Shown here: positions 1-64,000 of the stretch, piece after piece | How the letters are laid out: every line of letters starts with the position of its first letter | Numbering within the stretch: position 1 is the first letter of the stretch | DNA from: Acetobacterium malicum subsp. dehalogenans DSM 11527 | GTDB lineage: Bacteria > Bacillota > Clostridia > Eubacteriales > Eubacteriaceae | Direction: 5' to 3' | DNA: 64,000 nt | Assembly: GCF_000472665.1 (NCBI RefSeq) | Contig: NZ_AXAC01000019.1 | Coordinates: 55 to 64,054 of the forward strand | Program-made: the position numbers and the translations under genes | Notes under the pieces: generated by a model | Databases searched by the model: none | The model's input: the letters and a program-made list of their open reading frames with translations, nothing else | Told to the model about the DNA's origin: nothing

Positions 1-404
1 TGCGTCTCAATATCGCCGGTGGTCATGCCTTTAGCATACATGGAAATGATTTTTGCTTCAATGTCCTGAGTTAGGGTATTTTTGTGTTTCGGCATCAATT
101 GGGGTTCAAACTCCCCATTCCGGTCTCGGGGAACATCAATTTCCATATCACCCAGACTGGTATGGACTGTTTTCTTCGAATAGCCGTTCCGGCTGTTCTC
201 AGTTTCCTTGTTTCGATAATCATAGCGGGTATAACCCAGTTCGTCATCCAATTCAGCGGTGAGACCGCCTTCCAGCACTTGGCGCATCATTTCCTTCATC
301 AGTTCCTGGATGTCATTTGGATCTTTGATGGGATTCTCACTTAAAAAACTTTCCACTAATTTCCGACGATTCTTTTTTTCGTTACTTTCATTTCTTCTTG
401 CCAT
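1..404 (-). CDS. IS256-family (mutator) transposase, N-terminal part
   Basis: The gene reads leftward from an ATG at 404, preceded by a strong AGGAGG ribosome site, and stays open for about 134 codons to the window edge. The translation starts MARRNESNEKKNRRKLVE and contains ELDDELGYTRYDYRNKET, SRNGYSKKTVHTSLGDMEID and VPRDRNGEFEPQLMPKHK, the signature order of the N-terminal domain of mutator-type DDE transposases. It would cut and rejoin the IS ends. The catalytic DDE residues lie further on and cannot be inspected, so whether the transposase is intact is unknown. The family assignment rests on recognition of these conserved stretches. Confidence 0.9.
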   Translation of the reverse strand, partial: MARRNESNEKKNRRKLVESFLSENPIKDPNDIQELMKEMMRQVLEGGLTAELDDELGYTRYDYRNKETENSRNGYSKKTVHTSLGDMEIDVPRDRNGEFEPQLMPKHKNTLTQDIEAKIISMYAKGMTTGDIET

Positions 405-476
405 AATAAAAACCTCCTGGCTAATGTATTTATTCTACATCAACCACGAGGTTTACACAATTTTTGAAACGGTCTC
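1..476 (-). mobile_element. IS256-family insertion sequence, one end (continues past window start)
   Basis: The element holds the start of a mutator-type transposase reading leftward and ends at about 476. The end sequence, read inward on the minus strand, begins GAGACCGTTTCAAAAATTGT and continues with GTAAAC, which resembles the terminal inverted repeats of IS256-family elements. Immediately to its right the coding frame of a response regulator begins in mid-domain, so the element is inserted in that gene. The other end and any target duplication lie outside the window. Confidence 0.8.
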
Positions 477-1034
477 CAGTTTGTGGCCTATGATCCCCAG
501 CTGGTTCTTTTGGATATTTCACTGCCGTTTTTTAACGGTTATCATTGGTGCGGTGAAATCCGCAAGATTTCAAAGGTGCCGATTATTTTTATCTCATCCA
601 CCAGCGACAACATGAATATTGTCATGGCCATGAACATGGGTGGGGATGATTTTATTGCCAAGCCCTTCGATCTAACGGTGGTGGTAGCAAAAATTCAAGC
701 TCTGCTGCGGCGGACCTACTCCTTTCAGGGACAGGTCAGCCTGCTGGAACATAAGGGCGCGATTCTGAATCTGAGCGATGCCAGCATACTCTATGCCGAT
801 CAAAAAGTAGAACTGAGCAAAAATGAATTCAAGACCTTGCAGATTTTGCTGGAAAACAAGGGCAAGGTGGTATCCCGGGATGTGATCATGAAACGGCTCT
901 GGGACAGCGACTGTTTTGTGGATGACAATACCTTGACGGTCAATATTGCCAGGCTGCGAAAAAAACTGGATGAGGCCGGGCTGATAGATTTTATTGCCAC
1001 AAAAAAAGGCATTGGCTATTTAATTGGGGATTAA
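477..1034 (+). pseudogene. bceR: BceR-like OmpR-family response regulator, 5' end removed by IS insertion
   Basis: The open frame continues straight out of the IS end and gives the last three quarters of a response regulator. Visible parts are the phospho-acceptor strand PQLVLLDISLPFFNGYHWC (the Asp of LLD), the IFISS switch strand, the GGDDFIAKPF lysine loop and a C-terminal winged helix with the ELSKNEFKTLQILLENKGKV and TVNIARLRKKL signatures. About 42 N-terminal residues, including the acidic Mg-binding pocket, are missing. BceR-type regulators activate bacitracin and peptide detoxification transporters, and this one lies directly before bceS, bceA and bceB. A GTG at 483 could in principle start a fragment, but it has no good ribosome site and the product would lack the receiver core. 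The 5' part presumably lies beyond the IS, outside the window. Confidence 0.85.
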
Positions 1035-1045
1035 TCGAGGTTAAT

Positions 1046-2056
1046 ATGAAAACAGTTTATCTATTTAGAGCCTACCTGAAAAGTCGGATCAGAGTAATAG
1101 CGGCCTTTGTTTTATTTATGCTGGTGTTTGCGATGGTCTACACCCTCTATCATCTGCCACTGGAGCCGGTTGTTTACAGCGCTGAACTGGTGACCGCGCT
1201 GGCAGTGATTTTTACCGGCCTGGATTGGTTGCAGTTTTATCAAAAACATCAGCGTTTGACAGTCGCGATCAATGCGGCGACGGCCGGGGTGGGGGAATTA
1301 CCCAAGCCCCGGGATTTGCTGGAAAGGGACTATCAAACCCTGATCAGGGTGCTGGCCGAGAACCGGGCCGAGCTGATCTCTCAGTTTGATAATCGGCAAA
1401 CCGATATGATTGACTACTACACCCTATGGGCCCATCAGATTAAAACCCCCATCTCGGCCATGGGGCTACTGCTCCAGACTGAAGAGGGCGACCGGGAACG
1501 CACCCGCGCCTATGGGCAGGAGCTTTTTAAGATCGAACAATACGTGGAGATGGTGCTCCAGTATTTACGGCTGGAAAGCATGTCCTCCGATTTGATTTTG
1601 TTCGAATATGATTTGGCTGACATTGTCAGGCAGGCCGTAAAAAAATATGGCATTATTTTTATCAATAAAAAAATATCGCTGGAGTTGGAAGAACTGAATT
1701 GCCGGGTTATAACCGACGAAAAATGGCTGGTCTTTGTGCTGGAACAGATTATTTCCAACGCCCTGAAGTACACCAATCAGGGAAGGATTTCCATTTATCT
1801 GGATGACCGGTCAGAAAAAACCCTGATTATTGAAGATACCGGCGTCGGCATCCGAGCAGAAGACATTGCCCGGATTTTTGACCGGGGCTTTACTGGCTAC
1901 AATGGCAGAATGGATAAAAAATCCACTGGCATCGGTCTTTATCTGTGTCAGCAGGTACTTGATAAACTTTCCCACACCATCACCGTAACCTCCCAGGTGG
2001 GCCAGGGTACCCGGGTCAGCATTGATCTGGCGACGCGAGGGTTTGAAGCGTTATAA
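1046..2056 (+). CDS. bceS: BceS-like intramembrane-sensing histidine kinase
   Basis: The protein of 336 residues has two membrane helices near the N-terminus (about 15-34 and 38-60) with almost no extracellular loop, the hallmark of BceS/VraS-type intramembrane-sensing kinases. The phospho-acceptor motif is DYYTLWAHQIKTPISAMGLL. The ATP-binding domain shows an N box (IISNALKYT), a G1 box (IEDTGVGI) and a G2 box (KSTGIGLYLC). Such kinases read the activity of their partner BceAB transporter rather than a ligand directly. It starts at an ATG 11 bases after the regulator remnant and is probably co-transcribed with it. It looks intact, but with the regulator gene split by the IS it may lack a cognate partner. 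Confidence 0.9.
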   Translation: MKTVYLFRAYLKSRIRVIAAFVLFMLVFAMVYTLYHLPLEPVVYSAELVTALAVIFTGLDWLQFYQKHQRLTVAINAATAGVGELPKPRDLLERDYQTLIRVLAENRAELISQFDNRQTDMIDYYTLWAHQIKTPISAMGLLLQTEEGDRERTRAYGQELFKIEQYVEMVLQYLRLESMSSDLILFEYDLADIVRQAVKKYGIIFINKKISLELEELNCRVITDEKWLVFVLEQIISNALKYTNQGRISIYLDDRSEKTLIIEDTGVGIRAEDIARIFDRGFTGYNGRMDKKSTGIGLYLCQQVLDKLSHTITVTSQVGQGTRVSIDLATRGFEAL

Positions 2057-2063
2057 AGCAACC

Positions 2064-2077
2064 TTACAAAAGTGTAA
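2064..2077 (+). promoter_or_regulatory. BceR-type operator before bceA
   Basis: TTACA-AAAG-TGTAA matches TNACA-N4-TGTAA, the motif known for BceR-like regulators, at every fixed position. A second, looser pair (TAACA at 2081 and TGTAA at 2093, seven bases apart) follows. A -10-like TATACT lies at 2131-2136 with no good -35, as expected for an activator-dependent promoter. The site serves bceA and bceB. Confidence 0.65.
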
Positions 2078-2180
2078 GATTAACAGCCGAAATGTAAGGC
2101 AAAGCGATGGCCGCTGATGCTCTTTTTCGCTATACTTTGGTTATCGATAAAATGAAATTTTAGATCAGGGGAGAAAAATA

Positions 2181-2849
2181 ATGCGATTACTCGAAGTAAA
2201 GAATTTAAAGAAAATTTATACCACCCGGTTCGGTGGGAATCAGGTCCAGGCGCTGTCCAACGTCAGCTTTTCGGTGGAGCAGGGCGAATATGTGGCGATC
2301 ATGGGGGAATCCGGTTCGGGAAAAACAACCCTGCTCAATATTCTGGCCTCCCTGGATAAACCCACCAGCGGCGAAGTGTTTCTGGATGGTAAAAACATCG
2401 TCACCATCAAGGACAGTGAGATCTCGGCCTTCCGTCGCGATAATCTGGGCTTTGTTTTTCAGGACTTCAATCTGCTGGATACCTTTTCGATTCAGGATAA
2501 TATCTTTTTGCCGCTGGTGCTGGCTCAGAAAAATTATCAGGAAATGAACAACCGGCTCCAGTCGCTGTCGGGGCGATTGGAAATCGAAGAGATTTTGCCA
2601 AAATTCCCCTATGAGGTTTCCGGTGGGCAAAAACAGCGGGCTGCGGTGGCTCGGGCCTTGATCACCAAGCCCAAACTGGTGCTGGCCGATGAGCCCACCG
2701 GCGCCCTGGATTCCAAGGCGGCTATGAATCTGCTGAAGATTTTTGCAAATATTAATAATCTGGGTCAGACGATTTTGATGGTTACCCACTCAGTGGCGGC
2801 GGCCAGTCATGCCAACCGGGTCTTGTTTATCAAGGACGGCGAAATTTAG
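2181..2849 (+). CDS. bceA: BceA-like ABC transporter ATPase, ends early at an in-frame TAG
   Basis: This is the ATPase subunit of a BceAB-type antimicrobial-peptide detoxification transporter. Walker A is GESGSGKTT, the Q loop lies in FVFQDFNLLD, the ABC signature is VSGGQKQR, and Walker B with the D loop is [12 protein letters not shown]. All catalytic elements are present in the 222 residues before TAG at 2847-2849. Reading on in the same frame gives NQIYRGSMSNDDMYQKISFT and then LSVLASGGEELE before TAA at 2947-2949, which is the normal C-terminal tail of BceA proteins (about 250 residues). The TAG is therefore a nonsense change, probably from a tyrosine codon, removing about 32 residues. 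The shortened ATPase may or may not still pair with BceB. It lies downstream of a BceR box. Confidence 0.9.
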   Translation: MRLLEVKNLKKIYTTRFGGNQVQALSNVSFSVEQGEYVAIMGESGSGKTTLLNILASLDKPTSGEVFLDGKNIVTIKDSEISAFRRDNLGFVFQDFNLLDTFSIQDNIFLPLVLAQKNYQEMNNRLQSLSGRLEIEEILPKFPYEVSGGQKQRAAVARALITKPKLVLADEPTGALDSKAAMNLLKIFANINNLGQTILMVTHSVAAASHANRVLFIKDGEI

Positions 2850-2940
2850 AATCAGATCTATCGGGGTTCGATGAGCAACGACGATATGTATCAGAAGATA
2901 TCCTTTACCCTGTCGGTGCTGGCTTCCGGAGGTGAGGAAC

Positions 2941-4926
2941 TTGAATAAGTTTTTTTATCCTAAGCTGGCCTTGGTCAACCTCAAGAAAAACGGGAACACC
3001 TATATTCCCTATATTCTGACTTGCATCGGATCGATCATTGCTTTTTATACCATGGTTTCGATCCATAGCAACAAGGGGCTGGATCAAATGCCCGGGTCGA
3101 TAAACTTGAAAACCATTCTTTTTCTGGGTATCATCGTGATTGGTATCTTTGCGGTTATCTTTCTTTTTTACACCAATAGTTTTTTAATCAAGCGCCGTAA
3201 AAAGGAACTGGGTTTATACAGCATCCTGGGTCTGGAAAAGAAGCATATTGCCTGGGTGCTATTCTATGAGACCATTTTTGTAACAGTCATCAGCCTGACA
3301 CTGGGGTTGATCGGGGGGATTCTGATTGGGAAACTGCTGTTCCTGCTGCTACTGAATATCGTTCATTTCAAAAGTCCCTTAAGCTTTCATATTGATTATT
3401 GGGGACTGTTAATCACCGCCGGGGTTTTTCTGGCGATCTTTGGCCTGACCCTGCTGACGAACTTTTTACAGTTGAAACTCTCAAACCCCATCGATCTGTT
3501 AAAAGGCGGGCAATATGGCGAGAAGGAACCAAAGTCTTCCTGGATTGTCACTCTGATCGGGATTATTTCTCTGGGCACTGGTTATGGGATTGCTCTTTCG
3601 GTGGAAACCCCGCTTGCGGCGTTGCTGCTATTCTTTGTGGCGGTGGTGTTTGTCATCATCGGTACCTATGCGTTGTTTATCTCCGGGAGCATTACGCTGC
3701 TGAAACAACTGAAAAAGAATAAAAAGTTCTATTATCAGTCCCGGAATTTCATTTCGGTGTCGGGGATGATTTATCGGATGAAACAAAACGCCGTGGGTCT
3801 GGCCAATATCTGTATCCTGAGCACCATGGTGCTGGTTACTCTTTCCACCACCGTGTCACTGTATATTGGCCAGGAAGGGATGCGCCGGGATTTTTATCCG
3901 TTGGATGTCAGTATTGTTGGCGAAGTGGCCAATACTGATTTCGCTGAAATCAAAACGATTGTTGAATCAGAAAAAGATAAATTAAAGGTGACAAGCAATG
4001 ATGAAATTTCTTTTGATCTGGCTCATTTTCGAGCTTTTCAGGAAGGCACTCACTTTCTGAAAGATATGGTTGAGGACGAAAGCACCGACGCTATGTATTA
4101 CGAACGGATCTCAAACATAACCCTGATTCCGCTGGACGACTATAACCGTTTAACCGGTGGTAATAAAAGTCTGGCTGGGAATGAAATGCTGATTTTTTCG
4201 GTGGGGGATAATTATGGCGAACCGACCATCGTTTTTGGTGATCAGCAGTATCTAATTACCGAGCAGCTTGAAGCCATTCCGATGGACTTTAAAAAGACCC
4301 AGGATATGGGCCATACCTACTACCTGATCGTCAAAGATGCGGGGGTCATGGATGCCATTTACCAGACCATGAAAAACGATGATGATCCTCAGACGACCCT
4401 CCATGCCCTGATGTTTAATCTGGATGGGGATGAGGACACCCTCAACGCCTTTTCCGCCAATCTGCGGACAGCGCTAACCCAGAGCAATCCGGACATCAAT
4501 ATCCAAAACCTTTATGAAGCATTGACGGAACTTTATTTCTTCTTTGGTGGTTTCTTGTTTCTGGGCGTATTTTTGGGCTCTCTGTTTATGATGGCCACAG
4601 TGTTGATTATTTATTTCAAACAGATATCAGAAGGTTATGAAGACAGCGAACGGTTTGAGATCATGCAGAAGGTGGGGATGGATAAAACCGAGGTTAAAAA
4701 AACCATCGGCAAGCAGATCCTGATGGTATTCTTCCTGCCTCTGGCCGGCGCCATCGTTCACGTCGCCTTTGCCTTCCCGGTCATCACCAAAATGCTGGCC
4801 GCCTTCCGGCTGACCAACATACCGCTGATTTTTTTATGCACACTGGTCGGCGTCGTCGTATATGCCTTGGTTTATACCGGTGTCTATCTGCTCACCGCCA
4901 GATCCTACTATAAGATGATTCATTAA
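2941..4926 (+). CDS. bceB: BceB-like ABC transporter permease
   Basis: This large permease of about 661 residues is the membrane subunit of a Bce-type transporter, which frees lipid II-cycle intermediates from peptide antibiotics and signals to BceS. The start is taken as TTG at 2941 (MNKFFYPKLALVNLKKNGNT) because GGAGGTGAGG lies at the right distance, whereas the GTG at 2932 sits inside that ribosome site. The family pattern is clear: TM1, an FtsX-like block with three helices (about 55-180), further helix pairs, a long extracellular domain (about 320-520) and three C-terminal helices. The start overlaps the ancestral end of bceA, as expected for translational coupling. The frame itself appears intact. 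Confidence 0.9.
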   Translation: MNKFFYPKLALVNLKKNGNTYIPYILTCIGSIIAFYTMVSIHSNKGLDQMPGSINLKTILFLGIIVIGIFAVIFLFYTNSFLIKRRKKELGLYSILGLEKKHIAWVLFYETIFVTVISLTLGLIGGILIGKLLFLLLLNIVHFKSPLSFHIDYWGLLITAGVFLAIFGLTLLTNFLQLKLSNPIDLLKGGQYGEKEPKSSWIVTLIGIISLGTGYGIALSVETPLAALLLFFVAVVFVIIGTYALFISGSITLLKQLKKNKKFYYQSRNFISVSGMIYRMKQNAVGLANICILSTMVLVTLSTTVSLYIGQEGMRRDFYPLDVSIVGEVANTDFAEIKTIVESEKDKLKVTSNDEISFDLAHFRAFQEGTHFLKDMVEDESTDAMYYERISNITLIPLDDYNRLTGGNKSLAGNEMLIFSVGDNYGEPTIVFGDQQYLITEQLEAIPMDFKKTQDMGHTYYLIVKDAGVMDAIYQTMKNDDDPQTTLHALMFNLDGDEDTLNAFSANLRTALTQSNPDINIQNLYEALTELYFFFGGFLFLGVFLGSLFMMATVLIIYFKQISEGYEDSERFEIMQKVGMDKTEVKKTIGKQILMVFFLPLAGAIVHVAFAFPVITKMLAAFRLTNIPLIFLCTLVGVVVYALVYTGVYLLTARSYYKMIH

Positions 4927-4944
4927 GAACAACTGCGGCAACTA

Positions 4945-4971
4945 AAAAATCCCCAATTTCAGGGGATTTTT
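4945..4971 (+). terminator. Intrinsic terminator after bceB
   Basis: AAAATCCCC, an AATTTCA loop and GGGGATTTTT form a stem followed by a T run, 19 bases after the bceB stop. Confidence 0.75.
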
Positions 4972-4993
4972 GACTATCAAAAAAGATAACCCA

Positions 4994-5180
4994 GTACCGA
5001 CAATTGTTACATCATGTTGTACGCATCAGGGCGGACATGGCAGCGCCTGTCCGATTCTTCGCGAAGGCAGTCGCCAATCACAAGCTTGCTTGTAGTTAGC
5101 GACTGCCCGCGACCAAAGCGAAAGTAGCGTAGCGGATTTCGCATGGCGCAGCGAACAACAGATTAACAATTGGTCGGTAC
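4994..5180. repeat. Structured repeat family 1, long copy A
   Basis: The copy of 187 bp is bounded by imperfect inverted ends, GTACCGACAATTGTTA and TAACAATTGGTCGGTAC. It contains three internal hairpins: GGACA...TGTCC, CAGTCGC...GCGACTG and GCGAAA (5118-5123)...TTTCGC (5137-5142). Other copies lie at 8833, 14839, 15926 and 21970. No protein is encoded. It resembles a MITE or a structured RNA element. Confidence 0.8.
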
Positions 5181-5197
5181 GGTAGTTTGTGCATCTT

Positions 5198-7231
5198 CTA
5201 TTTTAGGGGATTTTTTTCTAATAGCGCTTCCATGTCTTTGACGCACATCGGCTTGCCAAACATAAAGCCCTGGATGCAATCGCAGTTGTTGGCTTTTAAA
5301 TAGTCCAGTTGGGTGCTATTTTCAATGCCTTCGGCAACGATATGGGCATCCAGGTTATGACCCAGCGAAATGATATCCCCGACGATGCGGATTGAGGAAT
5401 CCTGATCAGAGAGATCATCAATAAAGGATTTATCAATTTTCAGAGTGTCGATGGGTAACCGTCTCAAATAGCTCAGGGACGAAAAACCGGTGCCAAAATC
5501 GTCCAGGGAAATTCGGACGTTTAACGATTTTATTTCATTGAGCATGTCGATGGTTTCTTCAATGTTGTCAATAAAAAGGGATTCCGTTATTTCTAATTCC
5601 AGCTGTTTGGGATCCATGTTGGTTTCGTCAAGAACGTTTTTTACAATGGCGACAAAATTTTTGTCCCGCATTTGCACCGCCGAAACATTCACCGAAATAC
5701 AAAGATTCTGATCGAAACGATTATCCAATTCCTTGAATTTATGGCAGGCGGTCAACAACACCCATTGGCCAATACCGATGATCAGTCCCATTTCTTCAGC
5801 CAGGGGGATAAAGCTCATCGGGGCAACCCGGCCATAGTGGGGGGAGTCCCAGCGAATCAGGGCTTCAAAGCCGCGGATGCGATGATCCTCGGCATTGAAC
5901 TGAGGTTGATACTCGATAAAGAATTCCTTATTCTCGTAGGCCTTTAAAAGCAGGGATTCCATCTGGATCTTATTGAGAATTTCTTCTTTCATATCCGGTC
6001 TAAAAAATTGAATGTTATTCCGTCCCAGTTCTTTCGCCTTATACATTGATGTATCAGCGCTCTTGAGCAGTTCAATGGGATCTTTGCCGTCCTGAGGAAA
6101 GACCGAAATACCGAAACTGGCACTGACTTTAAATTCTGAGCAGCTGGTTTTGATTTTATCGCAAAGTTCATTGCGCAGGCTTTCCACATAGTTATAGGCG
6201 GCATCTTCTTTAATATTTCGTTGGATGATCAGAGCAAACTCATCCCCACCCAGTCGGCCCAGTAAATCATCTTCATGGACGAGTTCCTGCAGACGTTTGG
6301 CAGTGTATTTTAAATAGTCATCACCATAAAGATGACCCATGGTATCGTTAATTTTTTTGAAATTATCCAGATCGATAAAGACAATAAAAAAGGATGACTT
6401 TTCATTTTCGGAAAGACTGACGAGTAAATGCAAGCGTTCCAGAATCATTTTGCGATTAGGGAGCTCAGTTAAACCATCGTAATACGCCAGAAAATGAAGG
6501 CGCTCTTCGTTTTTTCTTATTTCTTCATTGGAGTTTCGCAACTCTTGATTCTGGGTCGCCAGTGCTTGTTTTGTGTGGTTCAGATTTTTGTACAACTTGG
6601 CGATTTTTTCTTTCTGTGCAAGCACCGCGTTCAGCCTCTCCACGGCTTTGTCATAGCGGTTCAGGTTCAGGTAGAAGGTCGCGGTAGCTAGGCTGAATAC
6701 AAAAAAGAACAGAACATTCTGGATTATAAAATAAACCGGGGTAAAGAGAAATCCATCAGTAGGCAGAAGAAAAGTCACATATAGTCCACAGAAAAAAGTT
6801 GTTGCCGCAATATAATATAGCATCGTTATTTTTAGCCGCATCATGGCAAGGATAATCATCACAAAAGCGACCGACCATACCGCCGGACCAATGATGTGGT
6901 AGTATCGGACCACGATAAAAGCCAGACAGATGGATTGGGAAAGGGAAAGCAGATGATCGAATAAAGCGCTGTCCAGTTCTTTCCGGGAAATCAGTTCAAA
7001 GGTTAAGCCGAGCAGAAAAAATATCCCGCTGTTTACCAGCACTACTGTCAAATCACCGCCCCAGAAAAAATAAACAATCACGATGTTGGCAATAGCCCCG
7101 AAAAAAAGCAGCGGCGAAGCAAGCATACAGGCTATAATATTTTGATAATATAATATTCGCGAAGGGTCGTCGGCGGCGTTTAATCGCTCAAACACAGCGG
7201 GCATCGTTCGTTTGAATTTAAAGTTATCCAT
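5198..7231 (-). CDS. Membrane-bound GGDEF-EAL cyclic-di-GMP protein
   Basis: This 677-residue protein has about six or seven N-terminal membrane helices (roughly 28-205), a coiled segment (about 195-245), a diguanylate cyclase domain and a C-terminal phosphodiesterase domain. The cyclase signature GRLGGDEFALI (about residue 327) is complete. The EAL domain keeps FEALIRW (about 454), the NVS strand, LEITES, SLDDFGTGFSSL, LKIDKSFI and AEGIE, so both domains look catalytically competent. Such proteins make and break c-di-GMP to tune motility, adhesion or surface growth; the input here is probably sensed in the membrane part and no ligand can be named. The ATG at 7231 has an AGAGG ribosome site. 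The gene stands alone, divergent from the cobalt-transport operon. No c-di-GMP riboswitch was seen upstream. Confidence 0.92.
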   Translation of the reverse strand: MDNFKFKRTMPAVFERLNAADDPSRILYYQNIIACMLASPLLFFGAIANIVIVYFFWGGDLTVVLVNSGIFFLLGLTFELISRKELDSALFDHLLSLSQSICLAFIVVRYYHIIGPAVWSVAFVMIILAMMRLKITMLYYIAATTFFCGLYVTFLLPTDGFLFTPVYFIIQNVLFFFVFSLATATFYLNLNRYDKAVERLNAVLAQKEKIAKLYKNLNHTKQALATQNQELRNSNEEIRKNEERLHFLAYYDGLTELPNRKMILERLHLLVSLSENEKSSFFIVFIDLDNFKKINDTMGHLYGDDYLKYTAKRLQELVHEDDLLGRLGGDEFALIIQRNIKEDAAYNYVESLRNELCDKIKTSCSEFKVSASFGISVFPQDGKDPIELLKSADTSMYKAKELGRNNIQFFRPDMKEEILNKIQMESLLLKAYENKEFFIEYQPQFNAEDHRIRGFEALIRWDSPHYGRVAPMSFIPLAEEMGLIIGIGQWVLLTACHKFKELDNRFDQNLCISVNVSAVQMRDKNFVAIVKNVLDETNMDPKQLELEITESLFIDNIEETIDMLNEIKSLNVRISLDDFGTGFSSLSYLRRLPIDTLKIDKSFIDDLSDQDSSIRIVGDIISLGHNLDAHIVAEGIENSTQLDYLKANNCDCIQGFMFGKPMCVKDMEALLEKNPLK

Positions 7232-7388
7232 CTCATTACCTCTTTAGTTTAAAGGATTACAGTTATTTTGCTCTATTGTAGCATTTCCCGGGCCTTAATG
7301 CGATAGTATTGAAGGGGATGTTTGAAAAATAAATACCCGGTAACCATTCTCAAAAGCCGTTTTTTAGCCTTAAATCATCTAAAAAAAC

Positions 7389-7416
7389 CTGTACATTTAT
7401 TATATCCATGTTATAA
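7389..7416 (+). promoter_or_regulatory. Predicted promoter of the cbiM leader
   Basis: TGTACA (7389-7394) and a perfect TATAAT (7411-7416) are spaced by 16 bases, about 40-60 bases before the cobalamin aptamer. The -35 is weak, so the start site is a prediction. Confidence 0.5.
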
Positions 7417-7454
7417 TATAAACACAATTAAATAAGAAATGTAAAAAATCATTT

Positions 7455-7640
7455 AGGATGAGCAATTTTCATTGAGGGAATCTGGTTAGAATCCAGAACG
7501 ATCCGGTCACTGTAATTAGTTATGTCTCCTTAATATGTCACTGGGCACGTTTTGTCTGGGAAGGCAAGGGGAATAAAAGCTATAAGTCAGGAAACCTACT
7601 AAAATGATGTACTAAAGTGTCCTTCCAGGGAAAAGGGAAG
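7455..7640 (+). promoter_or_regulatory. Cobalamin (B12) riboswitch
   Basis: The leader carries the recognisable aptamer elements in order: GGGAATCTGGTTAGAATCC (7475 on), the GGTCACTGTAA segment (7505), GTCACTGGG, TGGGAAGGC (7557 on) and the B12 box AAGTCAGGAAACCT (7583 on). B12 riboswitches bind adenosylcobalamin or related corrinoids and shut off uptake and synthesis genes. A terminator hairpin lies 70-110 bases further on, before cbiM, so control by premature termination is likely. The exact ends of the aptamer are approximate. Confidence 0.92.
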
Positions 7641-7708
7641 TTAGTAACATTAACAAAAGTTGGTTCTTTGGCGTTGAGTTATCGAATTGATGGATACGTG
7701 TAATGATG

Positions 7709-7751
7709 AAACCTTTTTTCCCATAGTAATGTGGGTAAAAGGTTTTTTTTT
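7709..7751 (+). terminator. Riboswitch-controlled terminator before cbiM
   Basis: AAACCTTTTTTCCCA, a short loop and TGTGGGTAAAAGGTTT form a stem followed by a run of T. It sits between the B12 aptamer and the cbiM start, the expected place for the expression platform. Confidence 0.85.
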
Positions 7752-7786
7752 CGGCAAGTTATAAAAAATGGAAGGTGATAGTAAAT

Positions 7787-8533
7787 ATGAAAAAAGCAAA
7801 AAGAACCATGACCGTTGCCGGTATTGTGTTTTTTATGGTCGTTCTGGCATCGCAGCCGGTCAACGCCATGCATATTATGGAGGGTTTTCTGCCGATTGGC
7901 TGGGCTGTCTTTTGGTGGGTATGTTCCCTGCCGTTTATCGCATTTGGATTATTTCAGATAGGAAAAATATTTAAAGATAAACCCGAACAAAAAGTTCTCT
8001 TAGCCATTGCTACAGCTTTCACCTTTGCGCTATCGGCTTTTAAACTGCCTTCGGTAACTGGTAGCTCTTCTCATATGACCGGGATCGGTTTGGGAGCTAT
8101 TGTTCTGGGACCCTTTGCAACCGTTGTGGTTGGTACCATCGCACTGTTATTTCAGGCGCTGCTGCTGGCTCATGGCGGGCTGACAACTTTAGGAGCCAAT
8201 GCCTTTTCAATGGCAATTGTGGGATCTTTTGTGGCTTACGGAATTTACAAAGGGCTGTCAAAAATCAATGTGCCCAAAGCGTTAACTGTCTTTTTAGCAG
8301 CATTTATAGCCGATTTGGCAACCTATGTAACCACATCCATCCAGCTTGGCCTGGCTTTCCCCGACCCGATCGGCGGGATTGCAGCTTCAATGGTTAAGTT
8401 TTTAAGTATCTTTGCGATTACCCAGATACCGCTGGCAATTATCGAAGGCATTTTAACGGTACTGGTGGTCAATGCCATCTACCAATATAAAGAAAAGGGG
8501 ATTATTTCCAATGAAACTCTCACCGATAACTAA
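7787..8533 (+). CDS. cbiM: CbiM, substrate-binding membrane subunit of the cobalt ECF transporter
   Basis: The protein of 248 residues starts at an ATG with GGAAGGTG nine bases upstream. It begins with a signal peptide (about 1-28) followed by MHIMEGFLP, the conserved N-terminus of mature CbiM in which the Met-His amino terminus coordinates Co(II). GSSSHMTG and further helices (about six or seven) follow. CbiM with CbiN confers specificity on the energy-coupling transporter whose other parts, cbiQ and cbiO, come next. It is the first gene after the B12 riboswitch, consistent with B12-repressed cobalt import. The Co rather than Ni assignment follows from the cobalamin context and the presence of cbiN. 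Confidence 0.95.
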
Positions 8534-8810
8534 AATTATTCTGGTTTTGCTGATTGGTGCCCTGATTGTTATCCCGCAGATTGTTTTACCGGACGCCGAG
8601 TTTTCAGGCGCAGATGATGCTGCCGGAACCGCCATCACCACGATTGATGGAAATTATGTGCCGTGGTTTGAAAGCTTGTTTGATCCCGGCGAAATGGAAG
8701 AAAGTCTATTCCATTTCCAACAGCTACTAGGCGTCGGCGGACTGGGAATCTGCTTTTTCTACCTTTATAAAAAATCGAAAAAAAATGAAAAGGCTGATAA
8801 ATCAGTGTAA
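8511..8810 (+). CDS. cbiN: CbiN, small cobalt transporter subunit
   Basis: This 99-residue protein has one N-terminal membrane helix (about 8-26), an extracytoplasmic loop with [22 protein letters not shown] and a second helix near the end (about 70-88), the standard two-helix layout of CbiN. CbiN contacts CbiM and is needed for cobalt loading into the transporter. The start at 8511 overlaps the end of cbiM by 23 bases and follows AGAAAAGGGG, so translation is probably coupled. The gene is followed by a 190-bp gap that contains a copy of the family 1 repeat. Confidence 0.93.
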
Positions 8811-8832
8811 ATAATGAACAACAGATAAAGCA

Positions 8833-8930
8833 GTACCGACAATTGTTACATCATGTTGTACGCATCGGAGCGGACACGGCGTAGCCTGTCCGATTCCGCA
8901 GCGAACAACAGATTAACAATTGGTCGGTAC
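8833..8930. repeat. Structured repeat family 1, mid-length copy B
   Basis: The copy of 98 bp has the same ends as copy A, GTACCGACAATTGTTA and TAACAATTGGTCGGTAC. It retains only the first internal hairpin (GGACACGGC...GCCTGTCC); the other two hairpins are missing, which makes it look like an internal deletion derivative. It lies between cbiN and cbiQ. Confidence 0.8.
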
Positions 8931-9000
8931 GGGAGTTTGGCACCAGCCTGAAGTCTGGTGACTTATATAAATACCAACAGCATCTTAGAAGGAGACTAAC

Positions 9001-9711
9001 ATGATTGATCGTTTTGCCCATACCAATAAGCTTAGCAATGCCAATCCTACTGTCAAAGTAGTGGTTTCATTAGTCATGCTTCTTTCGGTGTTTTTCATCA
9101 ACGAACCCCTGTATATGGCAGGGGTTTTTGGTGTTATGGTGGGTTGTACCCTACTGTGGGCAAAAATTCCGGTACGGATTTATCTACATACGCTGATTTT
9201 TGATTCCCTTTTTATTATCCCCGGAGCCCTGGCGCTATTGTTTACTATCTCCAGTGGGACTAGTGGTAGTGGCGATTATTTATTTGCATTTGACTTTTTT
9301 CAGTTCACCATCGGCATCACCACCACCAATCTGGTGTTGGCCAGCCTGGTTTTCTGCCGCGCGATGTCAGGCGTTTCCTGTATGCTTTTTTTAATTTATA
9401 CAACCCCAGTGATGCAGATTGCCGGAGTCATGAAAAAAGCCCATATCAGCAATACTTTTTTAGAAATATTTATTTTAACCTACCGCTTCATCTTTGATTA
9501 CTGGGATAAAATTAAACTCATGGCAACCGCCCAGGAACTGCGGTTTGGCTATCGTAATTTAAGAGTCGCGATCCAATCCATCGCAATGATGTTAAGCAAT
9601 TTATTTCTCATGGCCATCCAGAGCTACGAGGAGATGACCCAAACCCTGGAATTAAAGCAATATCAGGGAGACTTTCATGTAAGCTATAGGAAAGGTCTTA
9701 AAAATGATTAA
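9001..9711 (+). CDS. cbiQ: CbiQ, transmembrane coupling subunit of the cobalt ECF transporter
   Basis: The protein of 236 residues carries about five membrane helices and the cytoplasmic coupling region of ECF T-components: ELRFGYRNLR (about 178-187) and YEEMTQTLELKQYQG near the C-terminus, where the helices that contact the ATPase lie. It starts MIDRFAHTNKLSNANPTVKV behind AGAAGGAGA. It links CbiM/CbiN to the ATPase CbiO; the cbiO start overlaps its end by 8 bases. It is separated from cbiN by a repeat, so the riboswitch transcript would have to read through that repeat to cover it. Confidence 0.94.
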   Translation: MIDRFAHTNKLSNANPTVKVVVSLVMLLSVFFINEPLYMAGVFGVMVGCTLLWAKIPVRIYLHTLIFDSLFIIPGALALLFTISSGTSGSGDYLFAFDFFQFTIGITTTNLVLASLVFCRAMSGVSCMLFLIYTTPVMQIAGVMKKAHISNTFLEIFILTYRFIFDYWDKIKLMATAQELRFGYRNLRVAIQSIAMMLSNLFLMAIQSYEEMTQTLELKQYQGDFHVSYRKGLKND

Positions 9712-10546
9712 AACAGAAAATTTGACTTATCAATATCCGGACGGCACCACCGCTCTCAAAAGTGTGTCGATTGACGGAACCAGGGGAAATTGCATCGCCC
9801 TTATCGGGGAGAATGGGGCCGGAAAATCGACCTTGATGTCGGCCTTGATTGGGTTGATCAAGCCCACCGCCGGAACCGTTTTTTTTAAGGAAGAGCCCTT
9901 ATCCTATAAGAAAAAAAATCTCTATGAATTCCGCAAATCGATTGGGCTGGTGATCCAGGAATCCGATAAGCAAGTCTTTTATTCCGGAATCTATGATGAT
10001 GTGGCCTTTGCCCTGAGAAACATGGGTATGGCCGCGGAGGTCATTGATCAGCGGGTGCAGGCGGCCATGGAAGCTACTGGAATCGCGCTGTTGGCCGACC
10101 GACCAGTGCATTATCTCAGCTATGGACAAAAGAAACGGGTGGCCATGGCCGGGGTTTTAGCCGTTGAACCGGAGATCATCCTGATGGATGAACCCACCCT
10201 GGGGCTGGACCCCAAAAGTAAGGCCGGGGTCAAAGCCATTATCAAAGGGGCTTTAACCAAAGGCATCAAGATTATTTTATCCAGCCATGATATGGATTTT
10301 ATTTATGAATTTTGTGATTATACCTATGTGCTCCATCATGGCGGCGTGCTGGTGGAAGGTGAAACCACCGCGGTTTTCAAAAATACTGAAGCCCTGGAAA
10401 CGGCCAGCCTGGAACAGGCAACGATGACCCGATTGGAACAGTGTCTGGGGATAAAAGGGTTTCGCAGCATTGCCGCCCTGGAAGAAGCGATCAGGAATCA
10501 GAAAAAGGAGGTTCAAACGGATGAAACTGGTAGTAGCGGGAATTAA
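9704..10546 (+). CDS. cbiO: CbiO, ATPase of the cobalt ECF transporter
   Basis: The ABC ATPase of 280 residues has Walker A GENGAGKST (about 33-41), a Q loop in GLVIQESDKQVF, signature LSYGQKKRVAMAG and Walker B IILMDEPTLGLD followed by the switch His in SSHDMDF. This combination is typical of CbiO/EcfA-type subunits. It powers cobalt uptake with CbiQ and CbiM/CbiN. Only one ATPase gene is present, so it should act as a homodimer. The start overlaps cbiQ by 8 bases and the end overlaps hemA by 26 bases, tying metal import to tetrapyrrole synthesis in a single transcript. Confidence 0.94.
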   Translation: MIKTENLTYQYPDGTTALKSVSIDGTRGNCIALIGENGAGKSTLMSALIGLIKPTAGTVFFKEEPLSYKKKNLYEFRKSIGLVIQESDKQVFYSGIYDDVAFALRNMGMAAEVIDQRVQAAMEATGIALLADRPVHYLSYGQKKRVAMAGVLAVEPEIILMDEPTLGLDPKSKAGVKAIIKGALTKGIKIILSSHDMDFIYEFCDYTYVLHHGGVLVEGETTAVFKNTEALETASLEQATMTRLEQCLGIKGFRSIAALEEAIRNQKKEVQTDETGSSGN

Positions 10547-11813
10547 TCATAAGGATACACCTTTGGAAATTCGGGAAAAAGGGGCTTTTCTCCATCGCAC
10601 CCTGAATGAGGCCATCCGGACCCTTTTGAGTGAGCCGGACATTGCCGAGGTGATCATTCTGTCAACCTGTAACCGCAGTGAGATCTACGTATCAACCCGA
10701 AATATCGACGCGGCCGAGAAAATTTTAACCGATTTTTATCTCAGTGAAAAATCAGCAGAACTGGCGCCCTATCTTTTTGTCAAAAAAGAGCGGGAAGCGA
10801 TGGTCCATCTCTATGAGGTGGTTACCGGCCTGGACTCCATGATTCTGGGGGAAGATCAGATTTTGGGCCAGGTCAAGGATGCCCTGGAAAAATCCCAAGC
10901 CGTTAAGGGTTGTGGCAAATACCTGACGAAAATGTTTCGCGAAGCGATAACCTTTACCAAAAAAGTGAAAACCGACTATAAAATATCGGAAACCCCCTTA
11001 TCCTTAAGTTCGACCGCGGTGAAGCATATCAAACGGGAGTATCCTGAAGATTATGGGGATAAAAAAATACTGATCATCGGGTCCGGGAAAATGGGCGTGC
11101 TGGCGCTGCGCTATATGAAGGCGGAAGGCTTTCAGAATCCCTATATGACCAACCGGACCTTTCATAATATGCATGAATGCGAAGCGATTCATGAAAATGT
11201 CCAGATGATCCACTATGAAGACCGCTATGCGATCATTCCCGAGATGGATGTGATCATTACCGCCACCGCATCGCCTCATGTTATTTTGAAGGCCGATGAA
11301 ATGAAGCCGCTGGGCAAACCGCTGACGATAATCGATTTAGCACTGCCCCGGGATGTCGAAGAAGCGGTCGGCAATCTGGACAAGGTCGAACTGCTGACCA
11401 TTGATGATTTTAAAAACATCATGGATGAAAAAATGGCTTATCGGGTCAAGATTGCCGAGAAAATAGCCGCCGAGATTCAGGATGAAATCGATGGACTGCT
11501 GTCCTGGGTGACTCACGCCAAGGTCGATAATATGGTCCGGGATTTGAACGAAACCTCCCGGCAACTGGCCGAGGAAACCATTGAAAACCTCTGTGGCCGC
11601 TTAAGTCTGACTGAAAAAGAAGAAGTGTATCTGGCCAAGGTGATCCGCTCCAAATTCCGGGAAATGGTGATGCCACCGATTAAACAGCTTAAGTCACTGG
11701 AGTGTGAAGAGGAAATTATCGGCATCGAAAAAACCGTGACCTACCTGTTCCCGGGAATCCAGGATAAAAAACCATTGGCAGAACAGAACCATGATGACAC
11801 CGCTGTTATTTAA
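10521..11813 (+). CDS. hemA: Glutamyl-tRNA reductase
   Basis: HemA reduces glutamyl-tRNA(Glu) with NADPH to glutamate-1-semialdehyde, the first committed step of C5 tetrapyrrole synthesis. The protein of 430 residues has the catalytic cysteine at position 50 (LSTCNRSEIY), GEDQILGQVK, the Rossmann region IIGSGKMG and a C-terminal dimerisation helix. The start at 10521 is chosen because AAAAGGAGG lies just upstream and MKLVVAGINHKDTP is the canonical N-terminus. It overlaps cbiO at its start by 26 bases and the next gene at its end by 23 bases. In an organism with no further heme genes nearby the product probably goes to corrinoids. Confidence 0.96.
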   Translation: MKLVVAGINHKDTPLEIREKGAFLHRTLNEAIRTLLSEPDIAEVIILSTCNRSEIYVSTRNIDAAEKILTDFYLSEKSAELAPYLFVKKEREAMVHLYEVVTGLDSMILGEDQILGQVKDALEKSQAVKGCGKYLTKMFREAITFTKKVKTDYKISETPLSLSSTAVKHIKREYPEDYGDKKILIIGSGKMGVLALRYMKAEGFQNPYMTNRTFHNMHECEAIHENVQMIHYEDRYAIIPEMDVIITATASPHVILKADEMKPLGKPLTIIDLALPRDVEEAVGNLDKVELLTIDDFKNIMDEKMAYRVKIAEKIAAEIQDEIDGLLSWVTHAKVDNMVRDLNETSRQLAEETIENLCGRLSLTEKEEVYLAKVIRSKFREMVMPPIKQLKSLECEEEIIGIEKTVTYLFPGIQDKKPLAEQNHDDTAVI

Positions 11814-12378
11814 TTTAAATAATAAAAAAGCCCTGGTGGTCGGCGGCGGCAAGGTTGCTGCCAGACGAATTGTCACCTTATTGGAAAACGGCATGCAGGT
11901 GATCGCTGTGAGTCCTGATTTTTCTGAGGCGATCATTAGAACCGAGAATCATCAGCTGACTCTGATCAATGCCTGCTATCACAAGGAACAGCTTGTTGAT
12001 ATCGATCTGGCAGTGGCGGCAACCGATAATCGCGAGTTGAATCAGCAAATCAAAATGGACTGCCAATCCCAAAAAATTTGGTGTAACCGGGTGGATGATC
12101 CGGATGATTCGGATTTCATTTTCCCCAGCGTCATTCGCCGGGGCGATTTAACCCTGTCGGTCTGCACCGAAGGGGCCAGTCCTTTTTTAACGAAGTGCAT
12201 TGTCGATGAACTGGCCGACCGCTATGATGACAGTTACACTGAAAAAACAGCCTTACTGCGATTACTGCGTCAGGCCGTTTTAGCTGGCGATGGGTCGCCG
12301 CACGAAAAATCCGCAAAACTTAAAGAATTGTCCCGATGTTCTAATGTGGAACTGAGGTCAAAACTAGGAAATAACTGA
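11791..12378 (+). CDS. Precorrin-2 dehydrogenase / sirohydrochlorin ferrochelatase-like
   Basis: The protein of 195 residues matches the N-terminal half of CysG and Met8/SirC enzymes, which oxidise precorrin-2 to sirohydrochlorin with NAD. It has an N-terminal Rossmann motif ALVVGGGKVAARR (about 14-26), a second nucleotide strand VAATDNRELN, CNRVDDPDDSDFIFPS and the substrate loop EGASPFLTK. No methyltransferase domain is attached; that activity lies in the downstream fusion gene. Sirohydrochlorin is the substrate of the cobaltochelatase CbiK encoded at 17657, so this is the branch step into early-cobalt corrinoid synthesis, and possibly siroheme. Two ATG codons (11791, 11794) are possible starts inside the end of hemA. 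Confidence 0.88.
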   Translation: MMTPLLFNLNNKKALVVGGGKVAARRIVTLLENGMQVIAVSPDFSEAIIRTENHQLTLINACYHKEQLVDIDLAVAATDNRELNQQIKMDCQSQKIWCNRVDDPDDSDFIFPSVIRRGDLTLSVCTEGASPFLTKCIVDELADRYDDSYTEKTALLRLLRQAVLAGDGSPHEKSAKLKELSRCSNVELRSKLGNN

Positions 12379-12396
12379 CAATTGGAGATAAGATAA

Positions 12397-14814
12397 ATGA
12401 ATATAAAAGTTGGAACAAGGGGCAGTACCCTGGCCCGCACCCAAAGCCAGTGGCTGATTGATGTGCTGGCCAAAGCTCACCCGCAGATAAACTTCGAAAT
12501 GGTGATTATTAAAACAAAGGGCGATCTGGTTCAGGATAAACCACTTGATAAAATCGGCGACAAGGGCTTGTTTACCAAGGAGCTGGAAGATGCGCTGTTA
12601 TCCGGTGAGATCGATATGGCCATCCACAGTATGAAGGATATGCCGTCAAAATTGCCGGAAGGCCTGGTATTGACGGTTCCACCCGTTCGCGAAGATCCCC
12701 GGGATGTCCTGCTGACACCCCATCAGATTACCACTCTGGATCAGTTGCCTAAGGGTGCAGTGGTAGCAACCGGCAGCAAGCGACGGATCTGTCAGTTGCA
12801 AAAACTGAGGCCGGATGTAGAAATCGTGGGGATCCGCGGTAATATCGATACCCGGATTCGCAAAATGCAGGAACAGCAATTGGATGGCATCATTCTGGCT
12901 GCTGCCGGCCTGAAACGGATTGGCCGGTTGGCAGACTCAGCCTATCAGACTGTGACTTTGCCGGAGAACACCTTTATCCCGGCGCCCGCCCAGGGAATTC
13001 TGGCGGTGGAAGTCCGGGAAGACAATGAAACGGTCAAAGAACTGATGGCCGCCATCAGTGATCCAGACACCATCATCCAGATGAATGCCGAACGGAGTTT
13101 TTTAAATGCCTTAAACGGCAGTTGTCATATTCCGGTGGGGGCGTTTTGTGAAATAACTGCAGACACCATTATATTATATGGACTCTATGGTCTGGAAGAC
13201 GGCAGTCATGTGGTCACCCGATCGATTGAGGGAGCACCCGAGGAGGCAGAAAATTTGGGAAAACAATTAGCAGCAACATGTTATCAAGATGTACATACAA
13301 AACCGGGCAAGGTCTATCTGGCCGGCGGCGGTTGCGGGGATCCCGGTCTCTTAACCGTTAAAGCCAAAGATATTTTAACTAAAGCCGATGTGGTGGTTTA
13401 TGATGCCCTGGTTAATGAAAGTTTTCTAAACGACGCCCGCGCCGATGCCGAAATTGTCTATGTCGGCAAACGGGCCGGCAACCATGCCATGCGTCAGGAA
13501 GATATCAATGCCTTACTCGTCCAAAAAGGCCTGGAAGGCAAACTGGTTCTGCGCTTAAAAGGTGGCGACCCCTATGTCTTTGGCCGGGGTGGCGAAGAAG
13601 GCGAAGACCTTTACGACGCCGGGGTACCATTTGAAGTGATCCCCGGGATTACCTCGGTTATCGGCGGACTGGCCTATGCCGGGATTCCCATTACCCACCG
13701 GGATTGTGTGTCTTCGTTCCATGTCATCACCGGGCATTTAAAATCCAACGCCTACGACGGCGCATCGGATTTGGATTGGCCGGTATTGGGCAAGCTCAAA
13801 GGCACCATCGTCTTTTTAATGGGCGTCAAGAATCTGGAAAAGATTTGCGACGAACTGGTTAAAAATGGCATGAATCCAGAAATGCCAGTGGCTGTGGTCC
13901 ATCGGGCCTCCACCCCTTATCAGCGGGTCGTGACCGGAAACCTGACCACCATCTACGACATTGCCACCGCAGCAAAAATCACCGCTCCCAGCCTGATTGT
14001 GGTCGGGGAAGTCGTCAATAAACGTCAAAAATTGCGGTTCTTTGATGAAAAACCTTTGTTTGGAAAAAACATTATCGTCACCCGGTCCCGTGAACAGAGC
14101 TCCCAGATGGTTGAAAAAATCAGTGAGTTGGGTGGTAATGCCATCGAATTCCCAACCATCAAAATTGTCCCCATTAACGAAGCAGCCTGTGACGAAAAGG
14201 TAAAAGTCCTGAAAGACTACAGCCATATTATATTTACCAGCATCAACGGTGTCGAAATCTTCTTTGACTCCCTGGCCCGCTGCGGCAAAGACGCCCGCGC
14301 CTTTGGCAATCTGCATATCACTGCCATTGGGGAAGGTACCAAAAATGCTCTCTTAGCCCGAGGTCTGCAAGCCGATTTTGTACCGGATAAATATGTCGGC
14401 GAAGAACTGGTCAGTGGTCTGGCGCCACTGCTTAACAAAGACAGCCGGGTGCTGATCCCCCGGTCAAAAAATGCCCGGATCTATGTGGTCGAAGAACTAT
14501 CGAAGATCTGCCCGGTCGACGAGGTCCAAAGCTACGAAACCATCCGCGAAGATCACGCCACGGTTGATCCGCTGGAAATGTTAAATAACAAAGAAATTGA
14601 TTATATTACCTTTACCAGCTCCACCACCGTCGAGTTTTTTGTCGAAAAAATCGGCGCCGCCCACATTGACGCCATTAATATCGCAAAATGCGTCTCGATC
14701 GGCCATCAAACCTCAAAAAAATGTCAGGAACTGAGCATTGATGTCGACATCGAAGCTGAAACATATACCATCCAGGGCATGCTGGATGCGATTTTAAAGG
14801 ATGCTCAGAAATAA
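12397..14814 (+). CDS. HemC-CobA-HemD trifunctional fusion
   Basis: One uninterrupted frame of 805 residues joins three consecutive enzymes. Residues 1 to about 300 are porphobilinogen deaminase (VGTRGSTLARTQSQW; cofactor cysteine 243 in NGSCHIPVGAF). Residues about 305-549 are uroporphyrinogen-III C-methyltransferase (AGGGCGDPGLLTVKA; LRLKGGDPYVFGRGGEEGED). Residues about 550-805 are uroporphyrinogen-III synthase (NIIVTRSREQSSQM, TFTSSTTVEFF). Together they turn four porphobilinogens into uroporphyrinogen III and then precorrin-2, with S-adenosylmethionine for the methylations. CobA-HemD fusions are common in anaerobic firmicutes; the addition of HemC is less usual. Fusion may pass the unstable hydroxymethylbilane directly to the synthase (inference). 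It starts at 12397 after GGAGATAAGATA. Confidence 0.95.
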   Translation: MNIKVGTRGSTLARTQSQWLIDVLAKAHPQINFEMVIIKTKGDLVQDKPLDKIGDKGLFTKELEDALLSGEIDMAIHSMKDMPSKLPEGLVLTVPPVREDPRDVLLTPHQITTLDQLPKGAVVATGSKRRICQLQKLRPDVEIVGIRGNIDTRIRKMQEQQLDGIILAAAGLKRIGRLADSAYQTVTLPENTFIPAPAQGILAVEVREDNETVKELMAAISDPDTIIQMNAERSFLNALNGSCHIPVGAFCEITADTIILYGLYGLEDGSHVVTRSIEGAPEEAENLGKQLAATCYQDVHTKPGKVYLAGGGCGDPGLLTVKAKDILTKADVVVYDALVNESFLNDARADAEIVYVGKRAGNHAMRQEDINALLVQKGLEGKLVLRLKGGDPYVFGRGGEEGEDLYDAGVPFEVIPGITSVIGGLAYAGIPITHRDCVSSFHVITGHLKSNAYDGASDLDWPVLGKLKGTIVFLMGVKNLEKICDELVKNGMNPEMPVAVVHRASTPYQRVVTGNLTTIYDIATAAKITAPSLIVVGEVVNKRQKLRFFDEKPLFGKNIIVTRSREQSSQMVEKISELGGNAIEFPTIKIVPINEAACDEKVKVLKDYSHIIFTSINGVEIFFDSLARCGKDARAFGNLHITAIGEGTKNALLARGLQADFVPDKYVGEELVSGLAPLLNKDSRVLIPRSKNARIYVVEELSKICPVDEVQSYETIREDHATVDPLEMLNNKEIDYITFTSSTTVEFFVEKIGAAHIDAINIAKCVSIGHQTSKKCQELSIDVDIEAETYTIQGMLDAILKDAQK

Positions 14815-14838
14815 GACTTGAGTAAAAGAGCTGAACGA

Positions 14839-14870
14839 GTACCGATAACAGATTAAAAATTGGTCGGTGC
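14839..14870. repeat. Family 1 repeat, 32-bp end-only copy C
   Basis: GTACCGATAACAGATTAAAA and TTGGTCGGTGC correspond to the two ends of the family 1 repeat with the interior gone. It lies between the hemC-cobA-hemD fusion and hemB. Confidence 0.6.
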
Positions 14871-14912
14871 GGGACATGTAATTATCAAGAAGTAAATTAG
14901 GAGGTCAGCAAT

Positions 14913-15878
14913 ATGTTGCCAACACGATTACGAAAAAATACAGCGGTTCGGAATTTAATCCGGGAAACTTACCTTTCCATGAACGATGTGGTTTATCCGC
15001 TGTTTATAGTAGATGGACAGGGAGTGCGCAAAGAAATCGGCTCCATGAAAGATCAGTATCATCTGTCTTTGGATATGCTGGGGGCGGAAACCCTGGCGCT
15101 AAAAGAACTGGGCATCCGTTATGTCATTTTGTTTGGCGTTCCCGACGAAAAAGACAGCGAAGCCACGCCCGCCTTTGTGGCCGACGGTCTGATCCAGGAA
15201 GGGATTCGGGTGATCAAAAAGGTTGATCCGGAAATGTATGTCATCACCGATGTCTGTTTGTGCGAATATAAAAGTGACGGACATTGTTGTTTCTTTGAAG
15301 AAAACGGTGAGATCCGACGGGCTCAGACCCTGGAGACCTTAAGCAGAACGGCGCTCAGCCACGCCGAAGCCGGAGCCGATATGGTCGCCCCTTCCGATAT
15401 GATGGATGGCCGCATTGACCATATGCGGGAAACCTTGGATCGGGCCGGTTATGAATCGATTCCGATTATGGCCTACTCGGCCAAATTTGCTTCCAGTTTT
15501 TATGGCCCCTTCCGGGATGCCGCCAACTCGGCACCATCCTTTGGCGACCGCCGCAGCTATCAGATGGATTCAGCTAATTCCCGGGAAGCGCTAAAGGAAA
15601 TGGTTCTGGATATCGATGAAGGCGCTGATATTGTGATGGTTAAACCAGCCATGCCTTATCTGGACATTATCGCCAAGGGCAAGGAACTTTCCTACTTGCC
15701 AATGGCTGCCTATCAGGTCAGCGGCGAATACGCCATGATTAAAAATGCTGTCGATGCCGATTTGATGGATCGTCGGGCTATTTTTGAAAGCTTGATCAGC
15801 ATCAAACGGGCCGGAGCCGACATCATCATCACTTATTTTGCCAAAGAACTGCAGGCGATGCTGAAGGATTATCAGTGA
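14913..15878 (+). CDS. hemB: Delta-aminolevulinic acid dehydratase (porphobilinogen synthase)
   Basis: HemB condenses two 5-aminolevulinates to porphobilinogen. The protein of 321 residues carries both Schiff-base lysines: K191 in MAYSAKFASSFYGPFRDA and K244 in DIVMVKPAMPYLD. The zinc-type cysteines C115, C117 and C125 lie in DVCLCEYKSDGHC, so it is the zinc-dependent class. The start at 14913 has a strong AGGAGG eight bases upstream. It is placed downstream of the gene for the enzyme that uses its product and upstream of hemL, which supplies its substrate. Confidence 0.96.
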   Translation: MLPTRLRKNTAVRNLIRETYLSMNDVVYPLFIVDGQGVRKEIGSMKDQYHLSLDMLGAETLALKELGIRYVILFGVPDEKDSEATPAFVADGLIQEGIRVIKKVDPEMYVITDVCLCEYKSDGHCCFFEENGEIRRAQTLETLSRTALSHAEAGADMVAPSDMMDGRIDHMRETLDRAGYESIPIMAYSAKFASSFYGPFRDAANSAPSFGDRRSYQMDSANSREALKEMVLDIDEGADIVMVKPAMPYLDIIAKGKELSYLPMAAYQVSGEYAMIKNAVDADLMDRRAIFESLISIKRAGADIIITYFAKELQAMLKDYQ

Positions 15879-15925
15879 CAGCAAATCATTTATAAGTCAG
15901 GAATCTATTTGTCAAAGCAAACGTA

Positions 15926-16115
15926 GTACCGACAATTGTTACATCATGTTGTCTGCATCGGAGCGAACAGGTGAATACCTGTCCGATTCTGCGCGATAGT
16001 AACGAGCCAATCACAAGCTTGCTTGCAGTTGGCGACTACCCGCGAACCAAAGAGAAAGAAGCGTAGCGGATTTCTCGTGGTTGCAGCAGACAACAGATTA
16101 ACAATTAGTCGATAC
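15926..16115. repeat. Structured repeat family 1, long copy D
   Basis: The copy of 190 bp is similar throughout to copy A, with ends GTACCGACAATTGTTA and TAACAATTAGTCGATAC. In the third internal hairpin the arms are GAGAAA (16052-16057) and TTTCTC (16071-16076), where copy A has GCGAAA and TTTCGC: a compensatory pair change. The first hairpin also changes on both arms (GGT/ACC instead of GGC/GCC). Confidence 0.8.
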
Positions 16116-16174
16116 GGTAGTGATTGCATACCTGCGTTTTACATGATAGTGAAATAATTATTATTGGAGATATT

Positions 16175-17464
16175 ATGAATCGAGAAAAATCAGAAAAATT
16201 ATTTATCGAAGCTGAAAAGTATATACCTGGCGGCGTCAACAGTCCGGTGCGGGCCTTTAAATCAGTGGAAATGCCACCGGTCTTTATTGACCATGGCAAA
16301 GGCGCCAAGATTTATGATGTGGACGGCAACGAATATACCGACTATATCTGTTCTTGGGGGCCACTGATTTTAGGTCACGCCTCACCGGTTTACTTTGAAG
16401 GGATTCAGGAAGCGCTTCAAAAAGGAACTAGCTTTGGAGCTCCGACTGCCATTGAGGTGGAAGTGGCCAAACTGATTACCGAAGCCTATCCCTCCATGGA
16501 AATGGTGCGGATGGTCAGTTCTGGAACCGAAGCCACGATGAGTGCGCTGCGGGTCGCCAGAGGCTATACGGGACGGGATAAGATCATCAAATTTGAAGGC
16601 TGTTACCACGGCCATGCCGACGGACTGTTGGTTAAATCCGGGTCCGGCACCCTGACCTTCGGGGTCCCGACCAGCTCCGGGGTGACCCCGGGAACGGCCA
16701 GGGACACCCTGGTGGCAACTTATAATGATATTGCCAGCGTCAAAGCCCTCTTTGCCGAAAACCCCGGCGAAATTGCCGCCGTCATCGTTGAACCGGTGGC
16801 TGGTAACATGGGCGTTGTGCCACCCGATCTGGAGTTCATGAAAGAACTGCGGGCGATTACCGAGGCCGAAGGAACGGTGCTGATTTTTGATGAAGTCATC
16901 ACCGGTTTTCGCTTAGCCTATGGTGGTGCCCAGGAAGTCCTGGAGATTAAACCAGACATGACTACCTTAGGGAAGATCATCGGCGGTGGGATGCCCGTCG
17001 GTGCCTATGGCGGACGTCGGGATATCATGGCAACCGTGGCCCCCTTAGGCGGCGTTTATCAGGCTGGCACCCTGTCCGGGAATCCGATCGCGATGAAAAT
17101 GGGATTAAACACTCTGACCTACCTGCGGGATCATCCTGAAGTTTACACCGAAATGGAAGAAAACGCCAAGCTGTTAGAAGCCGGTTTTAAGGCCAACATC
17201 GAAAAAACCGGGGTCAAAGCCCAGATGGTCCGTTTCAAAGGGATGACCTGCTGCTTCTTTACCGATGTCCCCATCGATGGCTACGCCGCCGTCATGACCT
17301 CGGACACCAAGGCTTATACCAAATATTTCAAATCAATGCTGGATGCCGGCAACCTGATGCCGCCAGCCCAATTCGAAGGTATTTTCCTCTCCGCCGCCCA
17401 TACCAAAGCGGACATCGAAAAAACCATCGCCGATCACTACCAGGCATTATTAAATTTAAAATAA
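16175..17464 (+). CDS. hemL: Glutamate-1-semialdehyde 2,1-aminomutase
   Basis: HemL moves the amino group of glutamate-1-semialdehyde to form 5-aminolevulinate, using pyridoxal phosphate. The protein of 429 residues has the PLP lysine K267 in TTLGKIIGGGMPVGAYGG, the cofactor aspartate motif IFDEVITGFR, the N-terminal substrate segment PGGVNSPVRAF and the gating-loop region SSGVTPG. The start at 16175 follows TTGGAGATATT and gives the usual N-terminus MNREKSEKLF; an in-frame ATG at 16124 would add 17 unlikely residues. It completes the C5 route to aminolevulinate with HemA, and is separated from hemB by a family 1 repeat. Confidence 0.96.
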   Translation: MNREKSEKLFIEAEKYIPGGVNSPVRAFKSVEMPPVFIDHGKGAKIYDVDGNEYTDYICSWGPLILGHASPVYFEGIQEALQKGTSFGAPTAIEVEVAKLITEAYPSMEMVRMVSSGTEATMSALRVARGYTGRDKIIKFEGCYHGHADGLLVKSGSGTLTFGVPTSSGVTPGTARDTLVATYNDIASVKALFAENPGEIAAVIVEPVAGNMGVVPPDLEFMKELRAITEAEGTVLIFDEVITGFRLAYGGAQEVLEIKPDMTTLGKIIGGGMPVGAYGGRRDIMATVAPLGGVYQAGTLSGNPIAMKMGLNTLTYLRDHPEVYTEMEENAKLLEAGFKANIEKTGVKAQMVRFKGMTCCFFTDVPIDGYAAVMTSDTKAYTKYFKSMLDAGNLMPPAQFEGIFLSAAHTKADIEKTIADHYQALLNLK

Positions 17465-17489
17465 TATAATCGCAAAATTAAAAGAAACG

Positions 17490-17622
17490 AACAATAATTG
17501 CTTTGATGTCGGTTTCCGCAAACAATTTAGTAACGTGTAGGCGAACAGTCGGTAGACTGTACGCCGTACAGTGTAGAAATTGTTTCGCGCAAACCGGCAG
17601 CGAAGCTCACGGCACTTTAGTA
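17490..17622. repeat. Repeat family 2, long copy with extended stem-loop
   Basis: CGGTTTCCGCAAACAATTT (17510 on) pairs with AAATTGTTTCGCGCAAACCG (17577-17596), with an inner hairpin ACAGTC-GGTA-GACTGT. It is followed by CGAAGCTCACGGCA, a tail shared with copies at 20346 and 33209. It fills most of the 192-bp gap between hemL and cbiK. No protein is encoded. Confidence 0.65.
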
Positions 17623-17656
17623 AGGGCCTAAATAACATAAATAGGAGAACCTTTTA

Positions 17657-18448
17657 ATGGAAAAAAAAGCGTTACTGGTCATCAGCTTTGGTACATCTTA
17701 CCCTGAGACCCGAAAAAAAACCATCGAGGCTACCGAGAACCGCTTAAAAGAAGCATTCCCGGACCATGATTTTTATCGAGCCTTCACATCCCGAATGATC
17801 ATCAACAAACTGAAGACCCGGGACAACGAAAGCGTGGATACCCCGCAAGAAGTCCTTAAAAAGCTTAAAGCAGCCGGTTATACCCACGTACAGTGTCAAA
17901 CCACCCATATCATCAATGGCTATGAATACGACATTACGTTAAAAGAACTAAAGGCCTTTGAAAAAGACTTTGTATCCCTGACCCTGGGCCGGCCACTGCT
18001 AACCACGGTAGAAGATTACGAAGAAACCGTCGACATCGTGATGAAGCAGATGCCCAAGCTTAAAAAAGGCGAAGCCCTGGTATATATGGGTCACGGCAGC
18101 GACCATCATGCCAATTCCACTTATCCCTGCCTGGATTATATGTTTAAAATGAAGGGTTATGAGGATGTTTATGTGGGAACCGTAGAAGGTTTTCCGGAGC
18201 TGGAAAACATTGTGCCACTGTTACAGGAAAAGAAATATAAAAAGATTTATCTGGCGCCCTTTATGCTGGTAGCTGGCGATCACGCGATTAATGACATGGC
18301 CAGTGATGAAGAAGACTCCTGGCGAACCGTACTTGAAGATGAGCGGTTTAAAGTCGAATGTATCCTGGAAGGCCTGGGTGAATATGCCGGCATTCAGAAC
18401 ATGTTTTTAGATCATTTAAAGAAAGCACAACCCGTTACAGAAATGTAG
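17657..18448 (+). CDS. cbiK: CbiK, anaerobic sirohydrochlorin cobaltochelatase
   Basis: CbiK inserts Co(II) into sirohydrochlorin (factor II) without ATP, opening the anaerobic cobalamin route. The protein of 263 residues has an N-terminal VISFGTSYPETRKKTI and the two metal-site histidines, H146 in MGHGSDHHANSTYP and H209 in LVAGDHAINDMASDEEDSW, as in the Salmonella enzyme. No signal peptide is visible, so it is cytoplasmic, unlike the periplasmic CbiK of some sulfate reducers. The ATG at 17657 has TAGGAGA upstream. It is preceded by a family 2 repeat and followed by cbiF. Confidence 0.95.
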   Translation: MEKKALLVISFGTSYPETRKKTIEATENRLKEAFPDHDFYRAFTSRMIINKLKTRDNESVDTPQEVLKKLKAAGYTHVQCQTTHIINGYEYDITLKELKAFEKDFVSLTLGRPLLTTVEDYEETVDIVMKQMPKLKKGEALVYMGHGSDHHANSTYPCLDYMFKMKGYEDVYVGTVEGFPELENIVPLLQEKKYKKIYLAPFMLVAGDHAINDMASDEEDSWRTVLEDERFKVECILEGLGEYAGIQNMFLDHLKKAQPVTEM

Positions 18449-18500
18449 GAATGGATTCAAAAGTGCTAAAATTAGAAATAAAGTTTAGGAGAAATTATTG

Positions 18501-19259
18501 ATGAATACAGTGTATATGGTGGGTGCAGGCCCAGGAGATCCAGAACTGATTACCGTTAAGGGACAACGAATTGTTAACGAAGCAGATATTATTATTTATG
18601 CCGGTTCTCTAGTCAACAAAGCCATTATTGCCGGTCATAAACCGGATGCCGAAATTTTTAATTCCGCATCGATGACCTTGGATGATGTGATTGCCGTGAT
18701 TAAACGGGGAACTGAAGAAGGCAAAAAAATTGCCCGGGTTCATACCGGTGACCCATCCATTTATGGCGCTATCCGGGAACAGATGGACCGACTGGATGAA
18801 TTGGGAATTCCCTTTGATGTAATCCCTGGAGTCAGTTCCTTTGTGGCATCAGCGGCAGCCCTTAAAAAAGAATTTACCCTGCCAGATGTATCTCAAACGG
18901 TTATTTTAACCCGTTTGGAAGGTCGAACTCCCGTGCCGGAAAAAGAAAAGTTGGAAGATCTGGCCTCCCATCAGGCGTCTATGTGCATTTTCCTGTCGGT
19001 CCAAATGATTGACGATGTGGTTAAGCGATTAATGAAACATTATGCTCCAACCACCCCAATCGCCATTATCCAACGGGCAACCTGGGAAGATCAGAAAATT
19101 GTTATGGGGACTCTGGAAACCATTGCTCAAAAAGTTAAAGACGAAAATATCACCAAAACTGCTCAAATTTTAGTTGGAGATTTCCTCGGCGATGAATACA
19201 GCTTATCCAAGCTTTATGATCCCAGCTTTACCCATGAATACCGTCAAGGGGTTGAATAA
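18501..19259 (+). CDS. cbiF: Cobalt-precorrin-4 C11-methyltransferase
   Basis: CbiF adds the S-adenosylmethionine methyl group at C11 of cobalt-precorrin-4. The protein of 252 residues is a single tetrapyrrole-methylase domain: GAGPGDPELITVKG at the N-terminus, VHTGDPSIYGAIREQMD, PGVSSFVASAAAL and the CbiF/CobM-specific LEGRTPVPEKEKL. The start is taken as ATG 18501 with TTTAGGAGA upstream; a TTG just before it is a poorer choice. The end lies 4 bases before the preferred cbiG start, matching their consecutive roles, since CbiG acts on the product. Confidence 0.94.
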   Translation: MNTVYMVGAGPGDPELITVKGQRIVNEADIIIYAGSLVNKAIIAGHKPDAEIFNSASMTLDDVIAVIKRGTEEGKKIARVHTGDPSIYGAIREQMDRLDELGIPFDVIPGVSSFVASAAALKKEFTLPDVSQTVILTRLEGRTPVPEKEKLEDLASHQASMCIFLSVQMIDDVVKRLMKHYAPTTPIAIIQRATWEDQKIVMGTLETIAQKVKDENITKTAQILVGDFLGDEYSLSKLYDPSFTHEYRQGVE

Positions 19260-19263
19260 AACC

Positions 19264-20337
19264 GTGAAAACAGAAAAGTGGGCCGTTGTCACCCTGTCCC
19301 AGGATGGCATGGTTTTGGCAAACCGGTTGGCAAAACATCTGGATGACCGGGAATGCCACATCTACACCAAAGAAAAATATGCCAACGAAACCACAAAAAT
19401 CATCACCACCGATATTACTACCTTTATGGGCAGCATCATCGGGGAATACCAGATCATCTGCTGCATTATGGCAACCGGTATTGTGGTCCGGGCGATTGCC
19501 CCCCATCTGGAGCATAAATCTTCCGATCCGGGCATTCTCGTCATGGATACCAATGGGGAGTTTGTGATCAGTCTACTGTCCGGCCATTTGGGTGGTGCCA
19601 ATGACGCGGCCCGGCTGGTCGCCAAACGATTGGGTGCGCAGGCGGTGATTACCACCGGCACCGATGTCAAAGGAACGATGGCCGTGGATGTATTGGCCCA
19701 GAAAATTAATTGCACGATAGAAAATTTTACCGATGCTAAAGATGTGACCGCGCTGATTTTAAACGGCGATCCGGTGGCCTTTGTGAATCAGGAAAATTGT
19801 GATTTAGATGCGGTTATTTTGCCTAATAACATCGAAGTGGTGACCGATTTAACTGATCTAAATAATTTAAATAATTTAAATAAATATCAGGGTATCATTA
19901 TGACGACACTGGATACAAAAAAAGCAGATCTGCCAATTCCCAGTGTTAAGCTGATTCCCAGGAAGTTGGTGCTGGGTGTGGGCTGTCGCCGGGACACCCC
20001 GGGAGAACGGATCATCCAGGCCATCCAGGAGACTTTAGCGTCCCTGAATCTCAATGTCAAAGGTATTAAAGCCCTGGCTACCATCGGCTTAAAAGCCGAA
20101 GAACCGGGAATTATTGAAGCCGGTACATTCTTTAATGCAAAAAAAGTTATTATCCCCAATGAAATGGTGCAAATGGTTCAAAGCCGTTTTGAAGCATCGG
20201 AGTTTGTTTTTAAAACAACCGGCCTATACGCCGTTTCCGAACCTTGCGGTTTTGTCGCTTCCGGTTTTGGGAAATGCCTGCTGGAAAAACAAAAACTGGG
20301 TGGCATTACCCTGTCGGTGTGGCTGGATGAAAATTAA
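19264..20337 (+). CDS. cbiG: Cobalt-precorrin-5A hydrolase
   Basis: CbiG opens the delta-lactone of cobalt-precorrin-5A and releases acetaldehyde, contracting the ring. The protein of about 357 residues has the N-terminal domain (IICCIMATGIVVRAIAPHLE, LSGHLGGANDAARLVA) and the C-terminal CbiG domain (GVGCRRDTPGERI, LATIGLKAEEPGI, EPCGFVASGFGKCL). The start is uncertain: GTG at 19264, four bases after cbiF with AAGGGG upstream, is preferred, while ATG codons at 19234 and 19195 overlap cbiF. The linker between the domains holds a short tandem run encoding LNNLNNLN. It is not fused to cbiH, as happens in some clostridia. Confidence 0.92.
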   Translation: MKTEKWAVVTLSQDGMVLANRLAKHLDDRECHIYTKEKYANETTKIITTDITTFMGSIIGEYQIICCIMATGIVVRAIAPHLEHKSSDPGILVMDTNGEFVISLLSGHLGGANDAARLVAKRLGAQAVITTGTDVKGTMAVDVLAQKINCTIENFTDAKDVTALILNGDPVAFVNQENCDLDAVILPNNIEVVTDLTDLNNLNNLNKYQGIIMTTLDTKKADLPIPSVKLIPRKLVLGVGCRRDTPGERIIQAIQETLASLNLNVKGIKALATIGLKAEEPGIIEAGTFFNAKKVIIPNEMVQMVQSRFEASEFVFKTTGLYAVSEPCGFVASGFGKCLLEKQKLGGITLSVWLDEN

Positions 20338-20345
20338 AAACATGA

Positions 20346-20408
20346 ACAATTGTTGCTTTGCTGTTTGTTTCGTGCAAACAGACAACGATGCTCACGGTAG
20401 TATTGTAA
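20346..20408. repeat. Repeat family 2, short copy
   Basis: CTGTTTG (20361-20367) and CAAACAG (20375-20381) form a hairpin around TTTCGTG. It is followed by ACGATGCTCACGGTAG, the tail shared with 17590-17622. It lies in the gap between cbiG and cbiH. Confidence 0.6.
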
Positions 20409-20438
20409 TAAAATAACCTTGTTAAAAAAGGAGAAAAA

Positions 20439-21176
20439 ATGAGCAAAATTTATGTCACCGGGATTGGTCCCGGACTGTATGAACATATGACCGAGGCGGC
20501 CAAAGCCAGCCTGGAAGATGCCGATATTATTGTCGGTTACAAAACCTATATTGATATTATTGCTGATTTAATTGGCGATAAGGAAGTCCTGTCTTCCGGG
20601 ATGCGCCGGGAAATTGATCGTTGTGAAAAAGCATTGGAACTGGCTGAACAGGGCAAAAAAATCTGTCTGGTCAGCAGCGGCGATGCGGGCGTTTTCGGAA
20701 TGGCTGGCATTATGCTGGAAATCGTTGAAGCAAAGAACAGTGATGTCGAAGTTGAAATTATTCCCGGGATTTCGGCCGCCAATGCCGCCGCATCAACTCT
20801 GGGCGCACCGCTGATGCATGACTATGCCGTCATCAGCCTCAGTGACCTACTGACCGACTGGGCCGTCATCGAAAAACGGCTTCACTGTGCCGGCGAAGGG
20901 GATTTTATTATTACCCTCTATAACCCCAAAAGCAAAGGCCGTCCCCACAATATCGAAAGTGCTCAGGAAATTCTGCTGAAATATAAAGCACCGGAAACCC
21001 CGGTGGGCATTGTTCGTAATGCCAAACGTAAAGATGAGTCTTATGTGATTACGACCCTGAAAAAAATGAATGAAGCAGACATCGATATGTTTTCGATGGT
21101 TATAATCGGCAATTCCAAAACCTATGTGACCCGCGATCAATTAAAAATGATTACTCCGAGAGGTTATCAGCTTTGA
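20439..21176 (+). CDS. cbiH: Cobalt-precorrin-3B C17-methyltransferase
   Basis: CbiH methylates C17 and brings about ring contraction of cobalt-precorrin-3. The protein of 245 residues shows GIGPGLYEHMTEAAKASLED, VGYKTYID, LVSSGDAGVFGMAGIMLE, PGISAANAAASTLGAPLMHD and the CbiH/CobJ-typical ITLYNPKSKGRPHNIESA. No extra C-terminal domain is attached. The start at 20439 follows AAAAAAGGAGAAAAA. Its stop shares bases with the TTG start of cbiJ (TTGA), so the two are translationally coupled. Confidence 0.95.
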   Translation: MSKIYVTGIGPGLYEHMTEAAKASLEDADIIVGYKTYIDIIADLIGDKEVLSSGMRREIDRCEKALELAEQGKKICLVSSGDAGVFGMAGIMLEIVEAKNSDVEVEIIPGISAANAAASTLGAPLMHDYAVISLSDLLTDWAVIEKRLHCAGEGDFIITLYNPKSKGRPHNIESAQEILLKYKAPETPVGIVRNAKRKDESYVITTLKKMNEADIDMFSMVIIGNSKTYVTRDQLKMITPRGYQL

Positions 21177-21937
21177 TTCTGGTATTGGGAGGAACCCTTG
21201 ACAGCCGATTATTAACCGATCTTCTGCTTGAAGAAGGGAAAGAAGTCTGCTATTCGTCGCTGACCAATATTGCGGCTGATCAGATCTCGGAAAATCCCCT
21301 TTTGACAAAGATTTCAGGACAATTGGATGCCGGCACGCTGCGGGAAACAATCACCATTTACAATATCAATCTCTGTATTGATGCCACCCATCCCTATGCC
21401 CGGGAAATTTCAGAAAACGCTATTTGGGCCTGCGACGCCATGAATATTGATTATATCCGGCTGGAAAGACCATCGAATATCGATGAAGGAACAGATATTG
21501 TCGCTTATAACACCTACGAAGAAGCCCGGGATTATCTGATTGGGGCGATGGGAAAAAGCGACCGCAATATTCTATTGACCACTGGCAGCCGGCAACTAGA
21601 AGCCTTTGAAGGACTGCCCAAAGACCGCACCTATATCCGGGTTCTGCCCACGGCAGGGGTGCTAAAAAAATGTGAAAATCTGGGCTACAAGCCCCGACAT
21701 ATCCTGGCCCTGCAGGGGCCCTTCTCAGTGGAAATGAATGTCGCTACCATGAAAGAATACAAGATCGGCTTCGTCGTCACCAAAGATAGCGGTGACGTTG
21801 GCGGCATCCGTGAAAAGGTCGAAGCGGCCCGAATGGTCGACGCCAAAATTTTATTCATTCGTCGCCCCGCCGTCGCCTATCCGCGGTCTGTCTGCACGGT
21901 CGAAGACGCCGTTGTTTGCGCATTGAAAAATCATTAG
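21173..21937 (+). CDS. cbiJ: Cobalt-precorrin-6A reductase
   Basis: CbiJ reduces a double bond of cobalt-precorrin-6A with NADPH. The protein of 254 residues has the N-terminal LGGTLDSRLLTDLLLEEG, DATHPYAREISENA, LLTTGSRQLEAFEG and VTKDSGDVGGIREKVEAA, all characteristic of CbiJ/CobK. Translation starts at TTG 21173, which overlaps the cbiH stop by four bases. No upstream ATG fits. A 32-bp remnant of the family 1 repeat follows in the gap before cbiP. Confidence 0.93.
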   Translation: MILVLGGTLDSRLLTDLLLEEGKEVCYSSLTNIAADQISENPLLTKISGQLDAGTLRETITIYNINLCIDATHPYAREISENAIWACDAMNIDYIRLERPSNIDEGTDIVAYNTYEEARDYLIGAMGKSDRNILLTTGSRQLEAFEGLPKDRTYIRVLPTAGVLKKCENLGYKPRHILALQGPFSVEMNVATMKEYKIGFVVTKDSGDVGGIREKVEAARMVDAKILFIRRPAVAYPRSVCTVEDAVVCALKNH

Positions 21938-21969
21938 AATTTTGACATAAATTTAAAAAGACGAACAAA

Positions 21970-22001
21970 GTACCGACAATGAATTAACAATTGGTCGGTA
22001 C
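21970..22001. repeat. Family 1 repeat, 32-bp end-only copy E
   Basis: GTACCGACAAT, GAAT and TAACAATTGGTCGGTAC: the two family 1 ends are joined almost directly with no interior. It lies between cbiJ and cbiP. Confidence 0.65.
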
Positions 22002-22059
22002 GGAGTTTTGATGATCTTAAATGATTCACCACAGAAAGTTAAGAAAAAAAGGAGAAAAC

Positions 22060-23562
22060 ATGGCAAAAAATATTATGTTTATGGGTACCGGGTCATCAGT
22101 TGGAAAAAGTCTCATCACTGCTGCCATGTGCCGGATACTCGATAACCACGGTTATCATGTGGCACCCTATAAATCCCAGAATATGGCCCTTAATTCGTTT
22201 ATCACCAAAGATGGCAAGGAAATGGGTCGGGCTCAGGTGGTTCAGGCCGAGTGTGCCCGGATGGAGCCTCAGGTCGAAATGAACCCGGTGCTATTAAAGC
22301 CAAACTCTGATGTTGGTTGTCAGGTGATCCTGATGGGCAAAGCCGAATTTAATATGGATGCTATGGATTACCATGCCCATAAACCCAAACTGGTGGAGAT
22401 CGTGGTTTCGGCCTATGACGCATTGGCTGAGGGCAAAGATGTGATTGTCATCGAAGGGGCCGGCAGCCCGGCCGAAATCAACCTACGGGACAACGATATC
22501 GTCAACATGGGACTGGCCGAATTGGTGGATGCGCCGGTGGTACTGATCGGCGATATCGACAAGGGTGGCGTTTTTGCCTCCATTTATGGTACGATTATGC
22601 TGCTGCAACCGGAAGAGCGAGCCCGGATTAAAGGCTTTATCATCAATAAATTCCGGGGCGATGTGGAACTGTTAAAGCCCGGCATCAAAATGATCGAAGA
22701 CATGGTCAATGTGCCCTGTCTCGGTGTTATTCCCTACAAACGCTTTGTCATTGATGATGAAGACAGCGTCAGTGAACGGTTTGATAATAATTCCGAAGGT
22801 CTGATTACCATTGGCGTGGTCTATCTGCCCCATCTTTCCAATTTCACCGACTGCACCGCCTTTGAAATGCACCCCGATGTGAAGGTGGAGTATTACCGCA
22901 ATCAGCGCGATCTGCAGCTGGCCAACCCAGATCTATTGGTTATACCCGGCAGTAAAAATACCATCGACGACACCTGTCATGTCATCAACAGCAAAATGGG
23001 TGATGAAATCCGGCGAATCCATGATTGTGGAGTACCGATTGTAGGAATCTGCGGCGGTTATCAACTGCTGGGCAAAGAAATAAAAGATCCCTTCCAGGTG
23101 GAATCAACCCGGGGTAGTATTGAAGGGTTGGGACTATTAAACATCGTTACGACCATTGAAGAAGAAAAGCGAACCGTCCGGACTTCCGGCCAGGTTCAGG
23201 GAAATTTCATGGGAATGGAACTGGTTGACATGGAAGTGGAAGGCTATGAAATTCACATGGGCACCAGCGAAGCGCTGGACAATGCCAAACCTTTTGCGAT
23301 ACTGGAAGACGGTACCGTGGATGGAGTGATCGCCGAAGATGGCACCGTGATGGGAACCTACCTTCATGGCATCTTTGACAACGATGGCTTACGGGAAAAA
23401 ATCATTGAAGCCCTGCGGGTCAAAAAGAATCTCGAAGCCGGTCCGACGGCCTTTGATTTTAAGGCCTTTAAAGAAGAACAATATGATCTACTGGCCGAGA
23501 CCGTGGAAGCGAATCTGGATATGAAAAAAATAATGGAAATCATTGGAGAAATAGAAAATTGA
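22060..23562 (+). CDS. cbiP: Cobyric acid synthase
   Basis: CbiP amidates the b, d, e and g side chains of adenosyl-cobyrinate a,c-diamide, using glutamine and ATP. The protein of 500 residues begins with a MinD-like ATPase domain (FMGTGSSVGKSLITAAMCR; YKSQNMALNS) and ends with a class I glutamine amidotransferase domain with nucleophile C331 in VGICGGYQLLG and H436 in GTYLHGIFD. The start at 22060 has AAAAAAAGGAG upstream; an earlier ATG at 22021 would add 13 residues without a ribosome site. The end overlaps the TTG start of cbiB by four bases. Confidence 0.96.
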   Translation: MAKNIMFMGTGSSVGKSLITAAMCRILDNHGYHVAPYKSQNMALNSFITKDGKEMGRAQVVQAECARMEPQVEMNPVLLKPNSDVGCQVILMGKAEFNMDAMDYHAHKPKLVEIVVSAYDALAEGKDVIVIEGAGSPAEINLRDNDIVNMGLAELVDAPVVLIGDIDKGGVFASIYGTIMLLQPEERARIKGFIINKFRGDVELLKPGIKMIEDMVNVPCLGVIPYKRFVIDDEDSVSERFDNNSEGLITIGVVYLPHLSNFTDCTAFEMHPDVKVEYYRNQRDLQLANPDLLVIPGSKNTIDDTCHVINSKMGDEIRRIHDCGVPIVGICGGYQLLGKEIKDPFQVESTRGSIEGLGLLNIVTTIEEEKRTVRTSGQVQGNFMGMELVDMEVEGYEIHMGTSEALDNAKPFAILEDGTVDGVIAEDGTVMGTYLHGIFDNDGLREKIIEALRVKKNLEAGPTAFDFKAFKEEQYDLLAETVEANLDMKKIMEIIGEIEN

Positions 23563-24572
23563 ATCTAATTGAAGGACTTCCCCTGGGTTTAGGGGGAGGC
23601 TTTTGGTTTTTACTGATACTCATCGGCGTGTTGCTGGATTGGCTGATCGGGGATCCCCCCTGGCTGCCCCATCCGATCATCGCCATGGGGAAAACCATCG
23701 GCTTTTTAAATAAAAAACTGAATCATGGCAAGCATCGCAGAGCCAAAGGCTTTTTGCTGTTATTTTTAGTTCTGGGCCTGACTGGGGCCATTGTTTTTGG
23801 CCTGCAATGGCTGTTGTACAGTGTCAACATTTATCTGTATATGATCTTTAACCTTTATCTGATTGTAACCGCCCTGGCGGCAAAAACCCTGGCCATTGAA
23901 GTACGCAAAGTGATGACCGCCTTAATGGGTGGCGATATTGAAGTCTCCCGGGTTCAAGTCGGTTATCTGGTTGGTCGCGATACCTCAGAACTCAAAGAAA
24001 AGGAAATTATCCGGGCGACGGTGGAAACCACGGCCGAAAATACCATTGATGGGGTTCTGGCCCCGATTTTCTATATGCTGCTGGGCGCCTTGATACCGGT
24101 ACCCTGGCTGAATCCGGTGATGCTGGTAATGCTCTATAAGGCCACTAATACCTTAGATTCGATGGTCGGCTACGTCCAGGAACCTTATAAGGACTTTGGC
24201 TATGCCTCAGCAAAATTTGACGATCTCGTCAATTTTATTCCGGCTCGACTGGGGAGCATCTTTATGCTGGTCGCCGGGATGCTTTTGGGATATACCTTTA
24301 ACGATGGTTGTCGCATTTTCAAACGGGATCGTCACAATCACAAGAGCCCCAATTCGGCCCATCCGGAATCGGTGGTGGCGGGGCTGCTGGGGATACAGTT
24401 GGGGGGAACTAACCAGTATTTTGGTGAAATCCTGGAAAAACCCACCATTGGAGACGCCAAATCACCGCTGGAAATATTGGACATCCGCGAAACGATTACC
24501 ATTATGTATGGCAGCGAGGTGGTCCTGATGGTTTTTGCGACCTTGATGGCAGTGCTTATTTATTCTTTTTAG
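23559..24572 (+). CDS. cbiB: Adenosylcobinamide-phosphate synthase (membrane)
   Basis: CbiB attaches aminopropanol phosphate to the f side chain of adenosylcobyric acid. The integral membrane protein of 337 residues has about five to seven helices. Conserved segments are LLDWLIGDPPWLPHPIIAMG near the N-terminus, VGRDTSELKEKEIIRATVET with TAENTIDGV in the middle, and HNHKSPNSAHPESVVAG with GIQLGGTNQYFG towards the end. Translation starts at TTG 23559, overlapping the cbiP stop (TTGA), with GGAG ten bases upstream. Its aminopropanol-phosphate donor is made by CobD, encoded next. Confidence 0.94.
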   Translation: MNLIEGLPLGLGGGFWFLLILIGVLLDWLIGDPPWLPHPIIAMGKTIGFLNKKLNHGKHRRAKGFLLLFLVLGLTGAIVFGLQWLLYSVNIYLYMIFNLYLIVTALAAKTLAIEVRKVMTALMGGDIEVSRVQVGYLVGRDTSELKEKEIIRATVETTAENTIDGVLAPIFYMLLGALIPVPWLNPVMLVMLYKATNTLDSMVGYVQEPYKDFGYASAKFDDLVNFIPARLGSIFMLVAGMLLGYTFNDGCRIFKRDRHNHKSPNSAHPESVVAGLLGIQLGGTNQYFGEILEKPTIGDAKSPLEILDIRETITIMYGSEVVLMVFATLMAVLIYSF

Positions 24573-24643
24573 CAAACAGAAAAATCATTGAATTTGCAAG
24601 CATTGAGTTTAAATAAAAGAATTTAAAATAATTGGAGTGTGCT

Positions 24644-25690
24644 ATGAATAAACACGGCGGATATCAGGGTGAAAACAAAGAAATGCTGGATTTCAGCGTC
24701 AATATTAATCCCTTGGGGATACCCGCAGGAATCCGGGAAAAGCTGATCGCCGGGATTGATGAATTGGTGAAATATCCGGAGATCACCGGGGTTTCGACGA
24801 TTGCGAAGATCGCCGACGATCTGGCAGTATTACCGGAAAATATCATTCTCGGTAATGGTGCCATTGAGCTGATCTATCTTTTTGCCCGCAGCATGGGACC
24901 GGGGAAGGCCCTGATTATTCAGCCGACTTTTAATGAGTATGAACGGGCCTTAAAGCTATACGGGTGGGATGTGGTCCATCATGTCTTAACAGCGGCGGAT
25001 AATTTTACCATTAACCCAGAAACATTGGCGACGGTCATAAAAAATGAAAAGCCCCAGGCGGTATTTCTATGCAACCCCAACAACCCCACCGGCCGGGTTT
25101 ATTCCAAGGACTTTATCAGAGAGATGTTAGAGCATTCGGATCTGGAAATCAGCTGGTTTCTGGATGAATCCTTCATGGATTTTTCTGACGAAAGCGGCAG
25201 TCTGGGATTGGTTAAAGACGCAAAACGGAAGGTCTTTATTTTAAAATCCCTGACGAAATTCTATGCCCTGCCAGGGCTGCGAATTGGCTATGGGGTTGGG
25301 GTGGCCCCGATTATTGCAAAAATGGAAGGCTTTAAGGAACCATGGACCATCAATGCTCTGGGCCTGATTGCGGCCACTGCGGTTTATGATGAAAAAGATT
25401 ATGCTGCGAAGACCAAAACCTATATTCAGGGCGAACGTCAGCGGGTATTTGAAGCCTTAAACCAAATCGAAAGCCTGAAGGTTTATCCCAGTGGCGCTGA
25501 TTTTCATCTTTGTCGGTTGTTACAAGGAACTGTGGCAGAGCTGCAGATGGCCCTGGAAAAAGAAGGCATGTCCCTTAGAACCTGCGAAGATTTTATCGGT
25601 CTGGATCGTTCACATTTTCGGATTGCGATAAAAAAAGCAGCCGATAACAACAAGCTTTTGACTTTTCTTAAAAACTGGAGGAATGAGTAA
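24644..25690 (+). CDS. cobD: L-threonine-O-3-phosphate decarboxylase
   Basis: CobD makes (R)-1-amino-2-propanol O-2-phosphate, the linker of the nucleotide loop, from L-threonine phosphate. The PLP enzyme of 348 residues belongs to the class I aminotransferase fold. Visible are the family N-terminus HGGYQGENKEMLDFSVNINP, GNGAIELIYLFAR, NPNNPTGR, the cofactor-site LDESFMDF and the Schiff-base lysine K205 in LKSLTKFYALPGLRIGYG. A histidinol-phosphate aminotransferase is the main alternative, but the N-terminus and the flanking cbiB and cobU favour CobD. ATG 24644 follows TTGGAG. The stop overlaps the cobU start (TAATG). Confidence 0.93.
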   Translation: MNKHGGYQGENKEMLDFSVNINPLGIPAGIREKLIAGIDELVKYPEITGVSTIAKIADDLAVLPENIILGNGAIELIYLFARSMGPGKALIIQPTFNEYERALKLYGWDVVHHVLTAADNFTINPETLATVIKNEKPQAVFLCNPNNPTGRVYSKDFIREMLEHSDLEISWFLDESFMDFSDESGSLGLVKDAKRKVFILKSLTKFYALPGLRIGYGVGVAPIIAKMEGFKEPWTINALGLIAATAVYDEKDYAAKTKTYIQGERQRVFEALNQIESLKVYPSGADFHLCRLLQGTVAELQMALEKEGMSLRTCEDFIGLDRSHFRIAIKKAADNNKLLTFLKNWRNE

Positions 25691-26244
25691 TGGGACAGTT
25701 AATATTTGTCACCGGCGGGGCCCGCAGCGGTAAGAGTACCTATGCCGAAAATTTAGCCCGGGAATCAGGCAAGCCCGTCGCTTATATTGCCACAGCGATC
25801 GCCTTTGACGATGGCATGAAGGACCGGATCGCCAAACATCAGGCGCAACGGCCGGATCATTGGGGCACGATTGAACAATATAAGGATTTTCAGACAATCG
25901 CCGAGAACCCCATTTTTGAGCAAGCCGAGATCGTTCTGTTTGATTGTCTGACGGTGATGACCACCAATAATATGCTGGATTTTCCGGTGGATTATGATAC
26001 TTGTACGATGGAAAAGATCGGCGAAATCGAAGCTGCCATAAAGATCGAAGTGGAGAAACTGCTGGATGTCTGTCAGGATAAAACTCTGATTGTTGTTTCC
26101 AATGAGGTGGGTTTAGGTTTAGTGCCGGCCTACAAACTGGGCAGTTATTTCCGGGACATCGCCGGACGGATGAATCAACTGGTGGCTGGCCGGGCCGACG
26201 AAGCCTATCTGCTGGTGGCCGGTTTACCGATGAAATTAAAATAA
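25690..26244 (+). CDS. cobU: Adenosylcobinamide kinase / adenosylcobinamide-phosphate guanylyltransferase
   Basis: CobU phosphorylates adenosylcobinamide and transfers GMP to give AdoCbi-GDP for nucleotide loop assembly. The protein of 184 residues has the P-loop VTGGARSGKSTYAE at the N-terminus, the guanylylation-site region RIAKHQAQRPDHWGTIE, FDCLTVMTTN and VSNEVGLGLVPAY. It starts one base before the end of cobD. It is the last gene of the corrinoid cluster; a strong hairpin follows. The final synthase (cobS) and lower-ligand genes are not in this window. Confidence 0.95.
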   Translation: MGQLIFVTGGARSGKSTYAENLARESGKPVAYIATAIAFDDGMKDRIAKHQAQRPDHWGTIEQYKDFQTIAENPIFEQAEIVLFDCLTVMTTNNMLDFPVDYDTCTMEKIGEIEAAIKIEVEKLLDVCQDKTLIVVSNEVGLGLVPAYKLGSYFRDIAGRMNQLVAGRADEAYLLVAGLPMKLK

Positions 26245-26254
26245 ATGACAGCAG

Positions 26255-26300
26255 GAGCCTATTTGCGGTGGCAATCACGATTGCCGCCGCAAAGGGCTTT
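26255..26300 (+). terminator. Terminator at the end of the corrinoid cluster
   Basis: TTTGCGGTGGCAAT and ATTGCCGCCGCAAA form a 14-bp stem with one mismatch and a short loop. GGGCTTTTGTTTT follows. It lies between cobU and the AlkD-like gene. Confidence 0.75.
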
Positions 26301-26332
26301 TGTTTTGTCTGAAATAACGGGGAGAAAACACA

Positions 26333-27025
26333 ATGAATCAAAATGATTTAAAAGACGAGCTGTTGGCTTTAGCCGATGAAAAATACCGGAAATTTTCCAG
26401 CAGTCTGACACCGGGAACCGATACGATCTTAGGGGTACGCCTGCCGGCGCTGCGGAAGATCGCCAAAAGAATGGCCAAAGCGGACTGGCGGCGCTATCTG
26501 GAAACAGCCCGGGATGATAGCTTTGAGGAAACCCTGCTCCAGGGAATGGTGATTGGTTATATTGACGTGGAACTGGCTGAACGCCTGGCGCTGATTAAAG
26601 CCTATCTCCCCAAGATTGACAACTGGTCAGTCTGTGACAGTTTCTGTACTGGACTGAAGTTCACAAAAAAACATCAAGAGGAGGTATGGCTGTTTTTACA
26701 GCCATACCTTCAGTCCGATGAAGTTTATGAGATCCGCTTCGGGGTGGTGATGTTTATTACTTATTTTGTTGAAGATCGTTATCTGGAACCGATGTTTCGG
26801 AACTTTAATGCCATTGACTGTGACAACTACTACGTGAAAATGGCCGTAGCCTGGGCGATCACCAGCTGCTTTACGGTTTTTCCGGAAATGACGATGATTT
26901 ATCTGAAGGCCAATGATCTGGACGATTTTACCTACAATAAAGCCTTGCAGAAAATCACTGAATCGCGACAGGTCAATCCGGAGATGAAGGTACGGATTCG
27001 CTGCATGAAACGAAAAAAGAAATGA
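26333..27025 (+). CDS. AlkD-like DNA alkylation repair protein
   Basis: The protein of 230 residues belongs to the HEAT-like-repeat DNA glycosylases (AlkD family), which remove positively charged alkylated bases such as 7- and 3-methylpurines without base flipping. Family features are the N-terminal GVRLPALRKIAKRMAK and the central IDNWSVCDSFCTGLKF, with repeated helix pairs throughout. No signal peptide. The start at 26333 has a GGGGAGAAAA ribosome site. It follows the corrinoid terminator and so is probably transcribed on its own. Substrate range cannot be read from sequence. Confidence 0.88.
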   Translation: MNQNDLKDELLALADEKYRKFSSSLTPGTDTILGVRLPALRKIAKRMAKADWRRYLETARDDSFEETLLQGMVIGYIDVELAERLALIKAYLPKIDNWSVCDSFCTGLKFTKKHQEEVWLFLQPYLQSDEVYEIRFGVVMFITYFVEDRYLEPMFRNFNAIDCDNYYVKMAVAWAITSCFTVFPEMTMIYLKANDLDDFTYNKALQKITESRQVNPEMKVRIRCMKRKKK

Positions 27026-27190
27026 TAGTGAAGCGGGAATTCACAGTGTGCAGACACCGCGCAACATCGTTGTATAAAATGTATGGAACCCCCCATTTTT
27101 CGCTGTATATTTTGTAAATCAAATGAGGCCAGGGAGATTCGGGAGAGCATTCTAACCGCCGATAGCTGGCGCCACTTAACGTAAAATTCA

Positions 27191-27199
27191 TGTTATAAT
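27191..27199 (+). promoter_or_regulatory. Extended -10 promoter before the membrane protein at 27223
   Basis: TGTTATAAT combines an extended TGn with a perfect -10 hexamer. No convincing -35 is present. It lies 24 bases before the start codon. Confidence 0.45.
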
Positions 27200-27222
27200 G
27201 AACAAAATTAAAAGGTCTTTGG

Positions 27223-27960
27223 GTGAAAATGATGAGGATACATTTAAAATGGATTACGGCAATGATGACCCTGGCAGCTGCAACGGCGATTGGCATCGGT
27301 TTTTTTATGGAGATTGAGCTGGTCTGGGGTCTGGGAATCGGTTTAGGACTATTTTATTATCTATTACTTCCGGCACTTTATATCAGGGATAAAAACATGG
27401 GGCGTTTTGATCATGATCAAGTTCTGACAAGGTTTAATTATTCCCCAGATGAGACTAAACTGGTGGCGGCAACTATTCTTGACTGGCAGAAGAAACGTAG
27501 CCGGTGGATTGCACCATTCGCAGCAGGTTGCCTTGGAATGACGGGGGGTATATTTTTGGTGGTACTCCATGCTCAGTTTCCAGAAATACCTTTGTGGCAG
27601 TGGTTTTGGTTGCTCTTACCGGTCTCATTTCCTTTTATTATCCGATTTGTTTACTTTTTTTATTTAAGACGAATCATTTTGAAAGTTCCCTGTATAACTA
27701 TCGTCGGTCGAAATTTTCTAAAATGGGGAAATATGATGCCTGTTTTTAATGAACGGGAAGACTTAAAAGCCATTGATGCCAGTTTGGTCACAAAAGACGA
27801 TCGCCATTATGTGGAGGTTCTCTACCGGAGCATCTCACGGTTGCGTTATGGTGGTAAAGTGGAACATTGCGATCGGGTGCTGGTGCTGGTTCCTTTGGGC
27901 TTTGAAAGACCTGCTCAGAATTTGGTTGCCCTCATCCGCAGTGTAAAAGAAAAACAGTGA
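27223..27960 (+). CDS. Membrane protein of unknown function
   Basis: I do not recognise this 245-residue protein. It shows two membrane helix pairs: about 10-28 and 33-52 at the N-terminus, then, after a charged stretch with two DQVLTRFNYSPDETKL-like turns, about 93-113 and 122-147. The C-terminal 95 residues are soluble and end in a basic tail, with CDRVLVLVPLGFERPAQ. The layout suggests a small membrane anchor with a cytoplasmic domain. The start could be GTG 27223 (AAAGG seven bases upstream) or ATG 27229 or 27232. It stands alone between the AlkD-like gene and the Sel1-repeat gene, with its own probable extended -10 promoter. Confidence 0.7.
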   Translation: MKMMRIHLKWITAMMTLAAATAIGIGFFMEIELVWGLGIGLGLFYYLLLPALYIRDKNMGRFDHDQVLTRFNYSPDETKLVAATILDWQKKRSRWIAPFAAGCLGMTGGIFLVVLHAQFPEIPLWQWFWLLLPVSFPFIIRFVYFFYLRRIILKVPCITIVGRNFLKWGNMMPVFNEREDLKAIDASLVTKDDRHYVEVLYRSISRLRYGGKVEHCDRVLVLVPLGFERPAQNLVALIRSVKEKQ

Positions 27961-28066
27961 GGTTGATAGTGAGAATATGAAGTCCCGGTGCCAGGCAGTG
28001 CGGCCGAGCAAGGTCGTATCATAAAGAAATAATTTTATTCCATCAGAATACCAAAGGAACGAAGCA

Positions 28067-30043
28067 ATGAAAAATTGGAATCACCTGCCCTCAGGCGAAA
28101 TCGAACTCACCATTGAAAGTGAAGCCTATCTTGAGCTCGCAAAAGACGATCTTTTAATACACCAATACGATGATGCGCGACAGGAGCTTGAAGTTGCCGT
28201 CAGGAGCGCCAACCCACAGGCAGAATACCTGCTCGGGGCTCTCTATGAGCATGCGCTTGGTGTTGATAAGGACAAAGAAAAGGCGCTTTTATGGTACCTT
28301 CGTGCTTCAGACCATGGCTACGCACCCGCCCAAACTGCCGCCGCAACGTTGTATCTTGCTGAGGACGATGTGATGACGGATTATGGCGAGGCTTATCGTT
28401 TGCTTACATTGGCGGTGCAAAAAGAAGACGCTGATGGAAATGATGGGTCGCGGTCTGTGGACTTTCCTGATCCAGCGGAATGCTTCGATGAAGACGAGCG
28501 CTGGATGGCAGTGCAAGAAGGCTATGCTGAATACCTGCTGGGATGGCTACACAGATCCGGTCTTGGTGTGGCGATCGATCATGAGAAAGCCATCAGCTGG
28601 ATCGAAAAGGCAGCAAAAAAAGGATGGCGGGCTGCTGTTTTTGAGCTCGCACAGAGAAGTGACTATGGTATTGATCGCAATGAAGTCTGGGCGAAAAAGG
28701 CGGTCGAGTATGGCGAATACGATCCACTTATTAGTGTCGCACTAAGATATCTAGAAGGTCATGGCACTCCGGAGGACAGCGAAAAAGGCCTGTCAATTCT
28801 CACAGCGCTTGCTGACAAGGGGATTGGTAGCGCACAGTTTACATTGGCTGAATGCTTGATCAAAGGAAAAAGTATGCCCAAAAATGCTGATAAAGCGCTT
28901 CATTATTTATCGCTGGCGGCCCAACATAGCGATGCGAAATTAATTACGGGTCTGGGCATCGCATTGTACAAGTCTGAAAAAACAGAGATAGACCCGGACT
29001 TAGCCGTAAAATGCCTGGAGCTGGCGGCTGCGGCGGGAGATGATGAGGCGCTGGTTGAACTCGGTAATTTGTACTTTGACGGTGCGGGGGACATGGCACC
29101 GGATCAGGAAAAGGCTTTTCGGTATTATCGCCAGGCCGCCGAGAAAGATGTCCCCAGCGGTTGGGAATTAGTGGGTTACTGTTTGTATGAGGGCAAAGGG
29201 GCGCCGCAAAACAGGCAAGAAGCCTTGGGGTGGTATGAAAAAGCGGCCGAGCAGGGTCTTTATAACAGTTATTACATGATGGGCATGATTTACGGTTATG
29301 ATGAAACATTATTTAATTATGAGAAAGCGGTCAGCTATTTTGAAAAATCGGCAAAATTAGGGCAGACTGATGCGCTCGTACGACTGGGCACCATGCATTT
29401 ACACGGCGTAGGTACGATACCACCGGATCAGGAAAAGGCTTTTCAGTATTTTAGCCAGGCAGCGCTGGCGGATAATAGCCTCGGATGGGAATGGGCGGCT
29501 TACTGCCATTACTGGGGCTGTGGTACTCAACAAAACAGGCAAAAAGCGCTGCAGTGCTATCACGCGGCGGCGAAAAAAGGTTCGTGCCACAGCCAGTATA
29601 TGCTGGGTTATATTTATGGCTATGATCTCACACCGCCTGATCTTAAAAAGGCGGCCCGCTGGTTTGAAAAAGCAGCCCGGCAGGGCCACAGTGACGCCCA
29701 GCTTAAACTGGGCTTTTACTACCACCACGGGCGCGGTGTCAAGCAAAATGACAAAACGGCATTTAAGCTGTTTACCCAAGCCGCAGCTCAAGGCCATGCC
29801 ACCGCTATGCACAATATTGGTGACGCCTATGAAAACGGGTATGGCGTGGAAAAGGATGAAAAACAGGCGTTTACCTGGTATCAGAAGTCGGCAGAATTGG
29901 GTGACAAGTGCGGGATGTTTGGTGTCGGCCGACTGTTGTTTGGTGGCATCGGCACACAACCGAATCGGGTAGAAGGCCGACGCTGGATAAACAAAGCCGC
30001 CAAAGCCGGTTTACAGGATGCCATCGAATGGAGACCACAATAG
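28067..30043 (+). CDS. Large Sel1-repeat protein
   Basis: This 658-residue protein is built almost entirely of Sel1-like (TPR-related) repeats of about 36 residues, recognisable by recurring G-x-G turns and KAxxWxxxAAxxGxxxA helices, for instance AEYLLGWLHRSGLGVAIDHE and AQLKLGFYYHHGRGVKQND. There are roughly fourteen to sixteen repeats. No signal peptide or membrane helix is visible, so it should be a cytoplasmic scaffold for protein-protein contacts. Its partner is unknown. Residues about 345-452 and 453-560 are near copies of one another, a three-repeat segmental duplication. The neighbours give no clue: an unknown membrane protein upstream and a convergent export operon downstream. Confidence 0.9.
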   Translation: MKNWNHLPSGEIELTIESEAYLELAKDDLLIHQYDDARQELEVAVRSANPQAEYLLGALYEHALGVDKDKEKALLWYLRASDHGYAPAQTAAATLYLAEDDVMTDYGEAYRLLTLAVQKEDADGNDGSRSVDFPDPAECFDEDERWMAVQEGYAEYLLGWLHRSGLGVAIDHEKAISWIEKAAKKGWRAAVFELAQRSDYGIDRNEVWAKKAVEYGEYDPLISVALRYLEGHGTPEDSEKGLSILTALADKGIGSAQFTLAECLIKGKSMPKNADKALHYLSLAAQHSDAKLITGLGIALYKSEKTEIDPDLAVKCLELAAAAGDDEALVELGNLYFDGAGDMAPDQEKAFRYYRQAAEKDVPSGWELVGYCLYEGKGAPQNRQEALGWYEKAAEQGLYNSYYMMGMIYGYDETLFNYEKAVSYFEKSAKLGQTDALVRLGTMHLHGVGTIPPDQEKAFQYFSQAALADNSLGWEWAAYCHYWGCGTQQNRQKALQCYHAAAKKGSCHSQYMLGYIYGYDLTPPDLKKAARWFEKAARQGHSDAQLKLGFYYHHGRGVKQNDKTAFKLFTQAAAQGHATAMHNIGDAYENGYGVEKDEKQAFTWYQKSAELGDKCGMFGVGRLLFGGIGTQPNRVEGRRWINKAAKAGLQDAIEWRPQ

Positions 30044-30086
30044 ATGGCAGACGCTATTGCTTTAGTAGCCTGGCTCCTTAATTGAT

Positions 30087-30132
30087 AAAAGCTTCATCCA
30101 TCACTCTAAACCGAGCTTTGGATGAAGCTTTT
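30087..30132. terminator. Bidirectional terminator between the Sel1-repeat gene and macB
   Basis: AAAAGCTTCATCCA and TGGATGAAGCTTTT form a perfect 14-bp stem with an 18-base loop between convergent genes. Confidence 0.8.
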
Positions 30133-30184
30133 AAATTTTCAGACATAATTTTGAAAAATATTTAATGCCGGTGAAGGAGTGCGC

Positions 30185-31435
30185 CTACTCATACCGCAGC
30201 GCATCAATCGGATCCAGCTTGGCAGCTTTATTGGCGGGATAAAAGCCAAAGAAGACACCGATCGCCATCGAGAAGCAGAGGGCAATGATCATTGGTAAAA
30301 ATGGCGGACTGGTGGGAAATTTCATCAGCGTACTGCCCATTATTCCCAGGGCCGAGCCTAGACCGACACCAATGATTCCGCCGATCAGGCAGATAATGAT
30401 GGCCTCAATGATAAACTGACTGCGGATCGCCGAATTACGAGCCCCTAACGCTTTGCGGATGCCGATTTCCTTGGTTCGTTCGGTGACCGACACCAGCATA
30501 ATGTTCATCACGCCAATCCCGCCGACTAGCAACGAAATTCCGGCAATAACCGAGATTCCCAGGGATAAGGTAGCGAGCATACCGGTGGCCTCACTGGCCA
30601 TCGCTTCCAGACTTTCAGCCTGAATGGTGAAGTCCGATAATGCCCCCAACCCCTTAACAAAATACTCCTTGGTGGTTAGCGCGAAGGCAGCTGAGTCGGT
30701 ATTGGAAGTGGCCATGATGGTAAAGTTCTCATAGCCATTCAGATTGGTCGTATCCGGATTCAGGGATTTGGCAGTGGTGATGGGAATAAAGCACTCGATC
30801 CGGGTATCATCACCCATATAGAATAAGGGGTTATCGATCACCAGTTTTTCGTAGACGCCGATAACGGTGTAAGTCTCATTGGTAGATTTGGTATCGACCT
30901 GGATTTCTTTACCGATCACATCACCGTCAACACCGACCAGATTGTTTCTCAGGGTGGTATCGATGATGATGACATTTCGGGTTCCATCCATATCGCGGTC
31001 ACTGATAAAGCGGCCCTGAACCAGGTTGATATTGTTGACCAGACCATAATCGGGGCTGGCGCCGGTGATGCTGACATCTTTATGAATGAAGCCGCTGTTC
31101 AGCTGGCCTGAGCCCATCCCGGTAGAAAAGCTGATGGCCTTGATCTGATCAGCATAGGTGCTTCTAAACGCATCAAGTTCATCCTGGGTAATCAGATCTT
31201 CTTCCTGAAGGGTCGACTGGGTATCATAATTTTTAGGCGACAGCGAAACCATAATGTTTTTGCCACCGATTTTATCCATAGTTTTGGTAACTGAGCCGGT
31301 CATGGCAGAACCGAGGGTAGAGATGGCCATCACCGAAGCAATCCCGATGATGATTCCCAGCATCGTTAACAGGGCCCGCATTTTATTGGCCCGCAAGCCC
31401 TCCAGGGCCAGCCGGACATTTTCAAACAGATTCAT
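30185..31435 (-). CDS. MacB-like ABC transporter permease
   Basis: The protein of 416 residues has the MacB/LolC plan: one N-terminal helix (about 22-42; MLGIIIGIASVMAI), a large extracytoplasmic domain (about 45-285) and three C-terminal helices forming the FtsX domain, with GGIGVMNIMLVSVTERTKEI and IGIRKALGARNSAIRSQFII. It works with the ATPase encoded just upstream and the HlyD-type adaptor, pushing substrates by a mechanical cycle across the membrane; in Gram-positive relatives such systems export peptides or confer peptide resistance. Its start overlaps the ATPase end by 14 bases. It is the last gene of a three-gene minus-strand operon. Confidence 0.92.
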   Translation of the reverse strand: MNLFENVRLALEGLRANKMRALLTMLGIIIGIASVMAISTLGSAMTGSVTKTMDKIGGKNIMVSLSPKNYDTQSTLQEEDLITQDELDAFRSTYADQIKAISFSTGMGSGQLNSGFIHKDVSITGASPDYGLVNNINLVQGRFISDRDMDGTRNVIIIDTTLRNNLVGVDGDVIGKEIQVDTKSTNETYTVIGVYEKLVIDNPLFYMGDDTRIECFIPITTAKSLNPDTTNLNGYENFTIMATSNTDSAAFALTTKEYFVKGLGALSDFTIQAESLEAMASEATGMLATLSLGISVIAGISLLVGGIGVMNIMLVSVTERTKEIGIRKALGARNSAIRSQFIIEAIIICLIGGIIGVGLGSALGIMGSTLMKFPTSPPFLPMIIALCFSMAIGVFFGFYPANKAAKLDPIDALRYE

Positions 31436-32153
31436 GGCAGGCCTCCAATTGATAATGACCGTTCATGCGGTTATCGACAATCGAACCATCCCGAAGCCGG
31501 ATGGTTCGTTCGGTTTCTTCGGCCAGTTCGGCATTATGGGTAATCAGAATAATGGTTTTGCCCTGTTCCTGATGGAGCCGGTGAAAGATATCCATCACCA
31601 GGCGGCCGGTATGGGTGTCCAGGGCACCGGTGGGTTCATCAGCCAGAATGATGGCGGGATCGTTGGCCATCGCGCGGGCAATGGCTACCCGCTGTTTTTG
31701 TCCGCCGGATAATTCATTGGGGCGGTGATGGGAACGACCGCTCATCTCGACTAATTGGAGCAATTCAGCGGCCCGTCGGGACCGTTCGCTGCGGGGGACC
31801 CCGCCGTATAGCATCGGCAGAGCGACGTTTTTTAAGGCCGTGGAACGGGGAATCAGGTTAAAGGTTTGAAAGACAAAGCCGATTTTTTTGTTGCGGATTT
31901 GCGATAAGCCATCGTCCCGGACGTTTTCCATCGGCAGATGATCCAGATAATAGTGTCCTTTAGTTGGGCGGTCCAGGGCCCCAAGAATATTCATCAGGGT
32001 GGATTTACCGGAACCAGATGCGCCGACAATCGATAAGAATTCGCCTTCGTAAACGTCCAGATCGATACCGTGGAGAATTTCCAGCTCGTTGGGGGTTCCC
32101 AAATAATAGGATTTGACGATCCCCCGCATTTCGATAATTTTATTTCTCATCAT
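31422..32153 (-). CDS. MacB-like ABC transporter ATPase
   Basis: This is the ATPase partner of the permease at 30185. The protein of 243 residues has Walker [16 protein letters not shown], the MacB/LolD-type Q-loop region [16 protein letters not shown], signature [14 protein letters not shown], Walker [14 protein letters not shown] and the switch histidine in LITHNAEL. It starts directly after the adaptor stop, at ATG 32153 or 32150, and overlaps the permease start by 14 bases. The three genes read as one operon from the promoter at 33163-33191. Confidence 0.93.
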
Positions 32154-33074
32154 TTATGCCCCGGCTTCCACAGAAACGACCATTCCCGGTTGAACAGTTT
32201 GCGGTTGAGAAATAATTACCAGACCCTCACTGAGCTGATCACCGGAGATTTCAATCAGCGAATCGGTTTCCAGACCCGTAGTTACCGGAATCGATTCGAC
32301 CGTGAAAGAGCCCTGTTCGACGGGATTTTCTTTGGCCACATATATGCAGGATTGACCGGAATCATCCATCACCAGAGCCTCGAAGGGAACACAGAAAACA
32401 TCGGCCCGTTCTTCACTGACAATACTCAGGCGGGTGGTCATTCCGATTTTTAACCCGGTGGTATCGGTGGGGAGATCAATTTCAACCTCAAATTCGGCCT
32501 TGGTGGCAGCGGCGCTCGCCGTGGTAGCTTCGCTTTTGATGGCTGTCGGGGCGATTTTAGTCAGGTTCCCCGGGAATACCTTATCACCGGTAGCATCGGA
32601 TTTTACCAGCACTGGCATATTTTCATGGATATGATTCAAATCAGCTTCTTTAACCTTGCCCCGGACTTTAAGATCGTTGGTGTCCTCAATGGTAAAAAGC
32701 TCGCCATTGGCGGGGTTTCCTTTGACGGCATTCATCGCGGTGATGGTTCCGTTGGTGGTGGCCTTGACATAGCTGTAGCTGTCATCGGCTTTATTGTAGA
32801 GTTGACATAACCAATCGTCTTTGGCTACCCATTGACCAACCGAAACATAAATTTTTTCAATTTTATCATTGCTGGTATCGCTGATTTTGACCTTGTTGTA
32901 GCTTTCAATCACACCGGTGGCCGAAATTGTGTTTTGCAGGGTTGACTTTGAAAGTGGAGCGGTTTTAACTGCGACCGCCGGAGTAGGCTGGGAATTGGCA
33001 TAAACATAGGCACCCCCGCCAACCAATAGGGCTACCCCAATCACAACACATAAAATAATTCCTTTTTTCTTCAT
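32154..33074 (-). CDS. MacA-like (HlyD/RND-type) adaptor protein
   Basis: The protein of 306 residues has one N-terminal membrane anchor (about 5-25) followed by the adaptor fold: the first barrel/lipoyl half (TISATGVIESYNKVKISDT; VSVGQWVAKDDWLC), the second lipoyl half and a beta-barrel domain (GLKIGMTTRLSIV) and a C-terminal VTTGLETDSLIEI segment. The hairpin domain is very short or absent, as usual in Gram-positive members with no outer membrane. It should assemble with the MacB-like pair to export an unknown substrate. It is the first gene of the operon, starting at ATG 33074 with GAGGAGAAG upstream, and follows a promoter that overlaps a 50-bp palindrome. Confidence 0.9.
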   Translation of the reverse strand: MKKKGIILCVVIGVALLVGGGAYVYANSQPTPAVAVKTAPLSKSTLQNTISATGVIESYNKVKISDTSNDKIEKIYVSVGQWVAKDDWLCQLYNKADDSYSYVKATTNGTITAMNAVKGNPANGELFTIEDTNDLKVRGKVKEADLNHIHENMPVLVKSDATGDKVFPGNLTKIAPTAIKSEATTASAAATKAEFEVEIDLPTDTTGLKIGMTTRLSIVSEERADVFCVPFEALVMDDSGQSCIYVAKENPVEQGSFTVESIPVTTGLETDSLIEISGDQLSEGLVIISQPQTVQPGMVVSVEAGA

Positions 33075-33130
33075 AACTTCTCCTCTTTACTCTTTTTGTT
33101 TTTGGATTTAAAAAACTAGTTACTTGATGT

Positions 33131-33180
33131 CGCAACTCGTATTATTGTATTAAGTAATTAATACAATAATACGAGTTGCG
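33131..33180. promoter_or_regulatory. 50-bp perfect palindrome, probable operator of the MacAB-like operon
   Basis: Two 22-base arms are perfectly complementary around a 6-base centre. The left arm begins CGCAACTCGTATTATTG and the right arm ends in its complement, CAATAATACGAGTTGCG. It overlaps the -10 and spacer of the minus-strand promoter. No T run follows on either side, so it is unlikely to be a terminator. A dimeric or double-dimer repressor site is the best reading; no regulator gene lies nearby. Confidence 0.6.
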
Positions 33181-33191
33181 GTGATTGTCAA
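33163..33191 (-). promoter_or_regulatory. Predicted promoter of the MacAB-like operon
   Basis: On the minus strand a perfect TTGACA (33191-33186) is 17 bases from TATTGT (33168-33163). The -35 abuts the palindrome and the -10 lies within it. Confidence 0.6.
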
Positions 33192-33208
33192 GCACTTTAT
33201 TTAATTTT

Positions 33209-33260
33209 ACTTATTGTTTTGTGCAAATCGGCAACGACGCCCGCAGCAGTTTCGCCAATC
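33209..33260. repeat. Repeat family 2, degenerate copy, in a 315-bp intergenic region
   Basis: ATTGTTTTGTGCAAATCGGC and AACGACGCCCGCAGCAGT correspond to the tail of the family 2 copies at 17577 and 20366. The region 33075-33389 otherwise holds the palindromic operator, the promoter of the MacAB-like operon and the terminator at 33350. The part 33260-33345 shows nothing recognisable. Confidence 0.5.
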
Positions 33261-33349
33261 GCCAACATGCATTTATTTATCAAGATGGTTTAAGTATAAG
33301 CTTTAATTATGAAGATCAGGTTACTCAAATTCTTAAGAATTTTTGACAA

Positions 33350-33375
33350 TAAAAAAGACTCCGGACTGGAGTCTT
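33350..33375 (-). terminator. Terminator of the degenerate histidine kinase gene
   Basis: AAGACTCC, a GGACT loop and GGAGTCTT form the stem; the T run appears on the minus strand, in line with the kinase gene that ends at 33390. Confidence 0.75.
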
Positions 33376-33389
33376 AAATAGTATGAGGG

Positions 33390-34442
33390 CTACTGATGAA
33401 TGGGCAGAATCAGTTCGACCTTGAATAGCTGGTTCAACTGATAGTAGTCGATGCGACCCTGATGGCGGGTGATGATTTTTCGGCAGGAGTCGAGGCTGGA
33501 ACCTTCAGCGTCGATGACCTTTTTTCCGGCGCCATCCGGGTTATTAATCGTTTTATTACGAAGAATAATACAGAGTTCGTTTTTATTGAGGATCAGACCA
33601 AAATCGATAGGCTTGTCAGGGTCGGCGTACTTAATAATATTGGCCGTCAGATAGTCAAAAATCCGTTGCAGCTGCTCCAGATCAACCCACAGGGAGAAAT
33701 CCCGTTCGATGCAGTTTTCCTGAACAACATCATATCCGGCTTCTTTTAAAGTCTGGGTGGAAGAATTCAGTAGCTGATGAATCAGGGGTTTTCCGCTATA
33801 AACTTTAAACTGGTAGTATCCTTTGCCGTTATCGGTAAAGGCATGTTCAAAAAGATCGTCAATAAAACCGATAACCTGGTAAGCTTTTTTCAGGGAGATC
33901 TTCAGGTAAGCTTCTTTTTTTGAAAAATCATGTTCATCAGGGTTCTGAATGCGTTCAAGGTAACCGATGATACCTGATAACGGAGCATGAATTTCATTGG
34001 AAACAGAGGTAATAATGTGATGATTTTCCATCTTGGCAAGGGATTCGGCCTTATTCTTAACCTCATATAAATCATGAATCAGATTGATGTTATTGGCAAT
34101 ATCGGTGAGTTCGTTATGGCCCTGAAGAGGGATATAAGATTCAAAGTTTTCAGCGGCGATATGTTCGGATCCTTTTTGAAGCGTTTTGAGATAGCTTAAT
34201 TTCTGGCGAATTAAATGGGAGATCATAATAAAAACCAATAAATTGGGTATAATTATGAATAGAACACTCAAAAATAGGTTGTTATTAAAAATCGGCAACA
34301 GAATGAGATTCAGGGTGGTATTTAAGATAATCGCACCGATTAAAGCAAGACTCAGATATTTTATTAAGACCGAGACCAATTCCTCATCTGGTCGATTCTG
34401 GCTATTTTTTATTCCGGTCTGGTCTGGTTTGTTATTTTTCAA
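33390..34442 (-). CDS. Degenerate sensor histidine kinase (pseudo-kinase)
   Basis: The protein of 350 residues is laid out like a VanS-type sensor: two helices with a minimal loop (about 30-52 and 57-77), a HAMP-like linker (about 78-125), a dimerisation helix pair and an ATPase-like domain. The phospho-acceptor site reads SVSNEIHAPLSGIIGY: the catalytic histidine (expected SHE) is Asn149. The ATPase-like domain keeps an N-box asparagine (TANIIKYA), but the G1 Asp-x-Gly box is replaced by ILRNKTINN. It therefore probably cannot autophosphorylate and may act by binding a partner, or it is decaying. No response regulator is adjacent. Translation starts at TTG 34442 with AAAGGA upstream. Confidence 0.8.
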   Translation of the reverse strand: MKNNKPDQTGIKNSQNRPDEELVSVLIKYLSLALIGAIILNTTLNLILLPIFNNNLFLSVLFIIIPNLLVFIMISHLIRQKLSYLKTLQKGSEHIAAENFESYIPLQGHNELTDIANNINLIHDLYEVKNKAESLAKMENHHIITSVSNEIHAPLSGIIGYLERIQNPDEHDFSKKEAYLKISLKKAYQVIGFIDDLFEHAFTDNGKGYYQFKVYSGKPLIHQLLNSSTQTLKEAGYDVVQENCIERDFSLWVDLEQLQRIFDYLTANIIKYADPDKPIDFGLILNKNELCIILRNKTINNPDGAGKKVIDAEGSSLDSCRKIITRHQGRIDYYQLNQLFKVELILPIHQ

Positions 34443-34609
34443 TTCAATAATCCTTTCTTAATGGTTTTATCATATAATCATTGTAAACGGTAATGCGATT
34501 ATAATCAACAGGAGCTTTAACTTAAATTTAATCATTCTTAAGTAAAACCGGCCTGGTGCTGTTAAAATAGAATATTCATATTAATAAAAAAAGATTTAAG
34601 GAGGAGAAA

Positions 34610-34936
34610 ATGAAAAAAGGAATTAGTTTGGCAGTCGCGGTTATGTTGGTAATGGGGTTGTTTGTTGGCTGTAACAGTAGTGCCAAGCCGAAAACGGATG
34701 AACTGGCCGATAGTGTCAGCTTTACGGCAACCATCGATGAAGTCAGTGATACTGAGTTACTGGTAACGGTCCTCGATGATGAGAATTTTAATCAGGCTCG
34801 GGTTAACATGCAAGGTTTTGACAGTCTGGATTTTGTGCCAGAGAAAGGTCAGACAATTAAACTGAGCATAAAAAACCAGGTCGGGATGAGCGAACCACCT
34901 TTTGTTAATCCAATTACCATTGAACTGGTGAAGTAA
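34610..34936 (+). CDS. Small lipoprotein of unknown function
   Basis: The protein of 108 residues has a lipoprotein signal peptide with lipobox LFVGC (Cys about 21), so it should be anchored to the outer face of the membrane after Lgt and Lsp processing. The mature part of about 88 residues looks like a small beta-barrel, with alternating strands such as VSFTATIDEVSDTELLVTVL and a C-terminal PITIELVK. This resembles the small OB-like DUF3221-type domains, an assignment I hold only weakly. The start at 34610 has a strong AAGGAGGAG. It stands alone between the pseudo-kinase (divergent) and the SEC-C gene. Confidence 0.75.
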   Translation: MKKGISLAVAVMLVMGLFVGCNSSAKPKTDELADSVSFTATIDEVSDTELLVTVLDDENFNQARVNMQGFDSLDFVPEKGQTIKLSIKNQVGMSEPPFVNPITIELVK

Positions 34937-35018
34937 TTTAAGAGGTTGGTAAGAAAATGGTTTAACTCCCGGTGGTTTTGGGATATAATAAGACTAGATT
35001 ACTATGAGGAGAAATTGA

Positions 35019-35519
35019 ATGAGTTTATACGATGCGTGGAAAAACTACATAGAAGAGAATTGCAGCACCCAGGAAGAGCAAAATGAATTCTGGGAAAAAT
35101 ACTGTGCTGATGAAAAAGTTCTATACCAGAAAATTCTTGGTGAGAAAATAACCATCATAGAGGGTAAGGTAGAAGATCTGGTTAAAGAATCGAATATGGT
35201 TCCACCCCAATACATGGGTTTTCTGGACGGTATCAGTGATAGTCTGATGGCACCCATTGATCTTGAGATGATTGAACTGGATTCCGAAATCAAGCTGGAA
35301 ATCGATTTTGCCAAGCTTTATAAAAATATGCTGGCAGTTCCGGCGGAATGGCTTTATACCCTGGATGAATGGGATAATTTTTTCACTGAAGACGAACGGA
35401 TTGAGTTGGAAAAAGATTACAAGCGATCTAAAACCGTTGTGAATGAAGTGAAGGTAGGCCGAAATGATCCATGTCCATGCGGATCCGGCAAAAAATTCAA
35501 AAAGTGCTGTGGCCGTTAA
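35019..35519 (+). CDS. SEC-C motif protein of unknown function
   Basis: The protein of 166 residues ends in a textbook SEC-C zinc motif, [20 protein letters not shown], the module also found at the end of SecA that binds zinc and contacts SecB or the ribosome. The N-terminal 140 residues are acidic and helical, with no clear family, starting [20 protein letters not shown]. Many uncharacterised bacterial proteins join such a helical domain to SEC-C. The start at 35019 has ATGAGGAGA upstream. A perfect bidirectional terminator follows immediately. Confidence 0.85.
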
Positions 35520-35520
35520 A

Positions 35521-35556
35521 CCATTAAAAAAAGAGCGAAAGCTCTTTTTTTAATGG
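35521..35556. terminator. Bidirectional terminator between SEC-C and patatin genes
   Basis: CCATTAAAAAAAGAGC, a GAAA loop and GCTCTTTTTTTAATGG form a perfect 16-bp stem. The right arm overlaps the last codons of the convergent patatin gene. Confidence 0.9.
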
Positions 35557-36875
35557 TTTATTATTTCATGAATATAAAAAATAGTAATCATCGCAAGGGC
35601 GATATCTGGTGAAAATTTGCTCAAAAAAGTTGACATCCGCTCAGGACTGAGATCGCTCCGGATACTCAAAAATACGATGTAAAAGGTGATAAAATTATAC
35701 CGCAGGAAATTGTTATTGGATGGGGTTAAAAAGGTTCCAATGATTTTAGGATTGTCCAAGAGGGTGAGGTTTTCATCCAAAAGCCGATTCAGCTCTTTGA
35801 GAATGGCCTGAATGAAGAAATCAATGGAATAGTTTTCCAAGCGGAACACACCCATACTTTTCCCCGTAATTTCCAGCATTGAAAGGCCAAGGGGCTGGTT
35901 TTTAAAAGCTGTTTTCCTTAACAGATTTTCAAGCGAACTTAATATATCGCTTTGAGTGGCATCGGCCGGTAGATTGAGTAGTGTCAGCATTTTTTGCAAT
36001 TGTTTCTGATTTGATAGCGGCATCCCCAAGGTATTGATAAATTTCCTGAAAAAGGTATTGCTTTTATGGGTGCTCAGATAAAAATGTTTGCCATCCAGGA
36101 CTCCAAATACCTTTAGGGCATCCAGATAACCCAACTGAATATTCTGTTCGATTTGTCGGGAATCGAAATTCATGATCCCCCCAAGATACTCGGAATTATT
36201 GATAGTAATGATTTCGGCATTTTTATCCCGTACCCATTTTCGCATTCCGGGAGCAGGAAATTCCACTGAAATAATCTGATTAAAATTCTGTTCGAGCATA
36301 AAATTTATTGGGACATTATCAAAAAAACCGCCATCGAGATAGGTTTTACCATCGATTTCCTGTTTCTGGAAAATGGGTAAGGCGGCACTGGCCAGTAAAT
36401 AGTCAATCAACTGGCCTTCAGGGATATTTTCAATCATCAGCTGACGCGGTTTCAGGCTGGTGATATCAACCGTTACCAATCCGAATCGAATCGATGAATT
36501 CCGGATGGCTTCTTCAGAGACCAACTGGGTTAGATTGTAGCGCAGCGGCGAAATATCCAAACCGTCTGAAAAAAGAGCCGTTATAAAACCATTTCTGAAA
36601 ACATCAAAGCTCTCTTTTGACCACTGCTCTACATAGGTGTTGGTCATTTTTTTATTTAAATCAAGAACCTGGTTAATGGTCAGATTGGACCAGAATTCCA
36701 GGGCAATTTCATAATCGTCCTGGGCAATCATGGCGGCGTTCAGCGCTCCGACCGAGGTTCCGATAACGGCCCCCAGGGAGTAATCACATTCTCGGAGGGC
36801 CTTCCAAACGCCCATTTCAAAGGCACCTTTGGCACCGCCGCCACTGAGGACCAGGCCATACTGTTGCTGTGACAT
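35550..36875 (-). CDS. Patatin-like phospholipase
   Basis: The protein of 441 residues carries the patatin catalytic dyad: the oxyanion loop SGGGAKGAFEMG (about 11-22), the nucleophile S41 in IGTSVGALNAAM and the catalytic aspartate (about D181) in YLDGGFFDN. The patatin domain covers the first 290 residues. The remaining C-terminal 150 residues are helical and not recognised; they may bind membranes or proteins. These enzymes hydrolyse acyl chains of membrane lipids. The ATG at 36875 follows AGAGAGGTGA. No secretion signal is visible, so it should act from the cytoplasmic side. Confidence 0.9.
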   Translation of the reverse strand: MSQQQYGLVLSGGGAKGAFEMGVWKALRECDYSLGAVIGTSVGALNAAMIAQDDYEIALEFWSNLTINQVLDLNKKMTNTYVEQWSKESFDVFRNGFITALFSDGLDISPLRYNLTQLVSEEAIRNSSIRFGLVTVDITSLKPRQLMIENIPEGQLIDYLLASAALPIFQKQEIDGKTYLDGGFFDNVPINFMLEQNFNQIISVEFPAPGMRKWVRDKNAEIITINNSEYLGGIMNFDSRQIEQNIQLGYLDALKVFGVLDGKHFYLSTHKSNTFFRKFINTLGMPLSNQKQLQKMLTLLNLPADATQSDILSSLENLLRKTAFKNQPLGLSMLEITGKSMGVFRLENYSIDFFIQAILKELNRLLDENLTLLDNPKIIGTFLTPSNNNFLRYNFITFYIVFLSIRSDLSPERMSTFLSKFSPDIALAMITIFYIHEIINH

Positions 36876-36929
36876 TTAATGTTCACCTCTCTGTTTTAAG
36901 AAATGTTTTAAAGAGTCTTTCGAAACAAA

Positions 36930-37787
36930 TTAGTAATACATGCCATTCATCAGACCACCAAGCATTCCCATACCGCCTAATCCGACGCAGGCTACGCAGG
37001 CAAAGATCATCAGCACCGTAAAGGCCATCCCGATGATGGAACAAATCAGACCTGCCATGGCCATACCGGTGGGCAGACCCTGAAGTTTTCGTTCCTTCAT
37101 GGCAATCATCCCAAAAATAAGACCCACCGCACCGGTCAGCAAACCGCTACCGATTAAGGTGATAAAGCTGACAATTGAGAAGATCCCCAATGACAGCGCC
37201 AGAATTGATTTGGAATCGTAAGCTTCAGTAATGACTCCTTCTGGGTGACGTTCATCGTAAGCATCGCGATTGCGGATAATAAAGACAAAAATTGGGCCCA
37301 GGAAAGGAAAAATAATGCTGAGAACCAGATAAAGCACTCGGTGATCTTTATCATAAATACTGTAGAGCCAGAATTGAGCGGCATAATAGTAGAAGCTCAG
37401 CGCCAAAGATAACAAAATTCCCATAAAGGCGCCTAGATAGGGAATGAAGCTAAGAATCATCATGACAATGGATAAGGCCAGACCGATCAGAGGCAGAAAG
37501 AGCTTGGCATAGGGAATATGCCAGGTGCTGATGGAAACATCATCGTTGATCAGTTCACCCATCAGATAATTACTGGCCAGGGGAACCCAGGCTAGCCAGG
37601 GGTTATCAATATTTCGGTTTTTGGCCATGGTGTAAAGACCAAGGGAATTAAAAACATAACAAATCAGGCCGATAATAAGACTAACGACTAAAATAATGCC
37701 AAGAACTGACATAATCACCGGCATAATCGCCATAATACTGTCAGGCTGGGAAGAAATATCTCCCAGATAATCATCATACATATTCAT
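36930..37787 (-). CDS. Multi-pass membrane protein with DUF4190-like C-terminus
   Basis: The protein of 285 residues has about seven helices. The N-terminal part, with SLGLYTMAKNRNIDNPWLAW and VPLASNYLMGELI, resembles a family of small membrane proteins (DUF5684-like, weakly held) linked to signal peptidase-like or integral proteins of unknown role. The C-terminal 95 residues (LGIFSIVSFITLIGSGLL through VACVGLGGMG) are DUF4190-like and clearly related to the separate 95-residue protein at 38753. No catalytic residues can be named. The start at 37787 has GGAGG upstream. It is flanked by the patatin gene and lgt, all on the same strand but with separate spacers. Confidence 0.75.
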   Translation of the reverse strand: MNMYDDYLGDISSQPDSIMAIMPVIMSVLGIILVVSLIIGLICYVFNSLGLYTMAKNRNIDNPWLAWVPLASNYLMGELINDDVSISTWHIPYAKLFLPLIGLALSIVMMILSFIPYLGAFMGILLSLALSFYYYAAQFWLYSIYDKDHRVLYLVLSIIFPFLGPIFVFIIRNRDAYDERHPEGVITEAYDSKSILALSLGIFSIVSFITLIGSGLLTGAVGLIFGMIAMKERKLQGLPTGMAMAGLICSIIGMAFTVLMIFACVACVGLGGMGMLGGLMNGMYY

Positions 37788-37845
37788 AACAAAAACCTCC
37801 TAAAAAATCTAATACCCTAATTATACCCTAAAGTCATCTAAATAA

Positions 37846-38616
37846 CTATTGTTTCAAGTGTTTTTCATAAAGCTGTTGAGGGATTTTCAGGATAAACAGA
37901 ATCCCCAAACCAATGATCAGCAGGCTGATGAATTGGGATGTGGAGAGAAATCCGATCGCGCCGCGGGGATCGGCGCGAAAAAATTCATTGATAAAGCGAA
38001 AGAGACCAGAGGTGATTAAATAGAGCCCGGTGGTAAAACCAGGCGTGTCGCTTCTCCACAACACGGCCATCAGAAGCAGGGTGAGTCCAAAAAGAAAGGC
38101 CGATTCAGATAACTGCGCCGGAAACAAACCAATCCCGGATGGCGGATAGGCACCAACCGGATAATGAACAGCGCCGGGCCCCTCATAAGGAATCCCATAG
38201 CAGCAGCCGTTGAAAAAACAACCAATCCGCCCAAAGGCCTGGGCCAGGGCTAAGCAAGGGACTGCGATGTCGAAAAATTGGATTGAATCGAGGTGATAAA
38301 TATGAGTGTAAAAATATCCCCCCAAAATCCCGCCGATCAGGCCGCCATAGAAAACCGCGCCGCCGGTAGCCAAGCGAATCAGGGCGGTTTCGGGGCTGGC
38401 GATCAGATTGGGCAAATCGACAATAATATACAGCAGTTTAGCACCACTGATGCCGCCGATGATACCAAAGAGTCCGAAAAACATGGCGTCCATGGTGGAA
38501 ATGCTGTATTTTCGGGCAGTTTGAACGCCTAATAAAAAAGCGGCTCCAGTTCCCAGTAAAAATAAAACACCAAAGGTCGGGATCGAATAATTAAAAAAAT
38601 GAATAACTGGATACAT
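37846..38616 (-). CDS. lgt: Prolipoprotein diacylglyceryl transferase (cysteine-rich variant)
   Basis: Lgt transfers diacylglycerol from phosphatidylglycerol to the lipobox cysteine of prelipoproteins. The protein of 256 residues has about seven helices. The Lgt signature region reads LAQAFGRIGCFFNGCCYGIP, where classical enzymes have GRIGNFINGE; this cysteine-rich form is found in a second Lgt type in anaerobes. Other family segments are GAKLLYIIVD, GGAVFYGGLIGGILGG and RFINEFFRADPRG. The start is set at ATG 38616 with CTAAAAGGAG upstream; a longer frame to 38664 would add 16 polar residues. Lipoproteins encoded at 34610 and 48852 are possible substrates, among many. Confidence 0.88.
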   Translation of the reverse strand: MYPVIHFFNYSIPTFGVLFLLGTGAAFLLGVQTARKYSISTMDAMFFGLFGIIGGISGAKLLYIIVDLPNLIASPETALIRLATGGAVFYGGLIGGILGGYFYTHIYHLDSIQFFDIAVPCLALAQAFGRIGCFFNGCCYGIPYEGPGAVHYPVGAYPPSGIGLFPAQLSESAFLFGLTLLLMAVLWRSDTPGFTTGLYLITSGLFRFINEFFRADPRGAIGFLSTSQFISLLIIGLGILFILKIPQQLYEKHLKQ

Positions 38617-38712
38617 AAGACTCCTTTTAGAATAATAGTTGAAGAGTGGCTTTAAACAGGTCATTGACGGTGGTCGCTTAAAAAGTTGACGGTTTGAGGA
38701 CTTCGGGTAAAA

Positions 38713-38740
38713 AAAATAGACGATGGGAATCGTCTATTTT
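38713..38740. terminator. Terminator after the small DUF4190-like gene
   Basis: AAAATAGACGAT, a GGGA loop and ATCGTCTATTTT form a 12-bp stem with a T run on the minus strand. Confidence 0.75.
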
Positions 38741-38752
38741 AATACACTTGAA

Positions 38753-39040
38753 TCAACTGAACATCGCTGCTGTGCCCAATAGTCCGACACAGGCCACACA
38801 AGCGATCAGAACAATTGCACATAGGGCAAGACCAATGATATTAAGGACCAAACCGGCAGTCGCCATACTGTTTGGTTTAAATCCTTCCAGTTCGCCGGCT
38901 TTGCGAATCTGGATGGCAAAAATCAAACCTACTATAGCACAGATAATACCAATAATGGTGAAGTAGCTCCATACGATGCTAACCAAGGATACGATTCCCA
39001 ACACAAGGGAAGCAATGGCCTTATTGTTATACTGTTCCAT
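38753..39040 (-). CDS. Small DUF4190-like membrane protein
   Basis: The protein of 95 residues has two long hydrophobic segments (about 8-43 and 64-92) around a short charged loop with QIRKAGELEGFKPNSMATAG. It matches the C-terminal third of the protein at 36930, including the ending ACVACVGL, so the two are paralogues. DUF4190 proteins are common in firmicutes and have no known biochemical role. The ATG at 39040 follows AGGAGGCTTAT. It lies between murC and lgt on the same strand with its own terminator. Confidence 0.8.
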   Translation of the reverse strand: MEQYNNKAIASLVLGIVSLVSIVWSYFTIIGIICAIVGLIFAIQIRKAGELEGFKPNSMATAGLVLNIIGLALCAIVLIACVACVGLLGTAAMFS

Positions 39041-39099
39041 ATAAGCCTCCTAAAGTAAAATTATTTCTGTCTTTAGAATACTCCTGTTGGGAAAAAATG

Positions 39100-40518
39100 T
39101 CAAGATTTATGAATCTCTTTTAACTTATCCACCAAATCGAACGCAACATGATTGATGGTTTGCGAACCAGCCACAAGCACCAGATCATTCGGGCATAAAT
39201 GGTCAGTCAGATAATTGACAATATCCGTAAAGGCTGAAATGGTAACTGTGGGGATGCCATATTTTGCTTCGATGGCTTTTTGCAGATCTTCGGAATAAAT
39301 ATTCCAGTCATTACCTTCCCGATCCGAATAAATATCGTTGAGAATGACGTAGTCAGCTTTGGCAAAAGCATCGACAAAATCATCAAAGAAAAAGAAAGTC
39401 CGTGAATAGGTATGCGGTTGAAAAACAACCCAGAGTTTATGGTGTTCATAATTAAGACAGGCATCCACGACCACCTTTAACTCGGTGGGATGATGGGCAT
39501 AATCTTCATAAACGTTGATCCCGTTGACTTCGCCCCGGAATTCGAAACGGCGTTTGGCACCGCTGAATTTTGCCATGCCAGTGATCGAGGTTTCCACCGG
39601 AATGCTGAGGAAGTCGCCGCAGATAATGGCCGAAAGGGCATTGAGGACATTATGCTGGCCGGGAATAATCAATTGATAATGGCCATAAAGTGCCCCCTTT
39701 TTATAGACGTCAAAACTGGGCTTGCCAACCTTATCATAAACAATATTGGCAGGATACCAGTCGTTGGTTTGATCTAAACCATAGGTAGTTACCGGACAGG
39801 CCAAATCAGCTACCACATCGAGAACATCCTGGGAGTCACCATAAGCAATCATCAAGCCATCGGCGGGCAGGATTTTACCAAAATTGGTAAAAGATTCCTT
39901 GATCTGTTTTAAGCCACCTTTAAAATAATCCAAATGGTCTTCTTCGATATTGGTGATGATGCCGATGGAATGGGAAGTTGTCAGAAAACTATCCACATAT
40001 TCACAGGCTTCCACGACGAAGAACTCTTTTCCGTCAATCACGGCATTACCGCCAAATTCATCCAGCTTGCCGCCAATGCTCAGGCTGGGCCGCATTTCGG
40101 CGTGCTGGAGCAGACAGGCAACCATGGAGGAGGTTGTCGTTTTGCCATGAGTTCCGGCAACGGCAATGGTTTTATCGAAGATGTGGGAAAAAAGACCCAG
40201 AAAACTCGAACGTTCGATTTTGGGAAGATTCAAATCCGTGGCTTTAACCATATCCGGGTTATCGTCATGAATGGCAGCAGAATAAACAACACAATCCGTG
40301 TCAGCGGGGATGTTTTCGTAGTTGTGGCCGATATGGACCTTGATACCCAGACATTCCAGTTTTTCAGTGTAAGATGAAGCAATCATATCAGAACCTTCAA
40401 TGGAAAAACCTTGGGATAGAGACATCGTAGCCAGGCCACTCATGCTGCTTCCGCCAATTCCAATGAAGAATAATTTATTGATGGGTCGGTTGAATTTGTT
40501 TTCTAGTTGTGCTTTCAA
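39100..40518 (-). CDS. murC: UDP-N-acetylmuramate-L-alanine ligase
   Basis: MurC adds L-alanine to UDP-MurNAc using ATP, starting the peptide of peptidoglycan. The protein of 472 residues has the N-terminal Rossmann segment FFIGIGGSSMSGLATMSL, the ATP-binding loop VAGTHGKTTTSSMV, the central domain with NIEEDHLDYF and GQHNVLNALSAI, and the C-terminal EDYAHHPTELKVV. Translation starts at TTG 40518, with AAAGGAG nine bases upstream. In many relatives murC lies next to purR in the same direction; here the two are divergent across a 264-bp gap. Confidence 0.95.
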   Translation of the reverse strand: MKAQLENKFNRPINKLFFIGIGGSSMSGLATMSLSQGFSIEGSDMIASSYTEKLECLGIKVHIGHNYENIPADTDCVVYSAAIHDDNPDMVKATDLNLPKIERSSFLGLFSHIFDKTIAVAGTHGKTTTSSMVACLLQHAEMRPSLSIGGKLDEFGGNAVIDGKEFFVVEACEYVDSFLTTSHSIGIITNIEEDHLDYFKGGLKQIKESFTNFGKILPADGLMIAYGDSQDVLDVVADLACPVTTYGLDQTNDWYPANIVYDKVGKPSFDVYKKGALYGHYQLIIPGQHNVLNALSAIICGDFLSIPVETSITGMAKFSGAKRRFEFRGEVNGINVYEDYAHHPTELKVVVDACLNYEHHKLWVVFQPHTYSRTFFFFDDFVDAFAKADYVILNDIYSDREGNDWNIYSEDLQKAIEAKYGIPTVTISAFTDIVNYLTDHLCPNDLVLVAGSQTINHVAFDLVDKLKEIHKS

Positions 40519-40699
40519 ATAATCAGCTCCTTTAATTCGGTAATAAAATCTTAATTATTTCTTAATGATTCAACTGAAAGTGTTTATTTGTTGGTTAAGA
40601 ATATGCATGAAATAATCAAAATACCATTCAAAATCGGGAAAAACACTTTAAACCGAATTATAACACAGGTCTTTCCGCTGAGTAAAGATTAAAAAAAAC

Positions 40700-40728
40700 T
40701 TGCACTTTCATTGAAATATGAATAATAT
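40700..40728 (+). promoter_or_regulatory. Predicted promoter of purR
   Basis: TTGCAC (40700-40705) and TAATAT (40723-40728) are spaced by 17 bases. It lies just before the PurBox. Confidence 0.55.
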
Positions 40729-40744
40729 TATAGATATTGAGAAT

Positions 40745-40757
40745 AATGTTCGGATTT
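40745..40757 (-). promoter_or_regulatory. PurBox, operator for PurR
   Basis: Read on the minus strand the site is AAATCCGAACATT, matching all 13 positions of the Bacillus PurBox consensus AWWWCCGAACWWT. It lies about 17 bases after the purR -10, so PurR probably represses its own gene. A convincing partner box in the opposite orientation was not found. Confidence 0.7.
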
Positions 40758-40782
40758 TAATCAAATCCTTCACAGGTGGAAA

Positions 40783-41592
40783 ATGAAAAAGAATGAAAGA
40801 ATCAGTGTGATCACAAAAATATTGTCAGACCATCCCAACGAGGTTTTCAGCTATAATTATTTTACCGATCTACTGGAAGCTGGAAAATCAAGTGTCTGCG
40901 AAGATGTGGCGATTGTCAAAAATGCCATTGAACTGACCGGTACCGGCTATGTCGAAACCTTTTCCGGGGCATCCGGGGGGGTGGTCTATCATCCCCAGGT
41001 GACCAGCGCAGAAGAAATAAGCATCCTCAAAGAAATTGCCGACCAGCTCCAGTCGCCGGCCCGAAAAATTCAAGGCGGTTTTGTCTATTACAGCGATATC
41101 CTCTCGAATCCCCGGTATTCTAAAAATATTGGCCGGATTATTGCGTCAAAATATGGTGAAATGGGGATTGAATATGTTGTCACCACCGAAACCAAGGGAA
41201 TCCCTGTGGCCATGGAAACAGCTCACTATTTAAATGTGCCGATGGGGTTGATCCGACGTTCCAACCGGGTAACTGAAGGGGCAACCACCAGTGTCAATTA
41301 TATTTCCGGTTCGTCCAATAAAATTAAAACCATGTACCTGAGCCGACGGATTGATCTGAAAGACAAAAAAGTCCTGGTAATTGATGATTTTATGAAGGGC
41401 GGGGGAACCGCTAAAGGCATGACGAATCTGATGGAAGAGGTTGGTGCCGAGGTGATGGGAATCTGCGTTATTTTTGTGACCCGATCCCCGGCGGAAAAAC
41501 TGGTTGAAAATTTCACCCCGCTGATCTGGATGGATGATGAAAACCTGGAAGCTGGATTGCGGGTTTCGCTCCATTCGGAAGCTGAAAACTGA
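40783..41592 (+). CDS. purR: PurR-type purine operon repressor
   Basis: The protein of 269 residues matches the Gram-positive PurR: an N-terminal winged helix (ERISVITKILSDHPNEVFSY to about 75) fused to a phosphoribosyltransferase-fold domain that binds PRPP. The PRPP motif is VLVIDDFMKGGGTAKGM. PRPP relieves repression of purine synthesis genes, coupling them to purine need. The start at 40783 follows CAGGTGG. A perfect PurBox lies in its own leader. As in Bacillus and Clostridium, spoVG, glmU and prs follow, prs making the PurR effector. Confidence 0.95.
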   Translation: MKKNERISVITKILSDHPNEVFSYNYFTDLLEAGKSSVCEDVAIVKNAIELTGTGYVETFSGASGGVVYHPQVTSAEEISILKEIADQLQSPARKIQGGFVYYSDILSNPRYSKNIGRIIASKYGEMGIEYVVTTETKGIPVAMETAHYLNVPMGLIRRSNRVTEGATTSVNYISGSSNKIKTMYLSRRIDLKDKKVLVIDDFMKGGGTAKGMTNLMEEVGAEVMGICVIFVTRSPAEKLVENFTPLIWMDDENLEAGLRVSLHSEAEN

Positions 41593-41727
41593 AATAAGCC
41601 CGGCGTCTAAAAACACAATGAGAAAGAATAAAACAGCGCCTTAAACAAAGGAAATTTTTTGTTTTTTTTAAACCCTTTTTGAAAATAATAAGAATGGAAA
41701 ATATTTAAGGTTTTTGTTTTAATATAG

Positions 41728-41756
41728 TTGAATTTGTGTTAGTATATACCTAGAAT
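41728..41756 (+). promoter_or_regulatory. Predicted promoter of spoVG
   Basis: TTGAAT and TAGAAT are spaced by 17 bases, 39 bases before the spoVG start codon. In Bacillus spoVG is driven by sigma H; this looks like a vegetative promoter. Confidence 0.55.
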
Positions 41757-41794
41757 TAGACATGTGACTTTATTTCAAAGGGGAGGCTTACGAG

Positions 41795-42118
41795 ATGGAA
41801 ATAACAGACGTAAGAGTACGGAAAACGTATCCAGAGGGAAAAATGAGAGCAATTGTCTCAGTTACTTTCGATGATCAATTTGTTGTTCATGATATTAAGG
41901 TAATTGAGGGTCAAAGCGGATTTTTTATTGCGATGCCCAGTCGAAAAACGCCGGATGGCGAATTCAAGGATATTGCACATCCCATTAACATGGGTACCCG
42001 TCGTGAAATGCAGGAGAGTGTCCTGCGAGCTTACGAGAAGGCCATAGAAGAGGATAATCAAGTAACCAATGAAGAAGAAGCAGCAGTTGAATTAGAAGTA
42101 GATTACGAAGAAGAATAA
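41795..42118 (+). CDS. spoVG: SpoVG RNA/DNA-binding regulator
   Basis: The protein of 107 residues contains the complete SpoVG fold: [20 protein letters not shown] at the start, [20 protein letters not shown] and [20 protein letters not shown]. The C-terminal tail is acidic. SpoVG is a nucleic acid-binding regulator, named for its role in spore cortex formation and septation, but it is also kept by non-sporulating firmicutes. The start at 41795 has a strong GGGGAGG. Its own promoter and terminator make it monocistronic, in the conserved slot between purR and glmU. Confidence 0.96.
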
Positions 42119-42136
42119 AAAATTTAAAAGTTAAAA

Positions 42137-42165
42137 GAAAAAGGGGAAGCGCTTCCCTTTTTTTG
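42137..42165 (+). terminator. Terminator after spoVG
   Basis: AAAAAGGGGAAGC and GCTTCCCTTTTTTT form a short palindromic stem with a T run. Confidence 0.75.
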
Positions 42166-42200
42166 TTGTTAATAATAATTATAAAGTTGCGGAGATGAAA

Positions 42201-43559
42201 ATGAACCATTCAAAAACCATCATATTAGCAGCCGGTGAAGGGTCCCGAATGCGGTCCCAAAAACCTAAGGTACTCCATCAGGTGTGTGGAGAGAATATTC
42301 TGGATTATGTGATTGCGGTTAGTAAGGCTTCGGGAATATCGGAGATCGGCGTTGTTGTGGGGTTTCAGGCCGAGTTGATCAAGGAAAGCCTGTCGCCGCA
42401 GATCGCGACCTATTTTCAGCCAGAACAGCTGGGTACTGGCCACGCAGTCCTGCAGGCGTTGCCCTTTTTTGAAGCACTCCAGGGAAATCTGATTGTGCTG
42501 GTCGGCGATGCCCCACTGATCCGACCAGAAACGTTGACCGGCCTGATTATGGCTCATGAAACCGGCGGTTATGCCGCAACGGTTTTAACGGCCGAATTTG
42601 AAGAACCCACCGGCTATGGCCGGATGATTAAAAACAGAAGCGGTGAGCTGCTTAAAATTGTGGAAGAAAAAGATGCCGCTGCGGCTGAAAAACAAATCAA
42701 AGAGATTAATTCCGGGATGTATTGTTTTGATGCCCAGGCTCTTATTGTGGCGCTGGCGGAATTAAAAACGGATAATGTTCAAGGTGAATATTATCTCACC
42801 GATGTCATCGAGATTCTGCGAAAAATGGGGAAAACCGCCGGCACCTATGTGACCCCGGATCCGGAAGACATCCAGGCCATCAATTCCCGGGTGCAGCTGG
42901 CCGAAGCGGAAGCAGTGATGCGAAAACGGATTAACCATAAACTGATGGATGCCGGTGTGACCATCATCGATCCGGCCACAACCTATGTTGGCGCCCGGGT
43001 TCAGGTTGGCCAGGATACGGTTCTCTATCCCGGGGTTATTCTGGAAGGTGCGACCGAGATTGGAAAAGATTGTGTCATTGGCGCAAATAGCCGGTTAGTT
43101 GACACAAAAATTGGGAATAATGTTACTATCCAGAGTTCCACAATTCTGGATAGCAGTGTTGACGATTTCACCACCGTCGGGCCTTACGCTTATATCCGCC
43201 CGGGGAGCCAGATCGGCAAGCATTGTAAAGTTGGCGATTTTGTGGAAGTTAAGAACTCTACCATGGGCGACGGCGCCAAAGCCTCGCATCTGACCTATAT
43301 TGGCGATGGCGATGTCGGCGAAAATGTCAATCTTGGCTGTGGCACGGTTTTTGTAAATTACGATGGTAAGAATAAATACCGGACGATTGTCGAAAAAAAT
43401 GCTTTTGTCGGGTGTAACACCAATCTGATTGCCCCGGTAACCGTTAAGGAAGGGGCGTACATCGCCGCCGGCTCGACCATCACTGACGATGTCCCGGAAG
43501 ATAGTCTGGCGATTGCCAGAGCCAGACAGGTCAATAAGGTCGGTTATTTAAAAAAGTAA
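42201..43559 (+). CDS. glmU: Bifunctional GlmU (GlcN-1-P acetyltransferase / GlcNAc-1-P uridylyltransferase)
   Basis: GlmU makes UDP-GlcNAc for peptidoglycan. The protein of 452 residues has the uridylyltransferase domain (ILAAGEGSRMRSQKPKVLHQ; EQLGTGHAVLQAL; NSGMYCFDA) and a C-terminal left-handed beta-helix from about residue 250 with hexapeptide repeats. The acetyltransferase region includes SHLTYIGDGDVGENVNLGCG and FVGCNTNLIAPV. The start at 42201 is preferred because GGAG lies six bases upstream; an ATG at 42195 sits directly on that ribosome site. prs follows 60 bases later. Confidence 0.96.
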   Translation: MNHSKTIILAAGEGSRMRSQKPKVLHQVCGENILDYVIAVSKASGISEIGVVVGFQAELIKESLSPQIATYFQPEQLGTGHAVLQALPFFEALQGNLIVLVGDAPLIRPETLTGLIMAHETGGYAATVLTAEFEEPTGYGRMIKNRSGELLKIVEEKDAAAAEKQIKEINSGMYCFDAQALIVALAELKTDNVQGEYYLTDVIEILRKMGKTAGTYVTPDPEDIQAINSRVQLAEAEAVMRKRINHKLMDAGVTIIDPATTYVGARVQVGQDTVLYPGVILEGATEIGKDCVIGANSRLVDTKIGNNVTIQSSTILDSSVDDFTTVGPYAYIRPGSQIGKHCKVGDFVEVKNSTMGDGAKASHLTYIGDGDVGENVNLGCGTVFVNYDGKNKYRTIVEKNAFVGCNTNLIAPVTVKEGAYIAAGSTITDDVPEDSLAIARARQVNKVGYLKK

Positions 43560-43619
43560 CACATCACATCATTAACAAAAAATAGAAAATAGAGAAGATT
43601 AAGAAGAGGTATAAAACGC

Positions 43620-44579
43620 ATGGATGGTAAGTATAGTGGAATTAAGATTATTGCTGGGAACTCGAATATTGCTTTGGCACAGGAAATTGCCGAATATTTA
43701 GAAGTCCAGCTGTGTAACGCTGAGGTGGTCTCCTTTAGTGACGGGGAAATCGGCGTGAACGTCTTTGAATCGGTTCGTGGTGCAGATGTTTTTGTTATTC
43801 AGTCCACCGGAACTCCGGTGAATGAAAATTTAATGGAATTACTGATTCTCATCGATTCCATGAAACGTGCGTCGGCCGGACGAATTAATGCCGTGATCCC
43901 TTATTATGGCTATGCCAGACAGGATCGCAAGGCCAAATCCCGGGATCCCATCACCGCCAAACTGGTAGCAAATCTGTTAACCACCGCCGGTGCCGATCGG
44001 GTTATCACCATGGATCTCCACTCCAACCAGATTCAGGGTTTCTTTGACATTCCCCTTGATCATTTATCAGGCAGCGCCCTGATTACAGAATACTATAAAG
44101 ACAAAAAACTCGAAAATATGGTCGTGGTTTCTCCAGATGTGGGCAGCGTCAAGCGTTCACGAAAGCTGGCCAGAAGCCTGAATTGTCCGTTTGCGATCAT
44201 CGATAAGGAACGGCCCCGTCCCAATGAAACAGCGGTTATGAATGTTATTGGGGATGTTAAAGGAAAAAACTGTATTATGATCGATGATATGATTGATACC
44301 GCCGGAACCATAACCTCCGGGGCTAATGCCCTGATTGAACTTGGTGCCAATTCGGTATTTGCGGCCTGTAGCCATGGGGTATTTTCTGGACCAGCGATCC
44401 AACGGATTCAGGATTCCGCCATTGAGGAACTGGTAACCCTCAACACTCTGATTATTCCCAAGGAAAAACAAATCGAAAAAATAAAAATTCTGTCCACCGG
44501 AACTCTTTTTGGTCGGGCTATTGACTACGTTCATTTTGGTCGATCACTGAGCAAGCTTTTTGTGGGAAGATACGTATAG
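43620..44579 (+). CDS. prs: Ribose-phosphate pyrophosphokinase
   Basis: Prs makes PRPP from ribose-5-phosphate and ATP, feeding purines, pyrimidines, histidine and tryptophan, and is the source of the PurR effector. The class I enzyme of 319 residues has the usual segments: ELMELLILIDSMKRASAGRI, the PYYGYARQDRKAKSRDPITA flexible loop with catalytic lysine and arginine, DLHSNQIQGFFDIPLDHL and the PRPP loop IMIDDMIDTAGTI. The start at 43620 has GAAGAGG upstream. The pth start lies 9 bases after its stop. Confidence 0.96.
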   Translation: MDGKYSGIKIIAGNSNIALAQEIAEYLEVQLCNAEVVSFSDGEIGVNVFESVRGADVFVIQSTGTPVNENLMELLILIDSMKRASAGRINAVIPYYGYARQDRKAKSRDPITAKLVANLLTTAGADRVITMDLHSNQIQGFFDIPLDHLSGSALITEYYKDKKLENMVVVSPDVGSVKRSRKLARSLNCPFAIIDKERPRPNETAVMNVIGDVKGKNCIMIDDMIDTAGTITSGANALIELGANSVFAACSHGVFSGPAIQRIQDSAIEELVTLNTLIIPKEKQIEKIKILSTGTLFGRAIDYVHFGRSLSKLFVGRYV

Positions 44580-44587
44580 GATTGCCG

Positions 44588-45235
44588 ATGCATCTGATTG
44601 TTGGATTGGGAAACATTGGCAAAGAATACGATGGAACCCGGCATAATATCGGTTTTGAAACCCTTGATTATCTCAGTGGCAAAAAAGGAATCACCATCAC
44701 CAAGAAAGAGCAACACGGCGTAACCGGCGTCTATCGTGAAGAGGGACAAAAAATTATGCTGGCCAAGCCGACCACCTACATGAATAACAGCGGACTGTGC
44801 GTGGCCGGGCTGATGAATTTTTATGATATCCCGCTGGAGAATTTGTTGGTAATTTATGATGATATCGACCTGGCTACCGGAGATGTGCGGGTTCGCCAGC
44901 GGGGCAGTGCCGGGACCCATAACGGGATGCGATCGATTATTCAACATTTGGGGAATCCCGAATTTTCCCGCATCCGGATCGGTATTGGCCGACCCCGGCT
45001 GGGTTCGGAACTGGTGCACTATGTCCTGGGGCGTTTTCCCAAAAGTGAATTTCCGGCCATGGAAAATGCCGTGATGGAAGCGGCAAAAGGGGTGGATATT
45101 TTTGTCAAAGATGGCGTTGATCTGGCGATGAACCGGATAAATGTCAGGAAAAAAGCCGATCAAAAGAAACACGCAGAAAAAAAACCTGATGAAAAAAAGA
45201 CTGCAGAATCAAATGAACTGGAAAAATCAGAGTAG
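44588..45235 (+). CDS. pth: Peptidyl-tRNA hydrolase
   Basis: Pth frees tRNA from peptidyl-tRNAs that drop off the ribosome. The protein of 215 residues has N9 and the catalytic H19 in LGNIGKEYDGTRHNIGFETL, PTTYMNNSG and the VIYDDIDLATGDVRVRQRGS segment with the catalytic aspartate, then GTHNGMRSII. The domain ends near residue 186. A tail of about 28 residues rich in Lys and Glu follows (KKADQKKHAEKKPDEKK), longer than in most Pth proteins and probably disordered. ATG 44588 is preferred to the TTG at 44582 because it gives the canonical MHLIVGLGN. mfd follows, as in Bacillus. Confidence 0.95.
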   Translation: MHLIVGLGNIGKEYDGTRHNIGFETLDYLSGKKGITITKKEQHGVTGVYREEGQKIMLAKPTTYMNNSGLCVAGLMNFYDIPLENLLVIYDDIDLATGDVRVRQRGSAGTHNGMRSIIQHLGNPEFSRIRIGIGRPRLGSELVHYVLGRFPKSEFPAMENAVMEAAKGVDIFVKDGVDLAMNRINVRKKADQKKHAEKKPDEKKTAESNELEKSE

Positions 45236-45286
45236 CAGACCATAAAAGATCACAACTTAGATATGCTAAAAAGAATACAAACAGGT

Positions 45287-45307
45287 GCCCGGGTTTAAAA
45301 CCCGGGC
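45287..45307. repeat. Short palindrome before mfd
   Basis: GCCCGGGTTT-A-AAACCCGGGC is a perfect 21-bp palindrome in the pth-mfd gap. It is not followed by a T run; it may be a weak terminator or a protein site. Confidence 0.5.
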
Positions 45308-45338
45308 TATCCGTGTTTAAAAAATGAAAGAAGAGATC

Positions 45339-48300
45339 ATGGAATTACTTTATCAAAACCTTTTGAAGGTTGAATCGATCCAAACCATCTTGAATAATTT
45401 ATCCCCGGGAGAGATCATTAATATCTCCAATATGAACACCAGCTTTAAAGAAGTGCTTACCGGGCTGATCTTCAAGCAGCAGATGAGCCGGATTCTTTAT
45501 GTTACGGCAACCGATTATCAGGCCCAGAAAACGGCCCGGAATCTGCAGAAAATCCTCGGGGATCAGGTTCTTTATTGCCCGGCCGAACCGATTCATGACT
45601 ATTTCGCCGATGTGCACAGTCAGGAAATCAATCATCAGCGGTTGGTTGTATTCGAACAACTGTTGTCAAATCAGTCCTTTGTGGTGGTGATGGGGGCGGA
45701 AACGCTGTTAAAGAAGCAGATGCCCAGAGAAAAATTTCAGGCTCTGGGTTTTTCCCTGGCCGTAGAGGACAGCTGGGATCCCATTATCCTGACCAATCGT
45801 CTTTTTGAACTGGGTTATGAACCGGTTTCCCAGGTCGAAGCGAGAGGGCAGTATGCCCATCGGGGCGGGATTATTGACGTTTTTTCTACTACTGGTCAGG
45901 AAGCATACCGGATTGAATTTTTTGGCGATACCATCGAATCGTTGCGCACCTTTGATCCCCAAACCCAACTGTCAACCGATTCGGTGGATCAAGTAATCAT
46001 TCTGCCTGGTCGCGAGATTATTTTAGCAGCAGACGAACGGGCCAAAGCGCTCAAACAAATCGCCAAAAATTATGGCGATATTCCGGGTTATCAGGCGCTG
46101 ATTGAACGAATCAGTGAAGACCCGGGGGGGCATGATGAAACGCTGTTTGCCTTTATCAGGACCGAGGGGATGCTCACGGATTATCTGGGAAATGCTCTGG
46201 TTATCTGGGATGAACCGCCCCGGATCAAAGAAGCGCAGACCGTTTTTATCAATAAGCTGCACAGTGATTTTCAGACCCTGATGGATGAGCAGCTGATGTT
46301 TCCGGAAGAAAAAAACAAATTTTATTCCTTTTCAAAAATTGAAAAGGCGCTGGAAAGCCAGACCCAGTTAAGGCTGCATTTATTCACATCCCGGGCTAAA
46401 AAAGGGCTCAGCCTGGATTTAGGAGTCAAGGAAAATGACTCGTTTTTAGGCCAGATCCCGCTATTTATTGAATATGTCCAAAAACAGTTGGAACAAGATG
46501 CCATCATCCATTTGCGGGCCCGGGATGAAGCGGGGCTGGAAAAACTGAAAAGCTTTTTAACCGATGCGAATATTCACCGCTTTACCAATGAGGCGTTGCC
46601 GGGAGTTCAGTTGGTCACTGGCGAAATCAGCGGCGGCTTTGAATTGACTGGAAAAAAGCTGATTTGTCTCAATCAAAGTGAGATCATCAAAGAATCTAGC
46701 CGGGGGAAAAAACGTCGTCGCCAAAAAGGACGAAAAATCGATTCCTTTACGCAATTGAACCAGGGCGATTTTGTGGTCCACGATACCCATGGTATCGGAG
46801 TCTACCGGGGCATTGAACAATTAAAAATCGATGAGACCATTAAAGACTTACTGGTCATCGAATATGCTAATGATGCCAAGTTCTACTGTCCGGTGGATCA
46901 AATGGACGCCATCCAGGTTTATGTCGGAACTGGCGAGAAAAAACCGAAGATCAACCAGTTAGGCACCAATGACTGGAGCAAGTCCAAATCTCGGGTTAAA
47001 GCGGCGGTTGAAGAAATGGCCGATGAACTGATTGCCCTTTACGCTAAACGGCAGAATTTAAAAGGTTATGCCTTTGGTCCGGATTCCAGCTGGCAGCAGG
47101 AGTTTGAGGACTCTTTTCCCCATGAGGAAACCAACGATCAGCTCCAGGCTGTCGATGAGATTAAGGAAGATATGGAATCGGCCCGACCGATGGATCGGCT
47201 GCTCTGCGGCGATGTCGGGTATGGCAAAACCGAGGTCGCCCTGCGGGCTATTTTTAAAGCGGTGATGGAGGGCAAACAGGTAGCCTTTCTGGTGCCCACG
47301 ACGATATTGGCCCAACAACATTATCAGACCGCCTTGGATCGGTTCAAAAAATATCCGGTCAGCATTGGCTTGCTCAGCCGCTTCCGATCCAAATCCGACC
47401 AGGATAAAACCTTAAAGGATCTGGCTGCTGGCCAGGTGGATCTGATCATCGGCACCCATCGGCTGTTATCAAAAGACGTCATCTTCAAAGATCTGGGTCT
47501 ACTGGTGGTGGACGAGGAACAACGGTTTGGGGTGGGTCACAAGGAACGGATCAAGCAGCTTAAAGAAAATGTCGATGTGTTGACGCTCAGTGCTACCCCG
47601 ATTCCCCGGACCCTGCACATGTCAATGATCGGGGTCCGGGATATGAGCGTTATCGACGAGCCGCCGGCCGGCCGCCGGCCAGTGCTGACCTACGTCATGG
47701 AATACAACGAAGCCATCGTCAAAGATGCCATTCAACGGGAATTGGCCAGACGGGGACAGGTCTATTTTGTCCACAACCGGATCCACGATATTTTTGAAGT
47801 GGCCCGAAAAATTCAGAAGTTGGTTCCCGAAGCCCGGATTGTGGTGGCCCATGGCCGGATGACCGGTCAGGAACTGGAAGATATCATGGTCGATTTTTTA
47901 GAACGGGAGTATGATGTATTGGTGACCACCACCATCATCGAGTCTGGTCTGGATATTAAAAATGCCAATACCCTGATTATCGACAACGGTGATTATATGG
48001 GTCTGTCGCAATTATATCAGCTCCGGGGACGGGTGGGGCGATCCGATGTTCAAGGCTACACCTATGTGACTCATCGGCCCAAGGTGCTCTCAGAAATTTC
48101 CCAGAAACGTTTAAAGGCTATCAAAGACTTTACCGCCTTTGGTTCGGGTTTTAAAATTGCCCTTCGGGATCTCGAAATCAGAGGGGCCGGAAATATTCTG
48201 GGAGCGGCCCAGTCGGGTAATCTGGCGACCATCGGTTATGAACTCTATTGCCGGATTCTGGATCAGGCCATCCATGAACGGCTCGGTAAAGAAATGGATT

Positions 48301-48770
48301 TCTCAGCCAGCGAGCTGCTGATCAACCTCAATGTCAGCAGTTATATCCCCGAAAACTATATTTCGGACGAGGAACTTAAATACGATATTTATAAAAAACT
48401 GTCCTATGTTAAATCCAAAGACGATTACGACGAGCTGGAGGATGAACTCCTGGATCGCTTTGGGGAAATCCCCGATGGGGTCTATAATCTGATGGCTTTG
48501 GCGATGATTAAGCACCTGGGCCGATCACTGGGAATGACTGAAATTCGGGAACGGGGAAACAGTGTTTTATTCACCTTTGACAATACCAGGGAAATTACCA
48601 TTCCCGATCCGGAATTGATGAAGGAACTGTTTAACACCTACAATATTAAGTTCAACGCCGGAAAGTCAGATCAGATCCGCTGGCGGATTGTTTTGAAACA
48701 CGATCAGGATCAAGCTTACCTGAGAGCTTTAGGTGAATTCCTGGGACGATTAGTTTCGTCAAAGAATTAA
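45339..48770 (+). CDS. mfd: Transcription-repair coupling factor
   Basis: Mfd removes RNA polymerase stalled at DNA lesions and recruits UvrAB. The protein of about 1143 residues has the expected order: UvrB-like N-terminal module (1 to about 350), RNA polymerase interaction domain with VHDTHGIGVYRGIEQ (about 480), a RecG-like translocase with Walker A DVGYGKTEVALRA (about 624) and DEEQRFGVGHKERIK (about 725), LSATPIPRTLHMS, the TRG-type motif and the C-terminal inhibitory domain. ATG 45339 is preferred over 45324 because AAGAAGAG lies just before it. Length is as usual for the family. Confidence 0.96.
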   Translation: MELLYQNLLKVESIQTILNNLSPGEIINISNMNTSFKEVLTGLIFKQQMSRILYVTATDYQAQKTARNLQKILGDQVLYCPAEPIHDYFADVHSQEINHQRLVVFEQLLSNQSFVVVMGAETLLKKQMPREKFQALGFSLAVEDSWDPIILTNRLFELGYEPVSQVEARGQYAHRGGIIDVFSTTGQEAYRIEFFGDTIESLRTFDPQTQLSTDSVDQVIILPGREIILAADERAKALKQIAKNYGDIPGYQALIERISEDPGGHDETLFAFIRTEGMLTDYLGNALVIWDEPPRIKEAQTVFINKLHSDFQTLMDEQLMFPEEKNKFYSFSKIEKALESQTQLRLHLFTSRAKKGLSLDLGVKENDSFLGQIPLFIEYVQKQLEQDAIIHLRARDEAGLEKLKSFLTDANIHRFTNEALPGVQLVTGEISGGFELTGKKLICLNQSEIIKESSRGKKRRRQKGRKIDSFTQLNQGDFVVHDTHGIGVYRGIEQLKIDETIKDLLVIEYANDAKFYCPVDQMDAIQVYVGTGEKKPKINQLGTNDWSKSKSRVKAAVEEMADELIALYAKRQNLKGYAFGPDSSWQQEFEDSFPHEETNDQLQAVDEIKEDMESARPMDRLLCGDVGYGKTEVALRAIFKAVMEGKQVAFLVPTTILAQQHYQTALDRFKKYPVSIGLLSRFRSKSDQDKTLKDLAAGQVDLIIGTHRLLSKDVIFKDLGLLVVDEEQRFGVGHKERIKQLKENVDVLTLSATPIPRTLHMSMIGVRDMSVIDEPPAGRRPVLTYVMEYNEAIVKDAIQRELARRGQVYFVHNRIHDIFEVARKIQKLVPEARIVVAHGRMTGQELEDIMVDFLEREYDVLVTTTIIESGLDIKNANTLIIDNGDYMGLSQLYQLRGRVGRSDVQGYTYVTHRPKVLSEISQKRLKAIKDFTAFGSGFKIALRDLEIRGAGNILGAAQSGNLATIGYELYCRILDQAIHERLGKEMDFSASELLINLNVSSYIPENYISDEELKYDIYKKLSYVKSKDDYDELEDELLDRFGEIPDGVYNLMALAMIKHLGRSLGMTEIRERGNSVLFTFDNTREITIPDPELMKELFNTYNIKFNAGKSDQIRWRIVLKHDQDQAYLRALGEFLGRLVSSKN

Positions 48771-48851
48771 GGTAAAGTCCAGTTGTCGTATGTTAAACTA
48801 GGCAAGGTCTTAATTTATATGATATTAATAAAGAAGAGGAGAACAACAAAG

Positions 48852-50339
48852 ATGAAGAAATCTCGTATTCTGGCTTTGATGCTGACAAGCGTTATCTGTG
48901 TCAGTCTTTTTGCCGGAGGTTGTAGTTTGGTTAAGGTAAATCCTGAACAGGATAAGAAGGTGGAAATCGCAGTAATTGATGGAACCCCTTTGTTAAAAGA
49001 GAGTTTTAATAATTATATGGCATATTATCAGATGTATTTTGATGCCAGCGGCATGACATTCCCCACCGATACAGAGCTGACAGAGCTGAAAAAAGATATT
49101 CTGGATGACTTGGTTCGGGTTGAAACGCTCACCGCCAAAGCGAAAAAAGATGGCGTTACCGTGGATGAAACAGGGATCGCCGCCAATGCGACCAGCATGC
49201 TGGAATCACTGAAAACAACTCTGGGCGAAGAAAAATATGCCGCAGTTTTAGAAACATACAACACCGACTCTGCATCATTTGAAGCATTCTTGAATATGTT
49301 CCTGTTGGATTACAGTTATGCCAACACGATGGAAACAAACTATAACAATACCTTGAAAGCTGATCCCAGCAAAGAGTTAAGCACAGTTGTTGGAACTGTT
49401 GGTAAAGATGAGGTTAAAAAAGATGTTTATAATTATCGTCTGGCCAATGAAGAATTGCTAACCTATTACCAAACCCAGCAAGCTTTGGGAACCGATGATG
49501 AAACCATGAAAACCACCAATGAAACCATCTTCAATACCATTGCTGAACAAAAAGCGCTGGCCCAATATGCTGAAGAAAAGAAACTCACCGCTGATCAAAC
49601 AAATATCGACAGCTATGTAACTACCCAGGAAGCATTTGTCAATTATCTGCTACCCGGTGATGAGGCATTACAACAATTCCTCGATGCTAAATTTTTGACG
49701 ATTGCTCAATTTAAAGAATTTGTCAAACAGGATGCTACTGCATCGGCCATTTCTAAAGCGGTTCAGGCCGATTTGGAAAGCACGATAAAAGTTACCGATG
49801 GCGAAATCAAAAAATATTATGATGAAAATAAAGCCTCCTACGATACCAGCACGGTTTCAGCTAAACATATTTTAGCCACCGAGCAGGCACTGGCGGATCA
49901 GGTTTACGCCGAAGCTAAGAATGCCAAAACAGTCGAAGAATTTGATGCGATTATGGCAAAATACCAGACCACCGACGGGATTCAGGAAGCTGCTGATCTG
50001 GGTGCTTTCACCAAGTCAACCATGGTTACTGAATTTTCAGATGCTGCCTTTGGGATGGATGTGAATACGGTCAGCGAGCCGGTTAAAACCGACTATGGTT
50101 ACCATGTTATTTATGTTTATGATAAAAAGGCCGGTGAAACACCAAGTCTGGAAGATAAAAAAGAAGAGATTACCACAACCTTAAAAAGCGAAAAAGTTAC
50201 TGAAGAATTTGATAAGTTAAAAACCAAACTGATGAACAAATTTAAAGTAAAAATCAACGATATCGCAACTCCAGCAGCAACGTATCTGGAAGAATTAAAA
50301 ACCGAGTTGAATGTTAAAGTTTACGAAAACAAAATCTAA
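48852..50339 (+). CDS. PrsA/SurA-like foldase lipoprotein with PpiC domain
   Basis: This 495-residue exported lipoprotein has a signal peptide and lipobox ending GGC (about residue 22), a SurA-like N-terminal helical region (about 45-330) and a parvulin-type peptidyl-prolyl isomerase domain (about 335-430) with STVSAKHILAT, LGAFTKSTMVTEFSDAAFGM and KTDYGYHVIYV. It should help exported proteins fold outside the membrane. The start is ATG 48852; an ATG at 48783 would add 23 residues ahead of the signal peptide. A PpiC lipoprotein after mfd is common in clostridia. A strong terminator follows. Confidence 0.92.
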   Translation: MKKSRILALMLTSVICVSLFAGGCSLVKVNPEQDKKVEIAVIDGTPLLKESFNNYMAYYQMYFDASGMTFPTDTELTELKKDILDDLVRVETLTAKAKKDGVTVDETGIAANATSMLESLKTTLGEEKYAAVLETYNTDSASFEAFLNMFLLDYSYANTMETNYNNTLKADPSKELSTVVGTVGKDEVKKDVYNYRLANEELLTYYQTQQALGTDDETMKTTNETIFNTIAEQKALAQYAEEKKLTADQTNIDSYVTTQEAFVNYLLPGDEALQQFLDAKFLTIAQFKEFVKQDATASAISKAVQADLESTIKVTDGEIKKYYDENKASYDTSTVSAKHILATEQALADQVYAEAKNAKTVEEFDAIMAKYQTTDGIQEAADLGAFTKSTMVTEFSDAAFGMDVNTVSEPVKTDYGYHVIYVYDKKAGETPSLEDKKEEITTTLKSEKVTEEFDKLKTKLMNKFKVKINDIATPAATYLEELKTELNVKVYENKI

Positions 50340-50360
50340 ATACAATTCAAACAGCACCGC

Positions 50361-50387
50361 AAAAAGCACTGAGTTTCAGTGCTTTTT
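50361..50387 (+). terminator. Terminator after the foldase gene
   Basis: AAAAAGCACTGA, a GTT loop and TCAGTGCTTTTT form a perfect 12-bp stem. Confidence 0.88.
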
Positions 50388-50478
50388 GGTTGTGTATGAA
50401 TAGTTGATAAGATATAATAAAAAACAATCTGCAAAGCGCCGTTGGGGATTTGCATAAATGCACAAAAGAGGTTTATCT

Positions 50479-52113
50479 ATGTCTGAGCGAACATCAAATT
50501 ACTTAAAGGGTGCCAGCATCCTGGTCGCAGCGGGGATCTTATCCCGGCTGCTGGGCCTCTTTTTTAAGATTCCCCTGTATCAGATGGTGGGCAGCTACGG
50601 AAATGGGATCTATGGAAATGTCACCAGTATCTATAACCTGTTACTGATGGTTTCGACCGTGGGTTTTCCGGTGGCGATCTCAAAAATGGTGTCTGAAAGT
50701 ATTGCCAAAAATGAATATGCAACCGCCCATCGGGTTTTCAAACTGTCGATCGTCATTCTTGCAGTTCTGGGCACGTTATCCAGTCTATTTTTGTTTTTTG
50801 GGGCGGAATGGATCATTGAAACGGCTAACTGGACAGCGGAGAGCTATCCAGCCCTGGTGGCAATAGCCCTGGCACCCTTGTTTATTTCCTTTGTCTCGGC
50901 CTTTCGGGGCTTTTTTCAGGGTTTTCAGATCATGACACCGACCGCGGTTTCGCAGATTCTCGAGCAACTGGTCCGGGTTTTTCTGGGCGTCGTGCTCTGT
51001 TGGGCCTTTGTCGGTCAATTTGGCATCGGTCTGGGCGTTGGCGGGGCCGTTTTTGGGGCTACTGCCGGTGGCCTGGTGGCCGCCATTTTATTGGCCTATC
51101 TCTATTACAACTTTGCCGCTAAAAATAAACGTTTGCTGAAAACAAGAACCAGAAAACGGCAGATCTCCAACCGGGCACTGCTGAAAAGATTGGTGATTAT
51201 CTCGATTCCGGTCACCTTGACATCAGCCCTGGTGGCGATGTTTTCGACCGTTGACTCGTTTATCTATGTATCCCGGTTGGGGGTAGCCGGCATCGATGAA
51301 ATAACTGCTACGATGATGTTCGGCGATTTTACCAATGTTGAACAATTAATTAATATACCATTAATCATTAGTGGCAATCTGGCGGTGGCGATGATCCCGG
51401 CGATTTCCGAATCATTTTCAATGCGGGACCGGACAGCCATGAATGAAAAGATTGTGCTGGCCATTCGGGTGATCCTACTGGTGGCTTTTCCCTCCTGTAT
51501 CGGTTTGTCGGTGTTGTCTTACGGCATCTTCGATCTGCTTTTCCCGGGATCGCCCTACGGCGGATTTATTTTAAGCACCTTTTCTTATGCGACAATTTTT
51601 ATGATGCTTTCCAATACCTTTCAAAGCATCCTCCAATCCATCGACCGGTTTCGCATTCCGCTGATCAATCTGGGGGTGGCCATCATTATCCGCTTTATCA
51701 CCGGTTGGATATTTTTGTCGATCCCCTTTTTCAACATTCAGGGGATTGTTATCAGCAGTATGATTACCTTTATTTATCTGACCGTGGCCAACTACGCATC
51801 GGTTAAGCGCTATACCCACATCAAGGTCGATTTTATCCATACCGCCCTGAAACCGTTGATGGCTGCCACGGTGATGGGAATTGCCGTATTTTTTGCCTAT
51901 AAAGGGATTGCCGCCCTGCTGGGTGGATTTATGGGAATTATCATGGCGGTCATCATCGGCGTCTTTATTTACTCCTTTGTGCTGGTTTTGATCAAAGGGA
52001 TAACGGCAGATGAAATAAGGGTGTTACCGGGAAGCCGGACCCTATTAAGTTTTTTTCGCCGGCTTGAGCGACTTGTACCCGGTCGCAAAAAACGGCGGAT
52101 CAGACACGAGTAG
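50479..52113 (+). CDS. SpoVB/MurJ-like polysaccharide flippase (YabM type)
   Basis: The protein of 544 residues has about 14 helices and the MOP-family N-terminus YLKGASILVAAGILSRLLGL with KIPLYQMVGSYGNGIYG. It matches the YabM/YtgP/SpoVB group of lipid-linked oligosaccharide flippases, some of which act as MurJ, moving lipid II outward. The C-terminus is basic (RRLERLVPGRKKRRIRH). The start at 50479 follows AAAAGAGG; an ATG at 50458 would add seven residues without a good site. In Bacillus yabM likewise precedes yabN (mazG). Confidence 0.9.
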   Translation: MSERTSNYLKGASILVAAGILSRLLGLFFKIPLYQMVGSYGNGIYGNVTSIYNLLLMVSTVGFPVAISKMVSESIAKNEYATAHRVFKLSIVILAVLGTLSSLFLFFGAEWIIETANWTAESYPALVAIALAPLFISFVSAFRGFFQGFQIMTPTAVSQILEQLVRVFLGVVLCWAFVGQFGIGLGVGGAVFGATAGGLVAAILLAYLYYNFAAKNKRLLKTRTRKRQISNRALLKRLVIISIPVTLTSALVAMFSTVDSFIYVSRLGVAGIDEITATMMFGDFTNVEQLINIPLIISGNLAVAMIPAISESFSMRDRTAMNEKIVLAIRVILLVAFPSCIGLSVLSYGIFDLLFPGSPYGGFILSTFSYATIFMMLSNTFQSILQSIDRFRIPLINLGVAIIIRFITGWIFLSIPFFNIQGIVISSMITFIYLTVANYASVKRYTHIKVDFIHTALKPLMAATVMGIAVFFAYKGIAALLGGFMGIIMAVIIGVFIYSFVLVLIKGITADEIRVLPGSRTLLSFFRRLERLVPGRKKRRIRHE

Positions 52114-52137
52114 TCAATTCAGAAAGGAAATAAAAGC

Positions 52138-53610
52138 ATGCACCATATCGATATTGTCGGTTTGGGACCGGGCAGTCCAGGCCAGATCACGCTGGAAACA
52201 TTAGCCTTATTAAAAGATGCGAGTCCCAATTTTTTTAGAACAAAGATCCATCCGGTGATGGATTTTATTGAGAATGAAGCCATCAGTTATCAAAGCTTTG
52301 ACTGCTATTATGAGCAGGAAGGCTCGTTTGAGGCGGTTTATGATCAAATCGTCACAACGCTTATCGAAACTGCTAAAACAACTGAAAAGTTGGTTTATGC
52401 GGTGCCAGGCAACCCTTTGTTTGGTGAAAAAACAGTTGAAAAACTGATTGTTGCCGCAAAAGCGGCCGGCATCAACTACCGGATTTATCCGGGTGTGAGC
52501 TTTGTTGATGTGACCCTCAACAGTCTCGAAGAAGACCCGATCAATGGACTAAAAATTATGGATGCCTTTGATTGCGTCAAGAATCCGCCGGATCCCCGGA
52601 TCGGGGCTTTGATAACCCAGGTTTACGATCAGCATATGGCTTCAGAGCTCAAACTGCAATTAATGGAAATGTATGATCCCGAAAAAAAGGTGGTTCTGCT
52701 GATCAATTCAGGAATTCCTGAGGCCGAAAAGTCACTGGAAATCTGTCTTTATGAGTTGGACCGAGTGGAGGATATCAATCACCTGACCAGCCTTTATCTT
52801 CCGGCCACAAATGAAGCTTATCAGGGCTTTCAGGGCACCATTGAGATGATGAAAGCCCTACGAGCCGATGAGGGCTGCTCCTGGGATCGGAGTCAGACCC
52901 ATGAAAGTCTGCGAAATTATCTGCTGGAAGAGAGCTATGAGGTTTTAGAGGCCATCGACAATCAGGACTGGGATAATCTCGCTGAAGAATTGGGCGATGT
53001 TCTATTTCAGATTGTTTTTCACGCCGAGATTGCCAGTGAGGCTGGTCGCTTTAATATCAACCAGGTGATTGGCGGGATCAATGAAAAAATGATCAGACGC
53101 CATCCCCATGTTTTTATTGACAAGGCCAGCTTTAATCCAGAGCAGGTGGAAACCAACTGGGATGCCATCAAACGGATGGAAAAGGGTGAGTCGGGAGAAG
53201 TACAGGAAAGCCCCGGACTGGCAGCAGAAATGAAAAAATTACCGAAAGCTCTGCCGGCTTTGATGGAGGCCTATAAGGTTCAGAAAAAGGCCGCCAAAGT
53301 TGGCTTTGACTGGCAGGAGCCAACAGCGGCGCTGGAAAAAATCGATGAGGAAGCCCTTGAATTAAGAGCGGCACTGCGGGAAAATAAGCCGGAACAGGTC
53401 GAAGAAGAACTGGGTGACCTACTTTTTTCAGTGGTCAATGTGTCCCGGTTGCTTAAACTTCAGCCGGAGATGGTGTTAAGGAAGGCGACTGAAAAATTCA
53501 TTGGTCGTTTTGAAAAAATGGAAAAAGTTGCCAGTCAAGAGAAAAAATCTCTAAGTGACTATACTTTTGAGCAATTAGATGAGGCCTGGAATCGGTCGAA
53601 AGGGCTTTAA
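52138..53610 (+). CDS. mazG: MazG nucleotide pyrophosphohydrolase with N-terminal methylase domain (YabN type)
   Basis: The protein of 490 residues begins with a tetrapyrrole-methylase-like domain (DIVGLGPGSPGQITLETLAL; YAVPGNPLFGEKTVEKL, 1 to about 225), followed by two MazG domains. The first has SWDRSQTHESLRNYLLEESY and EELGDVLFQIVFHAEIA; the second FDWQEPTAALEKIDEEALEL and EELGDLLFSVVNVSRL. The ExxE...ExxD metal residues are visible in both. MazG cleaves nucleoside triphosphates, clearing non-canonical NTPs. What the methylase-like domain does in YabN proteins is not known. hup, rqcP and divIC follow as in clostridia. Confidence 0.95.
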   Translation: MHHIDIVGLGPGSPGQITLETLALLKDASPNFFRTKIHPVMDFIENEAISYQSFDCYYEQEGSFEAVYDQIVTTLIETAKTTEKLVYAVPGNPLFGEKTVEKLIVAAKAAGINYRIYPGVSFVDVTLNSLEEDPINGLKIMDAFDCVKNPPDPRIGALITQVYDQHMASELKLQLMEMYDPEKKVVLLINSGIPEAEKSLEICLYELDRVEDINHLTSLYLPATNEAYQGFQGTIEMMKALRADEGCSWDRSQTHESLRNYLLEESYEVLEAIDNQDWDNLAEELGDVLFQIVFHAEIASEAGRFNINQVIGGINEKMIRRHPHVFIDKASFNPEQVETNWDAIKRMEKGESGEVQESPGLAAEMKKLPKALPALMEAYKVQKKAAKVGFDWQEPTAALEKIDEEALELRAALRENKPEQVEEELGDLLFSVVNVSRLLKLQPEMVLRKATEKFIGRFEKMEKVASQEKKSLSDYTFEQLDEAWNRSKGL

Positions 53611-53642
53611 GAGTGGAAAAAACGGAAAAAAGCAAAAAAAAC

Positions 53643-53672
53643 TTGTAATTTGCAGGTGAACACGCTTATAAT
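53643..53672 (+). promoter_or_regulatory. Predicted promoter of hup
   Basis: TTGTAA (53643-53648) and a perfect TATAAT (53667-53672) are spaced by 18 bases, 40 bases before the hup start. Confidence 0.6.
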
Positions 53673-53712
53673 ATTACAATAGAATACTGGAAACTATCAG
53701 ATGGAGGAAAAA

Positions 53713-53988
53713 ATGAACAAATCAGAATTAATTGCCCAAATGGCAGAAAAGTCGGGTTTATCAAAAAAAGATTCAGAAAAAGCATTAGGTGCTTTTTTAG
53801 ACACTGTGGTAGATACCTTGAAAAATGGAGACAAGGTGTCATTGGTAGGTTTTGGAACCTTTGAGGTTAGAGAACGTGCAGCACGTACAGGTCTTAACCC
53901 ACGAACAAAAGAGCCCATCGAAATAGCAGCCTCTAAAGCCCCAGGTTTTAAAGCAGGCAAAGGCTTTAAGGATGAAGTAAATAAGTAA
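53713..53988 (+). CDS. hup: HU family DNA-binding protein
   Basis: HU bends and compacts DNA as a dimer. The protein of 91 residues is of standard length: MNKSELIAQMAEKSGLSKKD, the FGTFEVRERAARTGLNPRT arm start and the PGFKAGKGFKDEVN ending. The start at 53713 follows TGGAGGAAAA; an ATG at 53701 lies before that ribosome site and is unlikely. It has its own promoter and terminator, typical of a highly expressed gene. hup often sits between mazG and rqcP in clostridia. Confidence 0.97.
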   Translation: MNKSELIAQMAEKSGLSKKDSEKALGAFLDTVVDTLKNGDKVSLVGFGTFEVRERAARTGLNPRTKEPIEIAASKAPGFKAGKGFKDEVNK

Positions 53989-54000
53989 GTAACGTTACAG

Positions 54001-54030
54001 AAGCCGGGGCAATGCTCTGGCTTTTTGTTT
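54001..54030 (+). terminator. Terminator after hup
   Basis: AAGCCGGGGCAATGCTCTGG and CTTTTTGTTTT: a GC-rich stem with GT pairs and a T run. Confidence 0.75.
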
Positions 54031-54079
54031 TATTAAGGGTTTTGTTTTAAGCTTTTTGATTTAGAATAACGAGGAATCC

Positions 54080-54319
54080 ATGAGAATTGATAAATTTTTA
54101 AAAAATGCCAGAATTATCAAACGTCGAACTGTGGGGAAAGATGCCTGTGATGGGGGTCGTGTTTCCATCAATGACAATGTCGCTAAACCAGGAGACCAGG
54201 TCAAGCCGGGAGATATTATAACCATCCGTTATGGTGATGGTGAACAAAAGGTGGAGGTTCTTGAATGTCTGGAACATGCTCCTAAAGATAAAGCAGGAGA
54301 CATGTATCGGGAATTATAA
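54080..54319 (+). CDS. rqcP: RqcP, S4-domain ribosome quality-control factor (YabO)
   Basis: The protein of 79 residues is an S4 RNA-binding domain: MRIDKFLKNARIIKRRTVGK, the GGRVSINDNVAKPGDQVKPG loop and a short C-terminal extension. YabO/RqcP works with RqcH on stalled 50S subunits, helping translocation during alanine tailing of nascent chains. In sporulating relatives yabP and yabQ follow; here divIC comes directly after. The start at 54080 follows ACGAGG. Confidence 0.93.
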   Translation: MRIDKFLKNARIIKRRTVGKDACDGGRVSINDNVAKPGDQVKPGDIITIRYGDGEQKVEVLECLEHAPKDKAGDMYREL

Positions 54320-54349
54320 AACTGCTCCACCGGAAATGAAGAAAAGAAA

Positions 54350-54682
54350 ATGAATGAAAAAACGAAAAGTCTGATCAGGCGTCGAATGATCATTGCCTTG
54401 GCAATCGTTGTGACGGTCCTGTTTACCGCCTACATCTATCTGGCCAATGCGATAAAAATCTACGAGCTGGATCAACAGAAGATCCAGATTGCACAAGAAA
54501 TCGAAAACGAAAAAATAAGAAGCAATCAATTAGACGAACAGGTTAAACAAATGGGCAGCAAGAATTACGTGGAAAATTTTGCGCGTAAATATCTTGGTTT
54601 ATATTATCCGGATGAAACCATAGTCATTGTGGAAACCCAGGAAAATGCTGCAGAAAGCGATGGGCAAACAGTTGAACAATAA
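54350..54682 (+). CDS. divIC: DivIC/FtsB-like septum formation protein
   Basis: The protein of 110 residues has a short basic cytoplasmic N-terminus, one membrane helix (about 14-36), a coiled coil (about 38-68) and the family ending KNYVENFARKYLGLYYPDET. DivIC pairs with FtsL in the divisome core and activates septal cell-wall synthesis. Its place after rqcP is as in Bacillus, minus yabP and yabQ. Its end overlaps the likely start of the ppx-type gene by 20 bases. Confidence 0.9.
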   Translation: MNEKTKSLIRRRMIIALAIVVTVLFTAYIYLANAIKIYELDQQKIQIAQEIENEKIRSNQLDEQVKQMGSKNYVENFARKYLGLYYPDETIVIVETQENAAESDGQTVEQ

Positions 54683-55655
54683 ATGTGATCGAAATTTAGA
54701 TGGGACTGAACTTAATCGGATTGAACTAAAAGAAAAGAAACGACATCTGGCCGTGATTGATATCGGCACCAATTCGACCCGGATGCTGATCTTTCGAAAT
54801 GATCAGGGGAAACTGGTGCGGGTTAACAAATCCGTGCGCTATACAAGGATGGGCCAGGGTGTTAATCAAACCGGGCGACTTCATCCCGATGCGGAAAAAC
54901 GAAATATGGAAGCTCTGGAAGAATATAAACAGATCGCTGCTGATTATGAGGTGGAAGAATTTTATTTATTTGGTACCAGTGCCATGCGGGATGCCGATAA
55001 TACGGCGGCCTATCTTGAGGCTGTCAAAGAAAAGCTGGGTTTTGAAATTGAAGTTATTTCCGGCGAAGCCGAAGCCGAGCTTGGTTTTGTGGGGGTATCC
55101 CAGTGCTTTGAAGAAAAGATTCTGATTTTTGATATCGGCGGCGGTAGTACTGAATTGATCTATGGTGAAGACAACGAACTAAAAAGAATGATGAGCATCA
55201 ATCTGGGCTGTGTTCGCTGTACTGAAGAATTTATTTTTTCCGATCCGCCGACTTTTCAAGAACTGGAACGGATGAATGAAAAAATTTATGCTGAGTTTGA
55301 AAAAAGAACCCGGGGCTTTTTGCCAACCAAACCCTATAAACTCATTGGCATCGGTGGCACCGCCACCAGTCTTTCGACCATCAAACAGGAACTTAAGACC
55401 TATTGCAGTGAAATGGTACATGAGAGCACTATTACTAAAGACGAGCTGCAACGTATGATTGACAGTTTGGCCAGTAAAACCATCAAAGAACGGCAAAATA
55501 TGGTGGGCCTGGAAGCAAAACGGGCCGATATTATTCTGGCCGGGGCTTTTTTACTTTTAAATATTTTTAAAATTACCGGCGAAACTATTTTTACAGTCTG
55601 TGATTATGATAACCTTGAAGGCGCAGCATACCGCCATTTTGTCATGGAAAAATAA
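54663..55655 (+). CDS. ppx: Ppx/GppA-type exopolyphosphatase
   Basis: The protein of about 330 residues has the ASKHA fold motifs of Ppx/GppA: AVIDIGTNSTRMLIF, the FGTSAMRDADN strand, ISGEAEAELGFVGV and the second phosphate loop IFDIGGGSTELIYG. It should remove terminal phosphates from polyphosphate, pppGpp or both. The C-terminal HD domain of long Ppx enzymes is absent; this is the short form. The start is uncertain: ATG 54663 overlaps divIC and has a weak ribosome site, and the conserved domain starts about 33 residues later. A tRNA cluster follows. Confidence 0.9.
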   Translation, partial: GKQLNNKCDRNLDGTELNRIELKEKKRHLAVIDIGTNSTRMLIFRNDQGKLVRVNKSVRYTRMGQGVNQTGRLHPDAEKRNMEALEEYKQIAADYEVEEFYLFGTSAMRDADNTAAYLEAVKEKLGFEIEVISGEAEAELGFVGVSQCFEEKILIFDIGGGSTELIYGEDNELKRMMSINLGCVRCTEEFIFSDPPTFQELERMNEKIYAEFEKRTRGFLPTKPYKLIGIGGTATSLSTIKQELKTYCSEMVHESTITKDELQRMIDSLASKTIKERQNMVGLEAKRADIILAGAFLLLNIFKITGETIFTVCDYDNLEGAAYRHFVMEK

Positions 55656-55680
55656 ATTAAAATAAATATTTCTAAAAAGC

Positions 55681-55709
55681 TTGACATTAGGTTTGAATGG
55701 GCGTATAAT
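55681..55709 (+). promoter_or_regulatory. Consensus promoter of the tRNA cluster
   Basis: TTGACA and TATAAT, both perfect, are spaced by 17 bases, 39 bases before tRNA-Leu. Confidence 0.88.
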
Positions 55710-55747
55710 AACACTTGTCCCTTGAGCAAGGGAACAGACGAAAAAGT

Positions 55748-55835
55748 GCCGGGGTGGCGGAACTGGCAGACGCACAGGACTTAAAATCCTGCGGTCCTAA
55801 CGACCGTACCGGTTCGATTCCGGTCCTCGGCACCA
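55748..55835 (+). tRNA. tRNA-Leu (UAA)
   Basis: Class II tRNA of 88 bases with a long variable arm. Acceptor GCCGGGG pairs with CCTCGGC; the anticodon loop is CTTAAAA (TAA). CCA is encoded. Confidence 0.96.
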
Positions 55836-55878
55836 CTTTTTAACTTAACACTTTTTAAAATTGCTCAATTAATTACAT

Positions 55879-55955
<77 letters not shown>

Positions 55956-55978
55956 ATTAAACAAATCCTTTTTTTCAT

Positions 55979-56055
55979 GGCGGCGTAGCTCAGTTGGCTA
56001 GAGCATACGGTTCATACCCGTAGTGTCAGCGGTTCGACTCCGTTCGCCGCTACCA
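55979..56055 (+). tRNA. Elongator tRNA-Met (CAU)
   Basis: Acceptor GGCGGCG pairs with CGCCGCT; the anticodon loop is TTCATAC. It resembles the Bacillus elongator tRNA-Met rather than tRNA-Ile2, so it should not be a substrate of the adjacent tilS product. CCA is encoded. Confidence 0.9.
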
Positions 56056-56076
56056 TAAAAAAAATATACAATCTGT

Positions 56077-56151
56077 GGCCCCTTGGTCAAGCGGTTAAGA
56101 CACCGCCCTTTCACGGCGGTAACAGGGGTTCGAGTCCCCTAGGGGTCACCA
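56077..56151 (+). tRNA. tRNA-Glu (UUC)
   Basis: Acceptor GGCCCCT pairs with AGGGGTC; the anticodon loop is CTTTCAC (TTC). CCA is encoded. Charged with Glu it is also the substrate of HemA. Confidence 0.95.
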
Positions 56152-56210
56152 CTTAATTTGTATAGTGACAATCAAATATTTTATCCAGTATTTTGTTCGT
56201 GGTCGCATAG

Positions 56211-56276
56211 CTCAGCTGGGAGAGCACCTGCCTTACAAGCAGGGGGTCACAGGTTCGAGCCCTGTTGCGACCACCA
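56211..56276 (+). tRNA. tRNA-Val (UAC)
   Basis: Acceptor GGTCGCA pairs with TGCGACC; the anticodon stem-loop is CCTGC-CTTACAA-GCAGG (TAC). CCA is encoded. Confidence 0.95.
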
Positions 56277-56340
56277 TTTTTTTATTTACTGAGTTTTATT
56301 AATGAGTAAAAATAGAGAATTTTATTGAAGTGGTGAAACC

Positions 56341-57786
56341 ATGGAGAAAAAAGTAATTGAATATATTGAAGAACAGAGAATTTTAGAGGCTGGCGATCAT
56401 GTTCTCATCGGCGTATCCGGTGGAGCAGATTCGCTGGCTTTATTGTATTTTTTGGACAAATTTGCCGAACGGTTTCAGATTGCCATTGGCGTTGCCCATC
56501 TTCACCACGGTCTCCGGGGCCAAGCCGCCGATGCCGATGAAGAGTTTGTGAAAAACTTCTGTCAGCAGCGCAGCATTCCTTTTTTCTCAAGACAGCGGAA
56601 CATTCAGGAGATTTCCCGAGCTAAAAAGATTTCCATCGAGGAGGCGGGCCGAAAAGAGCGTTACGACTTTTTTAGGATCATTGCCACGGATCAGGGGTAC
56701 AATCGGATTGCCATGGGTCATCATATCAACGATCAGGCTGAAACGATGCTGATGCGACTGATTCGGGGGACGGGGGTTAAGGGTGTGTCCGGTATTAAAT
56801 CCAGCCGCGACAATCTATATATCCGGCCCTTTCTCTGTCTGCAGAAAAAGGAAATCCTCAATTATTGTGAAATCCACAAGTTGGCGTTTCGCACCGATGC
56901 CACTAACTTTCAAAGAGACTACACCCGTAATAAAATTCGCCTGGATATTATGCCCATGATTTTAGAGATCAATCCTAGGGCAGAAGTCCATTTTAATGAA
57001 TTTACCAAAATTGCCAATGAATATGAAGCATTTTTTGAGAAATATGTGGATCTGATTGAAGATCGGATTCTGGCCTTAAAAGATAATCGGGTCGTCATTG
57101 ACCGTGATTTATGGTTAAGAGAAGAACCGGTCGTTCAGAAAGAAATTTTGCGCCGGTCTATTTTTAAATTTAAGGGTAGTTTAAAGGAAATTGAGTACAA
57201 TCATATCACTGCTTTTTATAGTTTATTAAAGAGCGATAAAACGATATGGGAAATCCACTTCCCTTATGACATCCGAATAATACGCCGTTATGACCGGGTT
57301 ATGGTGGCAGAGAAACAAAAAGTGGTGGCTTCGATAATACCGCCCAAACGAATTCTTCCCAATAAAACCTATCTTTTTTCTAAAGAACGTCTGATATTGG
57401 AGACAAAGTTCGTTACTCGGGATGAATTTAGAAAAAAAAGGTGCTTTTTTTCCAAAGAAACGGAAAATCATAGTGAAAAATATTTTGATTATGATAAAAT
57501 AAAGGACATATTGGTTTTACGTAGCCGACAATCCGGAGATTATTTTTATCCCACCGGTCTGGCGGGCAAGAAATCCATTAAAAAGTATTACATCGATAAG
57601 AAAATCGACCGCAATCAAAGGGATGAAATTCCGCTTTTGGTGATGGGGGCCGAGGTGTTGTGGATTTTGGGCTATGCCATCAACCAACGATTTCTGGCCG
57701 ATGATGATACAAAAAATATAATTAGGGTAACATACCTTATGTTAGGAGAAAAGTGTGATAGCCGATATTCAGGAAATTTTGGTTGA
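56341..57786 (+). CDS. tilS: tRNA(Ile)-lysidine synthetase
   Basis: TilS adds lysine to C34 of tRNA-Ile2(CAU) so that it reads AUA. The protein of 481 residues has the PP-loop SGGADS (26-31), VAHLHHGLRGQAADADEEFV, the MGHHINDQAETMLMRLIRGT segment and the FRTDATNFQRDYTRNKIR element, with a C-terminal domain from about residue 370 ending in RQSGDYFYPTGLAGKKSIKK. The start at 56341 follows TGAAGTGG. It overlaps hpt by 32 bases. The order tilS-hpt-ftsH is conserved across firmicutes. Confidence 0.95.
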   Translation: MEKKVIEYIEEQRILEAGDHVLIGVSGGADSLALLYFLDKFAERFQIAIGVAHLHHGLRGQAADADEEFVKNFCQQRSIPFFSRQRNIQEISRAKKISIEEAGRKERYDFFRIIATDQGYNRIAMGHHINDQAETMLMRLIRGTGVKGVSGIKSSRDNLYIRPFLCLQKKEILNYCEIHKLAFRTDATNFQRDYTRNKIRLDIMPMILEINPRAEVHFNEFTKIANEYEAFFEKYVDLIEDRILALKDNRVVIDRDLWLREEPVVQKEILRRSIFKFKGSLKEIEYNHITAFYSLLKSDKTIWEIHFPYDIRIIRRYDRVMVAEKQKVVASIIPPKRILPNKTYLFSKERLILETKFVTRDEFRKKRCFFSKETENHSEKYFDYDKIKDILVLRSRQSGDYFYPTGLAGKKSIKKYYIDKKIDRNQRDEIPLLVMGAEVLWILGYAINQRFLADDDTKNIIRVTYLMLGEKCDSRYSGNFG

Positions 57787-58291
57787 TGAAAAGGCATTGG
57801 AAAAACGTGTCTCAGAACTTGGTGAAAAGATTACCGAAGACTACCGGGGGAAATACCCCATCTTGATTGGTATTTTAAAAGGATCTTCAGTTTTTATGGC
57901 CGATCTGATCAGGAAGATCCCGATTCCATTAGAGATTGATTTTTTAAAGGCATCCAGCTATGGTGCTGAAGCTCGTAGCTCTGGAGTAATTGAGCTGGAG
58001 GCCGATTTATCGATGGATGTGAAAGGCCGGAGTATTTTACTGGTAGAAGATATTGTCGATACCGGAAATACCCTGAAATATTTGCTGAACCGCTTCGAAA
58101 GCCTGGGAGCTGAAGAAGTGAAGGTCTGTTCGCTACTGGATAAACCAGAGCGGCGGGAGCAACGGGTTATTGCCGATTATATCGGCTTTGAAATACCCAA
58201 CGAATTCGTGGTTGGATACGGCCTGGATTATGCCCAAAAGTATCGAAACCTCCCCTTTATCGGGATTTTAAAACGAGAAGTATATGAATAA
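57755..58291 (+). CDS. hpt: Hypoxanthine phosphoribosyltransferase
   Basis: Hpt salvages hypoxanthine and guanine with PRPP. The protein of 178 residues shows LIGILKGSSVFMADLIRKIP, FLKASSYG, the PRPP loop LLVEDIVDTGNTLKYLL and the C-terminal FEIPNEFVVGYGLDYAQKYR. Translation starts at GTG 57755, with TTAGGAG eight bases upstream and within the end of tilS, so the two are coupled; joint TilS-Hpt action on ftsH expression is known in Bacillus. Confidence 0.95.
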   Translation: MIADIQEILVDEKALEKRVSELGEKITEDYRGKYPILIGILKGSSVFMADLIRKIPIPLEIDFLKASSYGAEARSSGVIELEADLSMDVKGRSILLVEDIVDTGNTLKYLLNRFESLGAEEVKVCSLLDKPERREQRVIADYIGFEIPNEFVVGYGLDYAQKYRNLPFIGILKREVYE

Positions 58292-58338
58292 GCATAGCAG
58301 TGAAAAGAAAAATTGGAACTTGAGAGGAGTGATGTTTT

Positions 58339-60183
58339 TTGAATAAATACCTTAAGATGATTGGGTTTTATTTAGTAATTCTATTAATCATTATTGTCGC
58401 AGTAACCTTTTTAAACCCCATGAAGGAAGAGGTTAAAACGATTGTTTATAGCGAGTTGCTCGTTGAGCTGAATAATAACCAGGTCGCTGAGATTGAAATA
58501 AACAACTCAAATGTCACCGGTGTTCTACGAAGTGGCGAAACATTTGAGGCAGTCGTACCGCAATATGTAATAGATGAACAGGTAACACCGTATATTTTAG
58601 AGAATGACGTGAAGGTAACCATTACCAAACAGCAGGATTCCTGGTGGATTTCTTTAATTCCGTCGGTGGTGCTGATTGTTTTAATGGTGGTGTTTTTCCT
58701 GGTCTTCAGCCAACAGGCTGGTGGTGGTGGCGGTAAGGTGATGTCCTTCGGAAAGAGCCGGGCTAAGCTTCACGTTGAGGGAGAAACCAAGGTTACGTTT
58801 AAAAACGTGGCTGGTGCAGATGAAGAAAAAGAAGAACTTGAAGAGGTTGTCGACTTCTTAAAAGCACCGGATCGTTACCGTAAACTGGGCGCCCGGATAC
58901 CAAAAGGGATTTTATTAGTTGGCCCTCCGGGAACCGGGAAAACCCTTCTGGCCAGAGCCGTGGCTGGGGAAGCGGCAGTGCCGTTTTTCACCATCAGTGG
59001 TTCGGATTTTGTCGAGATGTTTGTTGGGGTCGGAGCTTCCCGAGTTCGGGATCTTTTCGAAAATGCCAAGAAAAACGCCCCCTGTATCATTTTCATTGAT
59101 GAAATTGATGCGGTCGGTCGTCATCGTGGCGCTGGTCTCGGTGGTGGACATGATGAACGGGAACAAACCCTGAATCAGCTGCTGGTGGAAATGGATGGCT
59201 TTGGAATCAATGAAGGCATTATCATCATCGCCGCAACCAACCGTCCGGATATTCTGGATCCGGCCTTACTGAGACCGGGACGTTTTGACCGTCAGGTTAC
59301 AGTTGGCGTACCTGATGTAAAAGGTCGGGAAGAAATTCTCAATGTTCACAAAAAAGACAAACCGTTGGCTCCCGAAGTGGAGTTGGGTACGATTGCCAAA
59401 GGAACACCGGGATTCACCGGAGCTGATCTGGAAAACCTGATGAACGAAGCGGCATTGTTGACTGCCAGACATAACGGCAAACTGATCACTATGGTTGAGC
59501 TGGAAGAAGCCATTAAACGGGTTATTGCCGGACCGGAAAAGAAAAGCAAGGTTGTCAACGAGGATGATTTGCATATTACCGCCTATCATGAAGCCGGACA
59601 TGCGATTGTCATGCATCTTTTGCCCAACTGTGACTCGGTTCATGAGATTTCGATTATTCCTCGGGGAATGGCTGCAGGGTACACCCTGTCGCTGCCGGAT
59701 GATGATCGTCAGCATATGAGTAAAAACAAATTGCTGGAAAACATCTGCGGTTTACTGGGCGGGCGGGCAGCAGAGAAAATTGCCCTGGATGATATCTGTA
59801 CCGGTGCCAGCAATGACATTGAACGAGCGACCCACATTGCCAGAAGCATGGTAACCGAATGGGGTATGAGTGAACATCTGGGACCGATGACCTTTGGACA
59901 TCCGGAAAGCGGCGAAGTATTTCTGGGCCGGGATCTGGGTAGATCTCGTAACTACAGTGAAGAAGTGGCGGCCGTTATCGATAAGGAAATCCGGACGATT
60001 GTGGAAAATGCCTATGATCGGGCTTGTTCTATTCTCGAAACACATCAGGAAAAGCTTGAAGAAATTGCGACCCGCTTACTCAGAGACAAAACCGTAACGG
60101 GTGAAGAATTCAGAGCGTTGTTTGAAGAACAGCCAGAAGCAGAAAAAATGGTTGAAGTTGAGATTGAAACTGAAATAGAATAA
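58339..60183 (+). CDS. ftsH: FtsH membrane-bound ATP-dependent zinc protease
   Basis: FtsH degrades membrane and short-lived cytoplasmic proteins. The protein of 614 residues has TM1 (about 5-24), a small extracytoplasmic domain, TM2 (about 108-128), an AAA module with Walker [10 protein letters not shown] (about 195) and the second region [20 protein letters not shown], and the zinc motif HEAGH (417-421). Translation starts at TTG 58339 with GAGAGGAGTG upstream. The C-terminus is strongly acidic. It is followed by a perfect terminator. Confidence 0.96.
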
Positions 60184-60190
60184 TGATGAT

Positions 60191-60222
60191 AAAAAAAAGC
60201 CGTTTTTATAACGGCTTTTTTT
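60191..60222 (+). terminator. Terminator after ftsH
   Basis: AAAAAAAGCCGTT, a TTTAT loop and AACGGCTTTTTTT form a perfect stem with a T run. Confidence 0.9.
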
Positions 60223-60278
60223 AAGATATTAAATAAAGAAATAGGATAAAATCGAGGTATAAAAAGTTGGAGGAAAAA

Positions 60279-60680
60279 ATGGAAGAATTCAGAATTGGAA
60301 CTTGTTATGAGAAGAAATTTTTAATTAATACAGAAGATACAGCATTAGCACTGGGCAGTGGTGGGGAAGAAGTTCTGGCGACACCTCGGCTGGTAGCCTG
60401 GATGGAGAATACCGCCTTTGAAGGAGTGGACATTATCTTGCCCGAAGAAAATACGACAGTCGGAACCCGAATTGATTTAAAACATATAGCAGCTTCTCCC
60501 GTTGGTATGGAAATCAATGTAAGAGCCACATTGGTGACTTATGAAAAAAGAGCCTTGAGTTTTGAAATTGAAGCATGGGATCAGACGGAAAAAATTGGCG
60601 AAGCTGTTCATCAACGTTTTATTGTTGATAAAGGCAGATTTCTAAAAAAGGTATTGAAAAAAACAGAAATGAACAACTAA
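60279..60680 (+). CDS. Hotdog-fold acyl-CoA thioesterase (FlK-like)
   Basis: The protein of 133 residues has the single hotdog domain of the FlK-like thioesterases: LATPRLVAWMENTAFEGVD, the TVGTRIDLKHIAASPVGMEI strand with the conserved histidine, and a VHQRFIVDKGRFLKK ending. FlK itself hydrolyses fluoroacetyl-CoA; most relatives have unknown acyl-CoA substrates. ATG 60279 follows TTGGAGG. The gene lies between ftsH and a folate-dependent formyltransferase, 59 bases from the latter, so the two may be co-transcribed. Confidence 0.85.
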   Translation: MEEFRIGTCYEKKFLINTEDTALALGSGGEEVLATPRLVAWMENTAFEGVDIILPEENTTVGTRIDLKHIAASPVGMEINVRATLVTYEKRALSFEIEAWDQTEKIGEAVHQRFIVDKGRFLKKVLKKTEMNN

Positions 60681-60739
60681 ATAAAAAGCTAAATAAAAAA
60701 TGAATCATATAAAACTTTTTTATATTGGAGGTGCTTTGA

Positions 60740-61678
60740 ATGAAAATCGTATTGGTTGGACAGGCGCTCTTTGGAAAGGACTGCCTGGAAGTTTTATTAG
60801 GCCAGGGCGAAAAAATAGTGGGTGTGATTACCATTCCAGATGATTTAAGGGGAAGGCCTAATCCGCTTAAAGATTTTGCACAAGAAAAAAATATACCGGT
60901 ATTTCAGCCTCCGGGTAAAAGTCCGCGGCGACTTAAAGATCCCCAAGTGTTGGCCATCGCCAAAGATTTAAAGCCGGATCGTTTTGTATTGGCTTTTGTC
61001 AGCGATATTATGCCCTATGACGTTATTAAATTGGCGACTTTTGGAGGAATAAATTATCATCCTTCATTATTGCCTAAATATCGCGGGGGTGCAGCGATTA
61101 ATTGGGCTTTGATCAATGGCGAAAAGGAAACGGGGATAACGATTCATTACGTTGATAAAGGGATTGACACAGGTGATATTATCTTTCAGGAAAAAGTCGA
61201 AATTTCTCCAGAAGATACGGTGGGGTCCCTATATTATGACAAACTCTATCCGTTGGGTTTAAAACTGATTGCTCAAGCAGTGGAAGGTATTCGAAAAGGC
61301 ACCGCCCCCCGAATCCCCCAAGATTCAGACAAAGCGACCTATCAACCGATGATTACAGAAGATGATGTAAAAATTGATTGGAAAAATGGAGCCGCGGAGA
61401 TTTATAATCTCGTTCGTGGTTCGAACCCTTCACCCGGGGCACTGACGATCTTTAGAGGTGAAAAAATTAAAATTTGGGATGTCCAAATCATCCCATCCGG
61501 TCCCGTTTTGGAACCTGGAGCAGTGGTTGAAATAGTGGAAGGCCAGGGTTTCAGCATTGAAACCGGCAGTGGGACGATACTGGTTAAAAAAGTACAGCGG
61601 CCAGGAGAAGCCAAGATATCGGCGGACCAATTTGCTAAACAGATTCAATTAAAGCCAGGGGAAAGCATGGCCGGATAA
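60740..61678 (+). CDS. Formyltransferase family protein resembling the 10-formyl-THF hydrolase domain of FDH
   Basis: The protein of 312 residues has the formyltransferase core with N105 and H107 in NYHPSLLPKYRG and D143 in GIDTGDIIFQ, the usual Asn-His-Asp triad, and a C-terminal OB-like domain (about 205-310). It is close in pattern to the N-terminal hydrolase domain of 10-formyltetrahydrofolate dehydrogenase (VGQALFG near the start, YHPSLLP, AINWALI, KIDW). The other candidate is a methionyl-tRNA formyltransferase; the usual SLLPxxRGAAPI motif reads SLLPKYRGGAAI here and no def gene is adjacent. Substrate is therefore 10-formyl-THF, acceptor unknown (water, tRNA or other). In an acetogen this intermediate belongs to the Wood-Ljungdahl route. 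The start at 60740 follows TGGAGGTG. Confidence 0.8.
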   Translation: MKIVLVGQALFGKDCLEVLLGQGEKIVGVITIPDDLRGRPNPLKDFAQEKNIPVFQPPGKSPRRLKDPQVLAIAKDLKPDRFVLAFVSDIMPYDVIKLATFGGINYHPSLLPKYRGGAAINWALINGEKETGITIHYVDKGIDTGDIIFQEKVEISPEDTVGSLYYDKLYPLGLKLIAQAVEGIRKGTAPRIPQDSDKATYQPMITEDDVKIDWKNGAAEIYNLVRGSNPSPGALTIFRGEKIKIWDVQIIPSGPVLEPGAVVEIVEGQGFSIETGSGTILVKKVQRPGEAKISADQFAKQIQLKPGESMAG

Positions 61679-61696
61679 AGGGTGAAACTAACTTAA

Positions 61697-61726
61697 CCTG
61701 ATAAAATTGACTGAAATTTTATCAGG
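61697..61726. other. Hairpin before coaX
   Basis: CCTGATAAAATT and AATTTTATCAGG are perfectly complementary around a short loop. No T run follows. It may be a weak terminator or a regulatory structure. Confidence 0.45.
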
Positions 61727-61762
61727 CGATGTAGAATTGACATAAAAGGTGTAGGAGGAAAG

Positions 61763-62533
61763 ATGATTTTAGGTATTGATGTCGGAAACACAAATACAGA
61801 ACTGGCAGTGTTGATTGGTGATGAAATCCCGTATTCCTGGCGATTTGTCACCAAAACACCGCGAACCTCAGATGAATATGGGGTGTTGATTAAATCCTTT
61901 TTTAGAAACTCGGAAATATCGGTGGAGGAAGTCAGCAGTGTGATCATTGCTTCGGTGGTACCCAACATTATGTACTCACTGACGAACGGCATTAAAAAAT
62001 ATATTGGTGTTGAACCGATGGTGGTGGGCCCGGGAATCAAAACTGGGATGCCAATTAACACCTCGGATCCATCCGAAGTGGGGGCAGATCGGATCGTCGA
62101 TGCGGTAGCGGCTTACAGCATTTACGGTGGACCGGTGATTGTTACTGACTTTGGAACGGCAACCACCTTTGATTATGTCACTAAAGACGGGGCCTTTGCC
62201 GCCGCCGTAACCACCCCTGGGATTCAGATTTCGATTGATGCCTTGTGGAAGAATGCTGCCAAGCTGCCTAATATCGAAATCAAAAAACCGGCCTCGATAC
62301 TGGCCCGAGACACGGTTACCAGCATGCAGGCTGGTTTGGTTTATGGTTATATCGGCCAGGTGGAGTATATCATTGAACAGATTAAAAAAGAGACCGGAGT
62401 CAAGGATATGAAGGTGGTGGCAACTGGTGGGTATGGCCGTCTTTTCTATCAGGAAACAAAATCCATCAACGTTTATGATCCGCAGCTGTCTCTTAAAGGG
62501 TTAAAGATTATCCACGACAAAAATTTCAGGTAA
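61763..62533 (+). CDS. coaX: Type III pantothenate kinase
   Basis: CoaX phosphorylates pantothenate, the first step to coenzyme A, and unlike CoaA is not inhibited by CoA. The protein of 256 residues shows GIDVGNTNTELAVL, the GPGIKTGMPINTSDPSEVGA segment, GADRIVDAVAAY and VTDFGTATTFDYV. The start at 61763 has TAGGAGGAAAG. It keeps the conserved place of coaX downstream of ftsH; dusB follows 12 bases later. Confidence 0.95.
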   Translation: MILGIDVGNTNTELAVLIGDEIPYSWRFVTKTPRTSDEYGVLIKSFFRNSEISVEEVSSVIIASVVPNIMYSLTNGIKKYIGVEPMVVGPGIKTGMPINTSDPSEVGADRIVDAVAAYSIYGGPVIVTDFGTATTFDYVTKDGAFAAAVTTPGIQISIDALWKNAAKLPNIEIKKPASILARDTVTSMQAGLVYGYIGQVEYIIEQIKKETGVKDMKVVATGGYGRLFYQETKSINVYDPQLSLKGLKIIHDKNFR

Positions 62534-62545
62534 ACAGGATAAACG

Positions 62546-63547
62546 ATGAACATAAAAGCAGAACAAGTACAAAAAAATAAAGTACTGAAAATTGGGGATG
62601 TTTCAATAGAAACCCCTCTTTTTTTGGGACCGATGGCCGGCTATACCAATCTGCCCTTTCGGTTGATTGCCAAAGAGTTTGGGGCTGGGGTGGTTTTTTC
62701 AGAAATGATCAGCGGCAAGGGTCTATATTATAAGGATCATAAGACGGCTGATTTAATGCTGACTGGTGAAGCTGAAGCACCGGCAGGGATTCAACTGTTT
62801 GGTTCTGATCCGGATATTCTGGCCCAAGTGGTCAGCGAGACGATCAATGCCACCGATTACGCATTTCTGGACTTCAATGCCGGTTGTCCGGCCCCGAAGA
62901 TTACCAAAAACGGCGAAGGTTCGGCCTTGTTGAAAACGCCGGAGTTGTTTTTTAAGGTGGTCAAAGCATTGGCAGAAGCATCAGCAAAACCGCTGATTGT
63001 AAAAACGAGAATCGGTTGGGATGATCAGAGCATTAATATCCGGGCCATCGCAGCCGGGATCGAGGAAGCTGGGGCGGCAGCCCTGACCATCCATGGTCGT
63101 ACCCGGGAAGCTTATTATTCGGGCCGGGCTGACTGGGAAATTATTGCTGAGGTCAAGAAAAATGCCGGGATTCCGATTATCTTAAACGGCGATATCAACA
63201 GTGGTGAAGCGGCGCAAAAGGCCTTCGAATCCACCGGGGTGGACGGCCTGATGGTCGGCCGGGCGGCCATTGGCAATCCCTTTATTTTTCGCGAAATCAA
63301 CCATTATTTAAAGACCGGCGCCGTCCTTGCAAAACCGACACCGGAAGAACGCGTTCAGGTCGCCATTCGGCACCTCGACTTGCTGGCGCTGCTGAAAAAT
63401 GAAGACGCCGGGCTTCGGGAAATGCGTAAGCATCTGGCGGCCTATACCAAAGGTCTTCATCATGCCACGGTGATTCGGAACGAGCTCTTTCACGCCCCGG
63501 ACAAACAAGCGGTAATAAAACTGTTGACCAGTGCGTTGACACAATAA
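62546..63547 (+). CDS. dusB: tRNA-dihydrouridine synthase
   Basis: DusB reduces uridine in the tRNA D-loop with FMN and NADPH. The protein of 333 residues has GPMAGYTNLPFRLIAKEFGA, VFSEMISGKGL, the catalytic C114 in DFNAGCPAPKITKNGEGSAL, LTIHGRTREAYYSGRADW and GLMVGRAAIGNPFIF. The start at 62546 follows AGGATAAACG. It ends the long plus-strand block; a palindromic repeat follows. Confidence 0.95.
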   Translation: MNIKAEQVQKNKVLKIGDVSIETPLFLGPMAGYTNLPFRLIAKEFGAGVVFSEMISGKGLYYKDHKTADLMLTGEAEAPAGIQLFGSDPDILAQVVSETINATDYAFLDFNAGCPAPKITKNGEGSALLKTPELFFKVVKALAEASAKPLIVKTRIGWDDQSINIRAIAAGIEEAGAAALTIHGRTREAYYSGRADWEIIAEVKKNAGIPIILNGDINSGEAAQKAFESTGVDGLMVGRAAIGNPFIFREINHYLKTGAVLAKPTPEERVQVAIRHLDLLALLKNEDAGLREMRKHLAAYTKGLHHATVIRNELFHAPDKQAVIKLLTSALTQ

Positions 63548-63573
63548 AACAGGAGTGACTTCAAAAAAAGATT

Positions 63574-63649
63574 GTAGGGGCGATCCGCGATCGCCAGTAA
63601 CGTTTGCTATGACCAGCTACGTTTACTGGCGATCATGGATCGCCCCTAC
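63574..63649. repeat. Palindromic REP-like repeat between dusB and folC
   Basis: GTAGGGGCGATCCGCGATCG, CCAGTAA and the mirrored TTACTGGCGATCATGGATCG, CCCCTAC form 27-base arms with about three mismatches around a 22-base loop. Each arm is itself a small palindrome (GGCGATC...GATCGCC). It lies between convergent genes and may end transcription both ways. Confidence 0.75.
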
Positions 63650-63688
63650 TTTTTTAATTAACGGTTGTAAATATTTTAAAGCTGTTTT

Positions 63689-64000
63689 TTAGTTTGATAG
63701 TAAATTCTTTCGGATTAGGGTTCGGGCTTCACCGATCATGTACAGTGAGCCCACAAAAACATTCACCTCATCTTTTTTGGATAAGTCTATGCTGTTAACG
63801 GCGGCCTCCATGGTATCGTAGAAGTCGACGCTTTTTCCGTAGCTATTGTGAATCAGTGCGGCCATTTTTTCGGCTGGCATCGCCCGATCGCTGTTGGGGG
63901 TCAGGGTATGAATGGTGCTGGCAATGGGGACCAGATAAGATAGCGATTCTTCGATGTCCTTATCTTCCAGCATCCCAAAAAACAAGTTGACGGTGCGGTT
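63689..64000 (-). CDS. folC: Folylpolyglutamate synthase, C-terminal part (continues past window end)
   Basis: The open frame enters from the right edge and runs about 103 codons to a stop at 63689. It matches the C-terminal glutamate-ligase domain of FolC: FFGMLEDKDIEESLSYLVP, IHTLTPNSDRAMPAEKMAA and VFVGSLYMIGEARTLIR. FolC adds glutamate tails to tetrahydrofolates, which keeps them in the cell and aids folate enzymes such as those of one-carbon metabolism. The ATP-binding part lies outside the window. Confidence 0.88.
   Translation of the reverse strand, partial: NRTVNLFFGMLEDKDIEESLSYLVPIASTIHTLTPNSDRAMPAEKMAALIHNSYGKSVDFYDTMEAAVNSIDLSKKDEVNVFVGSLYMIGEARTLIRKNLLSN

Follow-up and report, generated by a model that had tools for sequence, protein, structure and literature searches.

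The window, a stretch of 64,000 nucleotides from Acetobacterium malicum subsp. dehalogenans DSM 11527 (contig NZ_AXAC01000019.1, positions 55 to 64,054), carries a stand-alone formyltransferase (FT) that in all probability belongs to the family of the N-terminal domain of 10-formyltetrahydrofolate (10-formyl-THF) dehydrogenase, ALDH1L1 or FDH. This analysis establishes the fold, family, residues and neighbours of the protein. Their best explanation, which we regard as evenly poised between right and wrong, is that FT exchanges a formyl group between 10-formyl-THF and coenzyme A (CoA). More tentatively, and with somewhat less than even prospects, we propose that the family as a whole would consist of formyl-CoA:tetrahydrofolate formyltransferases giving ATP-free entry of C1 units, and that ALDH1L1 would be a later fusion to a phosphopantetheine carrier. 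The features of the locus, in window coordinates, are:

58339..60183, + strand: ftsH, one flank of the thioesterase-FT pair (name from ORF reading)
60192..60222, + strand: terminator-like hairpin AAAAAAAGCCGTT...AACGGCTTTTTTT 3' of ftsH, seen by eye and absent from the list of the consensus scan
60279..60680, + strand: FlK-type hotdog acyl-CoA thioesterase, 133 aa, ATG at 60279 to stop at 60680 (Pfam FlK)
60727..60732, + strand: Shine-Dalgarno-like GGAGGT 5' of FT (sequence reading)
60740..61678, + strand: FT, a 312-aa formyltransferase that stands alone and falls in the family of the ALDH1L1 (FDH) N-domain (Pfam, phmmer, trees, residues)
61052..61060, + strand: codons for N105, Y106 and H107, part of the active-site motif INYHPSLLPKYRGG, followed by S109 and R115 (alignment)
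61166..61168, + strand: codon of the catalytic Asp143 of FT (alignment)
61763..62533, + strand: coaX, type III pantothenate kinase, the fixed flank of the insertion (name from ORF reading)

A sequence-only reading of this DNA had already placed a hotdog thioesterase and a formyltransferase at 60279-61678, flanked by ftsH and coaX; both reading frames were found there, at 60279-60680 and 60740-61678, the flanking pair is seen in the ORF map, and its numbering of N105, H107 and D143 is exact in our alignment. FT is present in five of the 19 genomes of the genus: the source of the window (G000) and four others (G001, G002, G015 and G008, A. bakii), whose orthologs are 66-86% identical. On a coaX tree of 18 of these genomes (G016 left out), this distribution needs at least three changes. 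With a dN/dS of 0.09-0.18 relative to the four orthologs, FT evolves under purifying selection and is thus not a chance ORF. The sequence GGAGGTGCTT(T/C)GA at its Shine-Dalgarno site is common to G000, G001, G002 and G015. Because a terminator-like hairpin lies 3' of ftsH, at 60192-60222, the thioesterase and FT are suggested to form a transcription unit of their own; a promoter and terminator scan of the window gave counts close to those of shuffles. Between FT and coaX, at 61697-61726, we also observed an inverted repeat, CCTGATAAAATT...AATTTTATCAGG, of which no counterpart was seen by eye in G001, G002, G015 or G008.

The thioesterase scores 118.7 bits with Pfam FlK (PF22636; cut-off 27) and about 45 bits against FlK itself. 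Its T35, E43, G62, H69 and R113 correspond to Thr42, Glu50, Gly69, His76 and Arg120, functional residues of FlK in the numbering of that enzyme; a literature search on the residues of FlK gave no result. FlK-type thioesterases occur in 17 of the 19 genomes of the genus and coaX in all 19, and in each of the 13 genomes that have FlK without FT the thioesterase directly precedes coaX on the same strand, the matches lying 11-19 nt apart and the stop-to-start distance being exactly 8 nt in the five that were read. Since the two genes adjoin in all 13 of these genomes, FlK-coaX is the ordinary order in the genus and FT is the insert. The earlier idea of an unusual gene pair between ftsH and coaX thus holds for FT, inserted in 5 of 19 genomes, and fails for the thioesterase, which is the usual neighbour of coaX whether or not FT is there, so that the two genes do not stand up as a unit. 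FlK and FT as a conserved pair were rejected on three counts: the FT-less FlK-coaX order, A. bakii, which has FT without FlK, and the finding that among 81 FT contexts FlK lies near FT in only four Acetobacterium loci and in 0 of 76 loci outside the genus.

FT consists of two formyltransferase domains only (Formyl_trans_N 126.7 bits, Formyl_trans_C 79 bits), with no fused carrier or aldehyde dehydrogenase domain in its 312 aa and without the C-terminal enoyl-CoA hydratase-like domain of HypX/HoxX. Against solved structures, phmmer ranks rat 10-formyl-THF dehydrogenase (1s3i, 202.1 bits) above the best listed methionyl-tRNA formyltransferase (Fmt; 4iqf, 175 bits). FT passes the NCBIfam Fmt model TIGR00460 (208.7 vs a cut-off of 201.5) and fails the PurU model (44.3 vs 285.95), which it matches only over the catalytic part. 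The AlphaFold2 model of FT has a pLDDT of 94.1 and a pTM of 0.88, and a fold search with it returned 4iqf (Fmt) at Z 36.0 and 4qpd (FDH) at Z 35.1; these values are nearly equal, and the fold was dropped as a discriminator.

The trees place FT on the side of FDH. In a 58-row tree, FT, its four orthologs, L080, L081, other bacterial relatives and the ALDH1L1 N-domain form one clade of 27 rows (support 100/100), and the 26 Fmts form a separate group (99/96; L021 was left out of the Fmt set, no protein having been recovered). The FDH-clade relatives include Deltaproteobacteria, Syntrophaceae, SAR202, Actinomycetota and Comamonas. An approximately unbiased (AU) test with five outgroup rows, run without L094, L096-L099 and four Fmts, rejects a grouping of the window's clade with Fmt (p 0.0005), and the same grouping is not rejected (p 0.10) when ArnA is the only outgroup and the sugar and PurU rows are left out. 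All 81 family members score higher with the family profile than with the Fmt profile, in a comparison made without leave-one-out. The phmmer scores and the trees bear out the sequence-only reading in that FT is nearer to the FDH N-domain than to Fmt, and the outcome that would have spoken against it, a position inside Fmt in a genome with no other fmt, did not occur.

Residues were compared between 26 Fmts and 81 family rows, which represent 80 distinct loci because L084 and L197 coincide. The family has H-P-S at the active site in 81 of 81 rows, whereas all 26 Fmts have H-(G/A)-S; the residue before the catalytic His is Tyr or Phe throughout the family and Ile, Val or Leu in every Fmt; and Gln8, present in 76 of 81 family rows, gives way to Thr or Ser in each of the 26 Fmts. 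The stretch corresponding to FDH 30-50 comprises 18-22 residues in 81 of 81 family rows vs 26 in all 26 Fmts, that is, 4-8 fewer. In Fmt the loop at this stretch contacts the tRNA acceptor stem. FDH His106, Ser108, Arg114, Asp142 and Tyr200 correspond to H107, S109, R115, D143 and Y201 of FT, the first four being kept in 81 of 81 family rows and also in the 26 Fmts; since all five are usual in Fmt too, they do not separate the two families.

The positions of FDH Ile104 and Phe89 are occupied by N105 and I90 in FT. At position 104, Ile in FDH, the 81 family rows have Asn (18), Cys (41) or Gln (22). Asn is kept in all seven rows from Acetobacterium and L080/L081, a clade that thereby retains the Asn of the true transferases; in the relatives linked to frc this position is Gln or Cys, and on these residues function may differ between the Asn clade and the Gln/Cys clade. 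In an 87-row tree the forms with Asn lie at the base, and those with Gln, Cys or Ile, ALDH1L1 among them, make up one clade (SH-aLRT 98); this tree was built by a quick method, rooted towards Fmt with 10 of the 26 Fmts, and left out L197 as a duplicate locus along with five nearly identical rows of the Comamonas type (L094, L096-L099). Within the bacterial Gln/Cys clade of the 87-row tree lie the ALDH1L1 N-domains of rat and zebrafish, and this suggests that the ALDH1L1 N-terminal domain is of bacterial origin.

FT is not the cell's Fmt, because a canonical def-fmt pair lies on contig C39 of G000 within priA-def-fmt-rsmB-rlmN (names from ORF reading), which answers the search for a separate fmt-def pair that the earlier reading had proposed. 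Its view of FT as a stand-alone enzyme of the 10-formyl-THF type, distinct from Fmt, agrees with that pair and with the FDH-side clade, as far as sequence can tell. The whole genome holds four Formyl_trans_N matches, including a 219-aa frame on C8, PurN-like by length, and on C1 a sugar-type formyltransferase (L036:2757-3602) in a nonulosonate-like cluster (ORFs by eye). The loci L041 and L042 contain further sugar-type formyltransferases in two sister genomes, also read by eye. Each of the nine genomes checked via their loci has one or more other formyltransferase matches with lower scores, and the FT family therefore looks like an extra gene.

A 14-member family profile searched against 299 genomes of the window's phylum gave eight matches at 369-460 bits, the others among the matches listed scoring at most 293. 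At E 1e-95 or better, members were found in 44 of 297 genomes of a Desulfobacterota sample and in 10 of 398 of a Pseudomonadota sample. Of the order-level matches at 40%, those that were read (L043-L046) are canonical Fmts by locus and were discarded as family members. A phage search returned 43 records, all below 60% identity (best listed 35.3%), the best 10 of the 43 carrying no annotation. A search of 72,556 plasmid records with the Comamonas-type protein gave a single match at 1e-40. With the L083 protein as query, 82 plasmid records appeared at 1e-30; the same plasmid again ranked first, and the rows listed after it carry the label fmt or no annotation. There is a sign of misannotation here: at least one family member is labelled methionyl-tRNA formyltransferase, and FT itself passes the Fmt cut-off.

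The neighbours of the relatives point in part to formyl-CoA. In nine Comamonas-type loci (eight from Comamonas or Comamonadaceae, one from Betaproteobacteria) FT follows frc in every case, and the oxalyl-CoA decarboxylase gene oxc comes before in six, these contigs being short; Tct-type transporter-like genes then come in several of them. Among the nine loci fetched from the Pseudomonadota sample, frc is present in seven and oxc in six, whereas among 20 stretches taken at random from these genomes one has frc, and that as a weak match of 35% identity (p 1.7e-4, ignoring relatedness). NCBIfam cut-offs are passed by Frc of L093, L237 and L244 and by Oxc of L093, but not by the CaiB-type proteins next to FT in L236 and L085. 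The frc-linked relative L092 lies below the Fmt cut-off, at 160.2. A Paracoccaceae plasmid carries the operon oxc-frc-FT-fhs, with sucCD, ppc and tctBA nearby; its FT is annotated fmt_2 and is nonetheless a family member (335.5 bits vs 180.2 with the Fmt profile). In L242, fhs lies directly 3' of FT.

The Desulfobacterota neighbourhoods are mixed. Among the 42 loci read of 44 matches (G506 and G536 left out), FT follows sucC-sucD-citE in 12, most with a 94-aa protein between sucC and sucD, and glcD is directly behind in 10 of the 12. SucC occurs in 13 of 42 loci vs 1 of 20 random stretches (p 0.025), the one positive control, L295, overlapping an FT neighbourhood and leaving 0 of 19 when removed; CitE occurs in 12 of 42 vs 0 of 20 (p 0.006); enrichment of glcD and glcF near FT is not significant (p 0.35 and 0.31). 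Another 23 of the 42 loci have no reference neighbour within 9 kb, and in at least six of these (L205, L209, L213, L215, L218 and L219) a glutamyl-tRNA synthetase (gltX)-like gene was seen by eye among the next one or two genes, which in one Desulfobacterota clade speaks for no CoA link. The protein between sucC and sucD, 94-97 aa and Cys-rich, is found at L083:3372-3656, L084:3450-3743 and L087:3849-4139, and the L083 copy has no Pfam match at 1e-8. At single loci FT stands beside other CoA enzymes, an acyl-CoA ligase-type protein (Succ_CoA_lig, ATP-grasp) in L221 and an enoyl-CoA hydratase-like gene (ORF by eye) in L088.

Among the Bacillota, glcDEF follows FT in five of seven loci, all five in family f25, whose sixth member, L155, is without it. 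A three-subunit 2-oxoacid:ferredoxin oxidoreductase stands between FT and glcDEF in L150 and L151, with a divergent pyruvate-type oxidoreductase in front. The members L150-L154, which adjoin glcDEF, carry Asn at position 104.

In Acetobacterium and L080/L081 the FT loci look housekeeping, and no acyl-CoA enzyme was seen there apart from FlK. G000 has no CoA_transf_3 match, oxc is over the cut-off in 0 of the 19 genomes of the genus, and G000 has no clear GlcF, the best match being 32% over half the protein, a half-match found only in G000, G015 and G016; in G000, therefore, formyl-CoA has neither a visible source nor a visible sink. Two candidate partners within the genus were set aside. CoA_transf_3 is present in nine of 19 genomes, three of the five with FT (G001, G002 and G008; not G000 or G015) and six of the 14 without, and a link to FT was rejected on these proportions. 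A three-subunit 2-oxoacid oxidoreductase, 46-48% identical to PorA of L151, occurs in four of five FT genomes vs three of 14 FT-less ones (Fisher p 0.038, ignoring relatedness) and was not counted as a partner, its locus containing ligase, aminotransferase and methionine-type-like genes (by eye). On C29 of G000 (L256:4489-9306) four genes seen by eye stand in a row, for an oxidase resembling GlcD, a CCG-like protein, a glycine-cleavage H-like protein of 135 aa and a dihydrolipoamide dehydrogenase-like protein; the CCG-like protein is also matched in G015 and G016.

Based on these data, we propose that the FT family is the bacterial source, or close to the source, of the ALDH1L1 N-terminal domain. 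In two accounts of the FDH N-domain, a thiol attacks the formyl group first, beta-mercaptoethanol in vitro and 4'-phosphopantetheine in the enzyme (PMC4388273, PMC6802093). In FT, the Rossmann domain would bind tetrahydrofolate, and residues H107, S109 and D143 would move the formyl group between the folate N10 and a thiol. That thiol is the 4'-phosphopantetheine on the carrier domain fused to FDH, and in FT most likely that of free CoA. The reaction would then be 10-formyl-THF + CoA <-> formyl-CoA + THF. A relative of the thiol-using FDH N-domain that stands alone beside formyl-CoA genes and fhs is best understood in this way; the part of CoA as acceptor or donor, the direction and the physiology are inferred. 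For relatives that use oxalate, glyoxylate or glycolate, the useful direction would be from formyl-CoA to 10-formyl-THF, an entry into folate C1 metabolism without ATP, and fhs run backwards afterwards could even yield ATP. At the oxc and frc loci the source of formyl-CoA would be oxalyl-CoA; at loci with glcDEF and the 2-oxoacid oxidoreductase, glyoxylate could give formyl-CoA as pyruvate gives acetyl-CoA. In Acetobacterium, FT could feed formyl-CoA into the methyl branch of the Wood-Ljungdahl pathway, or could draw off 10-formyl-THF by way of formyl-CoA together with a thioesterase for small acyl-CoAs, for instance the adjacent FlK. The formyltransferase fold is known; the predicted substrate pair, formyl-CoA and THF, was not found in the open-licence literature, in which we found no description of a stand-alone formyl-CoA:THF formyltransferase. 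In the text available from PMC8092247 and PMC7486775, the routes given for glyoxylate are malyl-CoA, glyoxylate carboligase, the C2 cycle, malate synthase or oxalyl-CoA, and no such transferase is named there.

The high formyl-folate flux of acetogens counts for a hydrolase, which would release formate and THF from 10-formyl-THF as PurU or the FDH N-domain alone would, freeing THF whenever formyl-folate accumulates in the acetogen; moreover, none of the four formyltransferases of G000 is PurU-like by length and locus. The isolated FDH N-domain was studied as a hydrolase, yet according to the same source it needs a thiol that attacks first, which argues for a thiol acceptor (PMC4388273). Simple hydrolysis also leaves the frc, oxc and fhs neighbours unexplained, and N105 is kept, and we consider this reading unlikely. 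The sequence-only reading had offered a relief valve for formyl-folate or the loading of a formyl group on an unknown acceptor: the acceptor is most likely the CoA thiol, as the neighbours of part of the wider family point to formyl-CoA, and the relief valve corresponds to this less likely hydrolytic alternative. A second, diverged methionyl-tRNA formyltransferase would suit the TIGR00460 score, a model that is as near to Fmt folds as to FDH, the gltX-like gene beside at least six Desulfobacterota relatives and the AU result with ArnA as sole outgroup. It is highly improbable given the canonical def-fmt pair of G000, the 100/100 clade and the AU rejection with five outgroup rows, the shorter FDH 30-50 stretch in every member and the score of L092 below the Fmt cut-off.

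The retention of N105 in all seven Acetobacterium and L080/L081 rows, at housekeeping-like loci with FlK as the only acyl-CoA enzyme seen, would also agree with a division of labour in which the Asn clade formylates another small amine (of a sugar nucleotide, lipid or metabolite) and only the Gln/Cys clade acts on CoA. We find this distinctly unlikely: the Asn-bearing L150-L154 adjoin glcDEF, two of them together with the 2-oxoacid oxidoreductase, no sugar genes were seen near FT, and the sugar-type formyltransferase of G000 is another gene. Formyl exchange with CoA therefore stays our preferred reading. If it is true, formyl-CoA and 10-formyl-THF are directly connected, and users of oxalate and glycolate, as well as some acetogens, would have an ATP-free entry for C1 units into folate metabolism and into the Wood-Ljungdahl pathway. 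Such a link would explain how anaerobes could channel the carbon of glycolate, glyoxylate or oxalate to acetogenesis, would be of use as a component of synthetic C1 pathways, and would provide ALDH1L1 with a bacterial ancestor and a rationale, the transfer of formyl to a pantetheine thiol.

Among known systems, FT shares with the ALDH1L1/FDH N-domain its clade, the motif YHPSLLP..RG, GQ at positions 7-8, the short loop and the catalytic His, Ser, Arg and Asp; it differs in being free-standing where FDH has fused carrier and aldehyde dehydrogenase domains, and in having Asn and Ile for FDH Ile104 and Phe89. With Fmt it has in common the two-domain fold and the catalytic residues including the Asn, whereas Fmt forms another clade, with a longer loop and H(G/A)S in place of HPS, and FT does not lie with def. 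PurU likewise uses 10-formyl-THF and shares the catalytic domain, although FT stays far below its cut-off. FlK, the fluoroacetyl-CoA thioesterase, resembles the protein of 60279-60680 in its Pfam family and apparently in matching catalytic residues; the latter could hydrolyse formyl-CoA, yet it stands there with or without FT. Lastly, the HypX/HoxX N-domain scores only 37 bits with FT, and HypX is fused to the enoyl-CoA hydratase-like domain that FT is without; the likeness lies in the proposed chemistry, since the HypX N-domain has been proposed to make formyl-CoA from 10-formyl-THF and CoA, an idea for which its authors state that direct results are lacking (PMC6802093), and which is the same formyl transfer that we propose for FT.
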